Source: Oscillospiraceae bacterium (GTDB taxonomy: Bacteria > Bacillota > Clostridia > Oscillospirales > CAG-272). Taken from it: a stretch of 46,679 bases of DNA. A model generated the notes under the pieces. That model saw only the letters and a program-made list of their open reading frames with translations. It had not been told where the DNA came from and did no database searches. Positions within the stretch are counted from its first letter, which is position 1. Each line of letters begins with the position of its first letter. Below, piece by piece: positions 1 to 46,679 of the stretch. The stretch covers positions 1-46,679 of the forward strand of contig SVSN01000005.1 in NCBI GenBank assembly GCA_015064285.1, read 5' to 3'. The position numbers and the translations under genes are program-made.

Positions 1-20
1 ATTCTGAAAGGAAGAACGTT

Positions 21-1334
21 ATGGAATTTTTCAAGAACGTACCCGTTGTAAAGTATGAAGGCAAGGACAGCGCAAATCCCATGGCCTTCCGCTACTACAA
101 TCCCGAAGAAGAAATCGCCGGCAAGACTATGAGAGAACACCTGAAGTTCGCCATGTCCTACTGGCATACCCTGTGTGCGGAAGGCACCGATATGTTCGGC
201 CGGGGCACCATGGACAAGTCCTTCGGCGGTCAGACACCTATGGATGTGTACAAGAACAAGGCATACGCTGCGTTTGAACTGATGGATAAGCTGTCCATTG
301 ACTACTTCTGCTTCCACGACAGAGACATTGCGCCGGAAGGGGAAACTCTGGCCGAATGCAACGCCAATCTGGACGTGATCGTGGATCTGATGGAAGGGCT
401 CATGAAGGAGAGGGGCAAGAAGCTGCTGTGGGGTACCGCAAACTGCTTCAACCATCCCCGGTACATGAACGGTGCCGGTACTTCTCCCGATGCGGACGTG
501 TTCGCATATGCCGCCGCACAGATCAAGAAGGCCATCGAAGTGACCATTCGTCTGGGCGGTTCCGGATACGTGTACTGGGGTGGCAGAGAAGGCTACGAAA
601 CCCTGCTGAATACCGATATGGGCAAGGAACTGGACAACCTTGGCTTCCTGCTGAAGCTGACCTCTCAGTACGGCCGTTCCATCGGCTTCAAGGGTGACTA
701 CTACATCGAACCCAAGCCGAAGGAACCCACCAAGCACCAGTATGACTTTGACGCCGCCACCGTTATCGGCTTCCTGCAGAAGTATAATCTCACCGAAGAC
801 TTCAAACTGAACGTGGAAGCCAACCATGCCACCCTGGCAGGCCACACCTTCCAGCACGAACTGGCTGTGGCAAGAGTGAACGGCGCCTTCGGTTCCATCG
901 ACGCCAACCAGGGCGACCTGCAGCTTGGCTGGGACACCGACCAGTTCCCCACCAATGTGTATGAAACCACCCTGTGCATGCTGGAAGTGCTGAAGGCAGG
1001 CGGCTTTACCAACGGTGGTCTGAACTTTGACGCCAAGACCCGCCGTGCTTCCTGGACCCCCGAAGACATCGCTTACTCCTACATCGCCGGTATGGACGGC
1101 TTTGCCCTGGGTCTGCGGATGGCTGACAAGATCCTGAAGGACGGCAGACTGGATGCCTTTGTAGACAAGCGTTACGAAAGCTACAAGACCGGCATCGGCA
1201 AGAAGATCGCCGAAAGAACCGCCACCATCGAAGAACTGGAAGCCTATATCCTGGCCAAGGGAGACGTGGAAACCACTGCCAGCGGCCGTCAGGAATATCT
1301 GGAAAACATCTTCAACGCTGTTCTGTTCTCTTAA
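21..1334 (+). CDS. xylA: Xylose isomerase
   Basis: Interconverts D-xylose and D-xylulose in the cytoplasm, the first step of xylose use. The 437-residue product has the class II length and carries the family signatures [23 protein letters not shown] and the metal-site stretch SIDANQGD followed by GWDTDQFP. The ATG has a GAAAGGAAG ribosome binding site just upstream. The xylulokinase gene follows after a 27-nt gap, so the two almost certainly form one xylAB transcript. The promoter lies to the left of the window. No lesions are seen. Identity is very secure. Confidence 0.98.
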
Positions 1335-1361
1335 TCGGCTGTGACGGGAAGGAGGATTTCC

Positions 1362-2852
1362 ATGAAATATTTACTGGGTATCGACATCGGTACTTCCGGC
1401 ACCAAAACCATGTTGTTTGACGAAGCCGGAAACGGTATTGCCTCCGCTACGGTGGAGTATCCCCTGTATCAGCCCCAGAACGGCTGGGCGGAACAGGATC
1501 CCGCCGACTGGTGGAAAGCAGTGACCGAATCCATTGCTGCTGTAACCGCAAAGTGCGGTGTGGCGAAGGAAGACATCGTCAGCATCGGTCTGTCCGGTCA
1601 GATGCACGGGCTTGTGCTGCTGGACGAAGACTGTAATGTGCTGCGCAATGCGATCCTGTGGTGCGACGGCAGAACCACTGCACAGTGTCAGGAAATCGAA
1701 CGCCGACTGGGCAGAGAAAAGCTGATCGAGATTACCGCCAACCCTGCGCTGGAAGGCTTTACTGCCGGGAAAATTCTGTGGGTACAGCAGAATGAGCCGG
1801 AAATCTGGGCGAAAGTAAAGCATATCCTGCTGCCCAAGGACTATATCCGCTACAAGCTGGCCGGTACTTTCGCCACCGACGCTTCTGATGCTTCCGGCAT
1901 GCAGCTTCTGCACATCGCCAACCGGGACTGGAGCGAGGAAGTCTGCGGGGCGCTGGATATCGACATGAACCTGCTGCCTAAGGTATACGAAAGTCCGGAA
2001 GTAACCGGAACCCTGCTGCCTGATGTGGCAGAAAAGGTTGGTCTTTGCGCCGGGATTCCCATTGCCGGGGGCGGCGGTGACAATGCCTGTGCGGCCATCG
2101 GTACCGGCGTATGCAAAGAAGGCAAAGCTTTCACCACCATCGGCACTTCCGGTGTGGTATTTGCCCATACAAAGGATCTCCATATCGACAAACAGGGTCG
2201 GATCCACACCTTCTGCTGTGCGGTACCCGGTGCGTGGCACGTGATGGGCTGCACTCTGGCGGCAGGACTGTCCCTGAACTGGTTCCGTGGACAGCTGGCT
2301 TCCGAGTACAGCTATCCCGAGCTGGACGCAGCCTGTGACAAGCTGCCTATCGGTGCAGACGATCTGATCTACCTGCCTTATCTGATGGGGGAAAGAAGCC
2401 CCATTCTGGATGCCCGTTCCAGAGGTGTCTTCTTCGGCCTGTCCGCGATCCATACCAAGGAACACATGGCCCGTGCGGTGATGGAAGGGGTTGCCTACTC
2501 CCTGTACAACTGCCTGGAAGTGCTCCGGGAAAACGATATCGAATGCAGTGACATGGCATTCTGCGGCGGCGGTGCCAAGAGTGATTTCTGGCGGAAGATG
2601 TTCACCGATGTGTACGGTGTGCCGGTGAAGCTGATGCAGTCCAGTGAAGGTGCTGTGCTGGGTGCGGCAATCCTGGGCGGATGCGCAGCCGGTGTGTATG
2701 CTTCCGTGGAAGAAGGCTGCGACAAGGCCGTGCGTGACGGTGCGTCCTGCCAGCCCGATGCTGCAGCACATGAACAGTATATGCACTACTACGGCATCTA
2801 CCGGACGCTGTATCCGGCACTGAAAGATGCTTACGCTATGCTGCATCCGTAA
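1362..2852 (+). CDS. xylB: Xylulokinase (FGGY family)
   Basis: Phosphorylates D-xylulose to xylulose 5-phosphate, feeding the pentose phosphate or phosphoketolase route. The 496-residue protein starts with the actin-fold ATPase motif YLLGIDIGTSGTKT, has the substrate loop GLSGQMHGLVLLD and CDGRT, and the C-terminal FGGY stretch AFCGGGAKSDFWRKM. The frame is open further upstream, but ATG at 1362 is preferred because GGAAGGAGG lies 8 nt before it and the FGGY fold begins right there. It follows xylA closely and ends before a strong bidirectional hairpin. Confidence 0.97.
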   Translation: MKYLLGIDIGTSGTKTMLFDEAGNGIASATVEYPLYQPQNGWAEQDPADWWKAVTESIAAVTAKCGVAKEDIVSIGLSGQMHGLVLLDEDCNVLRNAILWCDGRTTAQCQEIERRLGREKLIEITANPALEGFTAGKILWVQQNEPEIWAKVKHILLPKDYIRYKLAGTFATDASDASGMQLLHIANRDWSEEVCGALDIDMNLLPKVYESPEVTGTLLPDVAEKVGLCAGIPIAGGGGDNACAAIGTGVCKEGKAFTTIGTSGVVFAHTKDLHIDKQGRIHTFCCAVPGAWHVMGCTLAAGLSLNWFRGQLASEYSYPELDAACDKLPIGADDLIYLPYLMGERSPILDARSRGVFFGLSAIHTKEHMARAVMEGVAYSLYNCLEVLRENDIECSDMAFCGGGAKSDFWRKMFTDVYGVPVKLMQSSEGAVLGAAILGGCAAGVYASVEEGCDKAVRDGASCQPDAAAHEQYMHYYGIYRTLYPALKDAYAMLHP

Positions 2853-2887
2853 GCGGACAGCGGCCAGAGTATAATGTAACATAACGA

Positions 2888-2930
2888 AACTCCTGTACAG
2901 ACGGAAAAATCTGTGCAGGAGTTTTCTGTT
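2888..2930. terminator. Bidirectional rho-independent terminator between xylB and the sulfatase gene
   Basis: A 14-bp stem, AACTCCTGTACAGA at 2888-2901 pairing with 2910-2923 with one mismatch, is followed by TTTTCTGTTT on the plus strand. On the minus strand it ends in an A/T-rich run just past the sulfatase stop. It serves the two convergent genes. Confidence 0.85.
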
Positions 2931-4402
2931 TATTCGGTTTCTCTTTGTCCATGCTCCAGTACCGCTTTGCATACGGCACCGGGCGTCAGCTTTCCATCTT
3001 TCACAAAACCTTCTTCCCGCCATGCCAGAGCATCGGTCAGCGTTCTTTCCAGTACGGTAATCCGTCCGGCATAACAGGCGTCACCGATTCCGTCATGCGT
3101 TTCGTCCGGGTCGGTGGTCAGGTCAAAATACTGCCGTCTGCCGCTGCCGGAGAACCAGATGAATTTTTCCATCCGTCCGTTTTCCCGGGACAGGATCCAT
3201 TGACAGGACTCCCCGTCATACAGATGCTCCCCATGGAGGCAGGTTCTGTCCTCATCCCCGAACAGGTTGATCCCATCCACAGTGTCCGGAACAGGAATGC
3301 CGCACAGGGAAAGCAGGGTGGGCATCACATCCCGCAGTTCGGCCAGTTTGTCGGCTGTAGCCGTGTCTCCTGTGTATCCGGCTCTCTCCAGGGCTTCCCG
3401 GGAGGCGGAAATGATAAGCGGTACATGGGCGCTTCCCTCGTAGGGCAGGCTCTTGCGGAAGAGACAGTGATCCCCCAGCAGTTCCCCATGGTCGGAAACA
3501 AATGCGATAATGGTGTTGGAACGATCCAGTCCCTGGGCAAAGAGCGCGTCCCGGAGTCTGCCGATTTCATAGTCCACCTGGGTCATGGCGGCATAATACC
3601 CCATCTGCGCCGCCTCCATCAGTTCGGGATCACCGGGGCCTGTTTCGCTGTCCGCCACATAGCCATCCCGGCGGCGTCTTTCGGTGTTATCCCAGTCACC
3701 GGATTTCGGCGGCGTCAGCTTTTTGCCGCGGTACATGGACCAGAAAGCTTCCGGCGCGTCAAACGGCGGGTGGGGACGAACATAGGAGAGGGTCAGGAAA
3801 AACGGTTTGTCACGGTCTCTCTTCCGCAGAAAATCAATGCCGCGATCGGTTACCCAGCGGGTAGGATGGGTACTTTCGTCGTAAAGCCACGGTCTGCCTA
3901 CCCAGGAATTGCAGTCGATCCCGGTCTGTATGGGATCCGCATCGATGCCCAGTCTGGCCTGAAGCCAGTAGAAATAGTCGTCGGCGATCCGCTGGTTGGT
4001 ATGGTACGGCTGTTCCGGGCGGCGGTAATAGTGGAGATATCCGTCGTGCAGATCCACCGAATGATAGCCCATGCTGTTCCTCAGCGGATGCACATGGAGC
4101 TTCCCGGCACAGTGGCATTGGTACCCTGCATCGGCAAAGGTACCGGCCATCGTATGGGGATAGTCCCAGCGGACACCATCGAGGTATCCCACGCGGCGAT
4201 GATTCTCCTGGGCCATGCCGGTATACAGCGCAGCCCGTGCGGGAATACAGGTGGGTGTGGCGGAATAGGCGTTTGAAAAGGGAATTCCTTCCGCACAGAG
4301 GGTATCCAGATAAGGGGTTTTAACGTCCGGATGCCCGGCGTATCCCAGACAGTCACCGCGCCACTGGTCAGTGATGATAAGCAGTACATTGGGTTTTTGC
4401 AT
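2930..4402 (-). CDS. Type I sulfatase (formylglycine-dependent)
   Basis: A 490-residue alkaline-phosphatase-fold sulfatase that should remove sulfate esters from glycans or small organics. The N-terminal metal motif LLIITDQWRGD is followed by the signature CIPARAALYTG, with Cys52 in C-x-P-x-R, the cysteine converted to formylglycine in active enzymes. FVSDHGELLGDH supplies the second metal site. There is no signal peptide, so it probably acts in the cytoplasm. No maturase (anSME) gene is present in the window. GGGAG precedes the ATG. It diverges from the oxidoreductase/GH28-like operon across a shared control region with a dyad at 4471-4498, so sulfated plant or host glycan use is a reasonable guess. 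The substrate cannot be read from sequence. Confidence 0.93.
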   Translation of the reverse strand: MQKPNVLLIITDQWRGDCLGYAGHPDVKTPYLDTLCAEGIPFSNAYSATPTCIPARAALYTGMAQENHRRVGYLDGVRWDYPHTMAGTFADAGYQCHCAGKLHVHPLRNSMGYHSVDLHDGYLHYYRRPEQPYHTNQRIADDYFYWLQARLGIDADPIQTGIDCNSWVGRPWLYDESTHPTRWVTDRGIDFLRKRDRDKPFFLTLSYVRPHPPFDAPEAFWSMYRGKKLTPPKSGDWDNTERRRRDGYVADSETGPGDPELMEAAQMGYYAAMTQVDYEIGRLRDALFAQGLDRSNTIIAFVSDHGELLGDHCLFRKSLPYEGSAHVPLIISASREALERAGYTGDTATADKLAELRDVMPTLLSLCGIPVPDTVDGINLFGDEDRTCLHGEHLYDGESCQWILSRENGRMEKFIWFSGSGRRQYFDLTTDPDETHDGIGDACYAGRITVLERTLTDALAWREEGFVKDGKLTPGAVCKAVLEHGQRETE

Positions 4403-4433
4403 ACAGATTCTCCCGGCATGAGATGATATTCCT

Positions 4434-4463
4434 ATTGTAGCAGATCAGTGTCTCTCCTGTCAA
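4434..4463 (-). promoter_or_regulatory. Promoter of the sulfatase gene
   Basis: On the minus strand TTGACA (4463-4458) and TACAAT (4439-4434) are separated by 18 nt. The -10 lies about 30 nt before the start codon. A good housekeeping-sigma match. Confidence 0.7.
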
Positions 4464-4470
4464 GGAATAC

Positions 4471-4498
4471 CTGTCGTTTTTCTGCATGCCAACGACAG
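4471..4498. promoter_or_regulatory. Candidate operator: 8-bp perfect inverted repeat between divergent promoters
   Basis: CTGTCGTT at 4471-4478 and AACGACAG at 4491-4498 form a perfect dyad with a 12-nt spacer. It sits between the -35 box of the sulfatase promoter (4458-4463) and that of the oxidoreductase operon (4525-4530), where one regulator could control both directions. No regulator gene is adjacent. Confidence 0.45.
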
Positions 4499-4524
4499 AA
4501 ATCTGGTAAAACTGCGGATAATCC

Positions 4525-4553
4525 TTGCATTTCAGAGACAGTTCCTGTATAAT
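4525..4553 (+). promoter_or_regulatory. Promoter of the oxidoreductase/GH28-like operon
   Basis: TTGCAT (4525-4530), a 17-nt spacer and a perfect TATAAT (4548-4553) lie about 48 nt before the start at 4601. Confidence 0.7.
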
Positions 4554-4600
4554 AAAGCCAGAATCCAACCCACGCGGTTTATGTATCAAGGAGAATTCTT

Positions 4601-5785
4601 ATGGCGAAAATCAATGTTGCTCTGTGCGGTATCGGCGGATATGCCATGCTGTATACCCGATATATCCTCGATCGGGAAGATCCCAGAATCTGTCCGGTGG
4701 GGGTGGTGGAACCCTATCCTGCCTCCTGTCCCCGTCTGGCGGATCTGGAGGCTGCCGGTATCCCGGTGTACGCCACGCCGGAGGAACTGTATGCCGCCCA
4801 TCAGGTGGATCTGACTGTTATTGCAACCCCCATTCAGTGCCATACACCGCAGATCCTGACCGCATTGCGGAACGGTTCCCATGTGCTGTGCGAAAAGCCT
4901 CTTTGTGCGGACGAAAACGATATTGCGATCCTGCAGGATGCCAGCCGGAAAGCCGGGAAGTTTGTGTTTATCGGGTACCAGTGGTCGTATGCAGCCGCTA
5001 CACTGGCGCTGAAACGGGATATCGGCGAAGGACGGTTCGGAAGATGCCTGGAAATGAAAACCATCGTACTCTGGCCCCGGGATCTGGCATATTACCGCAG
5101 AGGATCCGGATGGGCAGGAAAGGTTGCGGCAGCGGACGGAGCGCTGATATATGACAGCATTGCCAATAACGCCACTGCCCATTATCTGCACAATATGCTG
5201 TTTGTGCTGGGTGAGGATGGAAAAGCTGCCATGCCGGATACGATCCGCGGTGTGCTGCTGCGTGCCAACGATATAGAGAATTTCGATACCTGCAAGGTGG
5301 ATCTGACCTTCCCCGGCGGCACAAAAGCCTGCTACATCGCCTCCCATGCCGTAGACAAAACGCTGAACCCCACCTATCATTTCCGGTTTGAAAAGGCGGA
5401 TGTATACTATTCCCAGACAAGGAACGATCTTTCCGTCATGGTGATGCCGGAGGACTACACGGAATACGGAGAAGTCATCGCCGTGACGGCAGACGGAAAA
5501 CGAATTTCTTACGGGAATCCTTTTACAGATGAGTATGCCAAGCTGGAGGCTGCCATTTCTGCCGCCGTCCGGGGCGATACCGTGGAATACCCCTGCGGCA
5601 TCGGGGCGGCAAGCGTCCACACCCGGGTGATCAACCGGCTGCAGAAACACGAAACTGTCCGGAATATTGCCGCAGACAGACAGGTACGCACGGAGGAGCG
5701 GGTATATGCCGAAGGATTGTGGGCAGATCTGATCGGATGCTATAAAAATCCCGAAGAATCTCTTGGGGACTGGGCTGAGGTATAA
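4601..5785 (+). CDS. Gfo/Idh/MocA family oxidoreductase (first of two)
   Basis: An NAD(P)-dependent dehydrogenase of the glucose-fructose oxidoreductase/inositol dehydrogenase type, 394 residues, cytoplasmic. The Rossmann start INVALCGIGGYAM is a variant G-x-G-x-x-A motif, and the family E-K-P motif is present as VLCEKPLCADEND near residue 100. The C-terminal part has the usual alpha/beta substrate domain. AAGGAG precedes the ATG. The next gene is a second family member only 3 nt downstream, and a GH28-like enzyme follows. Such pairs often oxidise or epimerise unusual sugars or uronic acids released by the neighbouring glycosidase. The exact substrate is unknown. Confidence 0.9.
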   Translation: MAKINVALCGIGGYAMLYTRYILDREDPRICPVGVVEPYPASCPRLADLEAAGIPVYATPEELYAAHQVDLTVIATPIQCHTPQILTALRNGSHVLCEKPLCADENDIAILQDASRKAGKFVFIGYQWSYAAATLALKRDIGEGRFGRCLEMKTIVLWPRDLAYYRRGSGWAGKVAAADGALIYDSIANNATAHYLHNMLFVLGEDGKAAMPDTIRGVLLRANDIENFDTCKVDLTFPGGTKACYIASHAVDKTLNPTYHFRFEKADVYYSQTRNDLSVMVMPEDYTEYGEVIAVTADGKRISYGNPFTDEYAKLEAAISAAVRGDTVEYPCGIGAASVHTRVINRLQKHETVRNIAADRQVRTEERVYAEGLWADLIGCYKNPEESLGDWAEV

Positions 5786-5788
5786 CAT

Positions 5789-6775
5789 ATGGAAAAAATC
5801 AGAGTCGGTCTCCACGGTATGAACGGCCACCAGATCCACAACCGGCTGAAAAACCATCCGGACGGGGAGATCGCGGCGGTCTGCATGACGGAAGAAGCCT
5901 GGAAAAAACTGCCGGGATGGGAAAAGATTCCACGGTATGATACACTGGATGCTATGCTGGCCGGGGGAGGGCTGGATATGGTCTGTCTCTGCTCTCCCCG
6001 GCGTGCCGATCAGGAAAGAGACGCCATGCTCTGTCTGGAAGCCGGATGCCACGTGTACGCAGAGAAACCGGCGGTACTGTCGGAAGCGGGACTGGACAGG
6101 GTACTTGCCAAAGCGGCAGAATGCGGAAAAGAATTCCACGAAATTGCCGATACGGTGTTTTATGAGCCCTACTGGTCCATGAGACGGCTGATCCGGGAAG
6201 GCAAAATCGGCGAAGTGGTACAGGTGTACGCACAGAAATCCTATCCCATGCGTCCCGGGCAGCGTCCCCAGGAGGAAGAAACGGACGGCGGTCTGATCCG
6301 GTGGGTGGGTATCCATGCCGTGCGGTTTGTGGAACATATCACCGGTCTGCAGGTCACGGATATCGAGGCCAGAGAAACCCATCTGGGCAACGGGACGCTG
6401 AACGGCGTGCACGAAGGCGGGCTGTTTACCGCAGCGGTACTGTCCATGACCCTGGAAAACGGCGGTGTGGCTTCCATATGTATGAATTATCTGAACCCGA
6501 CAGGATTCCCCGGCTGGGGCAACGAACATGTGCGTGTGTTCGGTACCGGAGGGGTACTCGAAATCACCGACGGCGGCGCCCACAGCCATATCTATACAGA
6601 TAAGGACGAAGGAGAGATTGATACGGCCGCCTCGGACTGCGTTGATTTTCTGGATCTGCTGCTGCGGCATCTGCGGTACGGCGATCCCATGCCGATGGAT
6701 ACGGAAGAAGAACTGCATCCCCTGCGGGTCGTGATCCGTGCCAAAGAGAAAGCCGTGGAAGTACGGCAGAAATAA
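5789..6775 (+). CDS. Gfo/Idh/MocA family oxidoreductase (second of two)
   Basis: A 328-residue member of the same dehydrogenase family, well diverged from its upstream neighbour. The N-terminus RVGLHGMNGHQI is a degenerate nucleotide-binding loop, followed by VCLCSPR and the E-K-P motif in VYAEKPAVLSEAG around residue 95. It starts 3 nt after the previous stop and ends 14 nt before the GH28-like gene, so all three are one operon. It may work with the first oxidoreductase in a two-step redox conversion such as epimerisation through a keto intermediate. The loose glycine loop leaves open a non-classical cofactor mode. Confidence 0.85.
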   Translation: MEKIRVGLHGMNGHQIHNRLKNHPDGEIAAVCMTEEAWKKLPGWEKIPRYDTLDAMLAGGGLDMVCLCSPRRADQERDAMLCLEAGCHVYAEKPAVLSEAGLDRVLAKAAECGKEFHEIADTVFYEPYWSMRRLIREGKIGEVVQVYAQKSYPMRPGQRPQEEETDGGLIRWVGIHAVRFVEHITGLQVTDIEARETHLGNGTLNGVHEGGLFTAAVLSMTLENGGVASICMNYLNPTGFPGWGNEHVRVFGTGGVLEITDGGAHSHIYTDKDEGEIDTAASDCVDFLDLLLRHLRYGDPMPMDTEEELHPLRVVIRAKEKAVEVRQK

Positions 6776-6789
6776 AAAGGAGGCAGCAT

Positions 6790-8115
6790 ATGTCTTTTCG
6801 AGCCAATCGTCCGGAAGGACTGGAAAAATCGGCGGATTACCGGGTGTTTGCCGCCGTACCGGGGGTGGAGACCGAGCTGTACTGTGCCCACGCCGTCGTA
6901 GGCAACCGGTTCAGGGATTACGCCATGTCTTACGAAAAAATGACGTTCTGCTCCCTGGACTGGGACTTTTCGGCACCCCTGGTTCTGACCGTGAAACCGA
7001 ACCGTCCCTGGAAAGAGGTCTGCATCCGTCCTGTTCACGCAGGGATTCCCTATACCGTGGAAGGGGACATGATTGTGATCAGGCTGGACAAACCGCAGAA
7101 GTTCTCATTGGAGCTGGACGGGGATCTGTACCGGAATCTGTTTGTGTACGCCTGTCTGCCTGCTGCAGTGCCGGAAGGTGAGAATGTACGTGTCTTCGGC
7201 CCCGGTGTTCATGAAGCGGGCGAACTGCTGATCGGTGCGGACGAAACCGTTTATATTGACGGGGATGCAGTGGTGTATGGTTATATCTGGGCCAAGGGGG
7301 ACAATATCCGGATCACAGGCCACGGGGTACTTTCTGCCGCAAAGGAAAACCACGATGTGAACAGGCATCGGGTACAGCTTTTCCACGGAGACGGCTGCAG
7401 CGGTCTGCGGATGGACGGGATCATTATGCTGGATTCCCCCGGCTGGACCCTGTGTCTGGTGCGCTGCCGGGATGTGGTGATCACGGATCTGAAACAGATC
7501 TGCTTCAATCCCAACAGCGACGGGTTTGATATCTGTTCCTGTGAAAATGTGCGGATTGACGACTGCTTTGTGCGGAATTTCGATGATAATATTTCCATCA
7601 AAGCGTTCAGTAAGGACAACATGCATATACTGATGGAAAACTGTATCCTCTGGGCGGATTGTGCTCACAATATGCTTATCGGGCCGGAATCGAAAAGGGA
7701 AGAAGAAAACCGTTTCTGCCATATTTATTTCCGGAACATTGATGTGCTGGAACACAAGGAATACAGCGAGTTTTTCATGGGCGTCATGGCGATATTCTGC
7801 GCAGATCTGGCGGAATTCTATGATATCGAATGGGATGGTATCCGGATTGAACGCATGACAAACGGCCGGATCTTCGACTGCAATTATGTGGATGCCTATG
7901 CCAAAACCTTCGGAAAGAGCGTCCGGGATGTGCGGATGAAGAACATTGACTGTGCTGCGCCGGTGCTGTACAAAAGCCGCATCAAAGGGATGGACGAAAC
8001 CCACACCATGAACGATTTCCTGCTGGAAAACTTCCGGATCCACGGCATTCCCGTATCGGCGGAAGAACCTTCTTTTGAGATCGGAGCGTATGTGGAAAAT
8101 CTTGTGATCCGCTGA
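6790..8115 (+). CDS. GH28-like right-handed beta-helix glycoside hydrolase
   Basis: The 441-residue protein has an N-terminal beta-sandwich-like domain (about 1-125) and a parallel beta-helix of the polygalacturonase/dextranase class. Two GH28 hallmarks are visible: N-x-D as NSDG at 242-245 and the paired acid residues D265-D266 in FDDNISIKA. The usual G-H-G motif is replaced by A292-H293-N294 in CAHNMLIGPES, and no clear R-I-K is seen, so it may not be a classical galacturonase. No signal peptide is visible, so intracellular action on imported oligosaccharides is expected. GGAGG precedes the ATG. It is the last gene of the operon with two oxidoreductases. Confidence 0.8.
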   Translation: MSFRANRPEGLEKSADYRVFAAVPGVETELYCAHAVVGNRFRDYAMSYEKMTFCSLDWDFSAPLVLTVKPNRPWKEVCIRPVHAGIPYTVEGDMIVIRLDKPQKFSLELDGDLYRNLFVYACLPAAVPEGENVRVFGPGVHEAGELLIGADETVYIDGDAVVYGYIWAKGDNIRITGHGVLSAAKENHDVNRHRVQLFHGDGCSGLRMDGIIMLDSPGWTLCLVRCRDVVITDLKQICFNPNSDGFDICSCENVRIDDCFVRNFDDNISIKAFSKDNMHILMENCILWADCAHNMLIGPESKREEENRFCHIYFRNIDVLEHKEYSEFFMGVMAIFCADLAEFYDIEWDGIRIERMTNGRIFDCNYVDAYAKTFGKSVRDVRMKNIDCAAPVLYKSRIKGMDETHTMNDFLLENFRIHGIPVSAEEPSFEIGAYVENLVIR

Positions 8116-8131
8116 GAAAACGGTAAAACCG

Positions 8132-8195
8132 AATACACATGGAGACAGGCTGTCATCCGGTGGGTAAATACCCGGAGACAGCCTGTGTATTTATG
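8132..8195. terminator. Long bulged hairpin terminator after the GH28-like gene
   Basis: AATACACA (8132-8139) and AGGCTGTC (8147-8154), split by a 7-nt bulge, pair as one arm with 8177-8191. A second perfect hairpin, GGGTA-AA-TACCC (8162-8173), sits in the loop. TTT follows. The right arm touches the stop codon of the minus-strand gene at 8191, so the structure serves both directions. Confidence 0.6.
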
Positions 8196-8742
8196 TATTC
8201 CTTTTTTGGATCCCGACGGACAGAGAGAGCAGCGCCGCCATAATACAGAGCACCGAAAGCTCCGGCAGCCACTCCACAAAAGGAACCGGCGGATCTGCCA
8301 GGATATACAGTTTCATGTCTTCTATGAAAATATGATATGCCAGAGGCAATCCGAACAGGGGATAGAGCAGGAGTTTTGTCCGGATGTACCCGAAGATCGT
8401 CAGGGTATACAGAACAAATACGGTGATATACAGCAGAATGCACAGAACTGTGTGGATCACAGCGGCAAAGGTGAAGGATTTCAGAAAGAAGAACAGCACC
8501 CCTGTGAAGACGGACACAACGGTCAGCCGGGACTCTGTTTCACCGTACCGGATCACCGCTGCCAGAAACAGCACCACTGCAGTCAGCGGCAGCAGCAGAT
8601 GGATCCAGAACAGGTAAGGGGTCAGCGGTGTCAGACAGAAATACAGGATCCGGAGCAGTCCGGCGGCGGTCATGAACCCCAGGGATATCCGGACTGCGGC
8701 AGAGGTACGGGGAATGACAAATACAGGTCGGTTCGCAGCCAT
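8191..8742 (-). CDS. Small multi-pass membrane protein, function unknown
   Basis: A protein of about 183 residues with roughly four or five hydrophobic segments (for example GLLRILYFCL, LLLPLTAVVLFLAAVI, VFTGVLFFFLKSF, HTVLCILLYITVFVLYTLTIF and a C-terminal LSVLCIMAALLSLSV). I do not recognise a family. The frame opens further up, at 8778, but that start has no ribosome binding site and would overlap the preceding gene. ATG at 8742 has GGGTGA about 9 nt upstream and begins 4 nt after the GH95 stop, suggesting translational coupling in one transcript. A role beside the GH95 enzyme, such as accessory membrane protein, is only a guess. Confidence 0.65.
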   Translation of the reverse strand: MAANRPVFVIPRTSAAVRISLGFMTAAGLLRILYFCLTPLTPYLFWIHLLLPLTAVVLFLAAVIRYGETESRLTVVSVFTGVLFFFLKSFTFAAVIHTVLCILLYITVFVLYTLTIFGYIRTKLLLYPLFGLPLAYHIFIEDMKLYILADPPVPFVEWLPELSVLCIMAALLSLSVGIQKRNT

Positions 8743-8746
8743 AGGA

Positions 8747-11356
8747 TCATTCACCCAGATAAGCAGGCGCTTCTGCACCGCCGCAGGGAAGATTGACCTG
8801 CCGGATCCAGTACCGGTACCGGGCCCGTTCCAGTTCGGTGGAATGGTTCAGGGTAACAAAAGCACCGGGGGCGGCGGCAGAAGTACCGGCGCGGGTGATT
8901 TTGTAGGTCACGGTTTCCGAGTCCTTGTACACAGGTGCAGGATCGGTCCAGCTGCCTCCGGTGATGCCCCGGGCAACATTTTCATACACGGGAGCGCTGT
9001 CTGCCGCACGCCAGATGTCCACCGCTTCGGCAAAGTCCCAGGTCAGACAGCAGGAACGGTCGGCATGCAGCAGGCGGGGAACAGGCAGTTTTTCATGAGC
9101 CGGAATCGCTGTGAAGCGGTAGCAGCCGCCCGGTTCTGTGTCAAATTCCACCATGTCGCCGCAGACCCGGAAGGGAACCGTGGCAGAAGCATCTGCAAGA
9201 CCGGGATACCGGATCCGGCAGGTTGCTCCGGCGGCGGAATGAACCGTGATGGTGTGGGCGCACCCTTGTTTCCAGGACACATCCAGGGTGAAGCCGCCCC
9301 GTGCCGCCAGTCCCGTGTAGGAACCTTCCGGCCAGGCATCCGGCAGAGCAGGCAGGGGAACAATGGCGGATTCATGGCTCTGCAGCAGCATTTCCGCTAC
9401 CCCGGACGTGCCGCCGAAGTTGCCGTCGATCTGGAACGGCGGATGGAAGTCCCACAGATTGGGCAGCGTCCGTTTGCCCAGCAGGTTGGAGAACAGCTTA
9501 TGGGAACGGTTGCCGTCTCCGGTACGTGCCCATGCGTTCAGACGGTGTGCCAGTGCCCAGCCGGTGGATTCATCGGAACGGAGATCCAGGGATACCATGG
9601 AGGCGTCCAGCCAGGCGGGGGTATCGTGGTTGATGGAGGTGCCGGGGTAAAGACCCATCAGCTGGGAGATATGCCGGTGCCGGAACTCGCCCACTTCCCC
9701 ATAGAAGCGTTCTTCTCTGTATTCTTTGATCTGACCGCTCCAGCCAACCTGCACAGGGTCGTACCGGTCCATCTGTTCCCGGACGGTGCGGATGACAGGC
9801 AGATCTTCCGGCGGCAGGTTTTCTTCACCCAGCAGATCCACACAGGTCAGCAGATCCCGGCCGTTTTCCCAGATCATCTGCTGGTCGAAAGCGCAGCCTA
9901 CCGTATGGTAATACTGCACCGGTTTTCCCCAGGTGTTGGAGAGAATCTGTTCCGGAGACGCGGAGAATACGGACAGATACAGCCCGTCGTAATCCCGCAC
10001 CACTTTGCACAGGAATTTTGCCATGGCCAGCAGCGCCGGATACGCAATTTCCCGGAGCACGGTTTGATCCGCGGTGAATGCGTAATATTCCCAGAACAGT
10101 TTGGAGGTCAGTCCTCCCGTACCGGGGCCGGAGTGTCCGCCTGGGCCGGATATGCTGTAGGCATAATTGCCCGTACCGATGGTCCAGCCGCAGTCTCCCG
10201 GAATGTCCGAAGCATTTTCGGGTACAGTCTCCCGGATATACCGGCTGGCAAAGGTTTCTGCCTGGGGGAGGAAGGCTTTATAGTATGACAGATAAGCGGC
10301 AAAGGTTTCTTCCAGACCGGTGACAAAAGCCGGCCAGTAGTTCATCTGGACATTGATGTTGTGCCAGTATCCGCTGCCCCAGGGGGAACGGTCATGGCAG
10401 TTCCAGACACCCTGCAGGTTGGCAGGCAGACAGCCGGGACGGGAGGAAGCGATCAGCAGATACCGTCCATACTGGAAATACAGCACTTCCAGATACCGGC
10501 TGGGGGTTCCGGAGGCGTAAGTTTCCAGCAGCGCATCGGTCATGGCGTCCGGCACATCTGTTTCCCCGAATTCCACAGAGACTCTGTCAAACAGCCGGCG
10601 GTAGTCCGTTTCGTGCCGGGCATACAGTTCGTCCCAGCTTTGGGCAGCGGCGGCATCGGTCAGTTCCCGTACCAGCGGCAGAGGATCCCCGGGGATGAGC
10701 TTCTTGGCGTTGTCCGGTTCCAGAAAAACTTCCGGCCGCAGTTCGTAGTTGGTAGCGCCGCAGAAAACAAAACGGGTTTCCGTAGCGTCCGTGATCCGGA
10801 GCATTCCGTTTTCGGCGGCAACAACACCGTCCGTGTATACAGCCAGCCGGGCGGCAAAATGTACCTGATAGGCGCACATAATCCCGGTCATGGTCAGCGT
10901 GCTGCCGTCTGCGGTGACAGTCCCCCGTTTTTCCCGGCCTTCTTCTTCGGTCAGATGGGGAATCTGCAGCTCTGCCGTAAAGGAGACGGGAGCACTGCTG
11001 CAGAAGCGTCCGGCGATGGTACGATCCGGATAACTGGCGAAGTATTCCCGTTCCATACGGACACCCTCTGCGGTGTACCGTACATATGCCAGCGCGCGGC
11101 CGATATCCAGTCCTCGCTCATAGTTTTCCGCCGTCTCTTCCCGGTGGGGAAAATGAAAATACAGATCCGCAAAACTGTTCAGTCCCCCGAGATGACCCGG
11201 GTTTTCCACAGAATTTTCCGTAACCTGGATCCGTTCATGGGCAACACCTCCGAAGATGTTTCCGCCGGTGTGGGAGTTGCCGATGGGCAGCGAATATTTT
11301 TCCCAGCCCTCCGCACTGTCGGGAGCCGGTTTGTTGTATCGGAGTTTCAGTTCCAT
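8747..11356 (-). CDS. GH95 family alpha-L-fucosidase/alpha-L-galactosidase
   Basis: The 869-residue protein has the GH95 layout: N-terminal beta domain, (alpha/alpha)6 barrel, C-terminal beta domain. The catalytic stretch HNINVQMNYW has Asn333 and Asn335 at the places of the base-activating asparagines of bifidobacterial AfcA, SASPEQ supplies the general acid Glu469, and QIDGNFGG supplies Asp644. It should cleave alpha-1,2-linked fucose or galactose from mucin-type or plant xyloglucan/pectin glycans. There is no signal peptide, so imported oligosaccharides are the likely substrate. The frame continues 44 codons upstream, but ATG at 11356 has GGAAAGGAT before it and starts the domain. A small membrane protein gene follows within 4 nt. 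Confidence 0.92.
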   Translation of the reverse strand: MELKLRYNKPAPDSAEGWEKYSLPIGNSHTGGNIFGGVAHERIQVTENSVENPGHLGGLNSFADLYFHFPHREETAENYERGLDIGRALAYVRYTAEGVRMEREYFASYPDRTIAGRFCSSAPVSFTAELQIPHLTEEEGREKRGTVTADGSTLTMTGIMCAYQVHFAARLAVYTDGVVAAENGMLRITDATETRFVFCGATNYELRPEVFLEPDNAKKLIPGDPLPLVRELTDAAAAQSWDELYARHETDYRRLFDRVSVEFGETDVPDAMTDALLETYASGTPSRYLEVLYFQYGRYLLIASSRPGCLPANLQGVWNCHDRSPWGSGYWHNINVQMNYWPAFVTGLEETFAAYLSYYKAFLPQAETFASRYIRETVPENASDIPGDCGWTIGTGNYAYSISGPGGHSGPGTGGLTSKLFWEYYAFTADQTVLREIAYPALLAMAKFLCKVVRDYDGLYLSVFSASPEQILSNTWGKPVQYYHTVGCAFDQQMIWENGRDLLTCVDLLGEENLPPEDLPVIRTVREQMDRYDPVQVGWSGQIKEYREERFYGEVGEFRHRHISQLMGLYPGTSINHDTPAWLDASMVSLDLRSDESTGWALAHRLNAWARTGDGNRSHKLFSNLLGKRTLPNLWDFHPPFQIDGNFGGTSGVAEMLLQSHESAIVPLPALPDAWPEGSYTGLAARGGFTLDVSWKQGCAHTITVHSAAGATCRIRYPGLADASATVPFRVCGDMVEFDTEPGGCYRFTAIPAHEKLPVPRLLHADRSCCLTWDFAEAVDIWRAADSAPVYENVARGITGGSWTDPAPVYKDSETVTYKITRAGTSAAAPGAFVTLNHSTELERARYRYWIRQVNLPCGGAEAPAYLGE

Positions 11357-11399
11357 ACTGCTATCCTTTCCATATAGGATTTGGAGAGATTCCGGCTCC

Positions 11400-11434
11400 A
11401 TTATAGCATAGAAATTTGGAGATTGCAACCAAAT
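11400..11434 (-). promoter_or_regulatory. GH95 promoter with overlapping 6-bp dyad
   Basis: On the minus strand TTGCAA (11428-11423), 17 nt, and TATAAT (11405-11400). ATTTGG (11414-11419) and CCAAAT (11429-11434) form a perfect inverted repeat that brackets the -35 box and could be a repressor or activator site. Confidence 0.65.
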
Positions 11435-11482
11435 AACACAGAAAAACACCGGTGGAAAATGGATGAAATTTCCTGGAACATC

Positions 11483-11511
11483 TTGCAAAACGGGAAAGGG
11501 TTCGGTATAAT
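11483..11511 (+). promoter_or_regulatory. Promoter of the ADP-ribosylglycohydrolase-fold gene
   Basis: TTGCAA (11483-11488), 17 nt, TATAAT (11506-11511), 53 nt before the start at 11565. It diverges from the GH95 promoter. Confidence 0.7.
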
Positions 11512-11564
11512 GATATCAACCATATTCCGGTACATGCCGGAAACAAGAAACCGGAGGATTTTGT

Positions 11565-12686
11565 ATGCCGTACTATCGCAATACTGCCGCCCATCAGCCG
11601 GATGCACTGGATGCCATTCTGGCTCTCCGGCCGGCCGGTGCCGATACTGCTGCCAAAGCTGTAACCAATCTGGAAAACCGCATGAAAGGTGCTTTCATCG
11701 GCAGATGTGCCGGCTGTACCCTGGGTGTGCCTGTGGAGATGTATTCTGTTATGCGGATGCAGGCAGTTGCCATGGAAACCGGCACCCCGTTCCCGCCCAC
11801 AACCTACTGGAAAGGTTCCGACCATCCCGAATATGTGCATTACGGCGTCAATGTACGTGCGGATTATCTGGAACCGAATCTGTGCCAGGTTCCCGTGGAC
11901 GATGATATCACCTATGTGATCCTGAATATGCTTCTGCTGGAAAAGTACGGTAAGAATTATTCTCTGGACGATGTGGGACAGTTCTGGCTGGATGTGCTGC
12001 CGTATGCCTGCACAGCGGAAGATGAAGCCCTGCGTCAGCTCCGTTCCGGTACAAAAGCCGCTTATGCCGCCAACTCCAACGAATACATCGAATGGATCGG
12101 TGCCGCTATCCGGGCGGATGCTTTCGGGTATGCCTGCGCCGGGGATCCTGCGGCTGCCGCAAAGCTGTCCTACAACGATGCGTATCTGACCCACCGCCAG
12201 AACGGGATCTACGGGGAAATGTTCTGTGCTGCCGCCATTGCCGCTGCTTTCACTGCAGAAACGCCCCTGGACGCCGTTGCCGAAGGCATGAAGCAGATCC
12301 CCGCGGAATCTGAACTGTACAAAGCACTGGTGTGGGCAATGGAACAGAATCCTGCCAACTATCTGCGGGCACGGATGCTGCTGGACGAAAAATACAGAGG
12401 CATGAGCTCTGTCCATACCATCAACAATATGTGTGCCATCGTGTTTGCCCTGAAGCTGGGCGGTGACGACTTCACAAAATGTATCAGTGAATGCGTGGCT
12501 ATCGGGCTGGACAACGACTGTACCGGCGCTACCGTAGGTTCCATTGCCGGTGCCTGTCTGGGCTTTGACAGGATCCCCGCCTACTGGTATGACAAGTTCA
12601 ACGATACCGTGCGCACCTACATCAAGGACAACGGTTCTCTGTCCATTGAAGATGTGGTCGCCAGATTTGTGAAGCTGAACGGCTGA
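11565..12686 (+). CDS. ADP-ribosylglycohydrolase-fold protein
   Basis: A 373-residue protein of the ADP-ribosylglycohydrolase (DraG/ARH) fold. Both halves of the dinuclear metal site are recognisable: D112-D113-D114-I-T near the N-terminal third and DNDCTGATVGSIAGA (D316, D318, T320) near the end. The usual G-x-x-G-D-A motif is changed to IGRCAGCTLG. Genuine ADP-ribose removal, or hydrolysis of another N-ribosyl or glycosidic bond, is possible. In gut bacteria these proteins are frequent in polysaccharide-use clusters, where their role is unclear. Here a beta-helix protein follows 39 nt downstream and a GH95 gene diverges. GGAGG precedes the ATG. Fold is secure, substrate is not. Confidence 0.85.
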   Translation: MPYYRNTAAHQPDALDAILALRPAGADTAAKAVTNLENRMKGAFIGRCAGCTLGVPVEMYSVMRMQAVAMETGTPFPPTTYWKGSDHPEYVHYGVNVRADYLEPNLCQVPVDDDITYVILNMLLLEKYGKNYSLDDVGQFWLDVLPYACTAEDEALRQLRSGTKAAYAANSNEYIEWIGAAIRADAFGYACAGDPAAAAKLSYNDAYLTHRQNGIYGEMFCAAAIAAAFTAETPLDAVAEGMKQIPAESELYKALVWAMEQNPANYLRARMLLDEKYRGMSSVHTINNMCAIVFALKLGGDDFTKCISECVAIGLDNDCTGATVGSIAGACLGFDRIPAYWYDKFNDTVRTYIKDNGSLSIEDVVARFVKLNG

Positions 12687-12725
12687 GAGGACAGCCGTAT
12701 TACGAGTATCACAGGAGACTGAACC

Positions 12726-13730
12726 ATGGAAAATTATACAAACCGCGGCTATATTATTGTCACCGATACCGTTCCGGCGGACGGAAGCTGCGATGTGTCT
12801 GATGCCATCCAGCAGCTGATCGACGAAAATCCCAACCGGACCATTTTCTTCCCCGACGGGATATACCGGCTGGACAAACCCATCTGTACCCCCGCCCATC
12901 CGCAGAAAAGCGTGGATCTGCAGCTTTCCAATTATGCCGTTCTGCAGGCCGGAGAAGGATGGGACAGCGGGGAAGCCATGGTTCGTCTGGGCGCGATCCA
13001 CCCGGCCAACGATATCCGTACCATCGGCAGCAACTATTCGTTTTCCGGCGGTATTGTGGACGGTATGAACAAGGCGAGGGGCATCTCCATTGACGGAGGC
13101 AGAGAAACCCATGTGCAGCAGGTGTCCATCAAGCATACCACCGTGGGGATCCACATCAAGCGCGGCGCCAACTCCGGCTCCTCCGATGCGGACATCACCC
13201 AGGTGAACATCGTCGGCAGCGGCGGTACCGACTCTATCGGCGTGCTGCTGGAAGGGTACGACAATACGCTGACCAATATGCGCATTGCCAATGTGTTTGT
13301 GGGCGTGAAGCTGTGCTCCTCCGGCAACTGTCTGCGCAATATCCATCCGCTGTACACATCCGATTACACGGATTACGTAAACAGCTGCGGGTTCTGGGAT
13401 CTGAACGGCAACAACTGGTATGACTACGCCTACAGTGATCATTTCAGTACCGGCTTCCGCACATCAAACAGCATTTCCAGTACTTTTGACAACTGTTTCT
13501 GCTGGTGGTACAGCGCCAGAGAGATTGCCCATACCGCATTCCGGGCGGAAGGAAAATTCAACTCCGTGGTGACCAACTACCGCATGGGCTTCTATAATAC
13601 AGAAGCGGAAAATAAAGTGCTGTCCGTGGACGAAGAAGGCGGCAGAGGGGTGTTCCACAACCTTTCCTTTGATGTAAATAAAGTGCAGGATCAGACCCAC
13701 ATGGCGTATCTGGTGGGAAAAATTCTGTAA
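12726..13730 (+). CDS. Pectate lyase superfamily (right-handed beta-helix) protein
   Basis: A 334-residue protein with an N-terminal block VSDAIQQLIDENPNRTIFFPDGIYRL, typical of proteins that open a right-handed parallel beta-helix of the pectate-lyase-3 type, then repeated short strands with Asn/Ser/Gly turns such as GVLLEGYDNTLTNMRIANVFVGVKL. No clear catalytic set is visible, so it could be a lyase, a hydrolase or a glycan-binding scaffold. There is no signal peptide. It lies 39 nt downstream of the ADP-ribosylglycohydrolase-fold gene with GGAGA before the ATG and is probably co-transcribed with it. A joint role in pectin or arabinogalactan oligosaccharide use is inference from neighbours. 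Confidence 0.75.
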   Translation: MENYTNRGYIIVTDTVPADGSCDVSDAIQQLIDENPNRTIFFPDGIYRLDKPICTPAHPQKSVDLQLSNYAVLQAGEGWDSGEAMVRLGAIHPANDIRTIGSNYSFSGGIVDGMNKARGISIDGGRETHVQQVSIKHTTVGIHIKRGANSGSSDADITQVNIVGSGGTDSIGVLLEGYDNTLTNMRIANVFVGVKLCSSGNCLRNIHPLYTSDYTDYVNSCGFWDLNGNNWYDYAYSDHFSTGFRTSNSISSTFDNCFCWWYSAREIAHTAFRAEGKFNSVVTNYRMGFYNTEAENKVLSVDEEGGRGVFHNLSFDVNKVQDQTHMAYLVGKIL

Positions 13731-13738
13731 AAAAACAG

Positions 13739-13776
13739 AAACGGGGCTTCCGCGGACGGAAACTCCGTTTTTTGTA
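13739..13776. terminator. Bidirectional terminator between the beta-helix and aldo/keto reductase genes
   Basis: AAACGGGGCTTCCG pairs with CGGAAACTCCGTTT over about 14 bp with one G-U and one mismatch. TTTTTT follows on the plus strand and a matching T run follows on the minus strand. Confidence 0.75.
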
Positions 13777-13788
13777 TGCAGTATCGGA

Positions 13789-14970
13789 TCAGCCGAACAG
13801 CTTCAGTCTGGCTACAACTCTGCGCAGACCACGGTACAGAGGCCCCTCCAGCTCCCGGCAGGCGTTCTGCAGTTCTGTGCGGATGGCGATCTGCTGGGGA
13901 CAGTGGCTTTCGCATTTGCCGCAGCCGATACAGTTGGAGGCGGAGGTGGGATCCTTCCGCAGTACCGTGCAGATCATGTAGTCCACGGAAGACCAGAATT
14001 TTCCTTCGGAATACCGTCTGTTGTAGGCGGCAAAGGTGCCGGGAATGTCCACATGCTTCGGGCAGGGCATACAGTAGCCGCAGCCGGTGCAGCCCACCTT
14101 CATGCCGGACTGGATGGCAGAGACCACTTCCTGCAGCATGGCTTCCTCCGCCGGACCCAGATCACCCACACCGGCTTCTGCCGCGGTTTCGAGGTTTTCC
14201 TGCACCATGGCGGAAGAGTTCATTCCGGACAGCACGCAGGTCACTTCCGGCTGATTCCAGAGCCAGCGGAAAGCCCAGCCGGCCGGCGTATGCTTTGTGG
14301 GATATTCCGCGAAAATTTTCTTGGCCTTTTCCGGCAGACGACTGACCAGCCTGCCGCCCCGCAGCGGTTCCATGATAAACACCGGCAGTCCTTTGCTGTG
14401 GGCATACTGCAGTCCCGTGCGGCCGGCCTGGGTGTGCTCGTCCATATAGTTGTACTGGATCATGCAGAAATCCCAGTCGTAGGCATCGACCAGCTGCCGG
14501 AACATATCCGTGTTGCCGTGGTAGGAAAAGCCGATCTGCCGGATGGCACCGGAGCGCATTTTTTCATCCAGCCACGCCGCAAACCCCATCTCCAGCAGCC
14601 GGTTCCAGGAACGGATGTCGCTGAGCATGTGGAGCAGGTAGTAATCGATATAATCGGTGCGGAGTCTTTTCAGTTCCTCCGTGAAAATCCGGTCCATATC
14701 CTCCGGTTTCCGCACCAGATAGTGGGGCAGCTTGGTGGCGATATGCACCTTTTCCCGGATGCCGTTTCCGGCAAGCACTTCTCCCAGGGCCGACTCACTG
14801 CCGGGATAGATGTAGGCGGTGTCAAAATAGTTCACCCCGGCCCGGTATGCCGTCATAATCTCCTTTTCGATCTCCTCTGTCTGCGGGATGCCCAGGGTCT
14901 GGGGGAAGCGCATACAGCCGAATCCCAGAATGGAAATGGGATTGCCGTACCTGTCTGACCGATACTGCAT
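13789..14970 (-). CDS. Aldo/keto reductase with C-terminal 2[4Fe-4S] domain
   Basis: The 393-residue product has an N-terminal aldo/keto reductase barrel (NYFDTAYIYPGSE, IATKLP, YYLLHML give the catalytic Asp, Tyr, Lys, His) and a C-terminal ferredoxin domain with CTGCGYCMPCPKHV and CIGCGKCESHCPQ. Proteins of this layout are frequent in anaerobic Clostridia; their substrates are mostly unknown, and the clusters may link NAD(P)H and ferredoxin pools. ATG at 14970 has AGAGG upstream and begins the conserved barrel, so the longer frame starting at 15090 is not used. It is monocistronic, with its own promoter and terminator. Confidence 0.9.
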   Translation of the reverse strand: MQYRSDRYGNPISILGFGCMRFPQTLGIPQTEEIEKEIMTAYRAGVNYFDTAYIYPGSESALGEVLAGNGIREKVHIATKLPHYLVRKPEDMDRIFTEELKRLRTDYIDYYLLHMLSDIRSWNRLLEMGFAAWLDEKMRSGAIRQIGFSYHGNTDMFRQLVDAYDWDFCMIQYNYMDEHTQAGRTGLQYAHSKGLPVFIMEPLRGGRLVSRLPEKAKKIFAEYPTKHTPAGWAFRWLWNQPEVTCVLSGMNSSAMVQENLETAAEAGVGDLGPAEEAMLQEVVSAIQSGMKVGCTGCGYCMPCPKHVDIPGTFAAYNRRYSEGKFWSSVDYMICTVLRKDPTSASNCIGCGKCESHCPQQIAIRTELQNACRELEGPLYRGLRRVVARLKLFG

Positions 14971-15004
14971 GAATACCTCTTGTATATCAAATATATTTTT
15001 TAAC

Positions 15005-15033
15005 AGTATACCATGAAACATTAAATAATGCAA
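15005..15033 (-). promoter_or_regulatory. Promoter of the aldo/keto reductase gene
   Basis: On the minus strand TTGCAT (15033-15028), 17 nt, TATACT (15010-15005), preceded by TGG as part of an extended -10. It lies about 35 nt before the start at 14970. Confidence 0.7.
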
Positions 15034-15083
15034 GGGTAAGGGGACAGAGAGACATAAATCTGCCGGGAAATCGGAAAACGCTC

Positions 15084-15112
15084 TTGCCATTCCCGGAAAC
15101 CTGTGGTAGAAT
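15084..15112 (+). promoter_or_regulatory. Promoter of the ABC exporter/MFS/OYE operon
   Basis: TTGCCA (15084-15089), 17 nt, TAGAAT (15107-15112), 35 nt before the ABC exporter start. Confidence 0.6.
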
Positions 15113-15146
15113 AGCCGTAAAGCACATAAAGCCGGAGGGATTTCTT

Positions 15147-16889
15147 ATGATCAAACGAATGCTGCAGATCGCCAGACCCTGGTGGGGTTCGCTGGGGATC
15201 ACGGTTCTGGCACTGATAGCCTCATCTCTGCTGAATCTGGTAACGCCGGAAGCGGTGAGAAGGCTGACCGCACTGCTGGGCGCGCCGGAAAACCTGACGA
15301 CAGGGATCCTGGCCGGGTATGTGGGCATTATGATCGGCGCCTATCTGCTCCGGGCTGTGTTCCGGTTTCTGGCTATGTGGCAGTCCCATGTGGCGGCCTG
15401 GAATTTTGTGGGGCACCTGACTTCCTTGTGCTATGACAAGCTCCAGTCCCTGTCCATGCGGTACTATTCCGACAAACAGACCGGGGAGATCATGTCCCGG
15501 ATGATCAACGATACAAGACAGCTGGAAGTGCTGATCGCTCATTCTCTGCCGGATATGGCCATGAATGTGATCATCATTCTGGGGGTGGCGGTGATGATTT
15601 TCACCATCAACCCGGCTCTGGCGGCGTTTACTCTGCTGCCGGTACCCTTTATCGTGATTCTGTCCCGGATCTTTATCACCCGGGTGGCGCCCCTGTTCAA
15701 AATCAATCAGGAAGTGCTGGCCGGTCTGAATGCCCGTACCCAGGACAATCTGTCTGGCATGAAGGAGATCCAGGCCTTCGGGAAAGAGGGGGCGGAATCC
15801 CTCAGCATGAAGGAATACTGCAAAAAATACATATATGTCAATGTCCGGGCCAATTATTATAATGCCATGTACCATCCTTCCGTGGAGTTCATGACATCCA
15901 TCGGTACGGTGATTGTCATGGGGGTCGGCGGCGTTCTTGCCATGAAGGGTTCCATGTCCACGGCGGATATTGTGGGGTTCTTCATGTATCTGTCCCTGTT
16001 CTACAGTCCCCTGTCGGCTCTTGCCAGACTGGCGGAAGATATTCAGGTGGCAGGCGCCTGCGGAAACCGGGTCATTGAACTGCTGGATACGGAAAGCGAG
16101 ATCCGGGAAGCGGAAGACGCCGTGGCCATGCCCAAAGGAGAGGGCGGCATTGCGTTTGAAAACGTGACCTTCGGATACGGTGCGGAAATCAAAGTGCTGG
16201 ACAACATTTCCTTCCGGGCCGAACCGGGGAAGATGATCGCGCTGGTGGGTGCCACCGGGGTGGGGAAGACCACCATTGTGTCCCTGCTGGAACGGTTTTA
16301 CGATCCCCAGGCCGGGAAGATCACCATCGACGGGTTCGATACCAGAAAAGCCACGCTGAAGTCCCTGCGTGACAACATTTCCATCGTGCTGCAGGATGTG
16401 TTCCTGTTCAACGGTACGGTGTACGACAATATTGCCTACGGGATCGACAATCCTTCCGAAGAAGCGGTGTACGAGGCGGCCCGGATTGCCTGTGCGGATG
16501 CGTTTATCCGTGCCATGCCCCAGGGGTATCAGACCATGATCGGCGAACGTGGTGTGCGTCTTTCCGGCGGACAGAAGCAGCGGCTGGCCATTGCCCGTGC
16601 TGTCCTGCGTGAAACTCCTATTCTGGTGCTGGACGAAGCGACCTCTGCAGTGGATAACGAGACGGAAGCACAGATCCAGAAGGCCATTGAAAACCTGACC
16701 GGCCGACATACCCTGATCGCCATTGCCCACCGGCTGTCCACGGTACGGAAAGCGGACAACATCATCGTGCTGAAAGACGGCAGAATCGCGGAACAGGGTA
16801 CCCACGAAGAACTGCTCCGCCTGGGCGGTATCTACGCCGGCATGTGCGGTATACACGACACAGACGCTCTTATCAGAACGGAAGAATGA
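15147..16889 (+). CDS. ABC exporter half-transporter (fused membrane and ATPase domains)
   Basis: A 580-residue protein with six predicted membrane helices (about 1-310) followed by an ATPase domain: Walker A GATGVGKTT, Q-loop, signature LSGGQKQR, Walker B ILVLDEATSAVD and the H-loop IAHRLST. The layout is that of MsbA/LmrA-type exporters, and as no partner gene is adjacent it probably works as a homodimer exporting lipid, peptide or drug-like cargo. The frame is open upstream, but ATG at 15147 has GGAGGG 9 nt before it and begins the conserved N-terminus. An MFS transporter gene follows after 22 nt. Confidence 0.93.
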   Translation: MIKRMLQIARPWWGSLGITVLALIASSLLNLVTPEAVRRLTALLGAPENLTTGILAGYVGIMIGAYLLRAVFRFLAMWQSHVAAWNFVGHLTSLCYDKLQSLSMRYYSDKQTGEIMSRMINDTRQLEVLIAHSLPDMAMNVIIILGVAVMIFTINPALAAFTLLPVPFIVILSRIFITRVAPLFKINQEVLAGLNARTQDNLSGMKEIQAFGKEGAESLSMKEYCKKYIYVNVRANYYNAMYHPSVEFMTSIGTVIVMGVGGVLAMKGSMSTADIVGFFMYLSLFYSPLSALARLAEDIQVAGACGNRVIELLDTESEIREAEDAVAMPKGEGGIAFENVTFGYGAEIKVLDNISFRAEPGKMIALVGATGVGKTTIVSLLERFYDPQAGKITIDGFDTRKATLKSLRDNISIVLQDVFLFNGTVYDNIAYGIDNPSEEAVYEAARIACADAFIRAMPQGYQTMIGERGVRLSGGQKQRLAIARAVLRETPILVLDEATSAVDNETEAQIQKAIENLTGRHTLIAIAHRLSTVRKADNIIVLKDGRIAEQGTHEELLRLGGIYAGMCGIHDTDALIRTEE

Positions 16890-16911
16890 CTTTTTCAGGA
16901 GACGGAGCAAA

Positions 16912-18147
16912 ATGGAAGCAAAATACAGACGCGTCAAAGCGGCGTGTTATTTCTCAAGCATATCTATGTCGGTCATCGGCAATCTTTCCCCTGTGCTGTT
17001 TCTCACATTCAGAGAACTGTACGGCATTTCCTACTCTCTTCTGGGTCTGCTGGTGCTGATCAATTTCATGACCCAGCTGACCATCGACCTGATTTTTACC
17101 TTTTTCTCACACAAATTCAATATCCCTCTGGCGGTAAAGCTGACGCCGGTGCTGGCCTTTGCGGGTCTGGTGTTTTTTGCCCTGACTCCGTGGCTGCTTC
17201 CGAATGCCATCTACACCGGCATGGTGATCGGTACAGTGATGTTTTCCGCAGCCGGTGGATTCGGGGAGGTGCTGGGCAGTCCTGTTATTGCCGCTATCCC
17301 CGCCAGGGATCCCGACAGAGAAATGAGCAAGCTCCACTCCGTGTATGCCTGGGGGGTGGTGTTTGTGATTCTGTTTGCCACTTTTTTCCTGCTCGTGTTC
17401 GGCAGAGAAAACTGGCAGATCCTTACCCTGATTTTCACGATAGTGCCGCTGACCTCCTTTTTCCTGTACGCCGGAGCTGAGATTCCGCCTATGGAAACAC
17501 CGGAAAAGGTGTCCGGTGCGTTGGCATATCTGAAGAATAAGACTCTCTGGCTCAGCGTGTTCGGCATTTTTCTGGGTGGCTCTGCGGAATGTACCATGGC
17601 GCAGTGGAGCTCCGGTTATCTGGAACAGGCGCTGGGGATCTCCAAAGTGTGGGGCGATATGTTCGGCGTGGCCATGTTCGGGCTGATGCTGGGACTGGGA
17701 CGGACACTGTATGCCAAATGCGGCAGACGGATCGGGCATGTACTGTTTCTGGGTGCCATCGGTGCGTCGGTATGTTATCTGACAGCGGCTGTGACCAATA
17801 TTCCCGTACTGGGACTGGCTGCCTGTGCGCTTACCGGGTTCTGCACATCCATGCTCTGGCCGGGAAGCCTGATTGCTGCCACAGACCGGATTCCGGATTC
17901 CGGCGTGTTTATCTATGCCATGATGGCAGCCGGGGGAGATCTGGGAGCATCTGTCGGCCCTCAGCTGGTGGGGATTGTCACCGATGCGGTGATCGCCAGT
18001 CCTTCCATGACCGCGCTCGCCGAAACCATGGCACTGGCTCCGGAGCAGCTGGGAATGAAGCTGGGTATGCTTGTGGGCATGTTGTTCCCGCTGGCTGCCG
18101 TTCCGGTGTTCTGGCACATCCGTAAATCCTATCCGAAAGAAAAATAA
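16912..18147 (+). CDS. MFS transporter
   Basis: The 411-residue protein has about twelve hydrophobic segments and a short loop of the Major Facilitator type after the second helix. The overall pattern resembles fucose/hexose permease-like (FHS) members of gut Clostridia, but no residue pattern lets me name the cargo. GGAGACGGAGC precedes the ATG. It is the middle gene of an ABC exporter/MFS/Old Yellow Enzyme operon, with 22 and 26 nt gaps. A sugar or small organic acid substrate is possible. Note that the same operon has an exporter and a flavin reductase, which would also fit detoxification. Confidence 0.85.
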   Translation: MEAKYRRVKAACYFSSISMSVIGNLSPVLFLTFRELYGISYSLLGLLVLINFMTQLTIDLIFTFFSHKFNIPLAVKLTPVLAFAGLVFFALTPWLLPNAIYTGMVIGTVMFSAAGGFGEVLGSPVIAAIPARDPDREMSKLHSVYAWGVVFVILFATFFLLVFGRENWQILTLIFTIVPLTSFFLYAGAEIPPMETPEKVSGALAYLKNKTLWLSVFGIFLGGSAECTMAQWSSGYLEQALGISKVWGDMFGVAMFGLMLGLGRTLYAKCGRRIGHVLFLGAIGASVCYLTAAVTNIPVLGLAACALTGFCTSMLWPGSLIAATDRIPDSGVFIYAMMAAGGDLGASVGPQLVGIVTDAVIASPSMTALAETMALAPEQLGMKLGMLVGMLFPLAAVPVFWHIRKSYPKEK

Positions 18148-18173
18148 CATAAAGATCATCACGGAGGGTTCTC

Positions 18174-19205
18174 ATGACACATAAGCTGTTCACACCCCTG
18201 CCTCTGCGCCATATTACCCTGCCCGGCAGAGCTGTCCGTTCCGCTACCGAGCTGTTTGCCGCTTCTCCCGACGCACACCTGCCGGCCTATGAACTGGAAG
18301 TATACAAAGAACTGTCTGTCCAGCCGCTGGGGATGATTATTACCGCTCACACCTGTGTCTCTCCCGAGGGACGGAGCAATCTGTATCAGAATGCCGTCTG
18401 GGCAGACGAATATCTGGCCGAAACCGCCGCTATCGCAGAAGCCGCCCAGGCAAACGGTGTACCGGCTGTGATGCAGCTTGGTCACGGCGGGATGAAAGCG
18501 GAGAATCACAACGGCGGCCGCAGGGTGTACACCCCGGACAATATGACCAAAGAAGAGATAGCAAGTGTGGTAAAAGCTTTCGGTCAGGCAGCCGCAAGAG
18601 CCATGAAAGCCGGGTTTTCCGGCGTAATGCTTCATGCTGCCCACATGTATCTGCTGTCCCAGTGCTTCTATCCGGAATACAACCACCGGACAGACGAATA
18701 CGGCGGTTCTGCCGAAAACCGGTTCCGCATCATCCGGGAAATTATTGAGGAAATCAAAACCGTCTGCGGAGATGACACCCCGGTTTTCATGAAGATCAAC
18801 GGGGACGACCGGAACAATACAGAAGAATACCACAGGGATATTGTTACCGTTCTGCAGCTCTGTGAGACCATGGGACTGGAAGCCGCGGAAATCTCAGGCT
18901 GGAGCTCCGCCAGACAGGGTATGCCGGAAGAACCCTATTTCATCCACAACATCCGCCGTCTGCGGAAAGAAACCGCACTGCCTCTGATCGCCGTTGGCGG
19001 AATCCGTACCATGGACGATATCGAAGATCTATTCGACGCCGGGGCGGATGCTGTGTCTATGGCAAGACCGTTCCTGCAGGATCCCGGCGTGCTGCACAGG
19101 CTGGCGGAAGACAAGCCTTCGGGATGTATCGGCTGCTGTGCCTGCTTCAAGCCGCTGAAACTGGATGCGGATCCCATCGTACGCTGCCCGCACAGGAAGA
19201 AATAA
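18174..19205 (+). CDS. Old Yellow Enzyme family FMN oxidoreductase
   Basis: A 343-residue FMN-binding TIM barrel of the NADH:flavin oxidoreductase/Old Yellow Enzyme family, which reduces activated C=C or related bonds. Visible features are VMQLGHGG, GVMLHAAHMYLLSQCFYPEYNHRTD (split signature with H, Y and N of the substrate site), ENRFRIIREI and GGIRTMDDIEDLF, SMARPFLQDP near the phosphate site. The C-terminus has an incomplete cysteine cluster, CIGCCACF plus a last Cys about 14 residues on, reminiscent of the 4Fe-4S site of 2,4-dienoyl-CoA reductases but with different spacing. GGAGGG precedes the ATG. It closes the ABC/MFS operon. Confidence 0.9.
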   Translation: MTHKLFTPLPLRHITLPGRAVRSATELFAASPDAHLPAYELEVYKELSVQPLGMIITAHTCVSPEGRSNLYQNAVWADEYLAETAAIAEAAQANGVPAVMQLGHGGMKAENHNGGRRVYTPDNMTKEEIASVVKAFGQAAARAMKAGFSGVMLHAAHMYLLSQCFYPEYNHRTDEYGGSAENRFRIIREIIEEIKTVCGDDTPVFMKINGDDRNNTEEYHRDIVTVLQLCETMGLEAAEISGWSSARQGMPEEPYFIHNIRRLRKETALPLIAVGGIRTMDDIEDLFDAGADAVSMARPFLQDPGVLHRLAEDKPSGCIGCCACFKPLKLDADPIVRCPHRKK

Positions 19206-19222
19206 AAAATGTGATTTCTTCC
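19195..19222 (+). other. Perfect 9-bp hairpin spanning the OYE stop codon
   Basis: GGAAGAAAT (19195-19203) pairs perfectly with ATTTCTTCC (19214-19222) across a 10-nt loop that contains the rest of the stop codon. It abuts the -35 box of the T-box promoter. There is no following T run, so it is not a standard terminator; it may protect the upstream mRNA 3' end. Confidence 0.4.
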
Positions 19223-19251
19223 TTGACAAATGGTAGAGAATGTGATATACT
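19223..19251 (+). promoter_or_regulatory. Promoter of the trpB T-box leader
   Basis: Perfect TTGACA (19223-19228), 17 nt, TATACT (19246-19251) with an upstream TGA making an extended -10. One of the strongest promoter matches in the window. Confidence 0.85.
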
Positions 19252-19257
19252 TTAGCA

Positions 19258-19570
19258 CAATAAACCGATGAGGCGGAGATAACGGTGATTATGCTTCCAC
19301 AGAGAGCCTGCGCTGCTGAGAGTCAGGTGAAACACAGATCATCAAATGGACCGCTGAGGGTGCAGGGAACCCATTGTTTCCGCCGGAGATGACATTTTTC
19401 GGGGAGCAGCGGCAGTATACTGCAACGTGTGGGCATACGTCAGTTGCCGGGGATATGATGGTATCCCGCAAGAGCACAGCGTCATGCTGTGAAGCAAGGT
19501 GGCACCGCGGATATGTTTTATTCGTCCTTGGCAGATCGAATCCATCTGTCAGGGGCGTTTTGTTTTTCAA
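19258..19570 (+). ncRNA. T-box riboswitch sensing tRNA-Trp, upstream of trpB
   Basis: The leader between the promoter and trpB has the T-box element AAGGTGGCACCGCGG at 19496-19510 and a rho-independent terminator at 19523-19567 (14-bp stem with G-U pairs, then TTTTGTTTTT). Stem I closes with GGCGG pairing to CCGCT. Just before that arm lies TGG at 19347-19349 followed by A, in the position of the specifier codon, which reads tryptophan. The antiterminator bulge TGGC calls for discriminator base G, as in bacterial tRNA-Trp. Uncharged tRNA-Trp should therefore allow read-through into trpB. Confidence 0.9.
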
Positions 19571-19626
19571 AAGCCGCTGGACGGTCTGCAGATCTATTCC
19601 ATTCTATTTTTCGGAGGTATTCTCTC

Positions 19627-20844
19627 ATGATGTACGGCGGTATTGATTTTGACACTTATTTCAAGCAGTATCCGGATGAAAAAGGCTATTTCGGACGATA
19701 TGGCGGCGTGTATGTATCCGATGAACTGAAAGCAGCGCTGCAGGAGATCACAGAAGCTTATTTCACCATCTGCAAATCTCGGAAATTTATCGCGGAACTG
19801 CGGCGGATCCGGAAGGAATTTCAGGGCAGACCCACGCCCATCTCCCATCTGGAACGGCTGTCCGACAAACTGGGTAATGTGCAGCTTTATGTGAAACGGG
19901 AAGATCTGAACCACACCGGCGCCCATAAACTGAATCACTGCATGGGCGAAGCGCTTCTGGCCAAATATATGGGCAAAAAGAAGATCATTGCCGAAACCGG
20001 TGCGGGACAGCATGGTGTGGCACTGGCTACCGCTGCGGCGTATTTCGGACTGGAATGCGATATTTATATGGGAACGGTGGATATTGCCAAGCAGGCGCCC
20101 AATGTAGCGCGTATGAAGATCCTGGGTGCCAATGTGGTGGAAGTCACCCATGGACTGGCGACCCTGAAGGAAGCGGTGGATGACGCTTTTGCTGCTTATG
20201 CCAGAGAATACAAAGACAGTATCTACTGCATCGGTTCCGTTCTGGGGCCTCACCCCTTTCCCATGATGGTCAGGGATTTCCAGAGTGTAGTAGGGATCGA
20301 AGCCAGAGAACAGTTCTTTGAAATGACCGGTGAACTGCCGGATGCGGTGGTTGCCTGCGTGGGCGGCGGTTCCAATGCCATGGGCCTTTTCTCCGGTTTC
20401 CTGAACGATCCTGTGGAGATTTACGGGATCGAGCCTTTGGGCAGAGGAACCAAAATGGGCGACCATGCTGCCAGTCTGCAGTACGGTACGGAAGGGGTTA
20501 TGCACGGTTTCAACAGCATCATGCTGAAGGATGAAAACGGGGAACCTGCACCGGTATATTCCGTAGCCAGCGGTCTGGACTATCCGTCCTCCGGGCCCGA
20601 ACACGCTTTCCTGCACGATCTGGGCAGGGTAAAATACGATGTAGTGGATGACGAAGAAACCATCGATGCATTCTTCACCCTGTCCCGTCTGGAAGGGATC
20701 ATCCCGGCCATCGAAAGCGCCCATGCTGTGGCATACGGTATGAAGCTGGCGAAAACCATGGGAAAGGGATCTGTGCTGATCAATCTTTCCGGCCGCGGAG
20801 ACAAGGATATGGACTATATTATTCAGAAATACGGTATCCGGTAA
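19627..20844 (+). CDS. trpB: Tryptophan synthase beta subunit, stand-alone
   Basis: PLP enzyme of 405 residues joining indole and L-serine to give tryptophan. It carries HTGAHKLNH with the PLP lysine, [11 protein letters not shown], the phosphate loop GGGSNA, and [12 protein letters not shown] at the C-terminus, and belongs to the main TrpB1 group by motif. The start is the first of two adjacent ATGs, with TCGGAGG about 10 nt upstream; the longer frame would run through the terminator of the T-box. No trpA, other trp gene or tryptophanase lies nearby, so it may salvage indole from the environment. Expression is controlled by the tRNA-Trp T-box leader. Confidence 0.95.
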
Positions 20845-20860
20845 GACATACGGCATAACA

Positions 20861-20895
20861 AAAACGCTTCCTGCAAAAAACGGGAAGCGTTTTCT
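20861..20895. terminator. Bidirectional terminator between trpB and the MBL-fold gene
   Basis: AAAACGCTTCC (20861-20871) pairs perfectly with GGAAGCGTTTT (20883-20893). T and A runs on each side let it serve both convergent genes. Confidence 0.85.
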
Positions 20896-20943
20896 GTATC
20901 GTGCTGCAAACGGGAGGTGTACATGTCCGTATGGTCCTGTCTC

Positions 20944-21801
20944 TTACAGCGGGATCTCCTGCGTGCCGTCTGCTGTGACATAATGCTTTTTGACACCCAG
21001 CAGATCCATCCACCGGCGGGTCAGCGCTGTGCCGTACATCCGGATCCGTCCCATTTGCCGCAGACGTTCGCCGTCCGCCAGGTACGGAGGAACTTCCGGT
21101 TCCGCATACAGCCAGTCCGGTGCGCACCACAGACAGGCTTTGGGCATAATGGCGGCATATACTTCCATGGAAACGTTCATGTGTCCGTGATGCGCCATCT
21201 GTACCATATCCGAGGGAAGCTTGTCTCTGGATTCGCGGAACAGCACATCCCCGCCGTCAGGGCCCAGGTCACCCAGGAACAGAACAGAGGTATTGGGTGT
21301 TGTCACCCGGAAGACCAGGGAACTGTCATTCATCAGATTGGCGTACAGACCGTCATGGAATGTGTACAGAAAGTCGATATGCACTTCGTCCACTGTAATG
21401 GATTCTCCCTGCTGAACAATATGTTCCTTGTGGGCAAATCTGTCCCGGACTGCCCGGAAAGCCGGCAGCATTTCTTCAAGCTCTGTCTTGAAATACGGGT
21501 AGTCCGGCACATTGTGGTTGTCTATGAGAGCATCGTAATCCGGAAAATGGTAGTACACTTTTTCCAGATCAAAATCCGCGCCGCCGTTTTTGGCCATTTC
21601 ATCCACAAAGCCGGATATATGGTCATCGTGGGCATGGGTGAGGATCCAGGCGGAAATATGTCTGCCGCCCACATACTCTTTCAGAGACGGCATATCCAGC
21701 GGTCGTCCGCCGTCTATCACAATGCAGTTGTTCTTCTCTGTGACGATAACAAAGGACATCATAAACTGACTGGTTTCTGTTAGCATATATAAAGTGGCCA
21801 T
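20944..21801 (-). CDS. Metallo-beta-lactamase-fold hydrolase
   Basis: A 285-residue protein with the zinc motif THAHDDH and later metal ligands in LFLGDLG and QMAHHGH, as in the ComEC/Rec2-like hydrolase domains. There is no membrane part or signal peptide, so it is a soluble hydrolase of unknown substrate. ATG at 21801 has GGGAGG just upstream and starts the fold; the frame continues 18 codons further but runs into its own promoter. It is monocistronic, with a clear promoter at 21841-21869 and a shared terminator with trpB. Confidence 0.85.
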   Translation of the reverse strand: MATLYMLTETSQFMMSFVIVTEKNNCIVIDGGRPLDMPSLKEYVGGRHISAWILTHAHDDHISGFVDEMAKNGGADFDLEKVYYHFPDYDALIDNHNVPDYPYFKTELEEMLPAFRAVRDRFAHKEHIVQQGESITVDEVHIDFLYTFHDGLYANLMNDSSLVFRVTTPNTSVLFLGDLGPDGGDVLFRESRDKLPSDMVQMAHHGHMNVSMEVYAAIMPKACLWCAPDWLYAEPEVPPYLADGERLRQMGRIRMYGTALTRRWMDLLGVKKHYVTADGTQEIPL

Positions 21802-21840
21802 GGAAAACCTCCCGGATTTTGTGGATTTGAGATATATTTC

Positions 21841-21869
21841 ATTATAACATGGCATGGAGCACTTGTCAA
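21841..21869 (-). promoter_or_regulatory. Promoter of the MBL-fold hydrolase gene
   Basis: On the minus strand a perfect TTGACA (21869-21864), 17 nt, and a perfect TATAAT (21846-21841), 40 nt before the start. Confidence 0.85.
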
Positions 21870-21890
21870 CGGGATCATGGGCAGCCGGGG

Positions 21891-22057
21891 GCAGGACTGA
21901 CCGCAGTGCTGGCCGCCAACCCCATTTTTCCCCGGACAGCCACGGAAAGCCGCATCCGCCGGGCCTGTATTGACAACGGAAGATTTTGCGCTGATCACCA
22001 CATCCGGTCGGGCGGTATCCTCATGGGGACTTTGATGCGCTGCAGGCATACATATAG
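21891..22057 (+). pseudogene. Decayed fragment of a HAD-family hydrolase
   Basis: This 353-nt gap between genes holds a recognisable remnant. In one frame it reads LAANPIFPRTATESRIRRA, in the next EDFALITTS after a single extra base near 21966-21969, and in the third YPHGDFDALQAYI ending in a stop at 22055-22057. These resemble, in the right order, the middle and the C-terminus of Clostridial HAD hydrolases that read like ATNP-FP---TE-RI-WAGL--EDF. The N-terminal half and an internal part are missing. It cannot encode a working enzyme. Identification rests on motif memory, so it is moderate. Confidence 0.55.
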
Positions 22058-22081
22058 CAGATCACTGCTCTGAAACATGGA

Positions 22082-22128
22082 AAAAGAGCCGTATCCGAAA
22101 GAGAGTATCCGGCGGACGCGGCTCTTTT
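22082..22128 (-). terminator. Terminator downstream of the GH127 gene
   Basis: Arms at 22082-22097 and 22113-22128 (AAAAGAGCCG with a two-base mismatch, then TCCG) form a 16-bp stem. On the minus strand a TTTTT run follows. It ends the minD-mgsA-ymdB-GH127 direction. Confidence 0.75.
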
Positions 22129-22154
22129 GCGGTTGTAAAATCAGGGAGCCCCGA

Positions 22155-23999
22155 TCAGTCCAGCTTCATCCAGCAGGAGAGCTTGTGACCGGCGATCTGT
22201 GCGGCGGAGCTGTAGTCAACCAGTTCGGCGATACGGCCGTCCACATGGGGCACATCAATGGTCAGGTGGCAGGGAACGGGTGCGGTGGTAGAGAGACCGC
22301 TGGCCATCAGTTCCCGCAGTTCCACAGGCGCAAATTTGGGTTCTTCCTCGCCGGTGCCGTCAATGGCGAACACCACAGGACCTCTGACGATGGCAAACCG
22401 GTCGTGCACTTCGCTTTCCTTCACGAAATCCTGGGGATGTACCAGACGCAGGGTCATTTCCAGGCTCAGCGTGATGGTATCGCCGTCTTTCCATTCCCGG
22501 TCGATGGTCACGTAGGTGCCGGCTTCGGCGTCCACAATCTCGTTGTTTACATACAGGGAAGTGTGAATGGACCATGCGGGGATCCGCAGAGAAATGGAGA
22601 AGGCACCGTCAGGATTCCGGAGGGTATACCGTACCGCACCCTTGGTGGGATAATTGGTTTCCGCAATCAGGGTGCACTTCGGGGTTTTGATGGAGCCGTT
22701 GCGGTACAGGTTCAGGACAACATTGTTATCCTTGTCCACGCAGGCAGAAGCAATGCCTTCCAGCGCAAACCCGGCGGAAGCGATGCAGACACAGCAGCCG
22801 TAGTGGCTCTTGTCGTTGATGGTCTTGTAGCCGCCGATGCTCTTGGGGAAACGATGGTTCCAGATCATGGGGTTGTAGCTGTGGATGGGCAGGGGGATAC
22901 CGCCGTTGTCTTCCGGATCGATTTCCCGTTTCAGAGCAGCGGACATGGCATTGTAGGCAGCGGTCTCAAACGCATCCATATAGCGGATGTCTCCGGTGAG
23001 ACGGAAGAGCTGCCACAGGAACTTCATCCAGGTCACGGTTACGCAGGTTTCCAGCATGATGCCCCGGAGGTTTTCGTCACACTGCACCAGGGCGGCATGG
23101 TTGAAAATTTCATGTTCGCAGCCCAGACAGCCGATGATAGCCTGTTCTTCCGCCAGAACCCGGTTGGCAAAGCGGATCAGCGCCTGTGTGTGCTTTTCGC
23201 AGGGCTTGACTTTGTTGTATTCCGCCAGACCTTCGAAGCAGGAGATCATTTCATATGCCTTGCGCACATGATAATCGTATACGGCGGTGTCGTCTTCGTA
23301 AGCCTTTTCAAAGAGATTCACAGTGGCAGTGCCGCCGAAGGAAAGGATGTATTCCGCAAAATCCAGATACCGCTGTTCGCCGGTGATGTTGTACAGGAAC
23401 ATGTAGGGTTCCATGATGGAGCAGGAGTTGAGCCCGTCCCAGTGGCTGGTAGCCTTTGCCAGGTTCAGCTTGCCCTCTTCTTCCGGGCCGAACTTGGAAA
23501 TGATGTAGTCTGCATGGGCAATCAGTGCGGTAACGATTCTGTCCGCCAGCGCTTCATCCCGGCAGATCTCCAGGAAATACTCCATACCCAGCAGGATGTA
23601 CTTCCGGCCCCACAGATCCCAGCCGTGAAATTCCGCTTCCACGGAGTAGGTGGAGAAACGGCCCAGACTGTCCTGTGCGGTCAGCATGTCTTCTACGGTT
23701 TCCTGCAGTACGGCGTACAGCTCCTCGTCGCCGGTAACCTGCCAGGTAAAGCAGGCGCCCCGCATCATTTTGCCCCAGTATTCGCATCTCCAGCCGTTGT
23801 CCGCATCGTCCACACCGGGATTCCGGAACAGATCCACGAACAGTTTCCATACGCCCGCATCCTTCAGCTGCAGGTTCACCATTCTGTCCAGATCTTCGGA
23901 CAGCCAGTCGGAAAAGCTTACGGAACCGGCAGGCAGGGCAAAGTACTTGTCCGTGTTGCCGTAATGGGCCTTGGAAGCGGCTATTTTTTCTGCATACAT
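22155..23999 (-). CDS. GH127 family beta-L-arabinofuranosidase
   Basis: The 614-residue protein matches the DUF1680/GH127 family typified by bifidobacterial HypBA1, which frees L-arabinofuranose from beta-1,2-linked arabinooligosaccharides of hydroxyproline-rich plant glycoproteins. The zinc and nucleophile set is complete: E317-T-C319 and the pair C402-C403 in YGCC, corresponding to Glu338, Cys340, Cys417 and Cys418 of HypBA1. GH146 is a close alternative. There is no signal peptide, so it acts inside the cell. GAGGAG precedes the ATG. It lies only 36 nt behind ymdB on the same strand with no promoter visible in between, an unexpected coupling to housekeeping genes. Confidence 0.92.
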   Translation of the reverse strand: MYAEKIAASKAHYGNTDKYFALPAGSVSFSDWLSEDLDRMVNLQLKDAGVWKLFVDLFRNPGVDDADNGWRCEYWGKMMRGACFTWQVTGDEELYAVLQETVEDMLTAQDSLGRFSTYSVEAEFHGWDLWGRKYILLGMEYFLEICRDEALADRIVTALIAHADYIISKFGPEEEGKLNLAKATSHWDGLNSCSIMEPYMFLYNITGEQRYLDFAEYILSFGGTATVNLFEKAYEDDTAVYDYHVRKAYEMISCFEGLAEYNKVKPCEKHTQALIRFANRVLAEEQAIIGCLGCEHEIFNHAALVQCDENLRGIMLETCVTVTWMKFLWQLFRLTGDIRYMDAFETAAYNAMSAALKREIDPEDNGGIPLPIHSYNPMIWNHRFPKSIGGYKTINDKSHYGCCVCIASAGFALEGIASACVDKDNNVVLNLYRNGSIKTPKCTLIAETNYPTKGAVRYTLRNPDGAFSISLRIPAWSIHTSLYVNNEIVDAEAGTYVTIDREWKDGDTITLSLEMTLRLVHPQDFVKESEVHDRFAIVRGPVVFAIDGTGEEEPKFAPVELRELMASGLSTTAPVPCHLTIDVPHVDGRIAELVDYSSAAQIAGHKLSCWMKLD

Positions 24000-24035
24000 A
24001 ATGATAGTCTCCTCTTGTTGGTAGGATGAAAGATG

Positions 24036-24818
24036 TCAGAGTTTTATAAAAACCTGTTCGGTTTTCGTGCATTTTTTGGTGGCGGGATCGATGGTGAACA
24101 CCGCGCCGTGCAGCTGGATATCCCCATCTGCTGGTTCAAACTGCACCGGGGTTTTCACCAGATATTTATGCAGGATGGATTCGGTTTTGACGCCGAGGAT
24201 CCCTGCGTGGGAACCGCACATGCCCAGATCCGTGATATAGCCGGTGCCGCCGGGAAGAATCTGCAGATCTGCCGTGGCCACATGGGTATGGGTGCCCCAG
24301 AGCGCGGACAGTCTGCCGTCAAACCGACGGGCCAGAGCCAGTTTTTCGCTGGTAGCCTCGGCGTGGAAATCGCAGACGGCAATATCGTAGCGAGCGGCTT
24401 CCCGGGTCAGGATCCGATCCAGGGTGTCAAAAGGAGAAGCCAGCGGATCCATAAAAATGCATCCTGCCAGATTGGCAACCAGCACTGTGTATCCCTGCAG
24501 CTCCACCAGCACATAACCCATTCCGGGCGCTTCGGCAGGGTAGTTGGCGGGTCGGATCAGATATTCGCCGTCATCCAGCATCCGGTACAGTTCTCTCCGG
24601 CGCCAGGTGTGATTTCCGCCGGTGATAACGTCAGCGCCGCAGTCATACAGGCGTTGGGCTGCGTCTACGGTCAGACCGTTGCCTTCCGCAGCGTTTTCGC
24701 CGTTGACCACCACAAGATCCGGCGCATATTTTTCTCTGAGTCTGCGCATGCCGCCGTTTTCCAGAGCCTGAACTCCGGCACGGCTGACCACGTCACCCAG
24801 ACAAAGCAGTGTGATCAT
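24036..24818 (-). CDS. ymdB: YmdB-family metallophosphoesterase
   Basis: The 260-residue protein belongs to the YmdB group of calcineurin-like phosphoesterases. B. subtilis YmdB hydrolyses 2',3'-cyclic nucleotides and affects motility versus biofilm choice. All metal motifs are present: CLGDVVSRAG, VVVNGENAAEG, GGNHTW, DFHAEATSEK and WGTHTHVATAD. GGGAG precedes the ATG. It lies downstream of the methylglyoxal synthase-like gene after a 134-nt gap that may contain a weak terminator, and 36 nt upstream of the GH127 gene. Confidence 0.93.
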   Translation of the reverse strand: MITLLCLGDVVSRAGVQALENGGMRRLREKYAPDLVVVNGENAAEGNGLTVDAAQRLYDCGADVITGGNHTWRRRELYRMLDDGEYLIRPANYPAEAPGMGYVLVELQGYTVLVANLAGCIFMDPLASPFDTLDRILTREAARYDIAVCDFHAEATSEKLALARRFDGRLSALWGTHTHVATADLQILPGGTGYITDLGMCGSHAGILGVKTESILHKYLVKTPVQFEPADGDIQLHGAVFTIDPATKKCTKTEQVFIKL

Positions 24819-24865
24819 ACAGTTTCTCCCGATCAGGTATTGGGGTGTCAGATGTCCCCGGATAC

Positions 24866-24902
24866 GAAAAAACGGCCTCCCCCATGACGGACGGATAGCC
24901 GT
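24866..24902 (-). terminator. Possible weak terminator after the mgsA-like gene
   Basis: On the minus strand ACGGC and GCCGT (24902-24898 and 24876-24872) can pair across a 21-nt loop with some inner pairing, followed by TTTTTT. The stem is short, so read-through into ymdB is likely. Confidence 0.4.
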
Positions 24903-24952
24903 AAATCCGCTGCCTGTACAGATATACGGATGAAAACAGACAGCGGGGCAGG

Positions 24953-25390
24953 TTAATAGGACAGACCTCTGCGGCGGCGGTTATAGTCAGACTTGGGGTT
25001 GACAATTTCACGCCAGTCCAGATCCCCGTGATCCAGAGCGCAGATCAGCACTTCTGCTGTAGCAATGTTGGTGGCAACGGGCACATTGTGTACGTCGCAC
25101 ATCCGCAGCAGATTGTGTTCGCTTTCGTCATCTTCGTGGGTGGGGCTTGTACTTCTGAAGTACAGCAGAACGTCGATTTCATTATAGGAAATCCGGGATG
25201 TGATCTGCTGCTCGCCGCCGTTGTAGCCGGGCAGCAACTTTTCGATCTCCAGACCGGTCGCTTCCTGCACATATTTACCGGTGGTACTGGTGGCACAAAT
25301 ATTGTGTTTGGACAGAATACCGCAGTATGCAATGCAGAATTGGGTCATCAATTCCTTTTTGGTGTCATCGGCGATCAGTGCAATATCCAT
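24953..25390 (-). CDS. mgsA: Methylglyoxal synthase-like protein
   Basis: Methylglyoxal synthase converts dihydroxyacetone phosphate to methylglyoxal, relieving sugar-phosphate stress. This 145-residue protein aligns over the full fold: IALIADDTKK, ICATSTTGKYVQEATG, VPVATNIATAEVLI. Several active-site positions differ from the E. coli enzyme: the catalytic Asp71 of GGDQQ is Glu60 (GGEQQ), Ser65 of the phosphate loop is Pro, and the usual W-D-P is R-S-T. The His98 and Asp101 equivalents are kept (H85, D88). Activity is therefore uncertain. The start at 25390 has AGGAA upstream and fits the family N-terminus. Its place 59 nt behind a minD-like gene matches a recurrent Clostridial order. Confidence 0.85.
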   Translation of the reverse strand: MDIALIADDTKKELMTQFCIAYCGILSKHNICATSTTGKYVQEATGLEIEKLLPGYNGGEQQITSRISYNEIDVLLYFRSTSPTHEDDESEHNLLRMCDVHNVPVATNIATAEVLICALDHGDLDWREIVNPKSDYNRRRRGLSY

Positions 25391-25449
25391 AAATGAAAAC
25401 CGTTCCTTTCCTGTTTCTTGTGTATCTGAAGGTATTGCTGACAAAGTTA

Positions 25450-26241
25450 TTACAGTGCGTGCTTTCGTTTCATATGCCGGATGCCTGTGAACAGCGGAAC
25501 ATCCCAGCCTTCCAGCCGTCTGGCCAGGTTGGCATATGCCTGCATGGCGGGGCATCCTGCAGCCGGCAGTTTTCCCTTTTCCTGGGCTTTCAGCAGTTTC
25601 GGATCCAGCGGAACCACCGCAGCGCATTTCAGAGAACACCGGTCGATCATCTCAAGCATACCGGCCCGCTGGTTCCGTCTGGCAGCGTCGATGTCAAAAG
25701 AACAGATCACCAGCCGTACTTTGGTGACAGACGAAAGCAGGGAAGCTGAGTAGGAGGCGGCGCGGATCGAAGCGGGTGACTGTTCGGCACAGACCAGCGC
25801 CACTTTGGAAAGAGGAGCCAGCGCCCGGGGGATCTCATAACCGCTGCCGGTATCCCACAGCACCACATCATACGCGTCGGAAAGCAGGAGACTGCATCCA
25901 TAAGCAACCGCTTCCGGATATCCTCCGGGGAACTTTTCCAGCACCTGTGCTTCCTCCAGCCTGGTGGGGGCAGGGCAGAAGTGCAGATCCGGCAGTTCGG
26001 GAAACGGAACAAGAAGCGCCTGCTCCGGTGTACACCTTCCCAGGATCAGATCTCCCAGGTGGAACAGAGCTTTGTCATCGGTACCCGAAAACATTTCCAG
26101 AGAACGGGACGATACGTCACAATCGACCAGCAGAACCCGTCTGCCGGCACGGGCAAAGACCGCGGCCAGCCCCAGGGCAGTTGTGGATTTACCCACGCCG
26201 CCTTTGGAGGATGCGATCAGACAATGTACAGGGGAACTCAT
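25450..26241 (-). CDS. minD: MinD/ParA-type ATPase
   Basis: A 263-residue deviant Walker A ATPase: SSKGGVGKSTTALGLA at the N-terminus, LLVDCDVSSRSLE as switch I, and VLWDTGSGYEI in the place of Walker B. MinD places the division site by membrane-bound oscillation or polar gradients. The C-terminus ends in a basic HMKRKHAL instead of a clear amphipathic membrane-targeting helix, and neither minC nor minE is here, so another ParA-like role remains possible. The following methylglyoxal synthase gene supports MinD by conserved neighbourhood. ATG at 26241 with AAGGCGGG upstream is chosen over the longer frame. Confidence 0.8.
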   Translation of the reverse strand: MSSPVHCLIASSKGGVGKSTTALGLAAVFARAGRRVLLVDCDVSSRSLEMFSGTDDKALFHLGDLILGRCTPEQALLVPFPELPDLHFCPAPTRLEEAQVLEKFPGGYPEAVAYGCSLLLSDAYDVVLWDTGSGYEIPRALAPLSKVALVCAEQSPASIRAASYSASLLSSVTKVRLVICSFDIDAARRNQRAGMLEMIDRCSLKCAAVVPLDPKLLKAQEKGKLPAAGCPAMQAYANLARRLEGWDVPLFTGIRHMKRKHAL

Positions 26242-26343
26242 GGAATACCCGCCTTCTGTTTTCTGGACAACGACAGGGCAGAGGAAGCTTTCTTTTGTGC
26301 ATCCTTGCAACAATATCGTTATTTTAGCCTATGGAACACGTAA

Positions 26344-26373
26344 ATTATACCACTAACCACACTATATTGTCAA
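26344..26373 (-). promoter_or_regulatory. Promoter of the minD operon
   Basis: On the minus strand a perfect TTGACA (26373-26368), 18 nt, and a perfect TATAAT (26349-26344), about 100 nt before minD. Confidence 0.8.
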
Positions 26374-26500
26374 TACCTACAGAAATATTTTTCTTTTTAT
26401 TTGCACGAACGATACAAAATGCAGAATTTTCATGGTGGTAATCATAAGAGCCGACTGGAAAAATGATATACGGAAATCTGTAAAAATATATGGATCCCTG

Positions 26501-26529
26501 TTGCAATTTGCTCCTGTTCCTGTTATAAT
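26501..26529 (+). promoter_or_regulatory. Promoter of the glyA operon
   Basis: TTGCAA (26501-26506), 17 nt, TATAAT (26524-26529), 58 nt before glyA. Confidence 0.75.
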
Positions 26530-26587
26530 AGTATCATGGGGATGATTTTTTGTCCCGTATGAATATGATAAAGCAGCGGAGGAAAAA

Positions 26588-27835
26588 ATGAGTATCAACG
26601 AATCTATTATGCGGCTGTCCGGCATGGATCCGGAAATCGGTGCAGTGGTTGCCGAGGAACTGGAAAGACAGCGGGATGGCCTGGAGCTGATCGCATCGGA
26701 AAATGTGGTATCGGAAGCGGTTCTGCTGGCCATGGGAAGTGTGCTGACCAACAAATACGCGGAAGGTTATCCGGGAAAACGGTATTACGGCGGCTGCTAT
26801 GTGGTAGATAAAGCTGAGACCATTGCTATCGAGAGAGCCAAGAAACTGTTCGGTGCGGAGCATGCAAACGTGCAGCCTCACAGCGGCGCACAGGCCAATA
26901 CGGCTGTCTATTTCGCTCTGCTGAAGCCCGGCGACACGGTGATGGGTATGGATCTGGCCTGCGGCGGTCATCTGACCCACGGCAGCCCGGTAAACATTTC
27001 CGGCAACTACTATAACTTTGTACCCTACGGCGTAGATGATGATGGGATCCTGGACTATGAACAGCTGGAAACACTGGCAAGAGAACATAAGCCGAAGCTG
27101 ATCGTGGCAGGTGCTTCCGCGTATCCCCGTATTATTGATTTTGAACGGATCGCCAATGTGGCAAAGGAAGTCGGCGCATACTTCATGGTGGATATGGCCC
27201 ATATCGCAGGGCTGGTTGCCGCCGGTGTGCATCCGTCTCCCGTGCCCTATGCGGATATCGTAACCACCACCACCCATAAGACCCTCCGCGGCCCCAGAGG
27301 CGGGATGATCTTATGCCGTGCGGAACTGGCCAAAGCCATTGACAAGGCGATCTTCCCGGGTACCCAGGGCGGCCCTCTGGAACATGTGATCGCTGCCAAG
27401 GCGGTTTCTTTCGGAGAGGCTCTGCAGCCTTCTTTCACGGCATACCAGAAACAGATCGTTGCCAATGCCAAAGCGCTGGCGGATGGTCTGCTGGCGGAAG
27501 GTTTCAAACTGGTTTCCGGCGGTACGGACAACCATCTGATGCTGTGCGACCTGCGTCCCTTCAACCTGACCGGGAAGGAGTTCGAGCATATGCTGGACGT
27601 AGTGCACATCACGGTCAACAAGAACGCGATCCCCAATGATCCCCAGTCTCCCTTTGTTACCAGCGGTGTGCGGATCGGTACGCCTGCCGTGACTTCCCGC
27701 GGACTGGTGGAAGAAGATATGACCCTGCTGGCCCATCTGATCGGTGAAGTGGCAAGAGATTTCGAAGGCAATGCCGCCGCTGTGAGAGAGCAGGTAATGG
27801 GTCTGTGCAGAAAGTATCCTCTGTACAACGACTGA
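26588..27835 (+). CDS. glyA: Serine hydroxymethyltransferase
   Basis: PLP enzyme that interconverts serine and glycine while charging tetrahydrofolate with a one-carbon unit. The 415-residue protein has [41 protein letters not shown] and the PLP-lysine motif [14 protein letters not shown]. Length and motifs are standard for the bacterial enzyme. GGAGG precedes the ATG. It starts a run of same-strand genes (ireB, Fe-S aldo/keto reductase, ribF, D,D-carboxypeptidase-like) with short gaps and no terminator between them, so they may be partly co-transcribed. Confidence 0.98.
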
Positions 27836-27917
27836 TGATCTGACAAGCCCCTGGCAGAAGCCGTGTCCGGACTGACAGATGCGGCAGAAATGTCTTATAG
27901 AAAAGGAAGGCATTATT

Positions 27918-28178
27918 ATGAACAGAAACGATATGGAAAAAACCATAACGTTCTCCATCCGGGAAGAAGACCGGGAAAGAGAACGCCGGCAGATGCTCCG
28001 GGCCGTGTATGATGCGCTGGTGGAAAAAGGTCACAAGCCTATCGACCAGCTGGTGGGTTATATCCTGACGGAAGACCCCACCTATATCACCAACTACAAA
28101 AATGCCCGCGGTTTGATCCGCCGGATCGACCGGTATGAGCTGATTGCAGCGCTGCTGAAGGAATATCTGGATGTCTGA
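27918..28178 (+). CDS. ireB: IreB family regulatory phosphoprotein (UPF0297)
   Basis: A small cytoplasmic protein of 86 residues of the UPF0297/DUF965 family. In Enterococcus faecalis IreB is phosphorylated by the PASTA kinase IreK and affects cephalosporin tolerance. Typical blocks are visible: KTITFSI near the N-terminus with threonines that could be phosphoacceptors, and QLVGYILTEDPTYITNYKNAR followed by LIRRIDRYELI, with the last part split here for length. ATG at 27918 has AAGGAAGG upstream. The coding end overlaps the next gene by 8 nt, so the two are translationally coupled. The usual neighbours alaS and ruvX are absent. Confidence 0.92.
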   Translation: MNRNDMEKTITFSIREEDRERERRQMLRAVYDALVEKGHKPIDQLVGYILTEDPTYITNYKNARGLIRRIDRYELIAALLKEYLDV

Positions 28179-29232
28179 GCTGCCCGGACGAATATTGACA
28201 AAGCGACTCCCCCCTGTTTCCCGGCTGGCCTTCGGTTCTCTTACAGTAGGACCTCTGCAGGCCGATCTGACGCCGGAACGGGCCGGGGAGGTCTTGTCAT
28301 ACGCATTTGACAGAGGCATCAATTTCCTGGACACGGCACAGTATTACCGGAACTATGCGCACATCCGCGCCGGACTGCAGAAATGCCGCCGACCGGAAGA
28401 TGTGATGATCAGCTCCAAAACCTATGCATACGACAGAGCAGGCGCACTGGAAGCGGTGGACGAAGCGCGGCTGGCACTGGACAGGGATGTGATTGATCTG
28501 TTCATGCTGCATGAGCAGGAAAGCATCCATACACTCCGGGGACACAGGGAAGCGCTGGACACCCTCTTTGCACTGCGGGAAAAAGGCGTGATCCGGGCTG
28601 TGGGCATTTCCACCCACCATACAGCGGCTGTGGAAGGGGTTCTGCAGCTGGCAGAGGAAGGTGTGGTTCTGGATGTAGTGCACCCGCTGTTCAACAAGGC
28701 AGGTATCGGTATTGCCGACGGCACACCTGCGGACATGGCAGCTGTGCTCACAAGGCTTCACGACACAGGCTGCGGCATTTTCGGTATGAAAGCGCTGGCC
28801 GGCGGTCATCTGTTTCAGAATGCCGGGGAGGCGCTGGCTTATGTGCTGGAGCAGCCATTTATGGATGCCGTAGCGGTAGGGATGCAGGACGAAGCGGAGA
28901 TCGATGCCAACATTGCTTTTTTTACCACAGGTGCTTTTCCGGCAAATACCCGGTCCCTGGAGAAGATCCGGCGCAGACTGCATATTGAAGAATACTGTGA
29001 AGGCTGCGGCAGATGTGTCCGGCGCTGTCAGCAGGGCGCTCTGGTGCTGACGGAAAGCAAAGAGGAAACGGAAAATCCGTACGATTTCGGTGCCGCTTTT
29101 GCTGCATCGGAGGGAATTGTTTCTGCCGGAGAACCGGTAAGCCGGACGGTCGCTGCCGTGGATCCGGACAAATGCGTGCTCTGCGGATACTGTACGGCTG
29201 TGTGCCCGGTATTTGCGCTGAAAGTATATTGA
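28171..29232 (+). CDS. Aldo/keto reductase with C-terminal ferredoxin domain
   Basis: A 353-residue protein with an aldo/keto reductase barrel (GINFLDTAQYYRN, SSKTYAYDRAG, DLFMLHEQE hold the Asp, Tyr, Lys and His) and a C-terminal ferredoxin-like part with CEGCGRCVRRCQQGA and CVLCGYCTAVCPVF, enough for two 4Fe-4S clusters. It is a different branch from the similar gene at 13789-14970. The coding region overlaps ireB by 8 nt. Substrate unknown; redox exchange between NAD(P)H and the clusters is inferred from the architecture. Confidence 0.9.
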   Translation: MSELPGRILTKRLPPVSRLAFGSLTVGPLQADLTPERAGEVLSYAFDRGINFLDTAQYYRNYAHIRAGLQKCRRPEDVMISSKTYAYDRAGALEAVDEARLALDRDVIDLFMLHEQESIHTLRGHREALDTLFALREKGVIRAVGISTHHTAAVEGVLQLAEEGVVLDVVHPLFNKAGIGIADGTPADMAAVLTRLHDTGCGIFGMKALAGGHLFQNAGEALAYVLEQPFMDAVAVGMQDEAEIDANIAFFTTGAFPANTRSLEKIRRRLHIEEYCEGCGRCVRRCQQGALVLTESKEETENPYDFGAAFAASEGIVSAGEPVSRTVAAVDPDKCVLCGYCTAVCPVFALKVY

Positions 29233-29289
29233 TTGCGGAGATCGGGGGATTTCCGCAAGGACAGATTTTGTTCCATCAGGGGAGTATCC

Positions 29290-30240
29290 ATGCAAATCCT
29301 ATCTTTGCCCGACATGACACCGACAGCTTCCGTTCCGGGAGGCGGCGTATGGGTGCTGGGCTTTTTTGACGGCGTGCATGCCGGACATCAGAAACTGCTG
29401 GCTGCTGCCGGAGAACTGGCAGAAAAACAGGGGGAAGACCGGAATGTGGGCGTCTGGACGTTTGCATCCCTTCCCAAAGCGGAAGAAATGCTGACGGATG
29501 CCGGAGAACGGGCACAGCTGCTGGGAAACGGCGGTGTCCGCTGGCTGGCGGTGGAAGACTTTGCAGCCGTATCCGGTATGAGCGGGGAAGCATTTTTCCA
29601 TGAGGTTCTGCTGGCGCATTTCGCCCCTTCTGCCATTGTCTGCGGTTTCAATTTCCGGTTCGGGCATAAGGGGGAGAGTACGGCGCAGGATCTTGTGAAA
29701 TGGGGACAGGCCGAAGGGATTTGTGTCCATGTGGCGCCGCCGTACCCGGATGCAGCGTGCCCTGTCTCCTCCACCCGGATCCGTATGCTGATACGGGAAG
29801 GGGATCTGGAAACGGCAGGACAGCTGCTGACCCGGCCATACAGCATTGCCGGTATTGTGGAACACGGAAAAGCTCTCGGTCGGAAACTGGGTTTTCCCAC
29901 AGCCAATCTCCGTCTGCCGCCTCATAAAACCGTACCTGCCAGAGGGATATATGCCTGCAAAGTCCGGTTTGCGGATGAGGCAGGGCAGGAACAGACCCGA
30001 TGGGGTGTGTGCAACATCGGATCCCGGCCGACGGTCAACGGGGACAGCAGCGATGTTACGGTGGAAACCTGGATTCTTGATTTTTCCGGGGATCTGTACG
30101 GACGGGAGCTGCGGGTTTACCTGTACCGGAGAATCCGGGAAGAAATGCAGTTCCGGACACTGGAAGCACTGCGCAGCCAGGTGATGCAGGACGCAGAAAC
30201 AGTCAGAGCCTGGTTTACCGCCGGAGATGCGGCACTATGA
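29290..30240 (+). CDS. ribF: Bifunctional riboflavin kinase/FAD synthetase
   Basis: Makes FMN from riboflavin and FAD from FMN. The 316-residue protein has the nucleotidyltransferase domain first (GFFDGVHAGHQKLL, CGFNFRFGHKGE, PVSSTRIRMLIREGD) and the riboflavin kinase domain second (GKALGRKLGFPTANL, GIYACKV, VETWILDF). ATG at 29290 with AGGGGAG upstream is preferred over an in-frame start 57 nt earlier that adds an unconserved stretch. The gene lies between the Fe-S reductase and a D,D-carboxypeptidase-like gene. The FMN enzyme at 18174-19205 and other flavoproteins would depend on it. Confidence 0.96.
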   Translation: MQILSLPDMTPTASVPGGGVWVLGFFDGVHAGHQKLLAAAGELAEKQGEDRNVGVWTFASLPKAEEMLTDAGERAQLLGNGGVRWLAVEDFAAVSGMSGEAFFHEVLLAHFAPSAIVCGFNFRFGHKGESTAQDLVKWGQAEGICVHVAPPYPDAACPVSSTRIRMLIREGDLETAGQLLTRPYSIAGIVEHGKALGRKLGFPTANLRLPPHKTVPARGIYACKVRFADEAGQEQTRWGVCNIGSRPTVNGDSSDVTVETWILDFSGDLYGRELRVYLYRRIREEMQFRTLEALRSQVMQDAETVRAWFTAGDAAL

Positions 30241-30280
30241 AACAGAACAAACGGAAACAGTTTTGCAATACGGGAGTATC

Positions 30281-31606
30281 ATGACGAAAAAAAGAATTAT
30301 TGCCGCGCTGCTGGCACTGGTGCAGCTTACGGTCTGGCTGACGGCCGCCGTGTCCGCTGCCGTTCCGTCTTCGGGAACTTCCGGCGGGCCGCCTGTTGTG
30401 GACCATTGCGTCGGCGCGTATCTGTACAATTTCGAAAACGATGAAGTCCTGCTGCAGAAGGGGATGGATGAACGGATCTACCCCACTTCCACAGTGAAAA
30501 TCATGACCGGTATCGTGGCCATCGAAGCGCTTGGGGAGGATCTGCAGAAACAGATTGCCATAACGGACGAGATGCTCTCCCGGGTTTCCGGGAACAATAT
30601 CGGCCTCAAAGCCGGCGAAGTGGTGACGGTGGAACAGCTTCTGTACGGTACGCTGGTCAATTCTGCCAATGACGCGGCCACGGTGCTGGCCTACGCGGCG
30701 TATGGTTCCGTGGAAGCCTTTGTGGAAAAAATGAATGACAAAGCAGTCCGGCTGGGGGCGTACAACACCTATTACGCCAATCCGACCGGGATGCACAATG
30801 ATGCCATGGTCACCACAGTAGCGGATACGGCGCTGATTGCCAGACATGCCTACAGCCTGCCGCTGTTTATGGAGATCGTCTCCACGCCGAAATACGTAAT
30901 GGAAGCCACCAATCTCAGCGATTACCGGAATATCTACAACCGGAACTGCCTGATCTCCAAGTATTACAATGTCAGTTATTTCTATAAGCGGGCTATCGGC
31001 ATGAACGCCGGGTCCACACCCCAGGGCGGGTATGCCATCTGTGCCGTTGCCGAAGAACCTGCCACCGGTCTGACCTATCTGGCGGTCATTATGGGCGGGG
31101 AAGAAGTGGACGGAAATCTCTATAATTATATCAACGCTATCAAGCTGTTTGAATGGGCGTTTACTTCCTTTACATACGTGGAGGTTCTCCGGGCGGACAA
31201 GATCATCTGTGAACTGCCGGTGCAGCTTTCTTCCACCCTGGACTATGTTACTCTGGTGCCGGAACATGCAATCACTGTATATCTGCCTGCGGATACGATG
31301 GTGGACACGGATATCCGGTACAGCTATAATACCTACACGGATGCGCTGGATGCACCGGTGCAGAACGGTCAGGATGCGGGAACCATCACGGTGCTGATGG
31401 GCGACCGGATTCTGGGAAGCTGTGCGCTGGTGACGACCTCCAGTGTGGCGCGGAGTGAATTCCTGTACTTCCTCGCCCGGGTGCGCAGTTTCACGAAAGG
31501 CCGGTTTTTCAAGGCTTCTGTGGTGGCAGCCGTGGTGCTGACCATTGCCTATGTACTGCTCAATGCCCACCTGAGAGAACGCCGGCTCCGGAAACGGAGA
31601 AGATAA
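30281..31606 (+). CDS. D-alanyl-D-alanine carboxypeptidase-like penicillin-binding protein (DacF type)
   Basis: A 441-residue exported protein: signal peptide or anchor at 8-27 (IAALLALVQLTVWLTAAVSA), an S11-type peptidase domain, a C-terminal beta domain and a membrane helix near 410-430 followed by a basic tail RERRLRKRRR. Such enzymes trim the last D-Ala of peptidoglycan stems. The active-site Ser70 and Lys73 (STVK) and S128-A-N130 are intact. The third motif, usually K-T-G, is N242-A243-G244 in IGMNAGSTPQGG, so catalysis or penicillin binding may be altered. CGGGAG precedes the ATG. It closes the glyA-to-dacF gene run before a strong terminator. Confidence 0.87.
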   Translation: MTKKRIIAALLALVQLTVWLTAAVSAAVPSSGTSGGPPVVDHCVGAYLYNFENDEVLLQKGMDERIYPTSTVKIMTGIVAIEALGEDLQKQIAITDEMLSRVSGNNIGLKAGEVVTVEQLLYGTLVNSANDAATVLAYAAYGSVEAFVEKMNDKAVRLGAYNTYYANPTGMHNDAMVTTVADTALIARHAYSLPLFMEIVSTPKYVMEATNLSDYRNIYNRNCLISKYYNVSYFYKRAIGMNAGSTPQGGYAICAVAEEPATGLTYLAVIMGGEEVDGNLYNYINAIKLFEWAFTSFTYVEVLRADKIICELPVQLSSTLDYVTLVPEHAITVYLPADTMVDTDIRYSYNTYTDALDAPVQNGQDAGTITVLMGDRILGSCALVTTSSVARSEFLYFLARVRSFTKGRFFKASVVAAVVLTIAYVLLNAHLRERRLRKRRR

Positions 31607-31659
31607 GAACCGGTCGGGAGAAAAGCTGCCTGATGCCGGAACATATCAACAACACATGA

Positions 31660-31707
31660 AAAATGCTCTGTCGTCTATCTTCGGATAGGCAGCAGAGCAT
31701 TTTTAGT
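31660..31707. terminator. Bidirectional terminator with UUCG tetraloop
   Basis: Arms at 31660-31679 and 31684-31703 pair over 20 bp with one mismatch and two G-U pairs, closed by TTCG. TTTTT follows on the plus strand and TTTTC on the minus strand. It separates the convergent D,D-carboxypeptidase-like and acyl-CoA synthetase fusion genes. Confidence 0.9.
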
Positions 31708-31714
31708 CGGGTAT

Positions 31715-34249
31715 TTATGCGGTCACGATACCGGCAGCTTCCTTGAATTCGGGCAGGTTCTTGGCATCCTCACGCATCTTGTACTTCAGGATCTTACCGG
31801 CGGCGTTCATCGGGAAGGAATCCACGAAGGTCACGTACCGGGGCACCTTGTGCTTGGCCATGTGATCCATGACGTACTTCTTCAGCTCATCTCCTGTGAT
31901 TTCGGAACCTTCCCGACGGATGACGCAGGCCATAATCTCTTCGCCGTACTGCTTGTCGGGCACACCGATAACCTGAACGTCCTTTACTTCCGGATGGGTG
32001 TAGAGGAAGTCTTCGATTTCCTTGGGGTAGATGTTTTCGCCGCCGCGGATGATCATATCCTTGATACGGCCGGTGATCTTGAAGTTGCCGTCGGGCAGCC
32101 GTCTGGCCAGGTCGCCGGTGTGGAGCCAGCCGTCCTTGTCAATGGCGGCAGCAGTGGCTTCGGGCATTTTGTAGTACCCCTTCATGATGTTGTAACCCCG
32201 GGCAACAAATTCGCCGTCCACGTTATCCGGCAGATCTTCGCCGGTTTCGGGATCCACGATCTTGCATTCCACGCCGAAGAAGGCACGTCCGACGGTATTC
32301 ACGCGGGTTTCGATGGTGTCGTCTGTGGAGCTCTGGGTGCATCCGGGAGAAGCTTCGGTCTGGCCGTACACAATGGTGATTTCGGACATATGCATCTTTT
32401 CCACCACTTCTTCCATAACCTTGACCGGACAGGGGGAACCTGCCATGATCCCGGTACGCATATGGGAGAAGTCGGTTTTGGCGAAGTCTTCATGCCCCAG
32501 CATGGCGATGAACATGGTAGGTACACCGTGGAAGCAGGTGATCTTTTCTTTGTTGATGCAGTGAAGCCCCTTTCTGGGAGAGAAAGCGGAGATGGGCGAC
32601 ATGGTCACGCCGTGGGTCATGGAGGCGGTCATAGCCAGTACCATGCCGAAGCAGTGGAACATGGGCACCTGAATCATCATCCGGTCGGCGGTGGACAGAT
32701 CCATACGGTCGCCGATGGACTTGCCGTCGTTGACGATGTTGTAGTGGGTCAGCATAACACCCTTGGGGAAGCCGGTGGTGCCGGAGGTGTACTGCATGTT
32801 GCATACGTCGTGCTTGTTGATCATGGCAGCGCGGCGGTAAACGGCTTCGATGGGGGTCTTTTCTGCCTGTGCCATGGCGTCGTCCCAGGTCCAGCAGCCT
32901 TTCTGCCTGGATTCCACGGTGATAACATTGCGCAGGAAGGGCAGCTTACGGCTGTGGATAGGCTTGACTTCATCATTCTGTTCCAGTTCGGGAACCAGCT
33001 GCTTGATGATGGAAACATAGTCGGAATCCTTGTAGCCGTCCACCATGACCAGCGTATGGGTGTCGGACTGGCGGAGCAGGTACTCGGCTTCGTGGATCTT
33101 GTAGGCGGTGTTTACGGTTACCAGTACGGCGCCGATCTTGACGGAAGCCCAGAAGGTAATGAACCATGCGGGAACATTGGTGGCCCAGATGGCAACATGG
33201 TCACCCTGCTTGACGCCCATGGAAATGAGGGCTCTGGCGAAGGTATCCACGTCATCCCGGAATTCGGGATAGGTTCTGGTGTAATCCAGTTCGGTGTAGC
33301 GGAAGGCATACTGATCCGGGAATTCTTCGCACATGCGGTCCAGCACCTGGGGGAAGGTCATGTCGATGAGCTGGTCCTTTTCCCATACGAAGTAGCCGTC
33401 GCCCCGTTTGTTTTTCTGGAGTCTGGCGGTGCTTCTGTCCATACCCAGATACTGGGACATGAAGTTGGCGTAATGGGGGAATACGATACCGGCGTCGGAA
33501 AGCTCCGGTGCGTACTGCTTGAGCCATTCCAGAGAGATGTAGCCTTCGTAGTTCAGGGAACGGAGCGCCTTCAGATATTCGGCCATGGGCGGCAGATCTC
33601 CTTCGCCAACCAGTTTATAGACAACCTTGCCGTTTTCCATGACGGAGTCCTTGATGTGGCAGTGCTTGATATAGGCACCCAGATTGGTGATGGTCTTTTC
33701 GGGCATTTCTCCGGCGAAACGGTAGGGGTGGTTCCAGTCCCAGAGAGCGCCTACGGAGTCGGAGCCGATCTGTGCCAGAACGTCAGCCAGACGGGCGGTA
33801 TCGGAGTACACGCCGTTGGTTTCCAAAAGAAGCATAACCCCTGCTTCTTCCGCGATGGGGGCCAGGATCTTCATGGGCCCGATCACGTTTTCATCCGGGA
33901 AATCGGTGGTGATCTCGGCGGTCAGGTCACCCAGCACACGGATGTAGGGCGTCCCCAGCTCCTTGGCCAGACGGATATATTCTTTCAGTTCGGCGATGGT
34001 TTCGTCATGTCTGTCAGCAAAGCGGAGTGCACAACCGGAGGAGAGGCAGCAGATTTCCAGCTTCAGCCGCTTGAGGGTCGCTTTGGTTTCCGGCAGGTTT
34101 TCCGGCAGGAAGGGAGAGGCGTTGACAGAGAAAATATCGTTGCCCAGTCCGCGCATTTCGATGCCGTGGAATCCAAAGTCCTTGGCCATGGTATAGATAT
34201 CGGTCCAGGAAAAATCAGGACAGCCAAGGGTGGAGAAAGAGAGTTTCAT
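31715..34249 (-). CDS. Fusion of a sugar isomerase/epimerase-type TIM barrel with an AMP-forming acyl-CoA synthetase
   Basis: The 844-residue product joins two enzymes in one frame. Residues about 1-270 are an AP-endonuclease-2/xylose-isomerase-like barrel with a full metal set: Glu in LLLETNG, Asp and His in ALWDWNHP, HCHIKD, and Glu in YISLEW. Residues about 285-844 are an adenylate-forming ligase with A3 YTSGTTGFPKG near 490, A5 VYGQTEASPG, A7 HTGDLA, A8 GRIKDMIIRGGENIYP and the A10 lysine in AAGKILKYKM near 816. Both halves look active. The ligase half resembles medium-chain or short-chain acyl-CoA synthetases. No stop or frameshift separates them. A T-box leader directly precedes the gene. 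Substrates unknown. Confidence 0.9.
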   Translation of the reverse strand: MKLSFSTLGCPDFSWTDIYTMAKDFGFHGIEMRGLGNDIFSVNASPFLPENLPETKATLKRLKLEICCLSSGCALRFADRHDETIAELKEYIRLAKELGTPYIRVLGDLTAEITTDFPDENVIGPMKILAPIAEEAGVMLLLETNGVYSDTARLADVLAQIGSDSVGALWDWNHPYRFAGEMPEKTITNLGAYIKHCHIKDSVMENGKVVYKLVGEGDLPPMAEYLKALRSLNYEGYISLEWLKQYAPELSDAGIVFPHYANFMSQYLGMDRSTARLQKNKRGDGYFVWEKDQLIDMTFPQVLDRMCEEFPDQYAFRYTELDYTRTYPEFRDDVDTFARALISMGVKQGDHVAIWATNVPAWFITFWASVKIGAVLVTVNTAYKIHEAEYLLRQSDTHTLVMVDGYKDSDYVSIIKQLVPELEQNDEVKPIHSRKLPFLRNVITVESRQKGCWTWDDAMAQAEKTPIEAVYRRAAMINKHDVCNMQYTSGTTGFPKGVMLTHYNIVNDGKSIGDRMDLSTADRMMIQVPMFHCFGMVLAMTASMTHGVTMSPISAFSPRKGLHCINKEKITCFHGVPTMFIAMLGHEDFAKTDFSHMRTGIMAGSPCPVKVMEEVVEKMHMSEITIVYGQTEASPGCTQSSTDDTIETRVNTVGRAFFGVECKIVDPETGEDLPDNVDGEFVARGYNIMKGYYKMPEATAAAIDKDGWLHTGDLARRLPDGNFKITGRIKDMIIRGGENIYPKEIEDFLYTHPEVKDVQVIGVPDKQYGEEIMACVIRREGSEITGDELKKYVMDHMAKHKVPRYVTFVDSFPMNAAGKILKYKMREDAKNLPEFKEAAGIVTA

Positions 34250-34332
34250 AACGGTTTACCTCTTTGGAAAAATAGAATGATAAATGTTTGTGTTGCCTGG
34301 ATCATTCCGCAGAGAAGTGGCTTATATGGACT

Positions 34333-34617
34333 AAAAAAAACCTCATCCCCATCGGAAAACCGACAGAGACGAGGGCTGAATGCTCCCGTGGTACCACTCT
34401 GATTGGTGAAAATACCCACTTTACAGGCACAACACGATGCCTTTCCCGTATAACGGCAGGAACCCGTCAGACCCTACTCTGCGGCGCGTTTCGGATCTGC
34501 TGCTGAGGGACCAGAGGAAGAAGACCATTGCCATGCTGCCTTGCACCACCCGGCAGTTCTCTGGGTGACAAACCCGGTCTGTTCCGTTTCCCTGTTATCG
34601 CATTTGTCATTTTGGAT
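34333..34617 (-). ncRNA. T-box riboswitch upstream of the TIM-barrel/acyl-CoA synthetase fusion
   Basis: On the minus strand the leader contains the T-box AGAGTGGTACCACGG (34400-34386) and a terminator with a 15-bp stem (34374-34360 with 34355-34341) followed by eight T. The upstream part has the Stem I apical pattern AGAGAACTGCC and GGTGGTGCAAGGCAG. The bulge TGGT requires a tRNA with discriminator A. Stem I pairings AGACC/GGTCT and AGGGA/TCCCT put the specifier codon among 34511-34520: CTG or CTC (Leu) fits best, TTC (Phe) next. The assignment is not firm. Only the fusion gene lies downstream. Confidence 0.85.
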
Positions 34618-34623
34618 GCAAAG

Positions 34624-34652
34624 AGTATACCACACTTTTTTTGACTTGTCAA
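34624..34652 (-). promoter_or_regulatory. Promoter of the fusion gene T-box leader
   Basis: On the minus strand a perfect TTGACA (34652-34647), 17 nt, TATACT (34629-34624) preceded by TGG. The same strength class as the trpB leader promoter. Confidence 0.85.
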
Positions 34653-34750
34653 CTGGTAATTATGCATAAAGATACAATATTTTTTGTGTACATATTCACG
34701 GATGCGGCAGGGCGTTCTGCTTTTTTGCCGGAAAAAGAAGGGTTTCTCCA

Positions 34751-34779
34751 TTGCAATCCGATGCGTTTCATGCTATACT
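34751..34779 (+). promoter_or_regulatory. Promoter of the GH35/MurNAc salvage operon
   Basis: TTGCAA (34751-34756), 17 nt, TATACT (34774-34779) with TGC before it, 47 nt before the GH35 start. Confidence 0.75.
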
Positions 34780-34826
34780 GTACATAATCCTCAATTTATA
34801 AAATAACACCCACAGGAGAAACACAT

Positions 34827-36596
34827 ATGGCCATTATTTCTTACGACAAGAAAAATTTTCTGATGGACGGTAAGCCCTATACCATCCTGTCCGGCGCTAT
34901 GCACTATTTCCGGATCCCCCGGGAATACTGGCATGACCGCCTGACCAAGCTGAAGGAATGCGGCTTCAACACTCTGGAAACCTATACCTGCTGGAACCTC
35001 CACGAACGGGTGGAAGGGCAGTTCAACTTCACCGGTATGCTGGATATCGCCGCTTATATTCAGATGGCAGGAGAACTGGGGCTGAACGTCATCGTGCGTC
35101 CCGGCCCGTACATCTGCTCCGAATGGGAATTCGGCGGACTGCCGGCATGGCTGCTGAAATATGAAAAAATGCCCATCCGCTGCAATGATCCCGTATACCT
35201 GTCCAAGGTGCGCCGGTATTACGAAGCGCTGTTTGACCAGATCGGGCCTCTGCTGTCCACAAAGGGCGGGCCGATCCAGATGGTGCAGATTGAAAACGAA
35301 TACGGCAGCTACGGCAATGACCACGATTATATGCAGGCGGTTGCCGATATCTACCGGGATCTGGGCGTGGACTGCTGCCTGTTCACCTCCGACGGTGCCT
35401 GCGACTGGATGCTGAACGGCGGAACCCTGCCCCAGTATCTGTCCGTGGCCAACTTCGGTTCCAATCCCCGGGGCAACTTCAAAACACTGAAATTCTACCG
35501 TCCCGACGAACCCTGTATGTGCGGCGAATACTGGTGCGGCTGGTTTGATCACTGGTATGAAAATCACCACGTCAGAGAAGTGGACGATATGGTGAACCCC
35601 TTCAGGGAAATGCTGGCAGACGGTGCCTCCTGCAACTATTATATGTTCCACGGCGGCACCAACTTCGGCTGGATGAACGGCGCCAACCACACCGACGTAT
35701 ACCAGCCCACCATCACCAGCTACGACTACAACGCCATTCTGTCCGAAGCCGGCGACCGTACCCCTGCCTACTATGCCGTACGTGACGCCATCCGGGATTT
35801 CACCGGCGTGGAAACCGTTCTGACCGCTTCCGAAACCCCCAAGGCAGGCTACGGGGAAGTGGTGTTCAATCAGTCCGCAAAAGTGCTGGATGTGGCTTCT
35901 CTGCTGGGGAAAGCCGTAAAGGTACCCGCTCCCGTTTACCAGGAGGATCTGGATCAGAATTTCGGCTTCACCCTGTATTCCACTGTGGTGAAAGGCCCCA
36001 TCTCCGGCACACGCCTGACCTTTGATGTGCTCCACGACAGAGCCGCCGTGTACTTTGACGGCAAGCTCATGGGTATTTTTGAAAGAGACCGCCGGAACCC
36101 GGAAATCGTGCTGGATCTGAAGGTAGGGGACCAGGTTAAGGTTGATATCCTGCTGGAAAACATGGGCCGCGTGAACTATGGCCCCAGAATGCGGGACCGC
36201 AAGGGTGCTGTGGGCATCCGTTTCGGGCAGCAGTACCACTTCGGCTGGGAAGTAACGCCTCTGACCATGCCTCAGTTTGACGAACCCAACAACCTGACCG
36301 GTCTGCCTTATACCGATGGTGCGGAGAATACCTTTGAAGGCTCCCTGTTCCTGAAGGGCACCATGACTGTGAACGAACCTGCCGATACGTTTATCCGACT
36401 GGATGGCTTCCATCACGGCTGCGTATGGGTGAACGGCTTCCATCTGGGCCGGTATTACAATGACGCAGGCCCCCAGAAGACCATGTACTGTCCCGGTACC
36501 ATTCTGAAGGCCGGCGCAAACGAAGTGATCGTACTGGAAATGGACGGCGCGGAAAACGGTGTGGTACTGTCCGTGGACACACCGGATCTTGGCTGA
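34827..36596 (+). CDS. GH35 beta-galactosidase
   Basis: A 589-residue cytoplasmic enzyme of glycoside hydrolase family 35. The catalytic barrel (about 1-330) carries the proton donor Glu158 in QIENEYGSYG and the nucleophile Glu234 in CGEYWCGW, plus SEWEFGGLPAW. Two C-terminal beta domains follow, with a galactose-binding-like fold near the end (VWVNGFHLGRYY). It removes terminal beta-galactose, often beta-1,3-linked. There is no signal peptide. CAGGAG precedes the ATG. It starts an operon whose next genes recycle N-acetylmuramic acid; the murQ start follows the stop by 1 nt. Confidence 0.95.
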   Translation: MAIISYDKKNFLMDGKPYTILSGAMHYFRIPREYWHDRLTKLKECGFNTLETYTCWNLHERVEGQFNFTGMLDIAAYIQMAGELGLNVIVRPGPYICSEWEFGGLPAWLLKYEKMPIRCNDPVYLSKVRRYYEALFDQIGPLLSTKGGPIQMVQIENEYGSYGNDHDYMQAVADIYRDLGVDCCLFTSDGACDWMLNGGTLPQYLSVANFGSNPRGNFKTLKFYRPDEPCMCGEYWCGWFDHWYENHHVREVDDMVNPFREMLADGASCNYYMFHGGTNFGWMNGANHTDVYQPTITSYDYNAILSEAGDRTPAYYAVRDAIRDFTGVETVLTASETPKAGYGEVVFNQSAKVLDVASLLGKAVKVPAPVYQEDLDQNFGFTLYSTVVKGPISGTRLTFDVLHDRAAVYFDGKLMGIFERDRRNPEIVLDLKVGDQVKVDILLENMGRVNYGPRMRDRKGAVGIRFGQQYHFGWEVTPLTMPQFDEPNNLTGLPYTDGAENTFEGSLFLKGTMTVNEPADTFIRLDGFHHGCVWVNGFHLGRYYNDAGPQKTMYCPGTILKAGANEVIVLEMDGAENGVVLSVDTPDLG

Positions 36597-36597
36597 T

Positions 36598-37428
36598 ATG
36601 GAACTGAACGAACTGAAAAAACTGGCTACCGAGGGCCGCAATCCCCGGTCGGCAGAGATCGATAAGGCATCTCCCGCCGAAATTGCCGCCATCATCAACG
36701 CTGAGGACAAAACCGTGGCGGATGCGGTGGAAAAAGCCCTTCCGCAGATCGCGGCACAGATCGAAGCGGCAGCATACGCCCTGCAGCACGGCGGCAGACT
36801 GATCTACATCGGCGCCGGTACCTCCGGGAGACTGGGGGTGCTGGATGCAGCCGAATGCCGTCCCACCTATGGTGTGGATGACAACACGGTGGTGGGGCTG
36901 ATCGCCGGGGGCATGAGCGCCATGTTTTCCGCTGTGGAAGGGGCAGAGGATTCTCTCACCCTGGCGGAAGAAGAACTGCGCGGGATCGGGTTCTGTGAAA
37001 AAGACTTTCTGGTGGGCATCGCCGCCTCCGGACGTACCCCTTATGTGAAAGGCGGACTGGCATATGCCCGTTCCATAGGTGCTGTGACCGGCTCGATAGC
37101 CTGTACTGCCCCTGCGGAGATTTCAGCTCTGGCGGATATTCCCGTGGAAGTGGTCACAGGCCCGGAAGTGGTGACAGGCTCCACCCGGATGAAGGCGGGA
37201 ACGGCACAGAAAATGGTGCTGAATATGCTGTCCACCGGTGCCATGATCCGCTGCGGAAAGGTCATGGGAAACCTGATGGTGGATGTACAGGCCACCAACG
37301 ACAAGCTCCGCGCCCGGGCCCTGCGGATTGTTATGGAAGCGGCGGATGCGGACAGAGAAACAGCGGAAAAAGCGCTGACAGAAGCAGGCGGCAGTGCGAA
37401 AAAAGCCATTCTGTCCCTGCTTGCGTGA
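36598..37428 (+). CDS. murQ: N-acetylmuramic acid 6-phosphate etherase
   Basis: Cleaves D-lactate from MurNAc 6-phosphate to give GlcNAc 6-phosphate in the cytoplasm. The 276-residue SIS-domain protein has the sugar-phosphate loop GAGTSGRLGVLDAAE with Glu86, AVEGAED with a second catalytic Glu, and the signature GSTRMKAGTAQK. It is slightly shorter than E. coli MurQ, mainly at the C-terminus. No good ribosome binding site is seen before the ATG, which comes 1 nt after the GH35 stop, so translation is probably coupled. Confidence 0.96.
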   Translation: MELNELKKLATEGRNPRSAEIDKASPAEIAAIINAEDKTVADAVEKALPQIAAQIEAAAYALQHGGRLIYIGAGTSGRLGVLDAAECRPTYGVDDNTVVGLIAGGMSAMFSAVEGAEDSLTLAEEELRGIGFCEKDFLVGIAASGRTPYVKGGLAYARSIGAVTGSIACTAPAEISALADIPVEVVTGPEVVTGSTRMKAGTAQKMVLNMLSTGAMIRCGKVMGNLMVDVQATNDKLRARALRIVMEAADADRETAEKALTEAGGSAKKAILSLLA

Positions 37429-37435
37429 GGTGCAT

Positions 37436-38329
37436 ATGAAGACCATACTGTCTGTGGACGCAGGGGGAACCAAGACCCGTGGTGTACTGCTGGCTGAAGA
37501 TAACCGGATTCTGGCGGAAGCTGTGACCGGCTGCGGCAATACGACGCTCGACTTCGTGGAAGCACGGAAGAATATCGCGGAAGCCATTCGCCGGTGCATG
37601 CCGGAGGAGAAACCGGAGGGGATCGTTGTGGGTGCCGCCGGGGCAGGTTCCGGTACCTATGCCGCCGACCTGACGGAATATCTGAAAAAGCAGTTTGCGA
37701 TGCCTGTGCAGGTCACATCCGACGGGCCGCTGGCTGTATACGGTGCGCTGGGAGAAAAAGACGGCATTCTGGTGATCTCCGGTACCGGCTCTGTGATCCA
37801 GGGGAAGAAAAACGGTGTTCTGGAACGGTGCGGCGGCTGGGGGCACCTGTTGGGAGAATACGGCAGCGGCGCCAATATCGGCTACAAGCTGCTTACCGTA
37901 CTGGTGCAGTGTCTGGATCTGGGGCAGGCTGTTCCGGCGCTGGAGAACGCTGTATACGCCTCTCTGCACGTTTCTGACTGGCGGGAGATGGTGGCATATG
38001 TCTACAGTCATCCCAAAGCGGATATTGCAAAGCTGGCGGCTGTGGCGGATACACTGGCGCAGACCGGAGAGGGTCACGCCAAAGCGGTGCTGACAACGGA
38101 AGCCCATGCCCTTGCCGGATGGACAGCGGGTCTGTACCGCCGGATGGGATTCACAACGGAAGAGATCCGCACGGTGGGCGGCTGTTTCGGGAATCTGGTG
38201 TATTTCCGGGAAAAGTTTGCGCTGTTCCTGCAGGAAATGCTGCCGGAAGCGGTACTCTGCATGGATCCCTTTGATCCGGTGCTGGGTGCGTGGCCGTACT
38301 GGCGGCAGGCTGTATCTGCCTCTGTCTGA
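37436..38329 (+). CDS. Amino-sugar kinase (BadF/BadG/BcrA/BcrD-type, MurK/NagK-like)
   Basis: A 297-residue ASKHA-fold kinase with phosphate-1 loop SVDAGGTKTRGVLL, phosphate-2 loop VISGTGSVIQG and GGWGHLLGEYGSGANIGY. Members next to murQ phosphorylate MurNAc and/or GlcNAc at O6, which would give the MurQ substrate when MurNAc enters by a non-PTS route. No PTS transporter gene is present here, consistent with that. The ATG lies 7 nt after murQ with GAGGTG upstream. The exact sugar preference cannot be read from sequence. The gene is followed by repeats rather than a terminator. Confidence 0.88.
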   Translation: MKTILSVDAGGTKTRGVLLAEDNRILAEAVTGCGNTTLDFVEARKNIAEAIRRCMPEEKPEGIVVGAAGAGSGTYAADLTEYLKKQFAMPVQVTSDGPLAVYGALGEKDGILVISGTGSVIQGKKNGVLERCGGWGHLLGEYGSGANIGYKLLTVLVQCLDLGQAVPALENAVYASLHVSDWREMVAYVYSHPKADIAKLAAVADTLAQTGEGHAKAVLTTEAHALAGWTAGLYRRMGFTTEEIRTVGGCFGNLVYFREKFALFLQEMLPEAVLCMDPFDPVLGAWPYWRQAVSASV

Positions 38330-38380
38330 CAGGATACCGGAGAGAATCTGGTGTGTCACACCCTCTTTTCACTACCCTCA

Positions 38381-38416
38381 CCTATACTAACCTATACTAT
38401 ACTATCCTATACTAAC
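38381..38416. repeat. Imperfect tandem repeats of CCTATACTA
   Basis: CCTATACTA occurs at 38381, 38391 and 38406, with an extra TACTAT unit between the second and third copies. The block looks like a slippage-prone microsatellite between the kinase and AmiE-like genes. Confidence 0.8.
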
Positions 38417-38420
38417 CTGT

Positions 38421-38459
38421 GGTTCCATCTGGGTTCCATAAGGGTTCCGGTTGGGTTCC
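38421..38459. repeat. Four GGTTCC boxes at exact 11-bp spacing
   Basis: GGTTCC starts at 38421, 38432, 38443 and 38454, each 11 bp apart, with varied bases between. Together with the preceding block it fills most of the gap before the AmiE-like gene. Confidence 0.85.
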
Positions 38460-38534
38460 GGATGTTTTCCGGGGATGCAGCCCACCGAAAAGAACGGAAA
38501 GGGGATGATTCTCCCTTCCGGGAGGAGGATGATC

Positions 38535-39617
38535 ATGTTCGAAAAAACACTGGCCTGTATCGCAGGCGGAATCGATATCGGCTATCCCAGTGCGGCTGTG
38601 GCGGTCGGACGGGGATATGATGTATACCTGAGAGAATTTCTGGGCAGACGGCAGATAGAACCCACCGAACTGCCCATCACCGAAAATACCCTGTTTGATC
38701 TGGCGTCCCTTTCCAAGCTGGTGTCCACTACCATGGTGGCGCTGCGGTTTCTGGAAGACGGCAGGTTCTGTCTCAGAGACACCATCGGGATGTATCTGCC
38801 TTCCTCCGGGAACTTCCGGGGTGTGCAGATCCGGCATCTCATGACCCACACCTCCGGGATCTCCCCCCATCTGCCGCTGTACACCCTGTGCGAAAAGGAA
38901 GACGGGACAAAAACGGATCCCATCGAGACGATCTTAAACTCCGAGCCTGTCTGCAAGATCGGGGAGGAAGTGTATTATTCCTGCATGGGATATATCCTGC
39001 TTCAGCGGATTCTGGAAACCATCGCGGGAGAAAAGCTGGATGTGCTGGCGAAGCGGCTGGTGTTTGATCCGCTGGGTATGAAAAACACCTGCTACAACCC
39101 GAAATCCGAGGATGTGGCCGCTACGGAGTTCAGCCCCCACTGGCAGGAATGGACCACGGGGCACGTTCATGACGAAAATGCACACTGGCTGGGCGGCGTG
39201 TCCGGGAATGCGGGCGTTTTCTCCACCCTGGACGATATGATCACCTTTGCCGGGATGTGCGCCTGTCGGGGAAAGACCCGTGACGGAAAGCTGTTCCTGA
39301 CCCGCCGGGTGTTTGACAAAGCTGTGAATAATTATACACCCGATCTGGACGAATCCAGAGGGCTTGGCTTCCAGCTCATGGGGACACAGTGGTCGCCTAT
39401 GGGGGATCTCATGTCTCCGGGCAGCTACGGACACACAGGATTCACCGGAACCAGCCTGTATGTAGACAGCGAAACAGGACTCTGGGGCGTGCTGCTGACC
39501 AACTCCGTGCACTACGGACGGAACAACCGGGACGCATCCTATCCCATCCGCCGGAAGTTCTATAACCTGATGACCACGGAATTCGAACGCCATCTGGCAG
39601 CGGGGGATATCCGATGA
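38535..39617 (+). CDS. Beta-lactamase-fold serine hydrolase, AmiE-like (MurNAc-L-Ala amidase candidate)
   Basis: A 360-residue serine hydrolase of the class C beta-lactamase/esterase family. The nucleophile motif S58-L-S-K61, Y148-S-C in the Y-x-N position, and GHTGFTGT as the H-T-G motif are visible. In B. subtilis the related AmiE (YbbE) removes the peptide from MurNAc beside NagZ, NamZ and MurQ; the same neighbours here (murQ upstream, NamZ-like downstream) support this role. No signal peptide is seen, unlike the exported B. subtilis enzyme. ATG at 38535 is chosen because GGAGGAGG lies 7 nt upstream; the ATG 6 nt earlier is too close to it. The next gene overlaps by 4 nt. Confidence 0.82.
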   Translation: MFEKTLACIAGGIDIGYPSAAVAVGRGYDVYLREFLGRRQIEPTELPITENTLFDLASLSKLVSTTMVALRFLEDGRFCLRDTIGMYLPSSGNFRGVQIRHLMTHTSGISPHLPLYTLCEKEDGTKTDPIETILNSEPVCKIGEEVYYSCMGYILLQRILETIAGEKLDVLAKRLVFDPLGMKNTCYNPKSEDVAATEFSPHWQEWTTGHVHDENAHWLGGVSGNAGVFSTLDDMITFAGMCACRGKTRDGKLFLTRRVFDKAVNNYTPDLDESRGLGFQLMGTQWSPMGDLMSPGSYGHTGFTGTSLYVDSETGLWGVLLTNSVHYGRNNRDASYPIRRKFYNLMTTEFERHLAAGDIR

Positions 39618-40756
39618 AAAAGATAGTGTACTGCGGTGCGGACGTGCTGGCAAGAGACGGAAGTGCTGCCCTGCGGAAGTACGGCATCGCGGATCCGGGC
39701 AGATGCGGTCTGATCACCAACCCGACGGGTGTGCTGCGGAATATGAGCTCCACCGTGGATATGCTGCGGCAGGTGTGTGATCTGCAGGCACTGTTCGGAC
39801 CGGAACACGGTGTCAGAGGAGACGCCCAGGCCGGCGGGGAAGTGGACAGCTTCTATACCGATCCTGCCACGGGACTGCCGGTGTACAGCTATTACGGCAA
39901 GGGACTGGCAGACGCTGCGAAGATTATGGCAGGACTGGATACCGTATTTTTTGACATTCAGGACATCGGCGCCCGGTTCTATACCTATCAGTACACCATG
40001 ACCGACGCCATGATCCACTGTGCGGCTTCCGGTGTGCGCTTTGTGGTACTGGACAGACCCAATCCCATCGGCGGCACGAAAGCGGAAGGAACCATTCTGC
40101 AGCGGCAATTCTCCACCTTTGTGGGCCGGTATCCCACTGCTACCCGATCCGGACTGACGGTGGGAGAATTTGCCTGCCTGATCAACGAAACGGAAAAAAT
40201 CGGCTGTGCCCTGACGGTGATCCCCTGCGAAGGCTGGAGCCGGGACATGGATTTCGACGATACGGATCTTTGCTTCATCCAGCCCAGTCCCAATCTGCCT
40301 TCGGTGGATACGGCGTACAGCTACATCGGCACCTGCATTTTCGAGGGTACCAACATTTCCGAAGGACGGGGCACCACCAAACCTTTTGAGGTGATCGGCG
40401 CACCCTGGGTGGATGTGCGTGCCCTGCTGGAAATTTTGGGCGAGCAGCCGGGGGTATATCTCAGAGAAGCGTATTTTACCCCCACTTTCTCCAAGCACGC
40501 CGGTCAGCTCTGCCGCGGGGTACAGCTTCACATCTATGACAGAGCCGCGTACTGTCCCTTTACCGTAGGTCTGCGCCTGTTCTGTGCGCTCCGCCGGCTC
40601 CATCCGGCAGAAACCCAGACCCGCTCGTTTATCACCAATCTGCTGGGAACGGATGATGTTCTCCGCCCGGATTTCGAGCCGGAAGCATATATTGTGCGGG
40701 AAGCCGAAAAGGTGGCCGCCTGGCAAGAAATGACAAAAGCATACTATCTCTACTGA
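39614..40756 (+). CDS. namZ: NamZ-like exo-beta-N-acetylmuramidase (GH171, DUF1343)
   Basis: The 380-residue protein belongs to the DUF1343 family, founded as GH171 by B. subtilis NamZ (YbbC), which releases MurNAc from the non-reducing end of peptidoglycan fragments. Conserved blocks are GLITNPTGV, LFGPEHGVRGD, FFDIQDIGARFYTY, LDRPNPIGG, QPSPNLPS and EGTNISEGRGTT. No signal peptide is visible, so it would act on imported muropeptides. The ATGA overlap with the AmiE-like gene implies coupling. Products pass to the kinase and MurQ encoded upstream. A terminator follows. Confidence 0.93.
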   Translation: MKKIVYCGADVLARDGSAALRKYGIADPGRCGLITNPTGVLRNMSSTVDMLRQVCDLQALFGPEHGVRGDAQAGGEVDSFYTDPATGLPVYSYYGKGLADAAKIMAGLDTVFFDIQDIGARFYTYQYTMTDAMIHCAASGVRFVVLDRPNPIGGTKAEGTILQRQFSTFVGRYPTATRSGLTVGEFACLINETEKIGCALTVIPCEGWSRDMDFDDTDLCFIQPSPNLPSVDTAYSYIGTCIFEGTNISEGRGTTKPFEVIGAPWVDVRALLEILGEQPGVYLREAYFTPTFSKHAGQLCRGVQLHIYDRAAYCPFTVGLRLFCALRRLHPAETQTRSFITNLLGTDDVLRPDFEPEAYIVREAEKVAAWQEMTKAYYLY

Positions 40757-40759
40757 ACC

Positions 40760-40805
40760 AAAAGAACCGGAATTCCCAGGACAACGGGAAACGCCGGTTC
40801 TTTTT
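40760..40805. terminator. Bidirectional terminator after namZ
   Basis: AAAAGAACCGG (40760-40770) pairs with CCGGTTCTTTT (40794-40804), with a smaller CCC/GGG pairing inside. A T run follows in each direction. Confidence 0.85.
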
Positions 40806-40813
40806 GTATGCGA

Positions 40814-41353
40814 TTATTCAAACAGGGTCTGTTCTTTGGTCAGCGCTTTCTTCTGTTTCAGGATCCGCAGGAGACCGGTGCCCAGCAGCAGCGCCACGGC
40901 AAGCGGCAGGATTCCCACCAGACTGACCGGATTTTTCCACAGGAAGAAGAGAAAGAGATTGTATCCTCCGGCGAGCAGACACATGACAGCCAGCGTGCTC
41001 AGCAGACCGATCACCCGGTTCAGCATCCGGATCCGGGAAGAATTGTCCGAGAACAGCTCAAAGGGGCCGTCGGCTGTCTTCTTGCGGAAATATACCCAGT
41101 CGATCCAGGAGGCCACCTGTTCCGCGCCGGTTTCTTCGACGAAACGGATGTAGTTTTCGCCTTCCGGATGGGTGGGATGCTTGTCCAGCAGCTCGATGCG
41201 GATCTGGTATTCCCCGGGATCGGTTTCTTCAAACATATACTTGGTAAAGTGCATGGACGCCAGCGTCAGTCCTTTTGCCGCCATTTCGTTCAGCCATTTT
41301 TCTTCTTTGTCAAATTCCCACGCCCAGAACCATTTATGTACCGTCTTACGCAT
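40814..41353 (-). CDS. DUF2812 membrane protein
   Basis: A 179-residue protein with the N-terminal DUF2812 pattern KWFWAWEFDKEEKWLNEMAAKGL, a soluble part of about 100 residues, then two hydrophobic segments (VIGLLSTLAVMCLLAGGYNLFLFFLW and LVGILPLAVALLLGTGLL). Function is unknown. Genes of this kind are nearly always paired with a PadR regulator in Bacillota. Here its ATG overlaps the end of the PadR gene by 8 nt, with GGAGGAACGG as ribosome binding site inside it. It is likely under the same autoregulated promoter. Confidence 0.88.
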   Translation of the reverse strand: MRKTVHKWFWAWEFDKEEKWLNEMAAKGLTLASMHFTKYMFEETDPGEYQIRIELLDKHPTHPEGENYIRFVEETGAEQVASWIDWVYFRKKTADGPFELFSDNSSRIRMLNRVIGLLSTLAVMCLLAGGYNLFLFFLWKNPVSLVGILPLAVALLLGTGLLRILKQKKALTKEQTLFE

Positions 41354-41666
41354 GATCCGTTCCTCCAAACAGTTTCTTTCCGTTCTCCAGCAGCTCTGTC
41401 AGTCTGGCCAGTTCTTCCAGCAGCACCAGCCGTCCTTCCGCCGTGATCTGATATTCTTTCTTCCTGCTGTCTTTTTCGCCGGGCAGCGCCGTGATCCATC
41501 CTTTTTCCAGCAGGGTGTTGATGGCGCCGTACAGGGTACCCGCTGCCAGCCGGACTCTGCCGCCGGACAGTTTTTCCACATTCTGCATAATGCCGTATCC
41601 GTGAAGGGGTTCGGTCAGGGACAGCAGTATGTAGTATACCCCTTCCGTCAATGCCTGATTTGCCAT
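41346..41666 (-). CDS. PadR family transcriptional regulator
   Basis: A 106-residue winged-helix regulator with the PadR hallmark ILLSLTEPLHGYGIMQNVEKLSGG, AAGTLYGAINTLLEKGWI and KKEYQITAEG. PadR proteins are usually repressors of their own operon that respond to small ligands or membrane stress. The ATG at 41666 has AAGGATAAGGAT upstream. A DUF2812 gene overlaps downstream. The promoter region carries two 21-bp direct repeats with palindromic parts that are strong candidates for its own operator. Confidence 0.93.
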   Translation of the reverse strand: MANQALTEGVYYILLSLTEPLHGYGIMQNVEKLSGGRVRLAAGTLYGAINTLLEKGWITALPGEKDSRKKEYQITAEGRLVLLEELARLTELLENGKKLFGGTDHA

Positions 41667-41688
41667 ATCCTTATCCTTTCGTCTTCCG

Positions 41689-41740
41689 TTATAACGACAA
41701 CCGATATATCGTATGTATATTATAACGCCTGCCGATATAT
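41689..41740. promoter_or_regulatory. Two 21-bp direct repeats, candidate PadR operators
   Basis: Repeats at 41689-41709 and 41720-41740 share TTATAACG at one end and CCGATATAT at the other, matching at 18 of 21 positions. Starts are 31 bp apart, about three helical turns. One covers the -10 box and part of the spacer and the other lies just after the likely transcription start. Confidence 0.75.
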
Positions 41741-41747
41741 TTGTCAA
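41719..41747 (-). promoter_or_regulatory. Promoter of the padR-DUF2812 operon
   Basis: On the minus strand a perfect TTGACA (41747-41742), 17 nt, and a perfect TATAAT (41724-41719), about 50 nt before padR. Confidence 0.85.
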
Positions 41748-41767
41748 GGGGTTTACCTTATTTTTTC

Positions 41768-41805
41768 AAAAAAAAATAGAGATCCTCCCGGGTGGGAAGA
41801 TCTCC
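41768..41805 (-). terminator. Terminator of the first solute-binding protein gene
   Basis: On the minus strand the arms 41805-41794 and 41789-41779 (GGAGATCTTCCC with GGGAGGATCTC) form a stem followed by a long T run. Confidence 0.85.
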
Positions 41806-41816
41806 GCAGGGCATAT

Positions 41817-43316
41817 TCAGTTCTGTTCGATGGCTTCCAGGATCTTGTCCATGGCAGTGGTGACCTTGGACTTGTTGGAGGCTTCTTTGGAGGCGTAACT
41901 GAAGCTCTTATCCTTGCTGCCGGTGTCCTGCAGGAAAGTCTGCATAGCGGTGGTGGAGTTGAAGGCCAGAGAAATATCGAAGTTCCGGGAACCGAAGATG
42001 ATGTCCAGCATTTCGCCGGAGTCGGTGTCGCGGGCACTGCGGAAGGTCAGGGTGTAGTCGTAATACGCCGGCAGCACCGTGAAGTGGGAGAACATCTGGT
42101 AGCCTTCGGTCAGAAGACCGCTGCGTTTCAGATCTCCGGCTGTCTTCGGAACGGATACAGAGTGGGCGTTGTTGTACTGGAAGGTGGAGTAGTAGGCGTC
42201 CTGGTCTTCATTCAGCTTGGGGAAGGGCAGTACGCCGAAGTCGGAGTTCATGTCGCCGCCAACCAGGGTAACGGTACCCAGATGTCCCATAAAGAAACCG
42301 ATCTGGTCAGACATAAACAGGGTGCGGAAGTCGCTCCACTGGTTGTTCAGTTTGCCGTCGTAGTCGTTGCAGTTCAGAATGTACATGGGGCCGCCGTGGA
42401 GGAAGTTCCAGATTTTTTCCATGGCGTCCACAATGGTGTTGGAGCTCAGGTTGTAGTTGTAGGAACCGTCGGTGTTCATTTCGATGAGCTTGGTGCCGTC
42501 GCCCAGCAGCAGGGGCAGAACCACTTCATGCTGCAGACCGATCCCGAAAACGTCCACGCCCCAGGTCATGACGCCGTCACCGTCTACGTCCTGTCCCAGC
42601 TGTTCGCCGAACTGGTTCAGCTTGTCCAGTGTCCATCCGCCTTCCTTGACCAGAGAGTACAGATCCGGAATCCCGGCGTTTTCCGTCAGTGCCTTGTTGA
42701 ACAGCACAACCCAGGTAGCCTTTTTGCCGTTGAGCATGCTGTCGCCGATGGCGTAATAGATCTTGTTGCCGATGGTGATGCCGTCGATGGCGGTGGAATC
42801 CCACCATGCTTTGTCAAAGTTTATGTATTCCATCTGATTCATATCCATCAGATACCCTTTGACGACCAGTGCACACTGTTTTTGCGTATCTGTCTGGAGC
42901 AGGTCAAAGGCATCGTCACCGCTGGTGATCAGCTGGTCGGCAGTCGTATCTGGTTTGCTCTGGAGATTCTGGGCAATTTTTACGCCGAAGCGGTCTTCCA
43001 TGGCCAGATTCCGTTCGTATACCGCGTCATTGATCCGTTCGCCGTTCAGCTCTTCCGTATAGATATCCGCCACTTTCCAGGCAATGGCGGTGTCCGGGTG
43101 ATCATGGCTCAGGATGGTGAAGGTGTAGCCGTCATAGGTGATGTCTGTGGGCAGCTCGTCGATCTCCGCCGGATCCTGGGTTTCTTCCACCGTTTCGGCA
43201 GCCGTGTTGTCCGTTTCGGCAGCGTTGTCGGTGGTTTCCGGTGTATCCGCACCGCCGCAGGCTGTCATACCTGTGATCATAACCGCCAGAAGCAGCCATG
43301 CAATCCATTTTTTCAT
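41817..43316 (-). CDS. ABC-type solute-binding lipoprotein, tandem paralogue 1
   Basis: A 499-residue extracellular sugar-type solute-binding protein. The N-terminal signal ends in a lipobox, MTACGG with Cys20, followed by an acidic Thr/Glu-rich linker to about residue 50. The binding domain starts DELPTDITYDGYTF and contains ERINDAVYERN, FDKAWWDSTAI, a predicted metal-like loop DVDGDGVMTW and FFMGHLGTVTLVGGDMNSDFG. It should deliver an oligosaccharide or similar cargo to an ABC importer, but no permease or ATPase gene is in view. AAGGAG precedes the ATG. An inserted 237-bp repeat element separates the start region from the probable promoter at 43596-43624. Confidence 0.9.
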   Translation of the reverse strand: MKKWIAWLLLAVMITGMTACGGADTPETTDNAAETDNTAAETVEETQDPAEIDELPTDITYDGYTFTILSHDHPDTAIAWKVADIYTEELNGERINDAVYERNLAMEDRFGVKIAQNLQSKPDTTADQLITSGDDAFDLLQTDTQKQCALVVKGYLMDMNQMEYINFDKAWWDSTAIDGITIGNKIYYAIGDSMLNGKKATWVVLFNKALTENAGIPDLYSLVKEGGWTLDKLNQFGEQLGQDVDGDGVMTWGVDVFGIGLQHEVVLPLLLGDGTKLIEMNTDGSYNYNLSSNTIVDAMEKIWNFLHGGPMYILNCNDYDGKLNNQWSDFRTLFMSDQIGFFMGHLGTVTLVGGDMNSDFGVLPFPKLNEDQDAYYSTFQYNNAHSVSVPKTAGDLKRSGLLTEGYQMFSHFTVLPAYYDYTLTFRSARDTDSGEMLDIIFGSRNFDISLAFNSTTAMQTFLQDTGSKDKSFSYASKEASNKSKVTTAMDKILEAIEQN

Positions 43317-43333
43317 AGCAAGTCTCCTTGGTT

Positions 43334-43590
43334 AAATAATATAATAGCCGATTGTAAAACTCACCAAAAACGAAATCATGCACTCGAAAACGTTCTGTGG
43401 CGACTGGGGTAGAGGCCCCCAGGAGCTCGCTTTACTATTTCTGGTGTTTTGCAATTTCTATATTTAGTGGCACATGGAATTGCAGTCACTATATCCAGCA
43501 AAACCCATTTTAAAAGTTTTTGCGGAGCTTTTTTCAAAAAGCGACCGTTTCCCCTTTACAAGAGTTTTGCAATCGGCTATAAATAATATA
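43334..43590. mobile_element. MITE-like element with flanking 10-bp duplication
   Basis: ATAGCCGATTGTAAAACTC at 43344-43362 and its inverted copy at 43562-43580 match at 18 of 19 positions, bounding a 237-bp non-coding element. AAATAATATA is repeated perfectly on both sides (43334-43343 and 43581-43590), as expected of a target-site duplication. Inside there is a short hairpin (GCTTTTT/AAAAAGC near 43527-43542) and no coding frame of note. It lies 17 nt before the start codon of paralogue 1. Confidence 0.8.
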
Positions 43591-43595
43591 AATAT

Positions 43596-43624
43596 ATTAT
43601 AACATACAACATAAAATTTAACAA
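43596..43624 (-). promoter_or_regulatory. Probable promoter of solute-binding protein paralogue 1
   Basis: On the minus strand TTGTTA (43624-43619), 17 nt, and TATAAT (43601-43596) with TG one base before it as extended -10. Transcription would begin in the outer duplication and run through the MITE-like element. Confidence 0.6.
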
Positions 43625-43688
43625 GAATATTGTCCATGTGAATATTGCAGAATTTCAACAATGGAAAATGTGGATTATGACGGCGCAG

Positions 43689-43718
43689 AAAAAGGACCGG
43701 CGGAGAACCGATCCTTTT
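43689..43718 (-). terminator. Terminator of solute-binding protein paralogue 2
   Basis: On the minus strand AAAAGGATCGG and CCGGTCCTTTT pair across a 7-nt loop and are followed by TTTTTC. Confidence 0.8.
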
Positions 43719-43727
43719 GCCTGTGAT

Positions 43728-45236
43728 TTATTCGGCGTACTGATCCAGGGATTTGATGTTCTTTTCCATTTCGGCAATGAGGGAAGCCTTGTTGGAAGCT
43801 TCGCTGGAAGCGTAGTTGAAGGTTTCTGCGTTACCGGCGTCCTGCAGGAACTTGTACATACCGATGTTGGCGTTGGCATAGGCGATCCCTACGTCAAATA
43901 CACGGGAGGAGAAGATGATGTCCAGCATTTCGGCGGATTCCGTGTCACGGGCGTTCCGCATGGTCAGGGTGTAGTCATAATATGCGGGCAGCACGGTGTC
44001 GTGGGACAGCATTACATATGCTTCGGTCAGAAGCCCTGCGCGGGTGGTATCGCTGCAGGTCTTGGGAATGGAGATGGACATTACATTGCCGTACTGGAAA
44101 GCGTTGTAGTACTGATCCTGATCGGGCAGCACCTTGGGGAAGGGCAGGATCCCGAAATCGGAATTCATGTCGCCGCCCACTAGAGTAACGGTGCCCAGAT
44201 GGCCCATGAAGAAGCCGATCATATCAGACATGAACAGGTTCCGGAATTCGGGCCAGTTCTGCTTGTATTCGCCGGTTTCCAGTTCGCAGTTCACGGAGTA
44301 CTCCATGGCAGAGGTCATGAAGTTGTTGATGATCCCCATGGCGTCCACTACATTGGCATCGGACAGATGATAGTTGTAGGAGCCGTCTTCGTTGAAGGAG
44401 AAGGATGTCACGCCGGCTGCGGAGAACAGGGCCAGAGCCACTTCAAACTGCAGACCGATACCGTATACATCGTCACCCCAGGTCAGATCACCGTCACCGT
44501 TGACGTCACGGGCAATCTGTTCCCCGTATTCCGCCAGCTTGTCGATGGTCCAGTCACCTTCCTTGACGGTGGTGTACAGGTCGGGCACACCGGCATCTTC
44601 GGTCAGTGCCTTGTTGAACAGAACAACGTATGTACCCTTCTTGCCGTTCAGGCTGTTGTCGCCGAAGGCGTGGAAGATCTTGTCGCCGATGGTTACGCCC
44701 TTCATGGCGCTGATGTCCCACCAGGCTTTTTCAAAGTTCAGATAATCGATGTTGTTCATGTTCAGGATGTAGCCCTGTACGGAGAGGGAGCTCTGGTTGA
44801 ACACACCGGTCTGGAACAGGTCAAAGGCGTCATCCCCGGCGGAGATCAGCTGCTTTACGGTGTTCACAACCTTGGTGGTGTCGTCCAGCACTTCCTTGAC
44901 ATTGGCACCGAACCGTTCGGTAAACTGGGCGTTTCTTTCAAATACGGCGTCGTTGATCCGTTCCCCGGTCAGTTCGTCCGCCCGGATGTCCTGAATCACC
45001 CATGCCACGTTGACAGCAGGGAATTCATGGGTCATGATCCGGAAATCGTAACCGTCGTATTTCACATCGGTAGGCAGTTCGTCCAGCTCAGCAGGATTGA
45101 TGGTTTCTGCAGTGGTTTCCGTAACGGCAGTGTCGACGGTGGTGTCGGCCGTGGTTTCATCGGATCCGCTGCCGCCGCAGGCTGTTATGCTGGTAAGCAT
45201 CGCTGCCAGCAGCAGCCAGGAAACAAATTTTTTCAT
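43728..45236 (-). CDS. ABC-type solute-binding lipoprotein, tandem paralogue 2
   Basis: The 502-residue protein is a close relative of the flanking genes, with lipobox ITACGG, a Thr-rich linker, and shared blocks DELPTDVKYDGYDF, ERINDAVFERN, KAWWDISAMKG, DLYTTVKEGDWT and FFMGHLGTVTLVGGDMNSDFG. A DVNGDGDLTWGDD loop may bind calcium. It is lipid-anchored outside the cell and should capture an oligosaccharide. ATG at 45236 with CAGGAG upstream is chosen; the open frame extends 57 codons further through the promoter. It has its own promoter and terminator, so the paralogues can be expressed separately. Confidence 0.92.
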   Translation of the reverse strand: MKKFVSWLLLAAMLTSITACGGSGSDETTADTTVDTAVTETTAETINPAELDELPTDVKYDGYDFRIMTHEFPAVNVAWVIQDIRADELTGERINDAVFERNAQFTERFGANVKEVLDDTTKVVNTVKQLISAGDDAFDLFQTGVFNQSSLSVQGYILNMNNIDYLNFEKAWWDISAMKGVTIGDKIFHAFGDNSLNGKKGTYVVLFNKALTEDAGVPDLYTTVKEGDWTIDKLAEYGEQIARDVNGDGDLTWGDDVYGIGLQFEVALALFSAAGVTSFSFNEDGSYNYHLSDANVVDAMGIINNFMTSAMEYSVNCELETGEYKQNWPEFRNLFMSDMIGFFMGHLGTVTLVGGDMNSDFGILPFPKVLPDQDQYYNAFQYGNVMSISIPKTCSDTTRAGLLTEAYVMLSHDTVLPAYYDYTLTMRNARDTESAEMLDIIFSSRVFDVGIAYANANIGMYKFLQDAGNAETFNYASSEASNKASLIAEMEKNIKSLDQYAE

Positions 45237-45270
45237 ATACAAATCTCCTGTTTTAATGTATTGCGCAAAT

Positions 45271-45299
45271 ATTATAGCACAAAAAAACCTTTGTGACAA
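45271..45299 (-). promoter_or_regulatory. Promoter of solute-binding protein paralogue 2
   Basis: On the minus strand TTGTCA (45299-45294), 17 nt, TATAAT (45276-45271), 35 nt before the start. Confidence 0.8.
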
Positions 45300-45367
45300 G
45301 AGAGAGCTGCGTGTGCAATGTGACGATTTTTTTTGTGTAAAAAATGTGTAATCTGCAGAAAACATAA

Positions 45368-45396
45368 AAGAAAAAACCGGTTTTACACCGGTTCTT
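45368..45396 (-). terminator. Terminator of solute-binding protein paralogue 3
   Basis: On the minus strand AACCGG and CCGGTT, extended by flanking A/T pairs, pair across a 7-nt loop and are followed by a T-rich run. Confidence 0.75.
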
Positions 45397-45403
45397 TCCG
45401 AAA

Positions 45404-46679
45404 TCAATATTCAACTTCCAGGATGGCGGTCAGCGTCTTTTCAAAAGCGGTGATCAGCGATTTCTGGGAGGAAGCTTCCTTGGAGGCGTAATTGAAGGTT
45501 TCCGCGATGCCTGTGTCGGTCAGGAATTTATAGGGACCGGCGCCCAGATTGCCGGAGAAGGCGATGCCGATGTCGAAAATCCGGTTGGCGAAGATGATAT
45601 CCAGCATTTCCTCAGACTGTTCGTCCCGGGTACTCCGCATGGTCAGGGTATAGTCATAGTAAGCCGGCAGCACAGTGTCGTGAGAGAACATCACGTAAGC
45701 TTCGGTGAGAAGACCTGTACGGGTGGTGTCCGAAGCGGATTTGGGTACGGAAACGGTCATGGCGTTGTTGAGCTGGAGAGTGCTGTAGTATTTGTCCTGC
45801 TCTGCGAAAACCTTGGGGAAGGGCAGGATCCCGAAGTCGGAGTTCATTTCACCGCCAACCAGGGTTACGGTTCCCAGGTGTCCCATATAGAAGCCGATCT
45901 TGTCGGACATGAACAGCTTCCGGAATTCCACAAAGTTGCCGTTGTATTCGCCGGGTGCTTTCTGGGCGTTCAGTACGAAATCGGGGCTGGCGGTCATAAA
46001 CCGGTTCACAATCTCCATGGCGTCCAGAGCTGCTGCGGAGTTCAGATTGTATATGGCACTGCCGTCGTCAGCGATGGAGAAAGTGGTCAGACCGGAGGAG
46101 GAGAATGCCCATACGGCTACCCCGTGCTCGATACCCACACCGAAAATATCGTCCCCATAGGTGCGTGCGCCGTCACCGTTGACGTCCATGGCGATCTGTT
46201 CCGCGTATTCCGTCAGCAGATCCAGCGTCCAGTCCCCTTCCTTGACAGTGGTGTACAGGTCGGGAATACCGGCTTTTTCCGTCAGAGACTTGTTGAACAA
46301 TACAGCCAGCGTAGCTTTCTTGCTGTTGAGACTGTTGTCACCGAAGGCGTGGTAGATCTTGCCGCCCACAGAAATGCCTTCCATGGCACTTCTGTCCCAC
46401 CATGCCTTGTCAAAGTCGAGATAATCGATTTCAGCCATGTCCAGCAGATAACCTTCGGCAGCCAGAGTACACTGGTTCATGGCGCCGCACTGGAACAGGT
46501 CAAAAGCATCGTCCCCGGCGGTGATGAGCTGCTTGACTTCACTGATTACAGTATCCCGGTTGATCAGATTCTGGGCAACCGTTACGCCGAACCGGTCGGT
46601 CATGGCAAGATTTCTTTCAAACACAGCGTCGTTGATCCGTTCGCCGTTCAGTTCTTCCGTGTAGATATCGGCCACCCGC
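45404..46679 (-). CDS. ABC-type solute-binding protein, tandem paralogue 3 (5' end outside window)
   Basis: At least 424 residues of a third paralogue; the coding region runs off the right edge, so the signal peptide and lipobox are not seen. The visible part begins at VADIYTEELNGERINDAVFERN, which aligns with about residue 81 of paralogue 1. It shares KAWWDRSAMEG, DLYTTVKEGDWTLD, DVNGDGARTYGDD and FYMGHLGTVTLVGGEMNSDFG with its neighbours. No start within the window should be taken as real. Whether permease genes lie further to the right cannot be known. Confidence 0.9.
   Translation of the reverse strand, partial: RVADIYTEELNGERINDAVFERNLAMTDRFGVTVAQNLINRDTVISEVKQLITAGDDAFDLFQCGAMNQCTLAAEGYLLDMAEIDYLDFDKAWWDRSAMEGISVGGKIYHAFGDNSLNSKKATLAVLFNKSLTEKAGIPDLYTTVKEGDWTLDLLTEYAEQIAMDVNGDGARTYGDDIFGVGIEHGVAVWAFSSSGLTTFSIADDGSAIYNLNSAAALDAMEIVNRFMTASPDFVLNAQKAPGEYNGNFVEFRKLFMSDKIGFYMGHLGTVTLVGGEMNSDFGILPFPKVFAEQDKYYSTLQLNNAMTVSVPKSASDTTRTGLLTEAYVMFSHDTVLPAYYDYTLTMRSTRDEQSEEMLDIIFANRIFDIGIAFSGNLGAGPYKFLTDTGIAETFNYASKEASSQKSLITAFEKTLTAILEVEY

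Follow-up and report, generated by a model that had tools for sequence, protein, structure and literature searches.

T-box leaders of the leucine class (RF00230), such as the one heading the leu operon in the relative G007 (L148), have a Stem I with apical AGAGA and GGUG motifs, a CUC or CUG specifier, a UGGU bulge suited to the discriminator A of tRNA-Leu, and a terminator/antiterminator pair; an AGUA/GAA loop, also found in the Rfam consensus, usually faces the specifier. Among AMP-forming ligases, those of the MbcS type (AcylCoAsynMbcS, NF047394) act on short branched acids and are thought to supply primers for membrane lipids. Xylose-isomerase-like TIM barrels (PF01261), of which MJ1311 and AsbF have solved structures, form a fold family with four conserved acidic/His positions. 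In the portion of the TBDB report drawn on here (PMC7778990), CUC is the specifier in 74% of Leu T-boxes. Rumen bacteria form leucine from isovalerate by reductive carboxylation, and branched-chain volatile acids are growth factors for ruminococci, according to the sections of PMC7356843 drawn on here (which cite Allison 1962, 1966 for the former).

The window, a stretch of 46,679 nucleotides from contig SVSN01000005.1 of an Oscillospiraceae bacterium, contains a T-box leader positioned between a sigma-70-like promoter and a single gene (34249-31715); this gene and all window features described below are on the minus strand. In contrast to the Leu-class T-box, the target is a TIM-barrel/acyl-CoA ligase fusion, not leuS, leuA or a transporter; the AGUA/GAA loop facing the specifier is poorly kept (by eye), and the copy scores below the gathering threshold. 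The inputs and product predicted for the locus are the same as those of reductive carboxylation in the rumen; here, however, a ligase, a regulator and amino-acid-specific sister systems are proposed from genomes, whereas the consulted sections of PMC7356843 name neither a ligase gene nor an RNA switch. The fusion is an AMP-forming ligase like AcylCoAsynMbcS, and MbcS-like, HTH/cupin-fused kin fill the Ile and Val slots in relatives; the Leu-slot fusion is instead closest to PRK12583 and carries the TIM barrel in place of HTH/cupin. The barrel shares fold family and conserved positions with MJ1311 and AsbF, but the sequence similarity is weak and the barrel is fused to a ligase. As an RNA the leader is an ordinary T-box, and the target class is what differs. 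Among the open-licence PMC papers searched, with some topics sampled in part, no T-box on such a target class and no module of one T-box per ligase is described; the target and the amino-acid-by-amino-acid set look new, the T-box RNA itself being known.

The T-box leader and its specifier

The earlier note had proposed a complete T-box leader, and its promoter, Stem I, T-box sequence and terminator have all been located. The covariance search does score the leader: the full RF00230 model matches 34607-34362 over model positions 1-219 with 72.1 bits and an E-value of 1.2e-15 (for 691 nt searched with 4227 families; the own-genome search gives 1.3e-15). This score misses the Rfam gathering score of 93 bits for RF00230, which is why a default Rfam scan of the window lists nothing. 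For this group the gathering score is a stringent cut-off, as the own-genome leaders of ileS and two trpB-like genes also fall below it (71.1, 75.8 and 80.4 bits); two of the 12 own-genome T-box matches exceed it, and orthologous leaders pass with 124.5 bits (G045) and 131.0 bits (G097).

The promoter (34652-34624), found by string search and reading of the sequence, consists of TTGACA (34652-34647), a 17-nt spacer and TATACT (34629-34624); a -35 element of the TTGAC(A/T) type is seen by eye in 19 of the 24 aligned leaders, the other sequences beginning too late to include it. Stem I (34607-34498) is defined by alignment, covariation and a structure model, and features the apical AGAGA (34562-34558) and the GGUG motif. 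The specifier CUG (Leu; 34514-34512), placed by its alignment column and by string search, is directly followed by G (34511) and the helix UCCC (34510-34507). The T-box sequence AGAGTGGTACCACGG / AGAGUGGUACCACGG with its UGGU bulge lies at 34400-34386 (RF00230 match and string search), and the intrinsic terminator (34374-34333) is made up of a 15-bp stem (34374-34360 / 34355-34341), a UUUU loop and eight T. The energy fold of the leader alone is insignificant (z -0.70; 27 of 100 shuffles fold equally well). Across 24 orthologous leaders 96.9% of Stem I cells are paired, 11 of 12 pairs show changes on both sides, and none of 500 shuffles reached any of five covariation measures; compensatory changes are also present in the antiterminator helix. 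As read from the sequence, terminator and antiterminator appear mutually exclusive, and switching between them is predicted.

In the 24 aligned leaders the CU of the specifier is invariant, with C as third base in 21 and G in three. All 112 distinct leaders that were read carry a Leu specifier (101 CUC, 11 CUG), divided into 97 fusion leaders with CUC, 11 fusion leaders with CUG and four unfused-ligase leaders with CUC; the codon is followed by a purine in 96 of the 112 and by C in 16. Either tRNA-Leu or tRNA-Phe had been suggested as the sensed species; leucine stands, and phenylalanine is ruled out by the Leu specifier in every leader read. A one-base shift to UGG (Trp) in the window is likewise ruled out, as the next base would be U and the orthologous leaders set the reading register at CUC/CUG. 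The same reading model returns Ile for five other T-boxes, Val for three, Trp for two, Tyr for one and a doubtful Ser for one (TCC, in the PaaK leader L126); the own-genome valS, ileS, trpB and pheS leaders each display a codon of their own amino acid. Motif filters for T-boxes are imperfect: L037 is a false match, and L128, L188, L190, L193, L208, L211 and L131, recognised by eye or by model, are missed by some pattern.

Five own-genome tRNA-Leu genes (anticodons CAG twice, GAG, UAG and UAA) have a discriminator A after a 7-bp acceptor stem, as judged by eye, the ARAGORN drawing adding one T-A pair in four of the five; this A complements the UGGU bulge, in agreement with the discriminator that the bulge had been said to need. 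These genes are from the 11 of 46 own-genome tRNA matches that were examined, among which there was no tRNA-Leu(CAA).

The fusion gene and its distribution

The single non-synthetase gene behind the leader, recognised as such beforehand, encodes an 844 aa protein (34249-31715); its ATG start follows a ribosome-site-like AGAGG. Pfam matches place a xylose-isomerase-like TIM barrel (PF01261) at residues 22-244 (34186-33518), an AMP-binding domain (PF00501) with a TSGTTG motif at residues 304-693 (33340-32171) and an AMP-binding C-terminal domain (PF13193) with lysine K819 at residues 744-819 (32020-31793); the latter two bear out the assignment as an AMP-forming acyl-CoA synthetase. The inverted repeat ATGCTCTG...CAGAGCAT with T-runs (31705-31660, by eye) is a probable terminator 3' of the gene. 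The best NCBIfam model for the fusion is PRK12583 (fatty acid CoA ligase family), although its 686 bits lie below the cut-off of 832; AcylCoAsynMbcS (NF047394) is absent from the best 25 of 112 families. Against solved chains the barrel gives weak similarity, led by MJ1311 (E 1.2e-4) and AsbF (E 2.3e-3). Residues E143, D171, H198 and E241, which we take to be candidate metal ligands of the barrel, are conserved in 15 of 15 aligned proteins; the barrel may have a helper or intermediate-handling role.

Among named fusion loci the nearest, with 96% protein identity, is that of a Clostridia MAG from goat caecum. A second fusion copy, also with 96% protein identity, is found on contig C102 of the window's own assembly. 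Roughly four fifths of the window runs colinear with C102; six main blocks share 79-89% nucleotide identity and one short block 75%. A paralogous duplication of the fusion is thus judged a likely artefact, the MAG appearing to contain two related species, although the second copy may instead come from an old large duplication.

The same leader precedes homologous fusions elsewhere, a point that the earlier note had asked to be checked: of the 62 order-sample genomes that could be read, 48 have a T-box match upstream of the fusion orthologue, and these come from 18 families. This count omits G138 and G175, in which the contig stops too close to the gene or the gene is truncated. Fusion genomes of the order sample are those with matches of at least 940 bits plus the fragmented G146, and G142 (fragment only) is counted as lacking the fusion. 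Of the 80 named fusion loci, 40 lack the T-box core and 34 have neither the Leu Stem I nor the core; four distant order-sample fusions (G122, G123, G156 and G174; 56-63% identity) show no T-box within 2.6 kb. Seven leaders retain the Leu Stem I with the UGGN antiterminator absent. In all nine of another group of distant fusion loci (54-64% identity) the order is T-box, LeuA-like protein, fusion. The cultured Formimonas warabiya (L072) also carries both T-box and fusion. An unfused ligase is listed for 24 order-sample genomes, and in five of these (G066, G071, G082, G085 and G150) a separate TIM-barrel gene lies next to it.

Leucine genes and neighbouring ligases in relatives

The fusion is found mostly in genomes lacking leuB: above cut-off, leuB is present in 23 of 64 fusion genomes of the order sample versus 63 of 83 others, and in 3 of 42 fusion genomes of the relatives set versus 14 of 17 others. 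Incomplete fusion genes at contig ends are counted as fusion-bearing in the latter set (e.g. G008, G009, G010, G014, G018, G019, G023 and G025). A strict rule by which the fusion replaces leuB is weakened by the 23 genomes that have both, so the proposed route is not a simple replacement of the classical one. VorB follows the opposite trend, scoring above cut-off in 33 of 42 fusion genomes against 6 of 17 others. At order-sample fusion loci with readable upstream sequence, the T-box occurs in 36 of 40 leuB-less versus 12 of 22 leuB-bearing cases, with a p-value (0.003) that overstates independence because the genomes are related. The window's own genome has a full-length LeuA above cut-off and no leuB; VorB is not found above cut-off in this assembly, which is 73% complete.

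In G034 and G056, the Leu T-box operon adjoins an Ile T-box with an MbcS-like ligase, a Val T-box with an MbcS-like ligase, and IlvE; VorB is found further along the same region, split across two frames in G056, which also has beta and gamma oxidoreductase subunits. Ligase, 2-oxoacid:ferredoxin oxidoreductase and transaminase genes occur together in G034, G049 and G056, and in G026 the gene after the fusion is a pyruvate:ferredoxin oxidoreductase. The ligases of the Ile and Val slots are HTH/cupin-fused, with MbcS as best model at 424-459 bits, under the cut-off of 850. The LeuA-like operon partners score 262.7 and 246.7 bits against the LeuA model TIGR00973 (cut-off 598.7); in five of five aligned, RDGEQ and GERAGN, presumably the catalytic motifs of LeuA, are lost while the LeuA_dimer domain is kept, and these proteins therefore look regulatory. 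Among the neighbours of the 80 named fusion loci no family recurs in more than six, although the ORF picker used may miss real genes masked by antisense frames.

Proposed function and alternatives

When leucine is short, uncharged tRNA-Leu would pair at two sites, the CUG or CUC specifier and the UGGU bulge, the latter via its free ACCA end; the antiterminator would then form and the fusion gene would be transcribed. The substrate of the ligase half would be a branched-chain acid related to leucine, isovalerate being the likeliest, which it would convert to the CoA ester. Addition of CO2 by a 2-oxoacid:ferredoxin oxidoreductase (of the VorB type, in some genomes of the PFOR type) would yield 2-ketoisocaproate, which a branched-chain transaminase would convert to leucine. 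This explanation, in which leucine starvation prompts isovalerate activation for leucine synthesis by reductive carboxylation and the fusion forms the leucine arm of a series of ligases, each under an amino-acid-specific T-box of its own, is considered probable when taken as a whole. It keeps the branched-chain link suggested by the earlier note and reverses the direction, the acid more probably standing ahead of leucine, as its precursor, than after it, as its product; the target, placed by that note outside amino-acid biosynthesis, thus probably belongs to it after all, by an unusual route.

The ligase could instead mainly supply isovaleryl-CoA to prime the synthesis of iso-branched membrane fatty acids at times of leucine scarcity. 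A leucine signal would fit such a primer, leucine being its usual source, and the ligases of the Ile and Val branches have MbcS as their best, sub-threshold model; the placement of ligase branches with IlvE and 2-oxoacid:ferredoxin oxidoreductase genes in G034, G049 and G056, and the way in which fusion presence tracks leuB absence, make this fairly unlikely. It is also unlikely, to a similar or slightly greater degree, that fusion, LeuA-like protein and TIM barrel serve some other leucine-related pathway, such as a new de novo skeleton route, with the ligase acting on an intermediate and not on isovalerate. The barrel does seem functionally tied to the ligase, given the adjacent separate genes in five of the 24 listed genomes; its candidate metal ligands are kept in all 15 aligned proteins, and a LeuA-like partner stands ahead of the fusion in each of the nine distant operons. 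Against such a pathway, the partners have the regulatory look described above, and the neighbour survey, with its ORF-picker caveat, yields no family at more than six loci.

Reductive carboxylation toward leucine would be inverted if the gene worked catabolically, with leucine oxidised through the 2-oxoacid:ferredoxin oxidoreductase and the synthetase reversed for energy. Gut acetogens oxidise branched and aromatic amino acids by such oxidoreductases, as described in the passages of PMC13290082 drawn on here; those passages, however, associate the oxidoreductase loci with homologues of phosphate butyryltransferase and butyrate kinase and do not mention AMP-forming ligases. A T-box, moreover, turns genes on under amino-acid starvation, the wrong sign for catabolism, and this role is thought very improbable. 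The sub-threshold score and the half of the named loci lacking a T-box core might suggest that the leader is left over from a lost synthetase gene or stands beside the fusion by chance; its retention with this gene or operon across 18 families, together with compensatory changes and unvarying amino-acid identity, in our view refutes this and leaves it a negligible probability.

If the preferred explanation holds, the specifier codon of each T-box tells which amino acid its uncharacterised ligase serves, and anonymous acyl-CoA synthetases become named, testable candidates. The reach of T-boxes would extend past synthetases, classical biosynthesis and transport, and the locus would provide a genomic marker for gut bacteria that might rely on branched-chain acids and not form leucine through leuABCD. 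A broader reading, tentative and with the balance somewhat against it, is that these anaerobes build several amino acids from the corresponding carboxylic acids, every one of them served by its own T-box and its own AMP-forming ligase: the TIM-barrel fusion for Leu, HTH/cupin ligases for Ile and Val, and other ligases for Tyr and an aromatic one. The Leu branch would then offer a candidate for the enzyme that activates isovalerate in rumen-type bacteria; the catalytically dead LeuA with its LeuA_dimer domain might act as a second, allosteric leucine sensor in some lineages, and the seven UGGN-less leaders might represent a derived tRNA sensor that dispenses with the aminoacylation read-out.

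Leucine T-box leader of the fusion gene

The fusion gene (34249-31715, minus strand) is a reading frame of 844 codons whose product contains a PF01261 TIM barrel, an AMP-binding domain and the C-terminal domain of the latter, all above Pfam cut-offs. It is preceded by a T-box leader (34607-34362, minus strand; Rfam T-box model match) and a promoter-like pair found by string search, TTGACA-17-TATACT (34652-34624, minus strand); the earlier note's description of both leader and gene was right in all main points. The covariance search it had proposed matches the leader to the Rfam T-box model at full length (72.1 bits, E 1.2e-15, all 219 model positions covered). This is below the curated gathering score of 93, and a default Rfam scan reports nothing for the leader; only two of the 12 T-box matches in its own genome exceed that score, and those before ileS and two trpB-like genes reach 71.1, 75.8 and 80.4 bits, though they are obvious from their genes. 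The leader RNA is a normal T-box.

The triplet that lies 5' of the lower Stem I helix, one base away from it, was read as the specifier, a placement that agrees with the TBDB rule as understood from PMC7778990. In an alignment of 24 leaders (23 fusion loci and a second copy from the window's own assembly), 21 have CUC as specifier and three, including the window leader, have CUG. Automatic reading across all alignments gives a Leu specifier in 112 of 112 distinct leaders (101 CUC, 11 CUG). These leaders precede the fusion, the operon that contains it or the unfused form of the ligase; 13 rows upstream of other genes had been excluded beforehand by position. Distinct sequences were counted instead of loci, since the named and the unnamed sets share genomes. 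Specifiers of the 13 excluded leaders are Ile in five, Val in three, Trp in two and Tyr, Leu and Ser (TCC) in one each, and the reading model is therefore not Leu-biased; the single Leu belongs to the leu operon of G007, while the TCC stands before a PaaK gene and may be misread. Specifiers in the own genome match their genes: GUA stands before valS, AUC before ileS and UGG before the trpB-like genes. For pheS, inspection by eye gave UUC in a leader separated from the gene by a histidine-phosphatase-like one.

Of the 112 leaders, 100 have UGGUACC as bulge, L190, L211 and L212 a different UGGU form, L015 GGGU and L045 CGGU; seven have no bulge. A discriminator A, as the bulge needs, is present in all five tRNA-Leu genes that were read, whose anticodons are CAG (two genes), GAG, UAG and UAA. 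The choice previously left between tRNA-Leu and tRNA-Phe falls to tRNA-Leu as the sensed tRNA, given the Leu specifier in every distinct leader, and tRNA-Phe is dropped. On sequence evidence, this is a leucine-specific T-box with a terminator, together with its target gene.

Conservation and loss of leader parts

Full-length fusion orthologues are spread throughout the relatives. Of the 28 fusion loci looked at first, 24 have the T-box core motif within 700 nt upstream, though the match at L037 was judged false on later inspection. Among the four others, L025 offers just 239 nt upstream of the gene, and L040-L042 have their T-box farther upstream, before a LeuA-like gene. Compensatory changes occur in 11 of 12 Stem I pairs of the 24-leader alignment, the observed values being reached by none of 500 shuffles; the antiterminator helix also has both-side changes. 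R1, a covariance model restricted to Stem I, matches 45 of 80 named fusion loci, 40 with the T-box core and five without, and gives no match in the other 35, L077 among them. A check for the same leader before homologous fusions had been proposed; of the 62 order-sample fusion genomes whose upstream DNA could be read, 48, from 18 families, have a T-box match there. Two of these 48 leaders (G075, G149) have no UGGN bulge.

The seven fusion leaders missing the UGGN antiterminator bulge (L083:5654-6000, L084:5741-6000, L100:5682-6000, L105:5678-6000, L112:4441-4746, L164:60-400 and L175:60-425, the last two on the minus strand) keep the Leu Stem I and a stem III with CGGGTTTCTC(A/G)CCGT; by eye, they also have a hairpin resembling a terminator and a small one whose loop is often UGNUGG. 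They may be either T-boxes in decay or a tRNA sensor that lacks an aminoacylation read-out. L077 displays the reverse: its leader, some 100-240 nt ahead of the fusion, keeps the antiterminator (GGGTGGTAACACGG), with Stem I seemingly lost. The leader of G007 (L015/L207), 121 nt before the fusion, has GAGGGGTACC in place of GAGTGGTACC. G007 is the one same-genus genome with leuB and also carries the fusion; its leu locus L148 contains a T-box, a leuA-like gene, leuB and neighbours that we take to be leuC, leuD and ilvB. The altered fusion leader perhaps reflects relaxed selection.

Partner genes and the proposed route to leucine

TIM-barrel residues E143, D171, H198 and E241 are conserved in 15 of 15 proteins, and the barrel is a separate gene adjoining the unfused ligase in five of the 24 listed order-sample genomes with such a ligase; because of this, the TIM barrel probably works together with the ligase. 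Solved structures match it weakly only. Across the 80 named fusion loci, each neighbour family is found in six at most. Nine more distant fusion loci (54-64% identity) have the order Leu T-box, LeuA-like protein, fusion; the LeuA-like partner has HMGL and LeuA_dimer domains (two proteins scanned) and scores less than half of the LeuA cut-off, with RDGEQ and GERAGN gone in five of five aligned and the LeuA_dimer part aligning without such losses.

Ile T-boxes (AUC) are also present in G049, G034 and G056, and Val T-boxes (GUA) in G034 and G056. Each of these T-boxes precedes a protein of HTH/cupin/AMP-ligase type (domain scan in G049 alone); the best NCBIfam model for these ligases is MbcS, below its cut-off. 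All three genomes have IlvE above cut-off and, nearby on the same contig, VorB, likewise above cut-off (split over two frames in G056); G056 also shows a beta and a gamma subunit, G049 a beta subunit. In G026 the fusion is followed by a pyruvate:ferredoxin oxidoreductase gene (1698.6 bits, cut-off 911.35). Ligase, 2-oxoacid:ferredoxin oxidoreductase and transaminase genes together are what is expected if branched-chain amino acids are made from branched-chain acids.

Among 59 relatives (25 from one genus) leuB is above cut-off in 17: three of 42 fusion-bearing genomes versus 14 of 17 others (p 3e-8, kinship ignored); VorB is above cut-off in 33 of 42 versus 6 of 17 (p 0.002, kinship ignored). 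Across the 147 genomes spread over the order, leuB occurs in 23 of 64 fusion genomes versus 63 of 83 others (p 1.6e-6, kinship ignored); the fusion is therefore favoured in genomes that lack the classical pathway, yet is no obligate substitute. Where the DNA upstream of an order-sample fusion could be read, the T-box is kept in 36 of 40 genomes without leuB versus 12 of 22 with it (p 0.003, or 0.002 with the two UGGN-less leaders scored as lost; kinship ignored in both).

Uncharged tRNA-Leu would permit transcription of the fusion, whose ligase would convert isovalerate to its activated form, isovaleryl-CoA; an oxidoreductase would then carboxylate this, and a transaminase step would yield leucine. 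Leucine formation from isovalerate is described for rumen bacteria (Allison papers, as cited in PMC7356843). Gut acetogens put such oxidoreductases to the reverse, catabolic use, which co-occurs with phosphate butyryltransferase and butyrate kinase homologues, according to PMC13290082; induction on starvation fits synthesis rather than breakdown. Neither a T-box on an acyl-CoA ligase nor a one-T-box-per-ligase module for reductive carboxylation appears among the matches listed from open-licence PMC literature, a scope that leaves subscription-journal T-box surveys outside.

Other T-boxes and ligases in the own assembly

The own genome is a MAG, 73% complete. Its contig C102 (L215-L219), compared with window positions 1349-46679, runs colinear over some four fifths of the window's length, mostly at 79-89% nucleotide identity; from this comparison the MAG is probably a mixture of two related species, which makes its apparent duplicates of genes suspect. 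Further T-boxes precede a cupin/AMP-binding protein (Ile; HTH match sub-threshold), another AMP-forming ligase (Tyr; best PRK06187, under cut-off) and a PaaK-like ligase (UGG; 373 bits, cut-off 646). The last, at L003 (contig C132), pairs specifier UGG with bulge UGGU, and a 614-codon frame about 2 kb upstream has a weak 2-oxoacid oxidoreductase match; it is a possible aromatic branch of the same one-T-box-per-ligase scheme. Full-length LeuA stands in tandem with a second HMGL synthase, presumably CimA-like, at L146 (9411-12580, contig C3), L147 and L154, and no leuB is above cut-off in the genomes with these loci. The second T-box of the window (19259-19532, plus strand; 75.8 bits), with specifier UGG and bulge UGGC before trpB (ORF 19489-20844), is an ordinary member of the Trp class.
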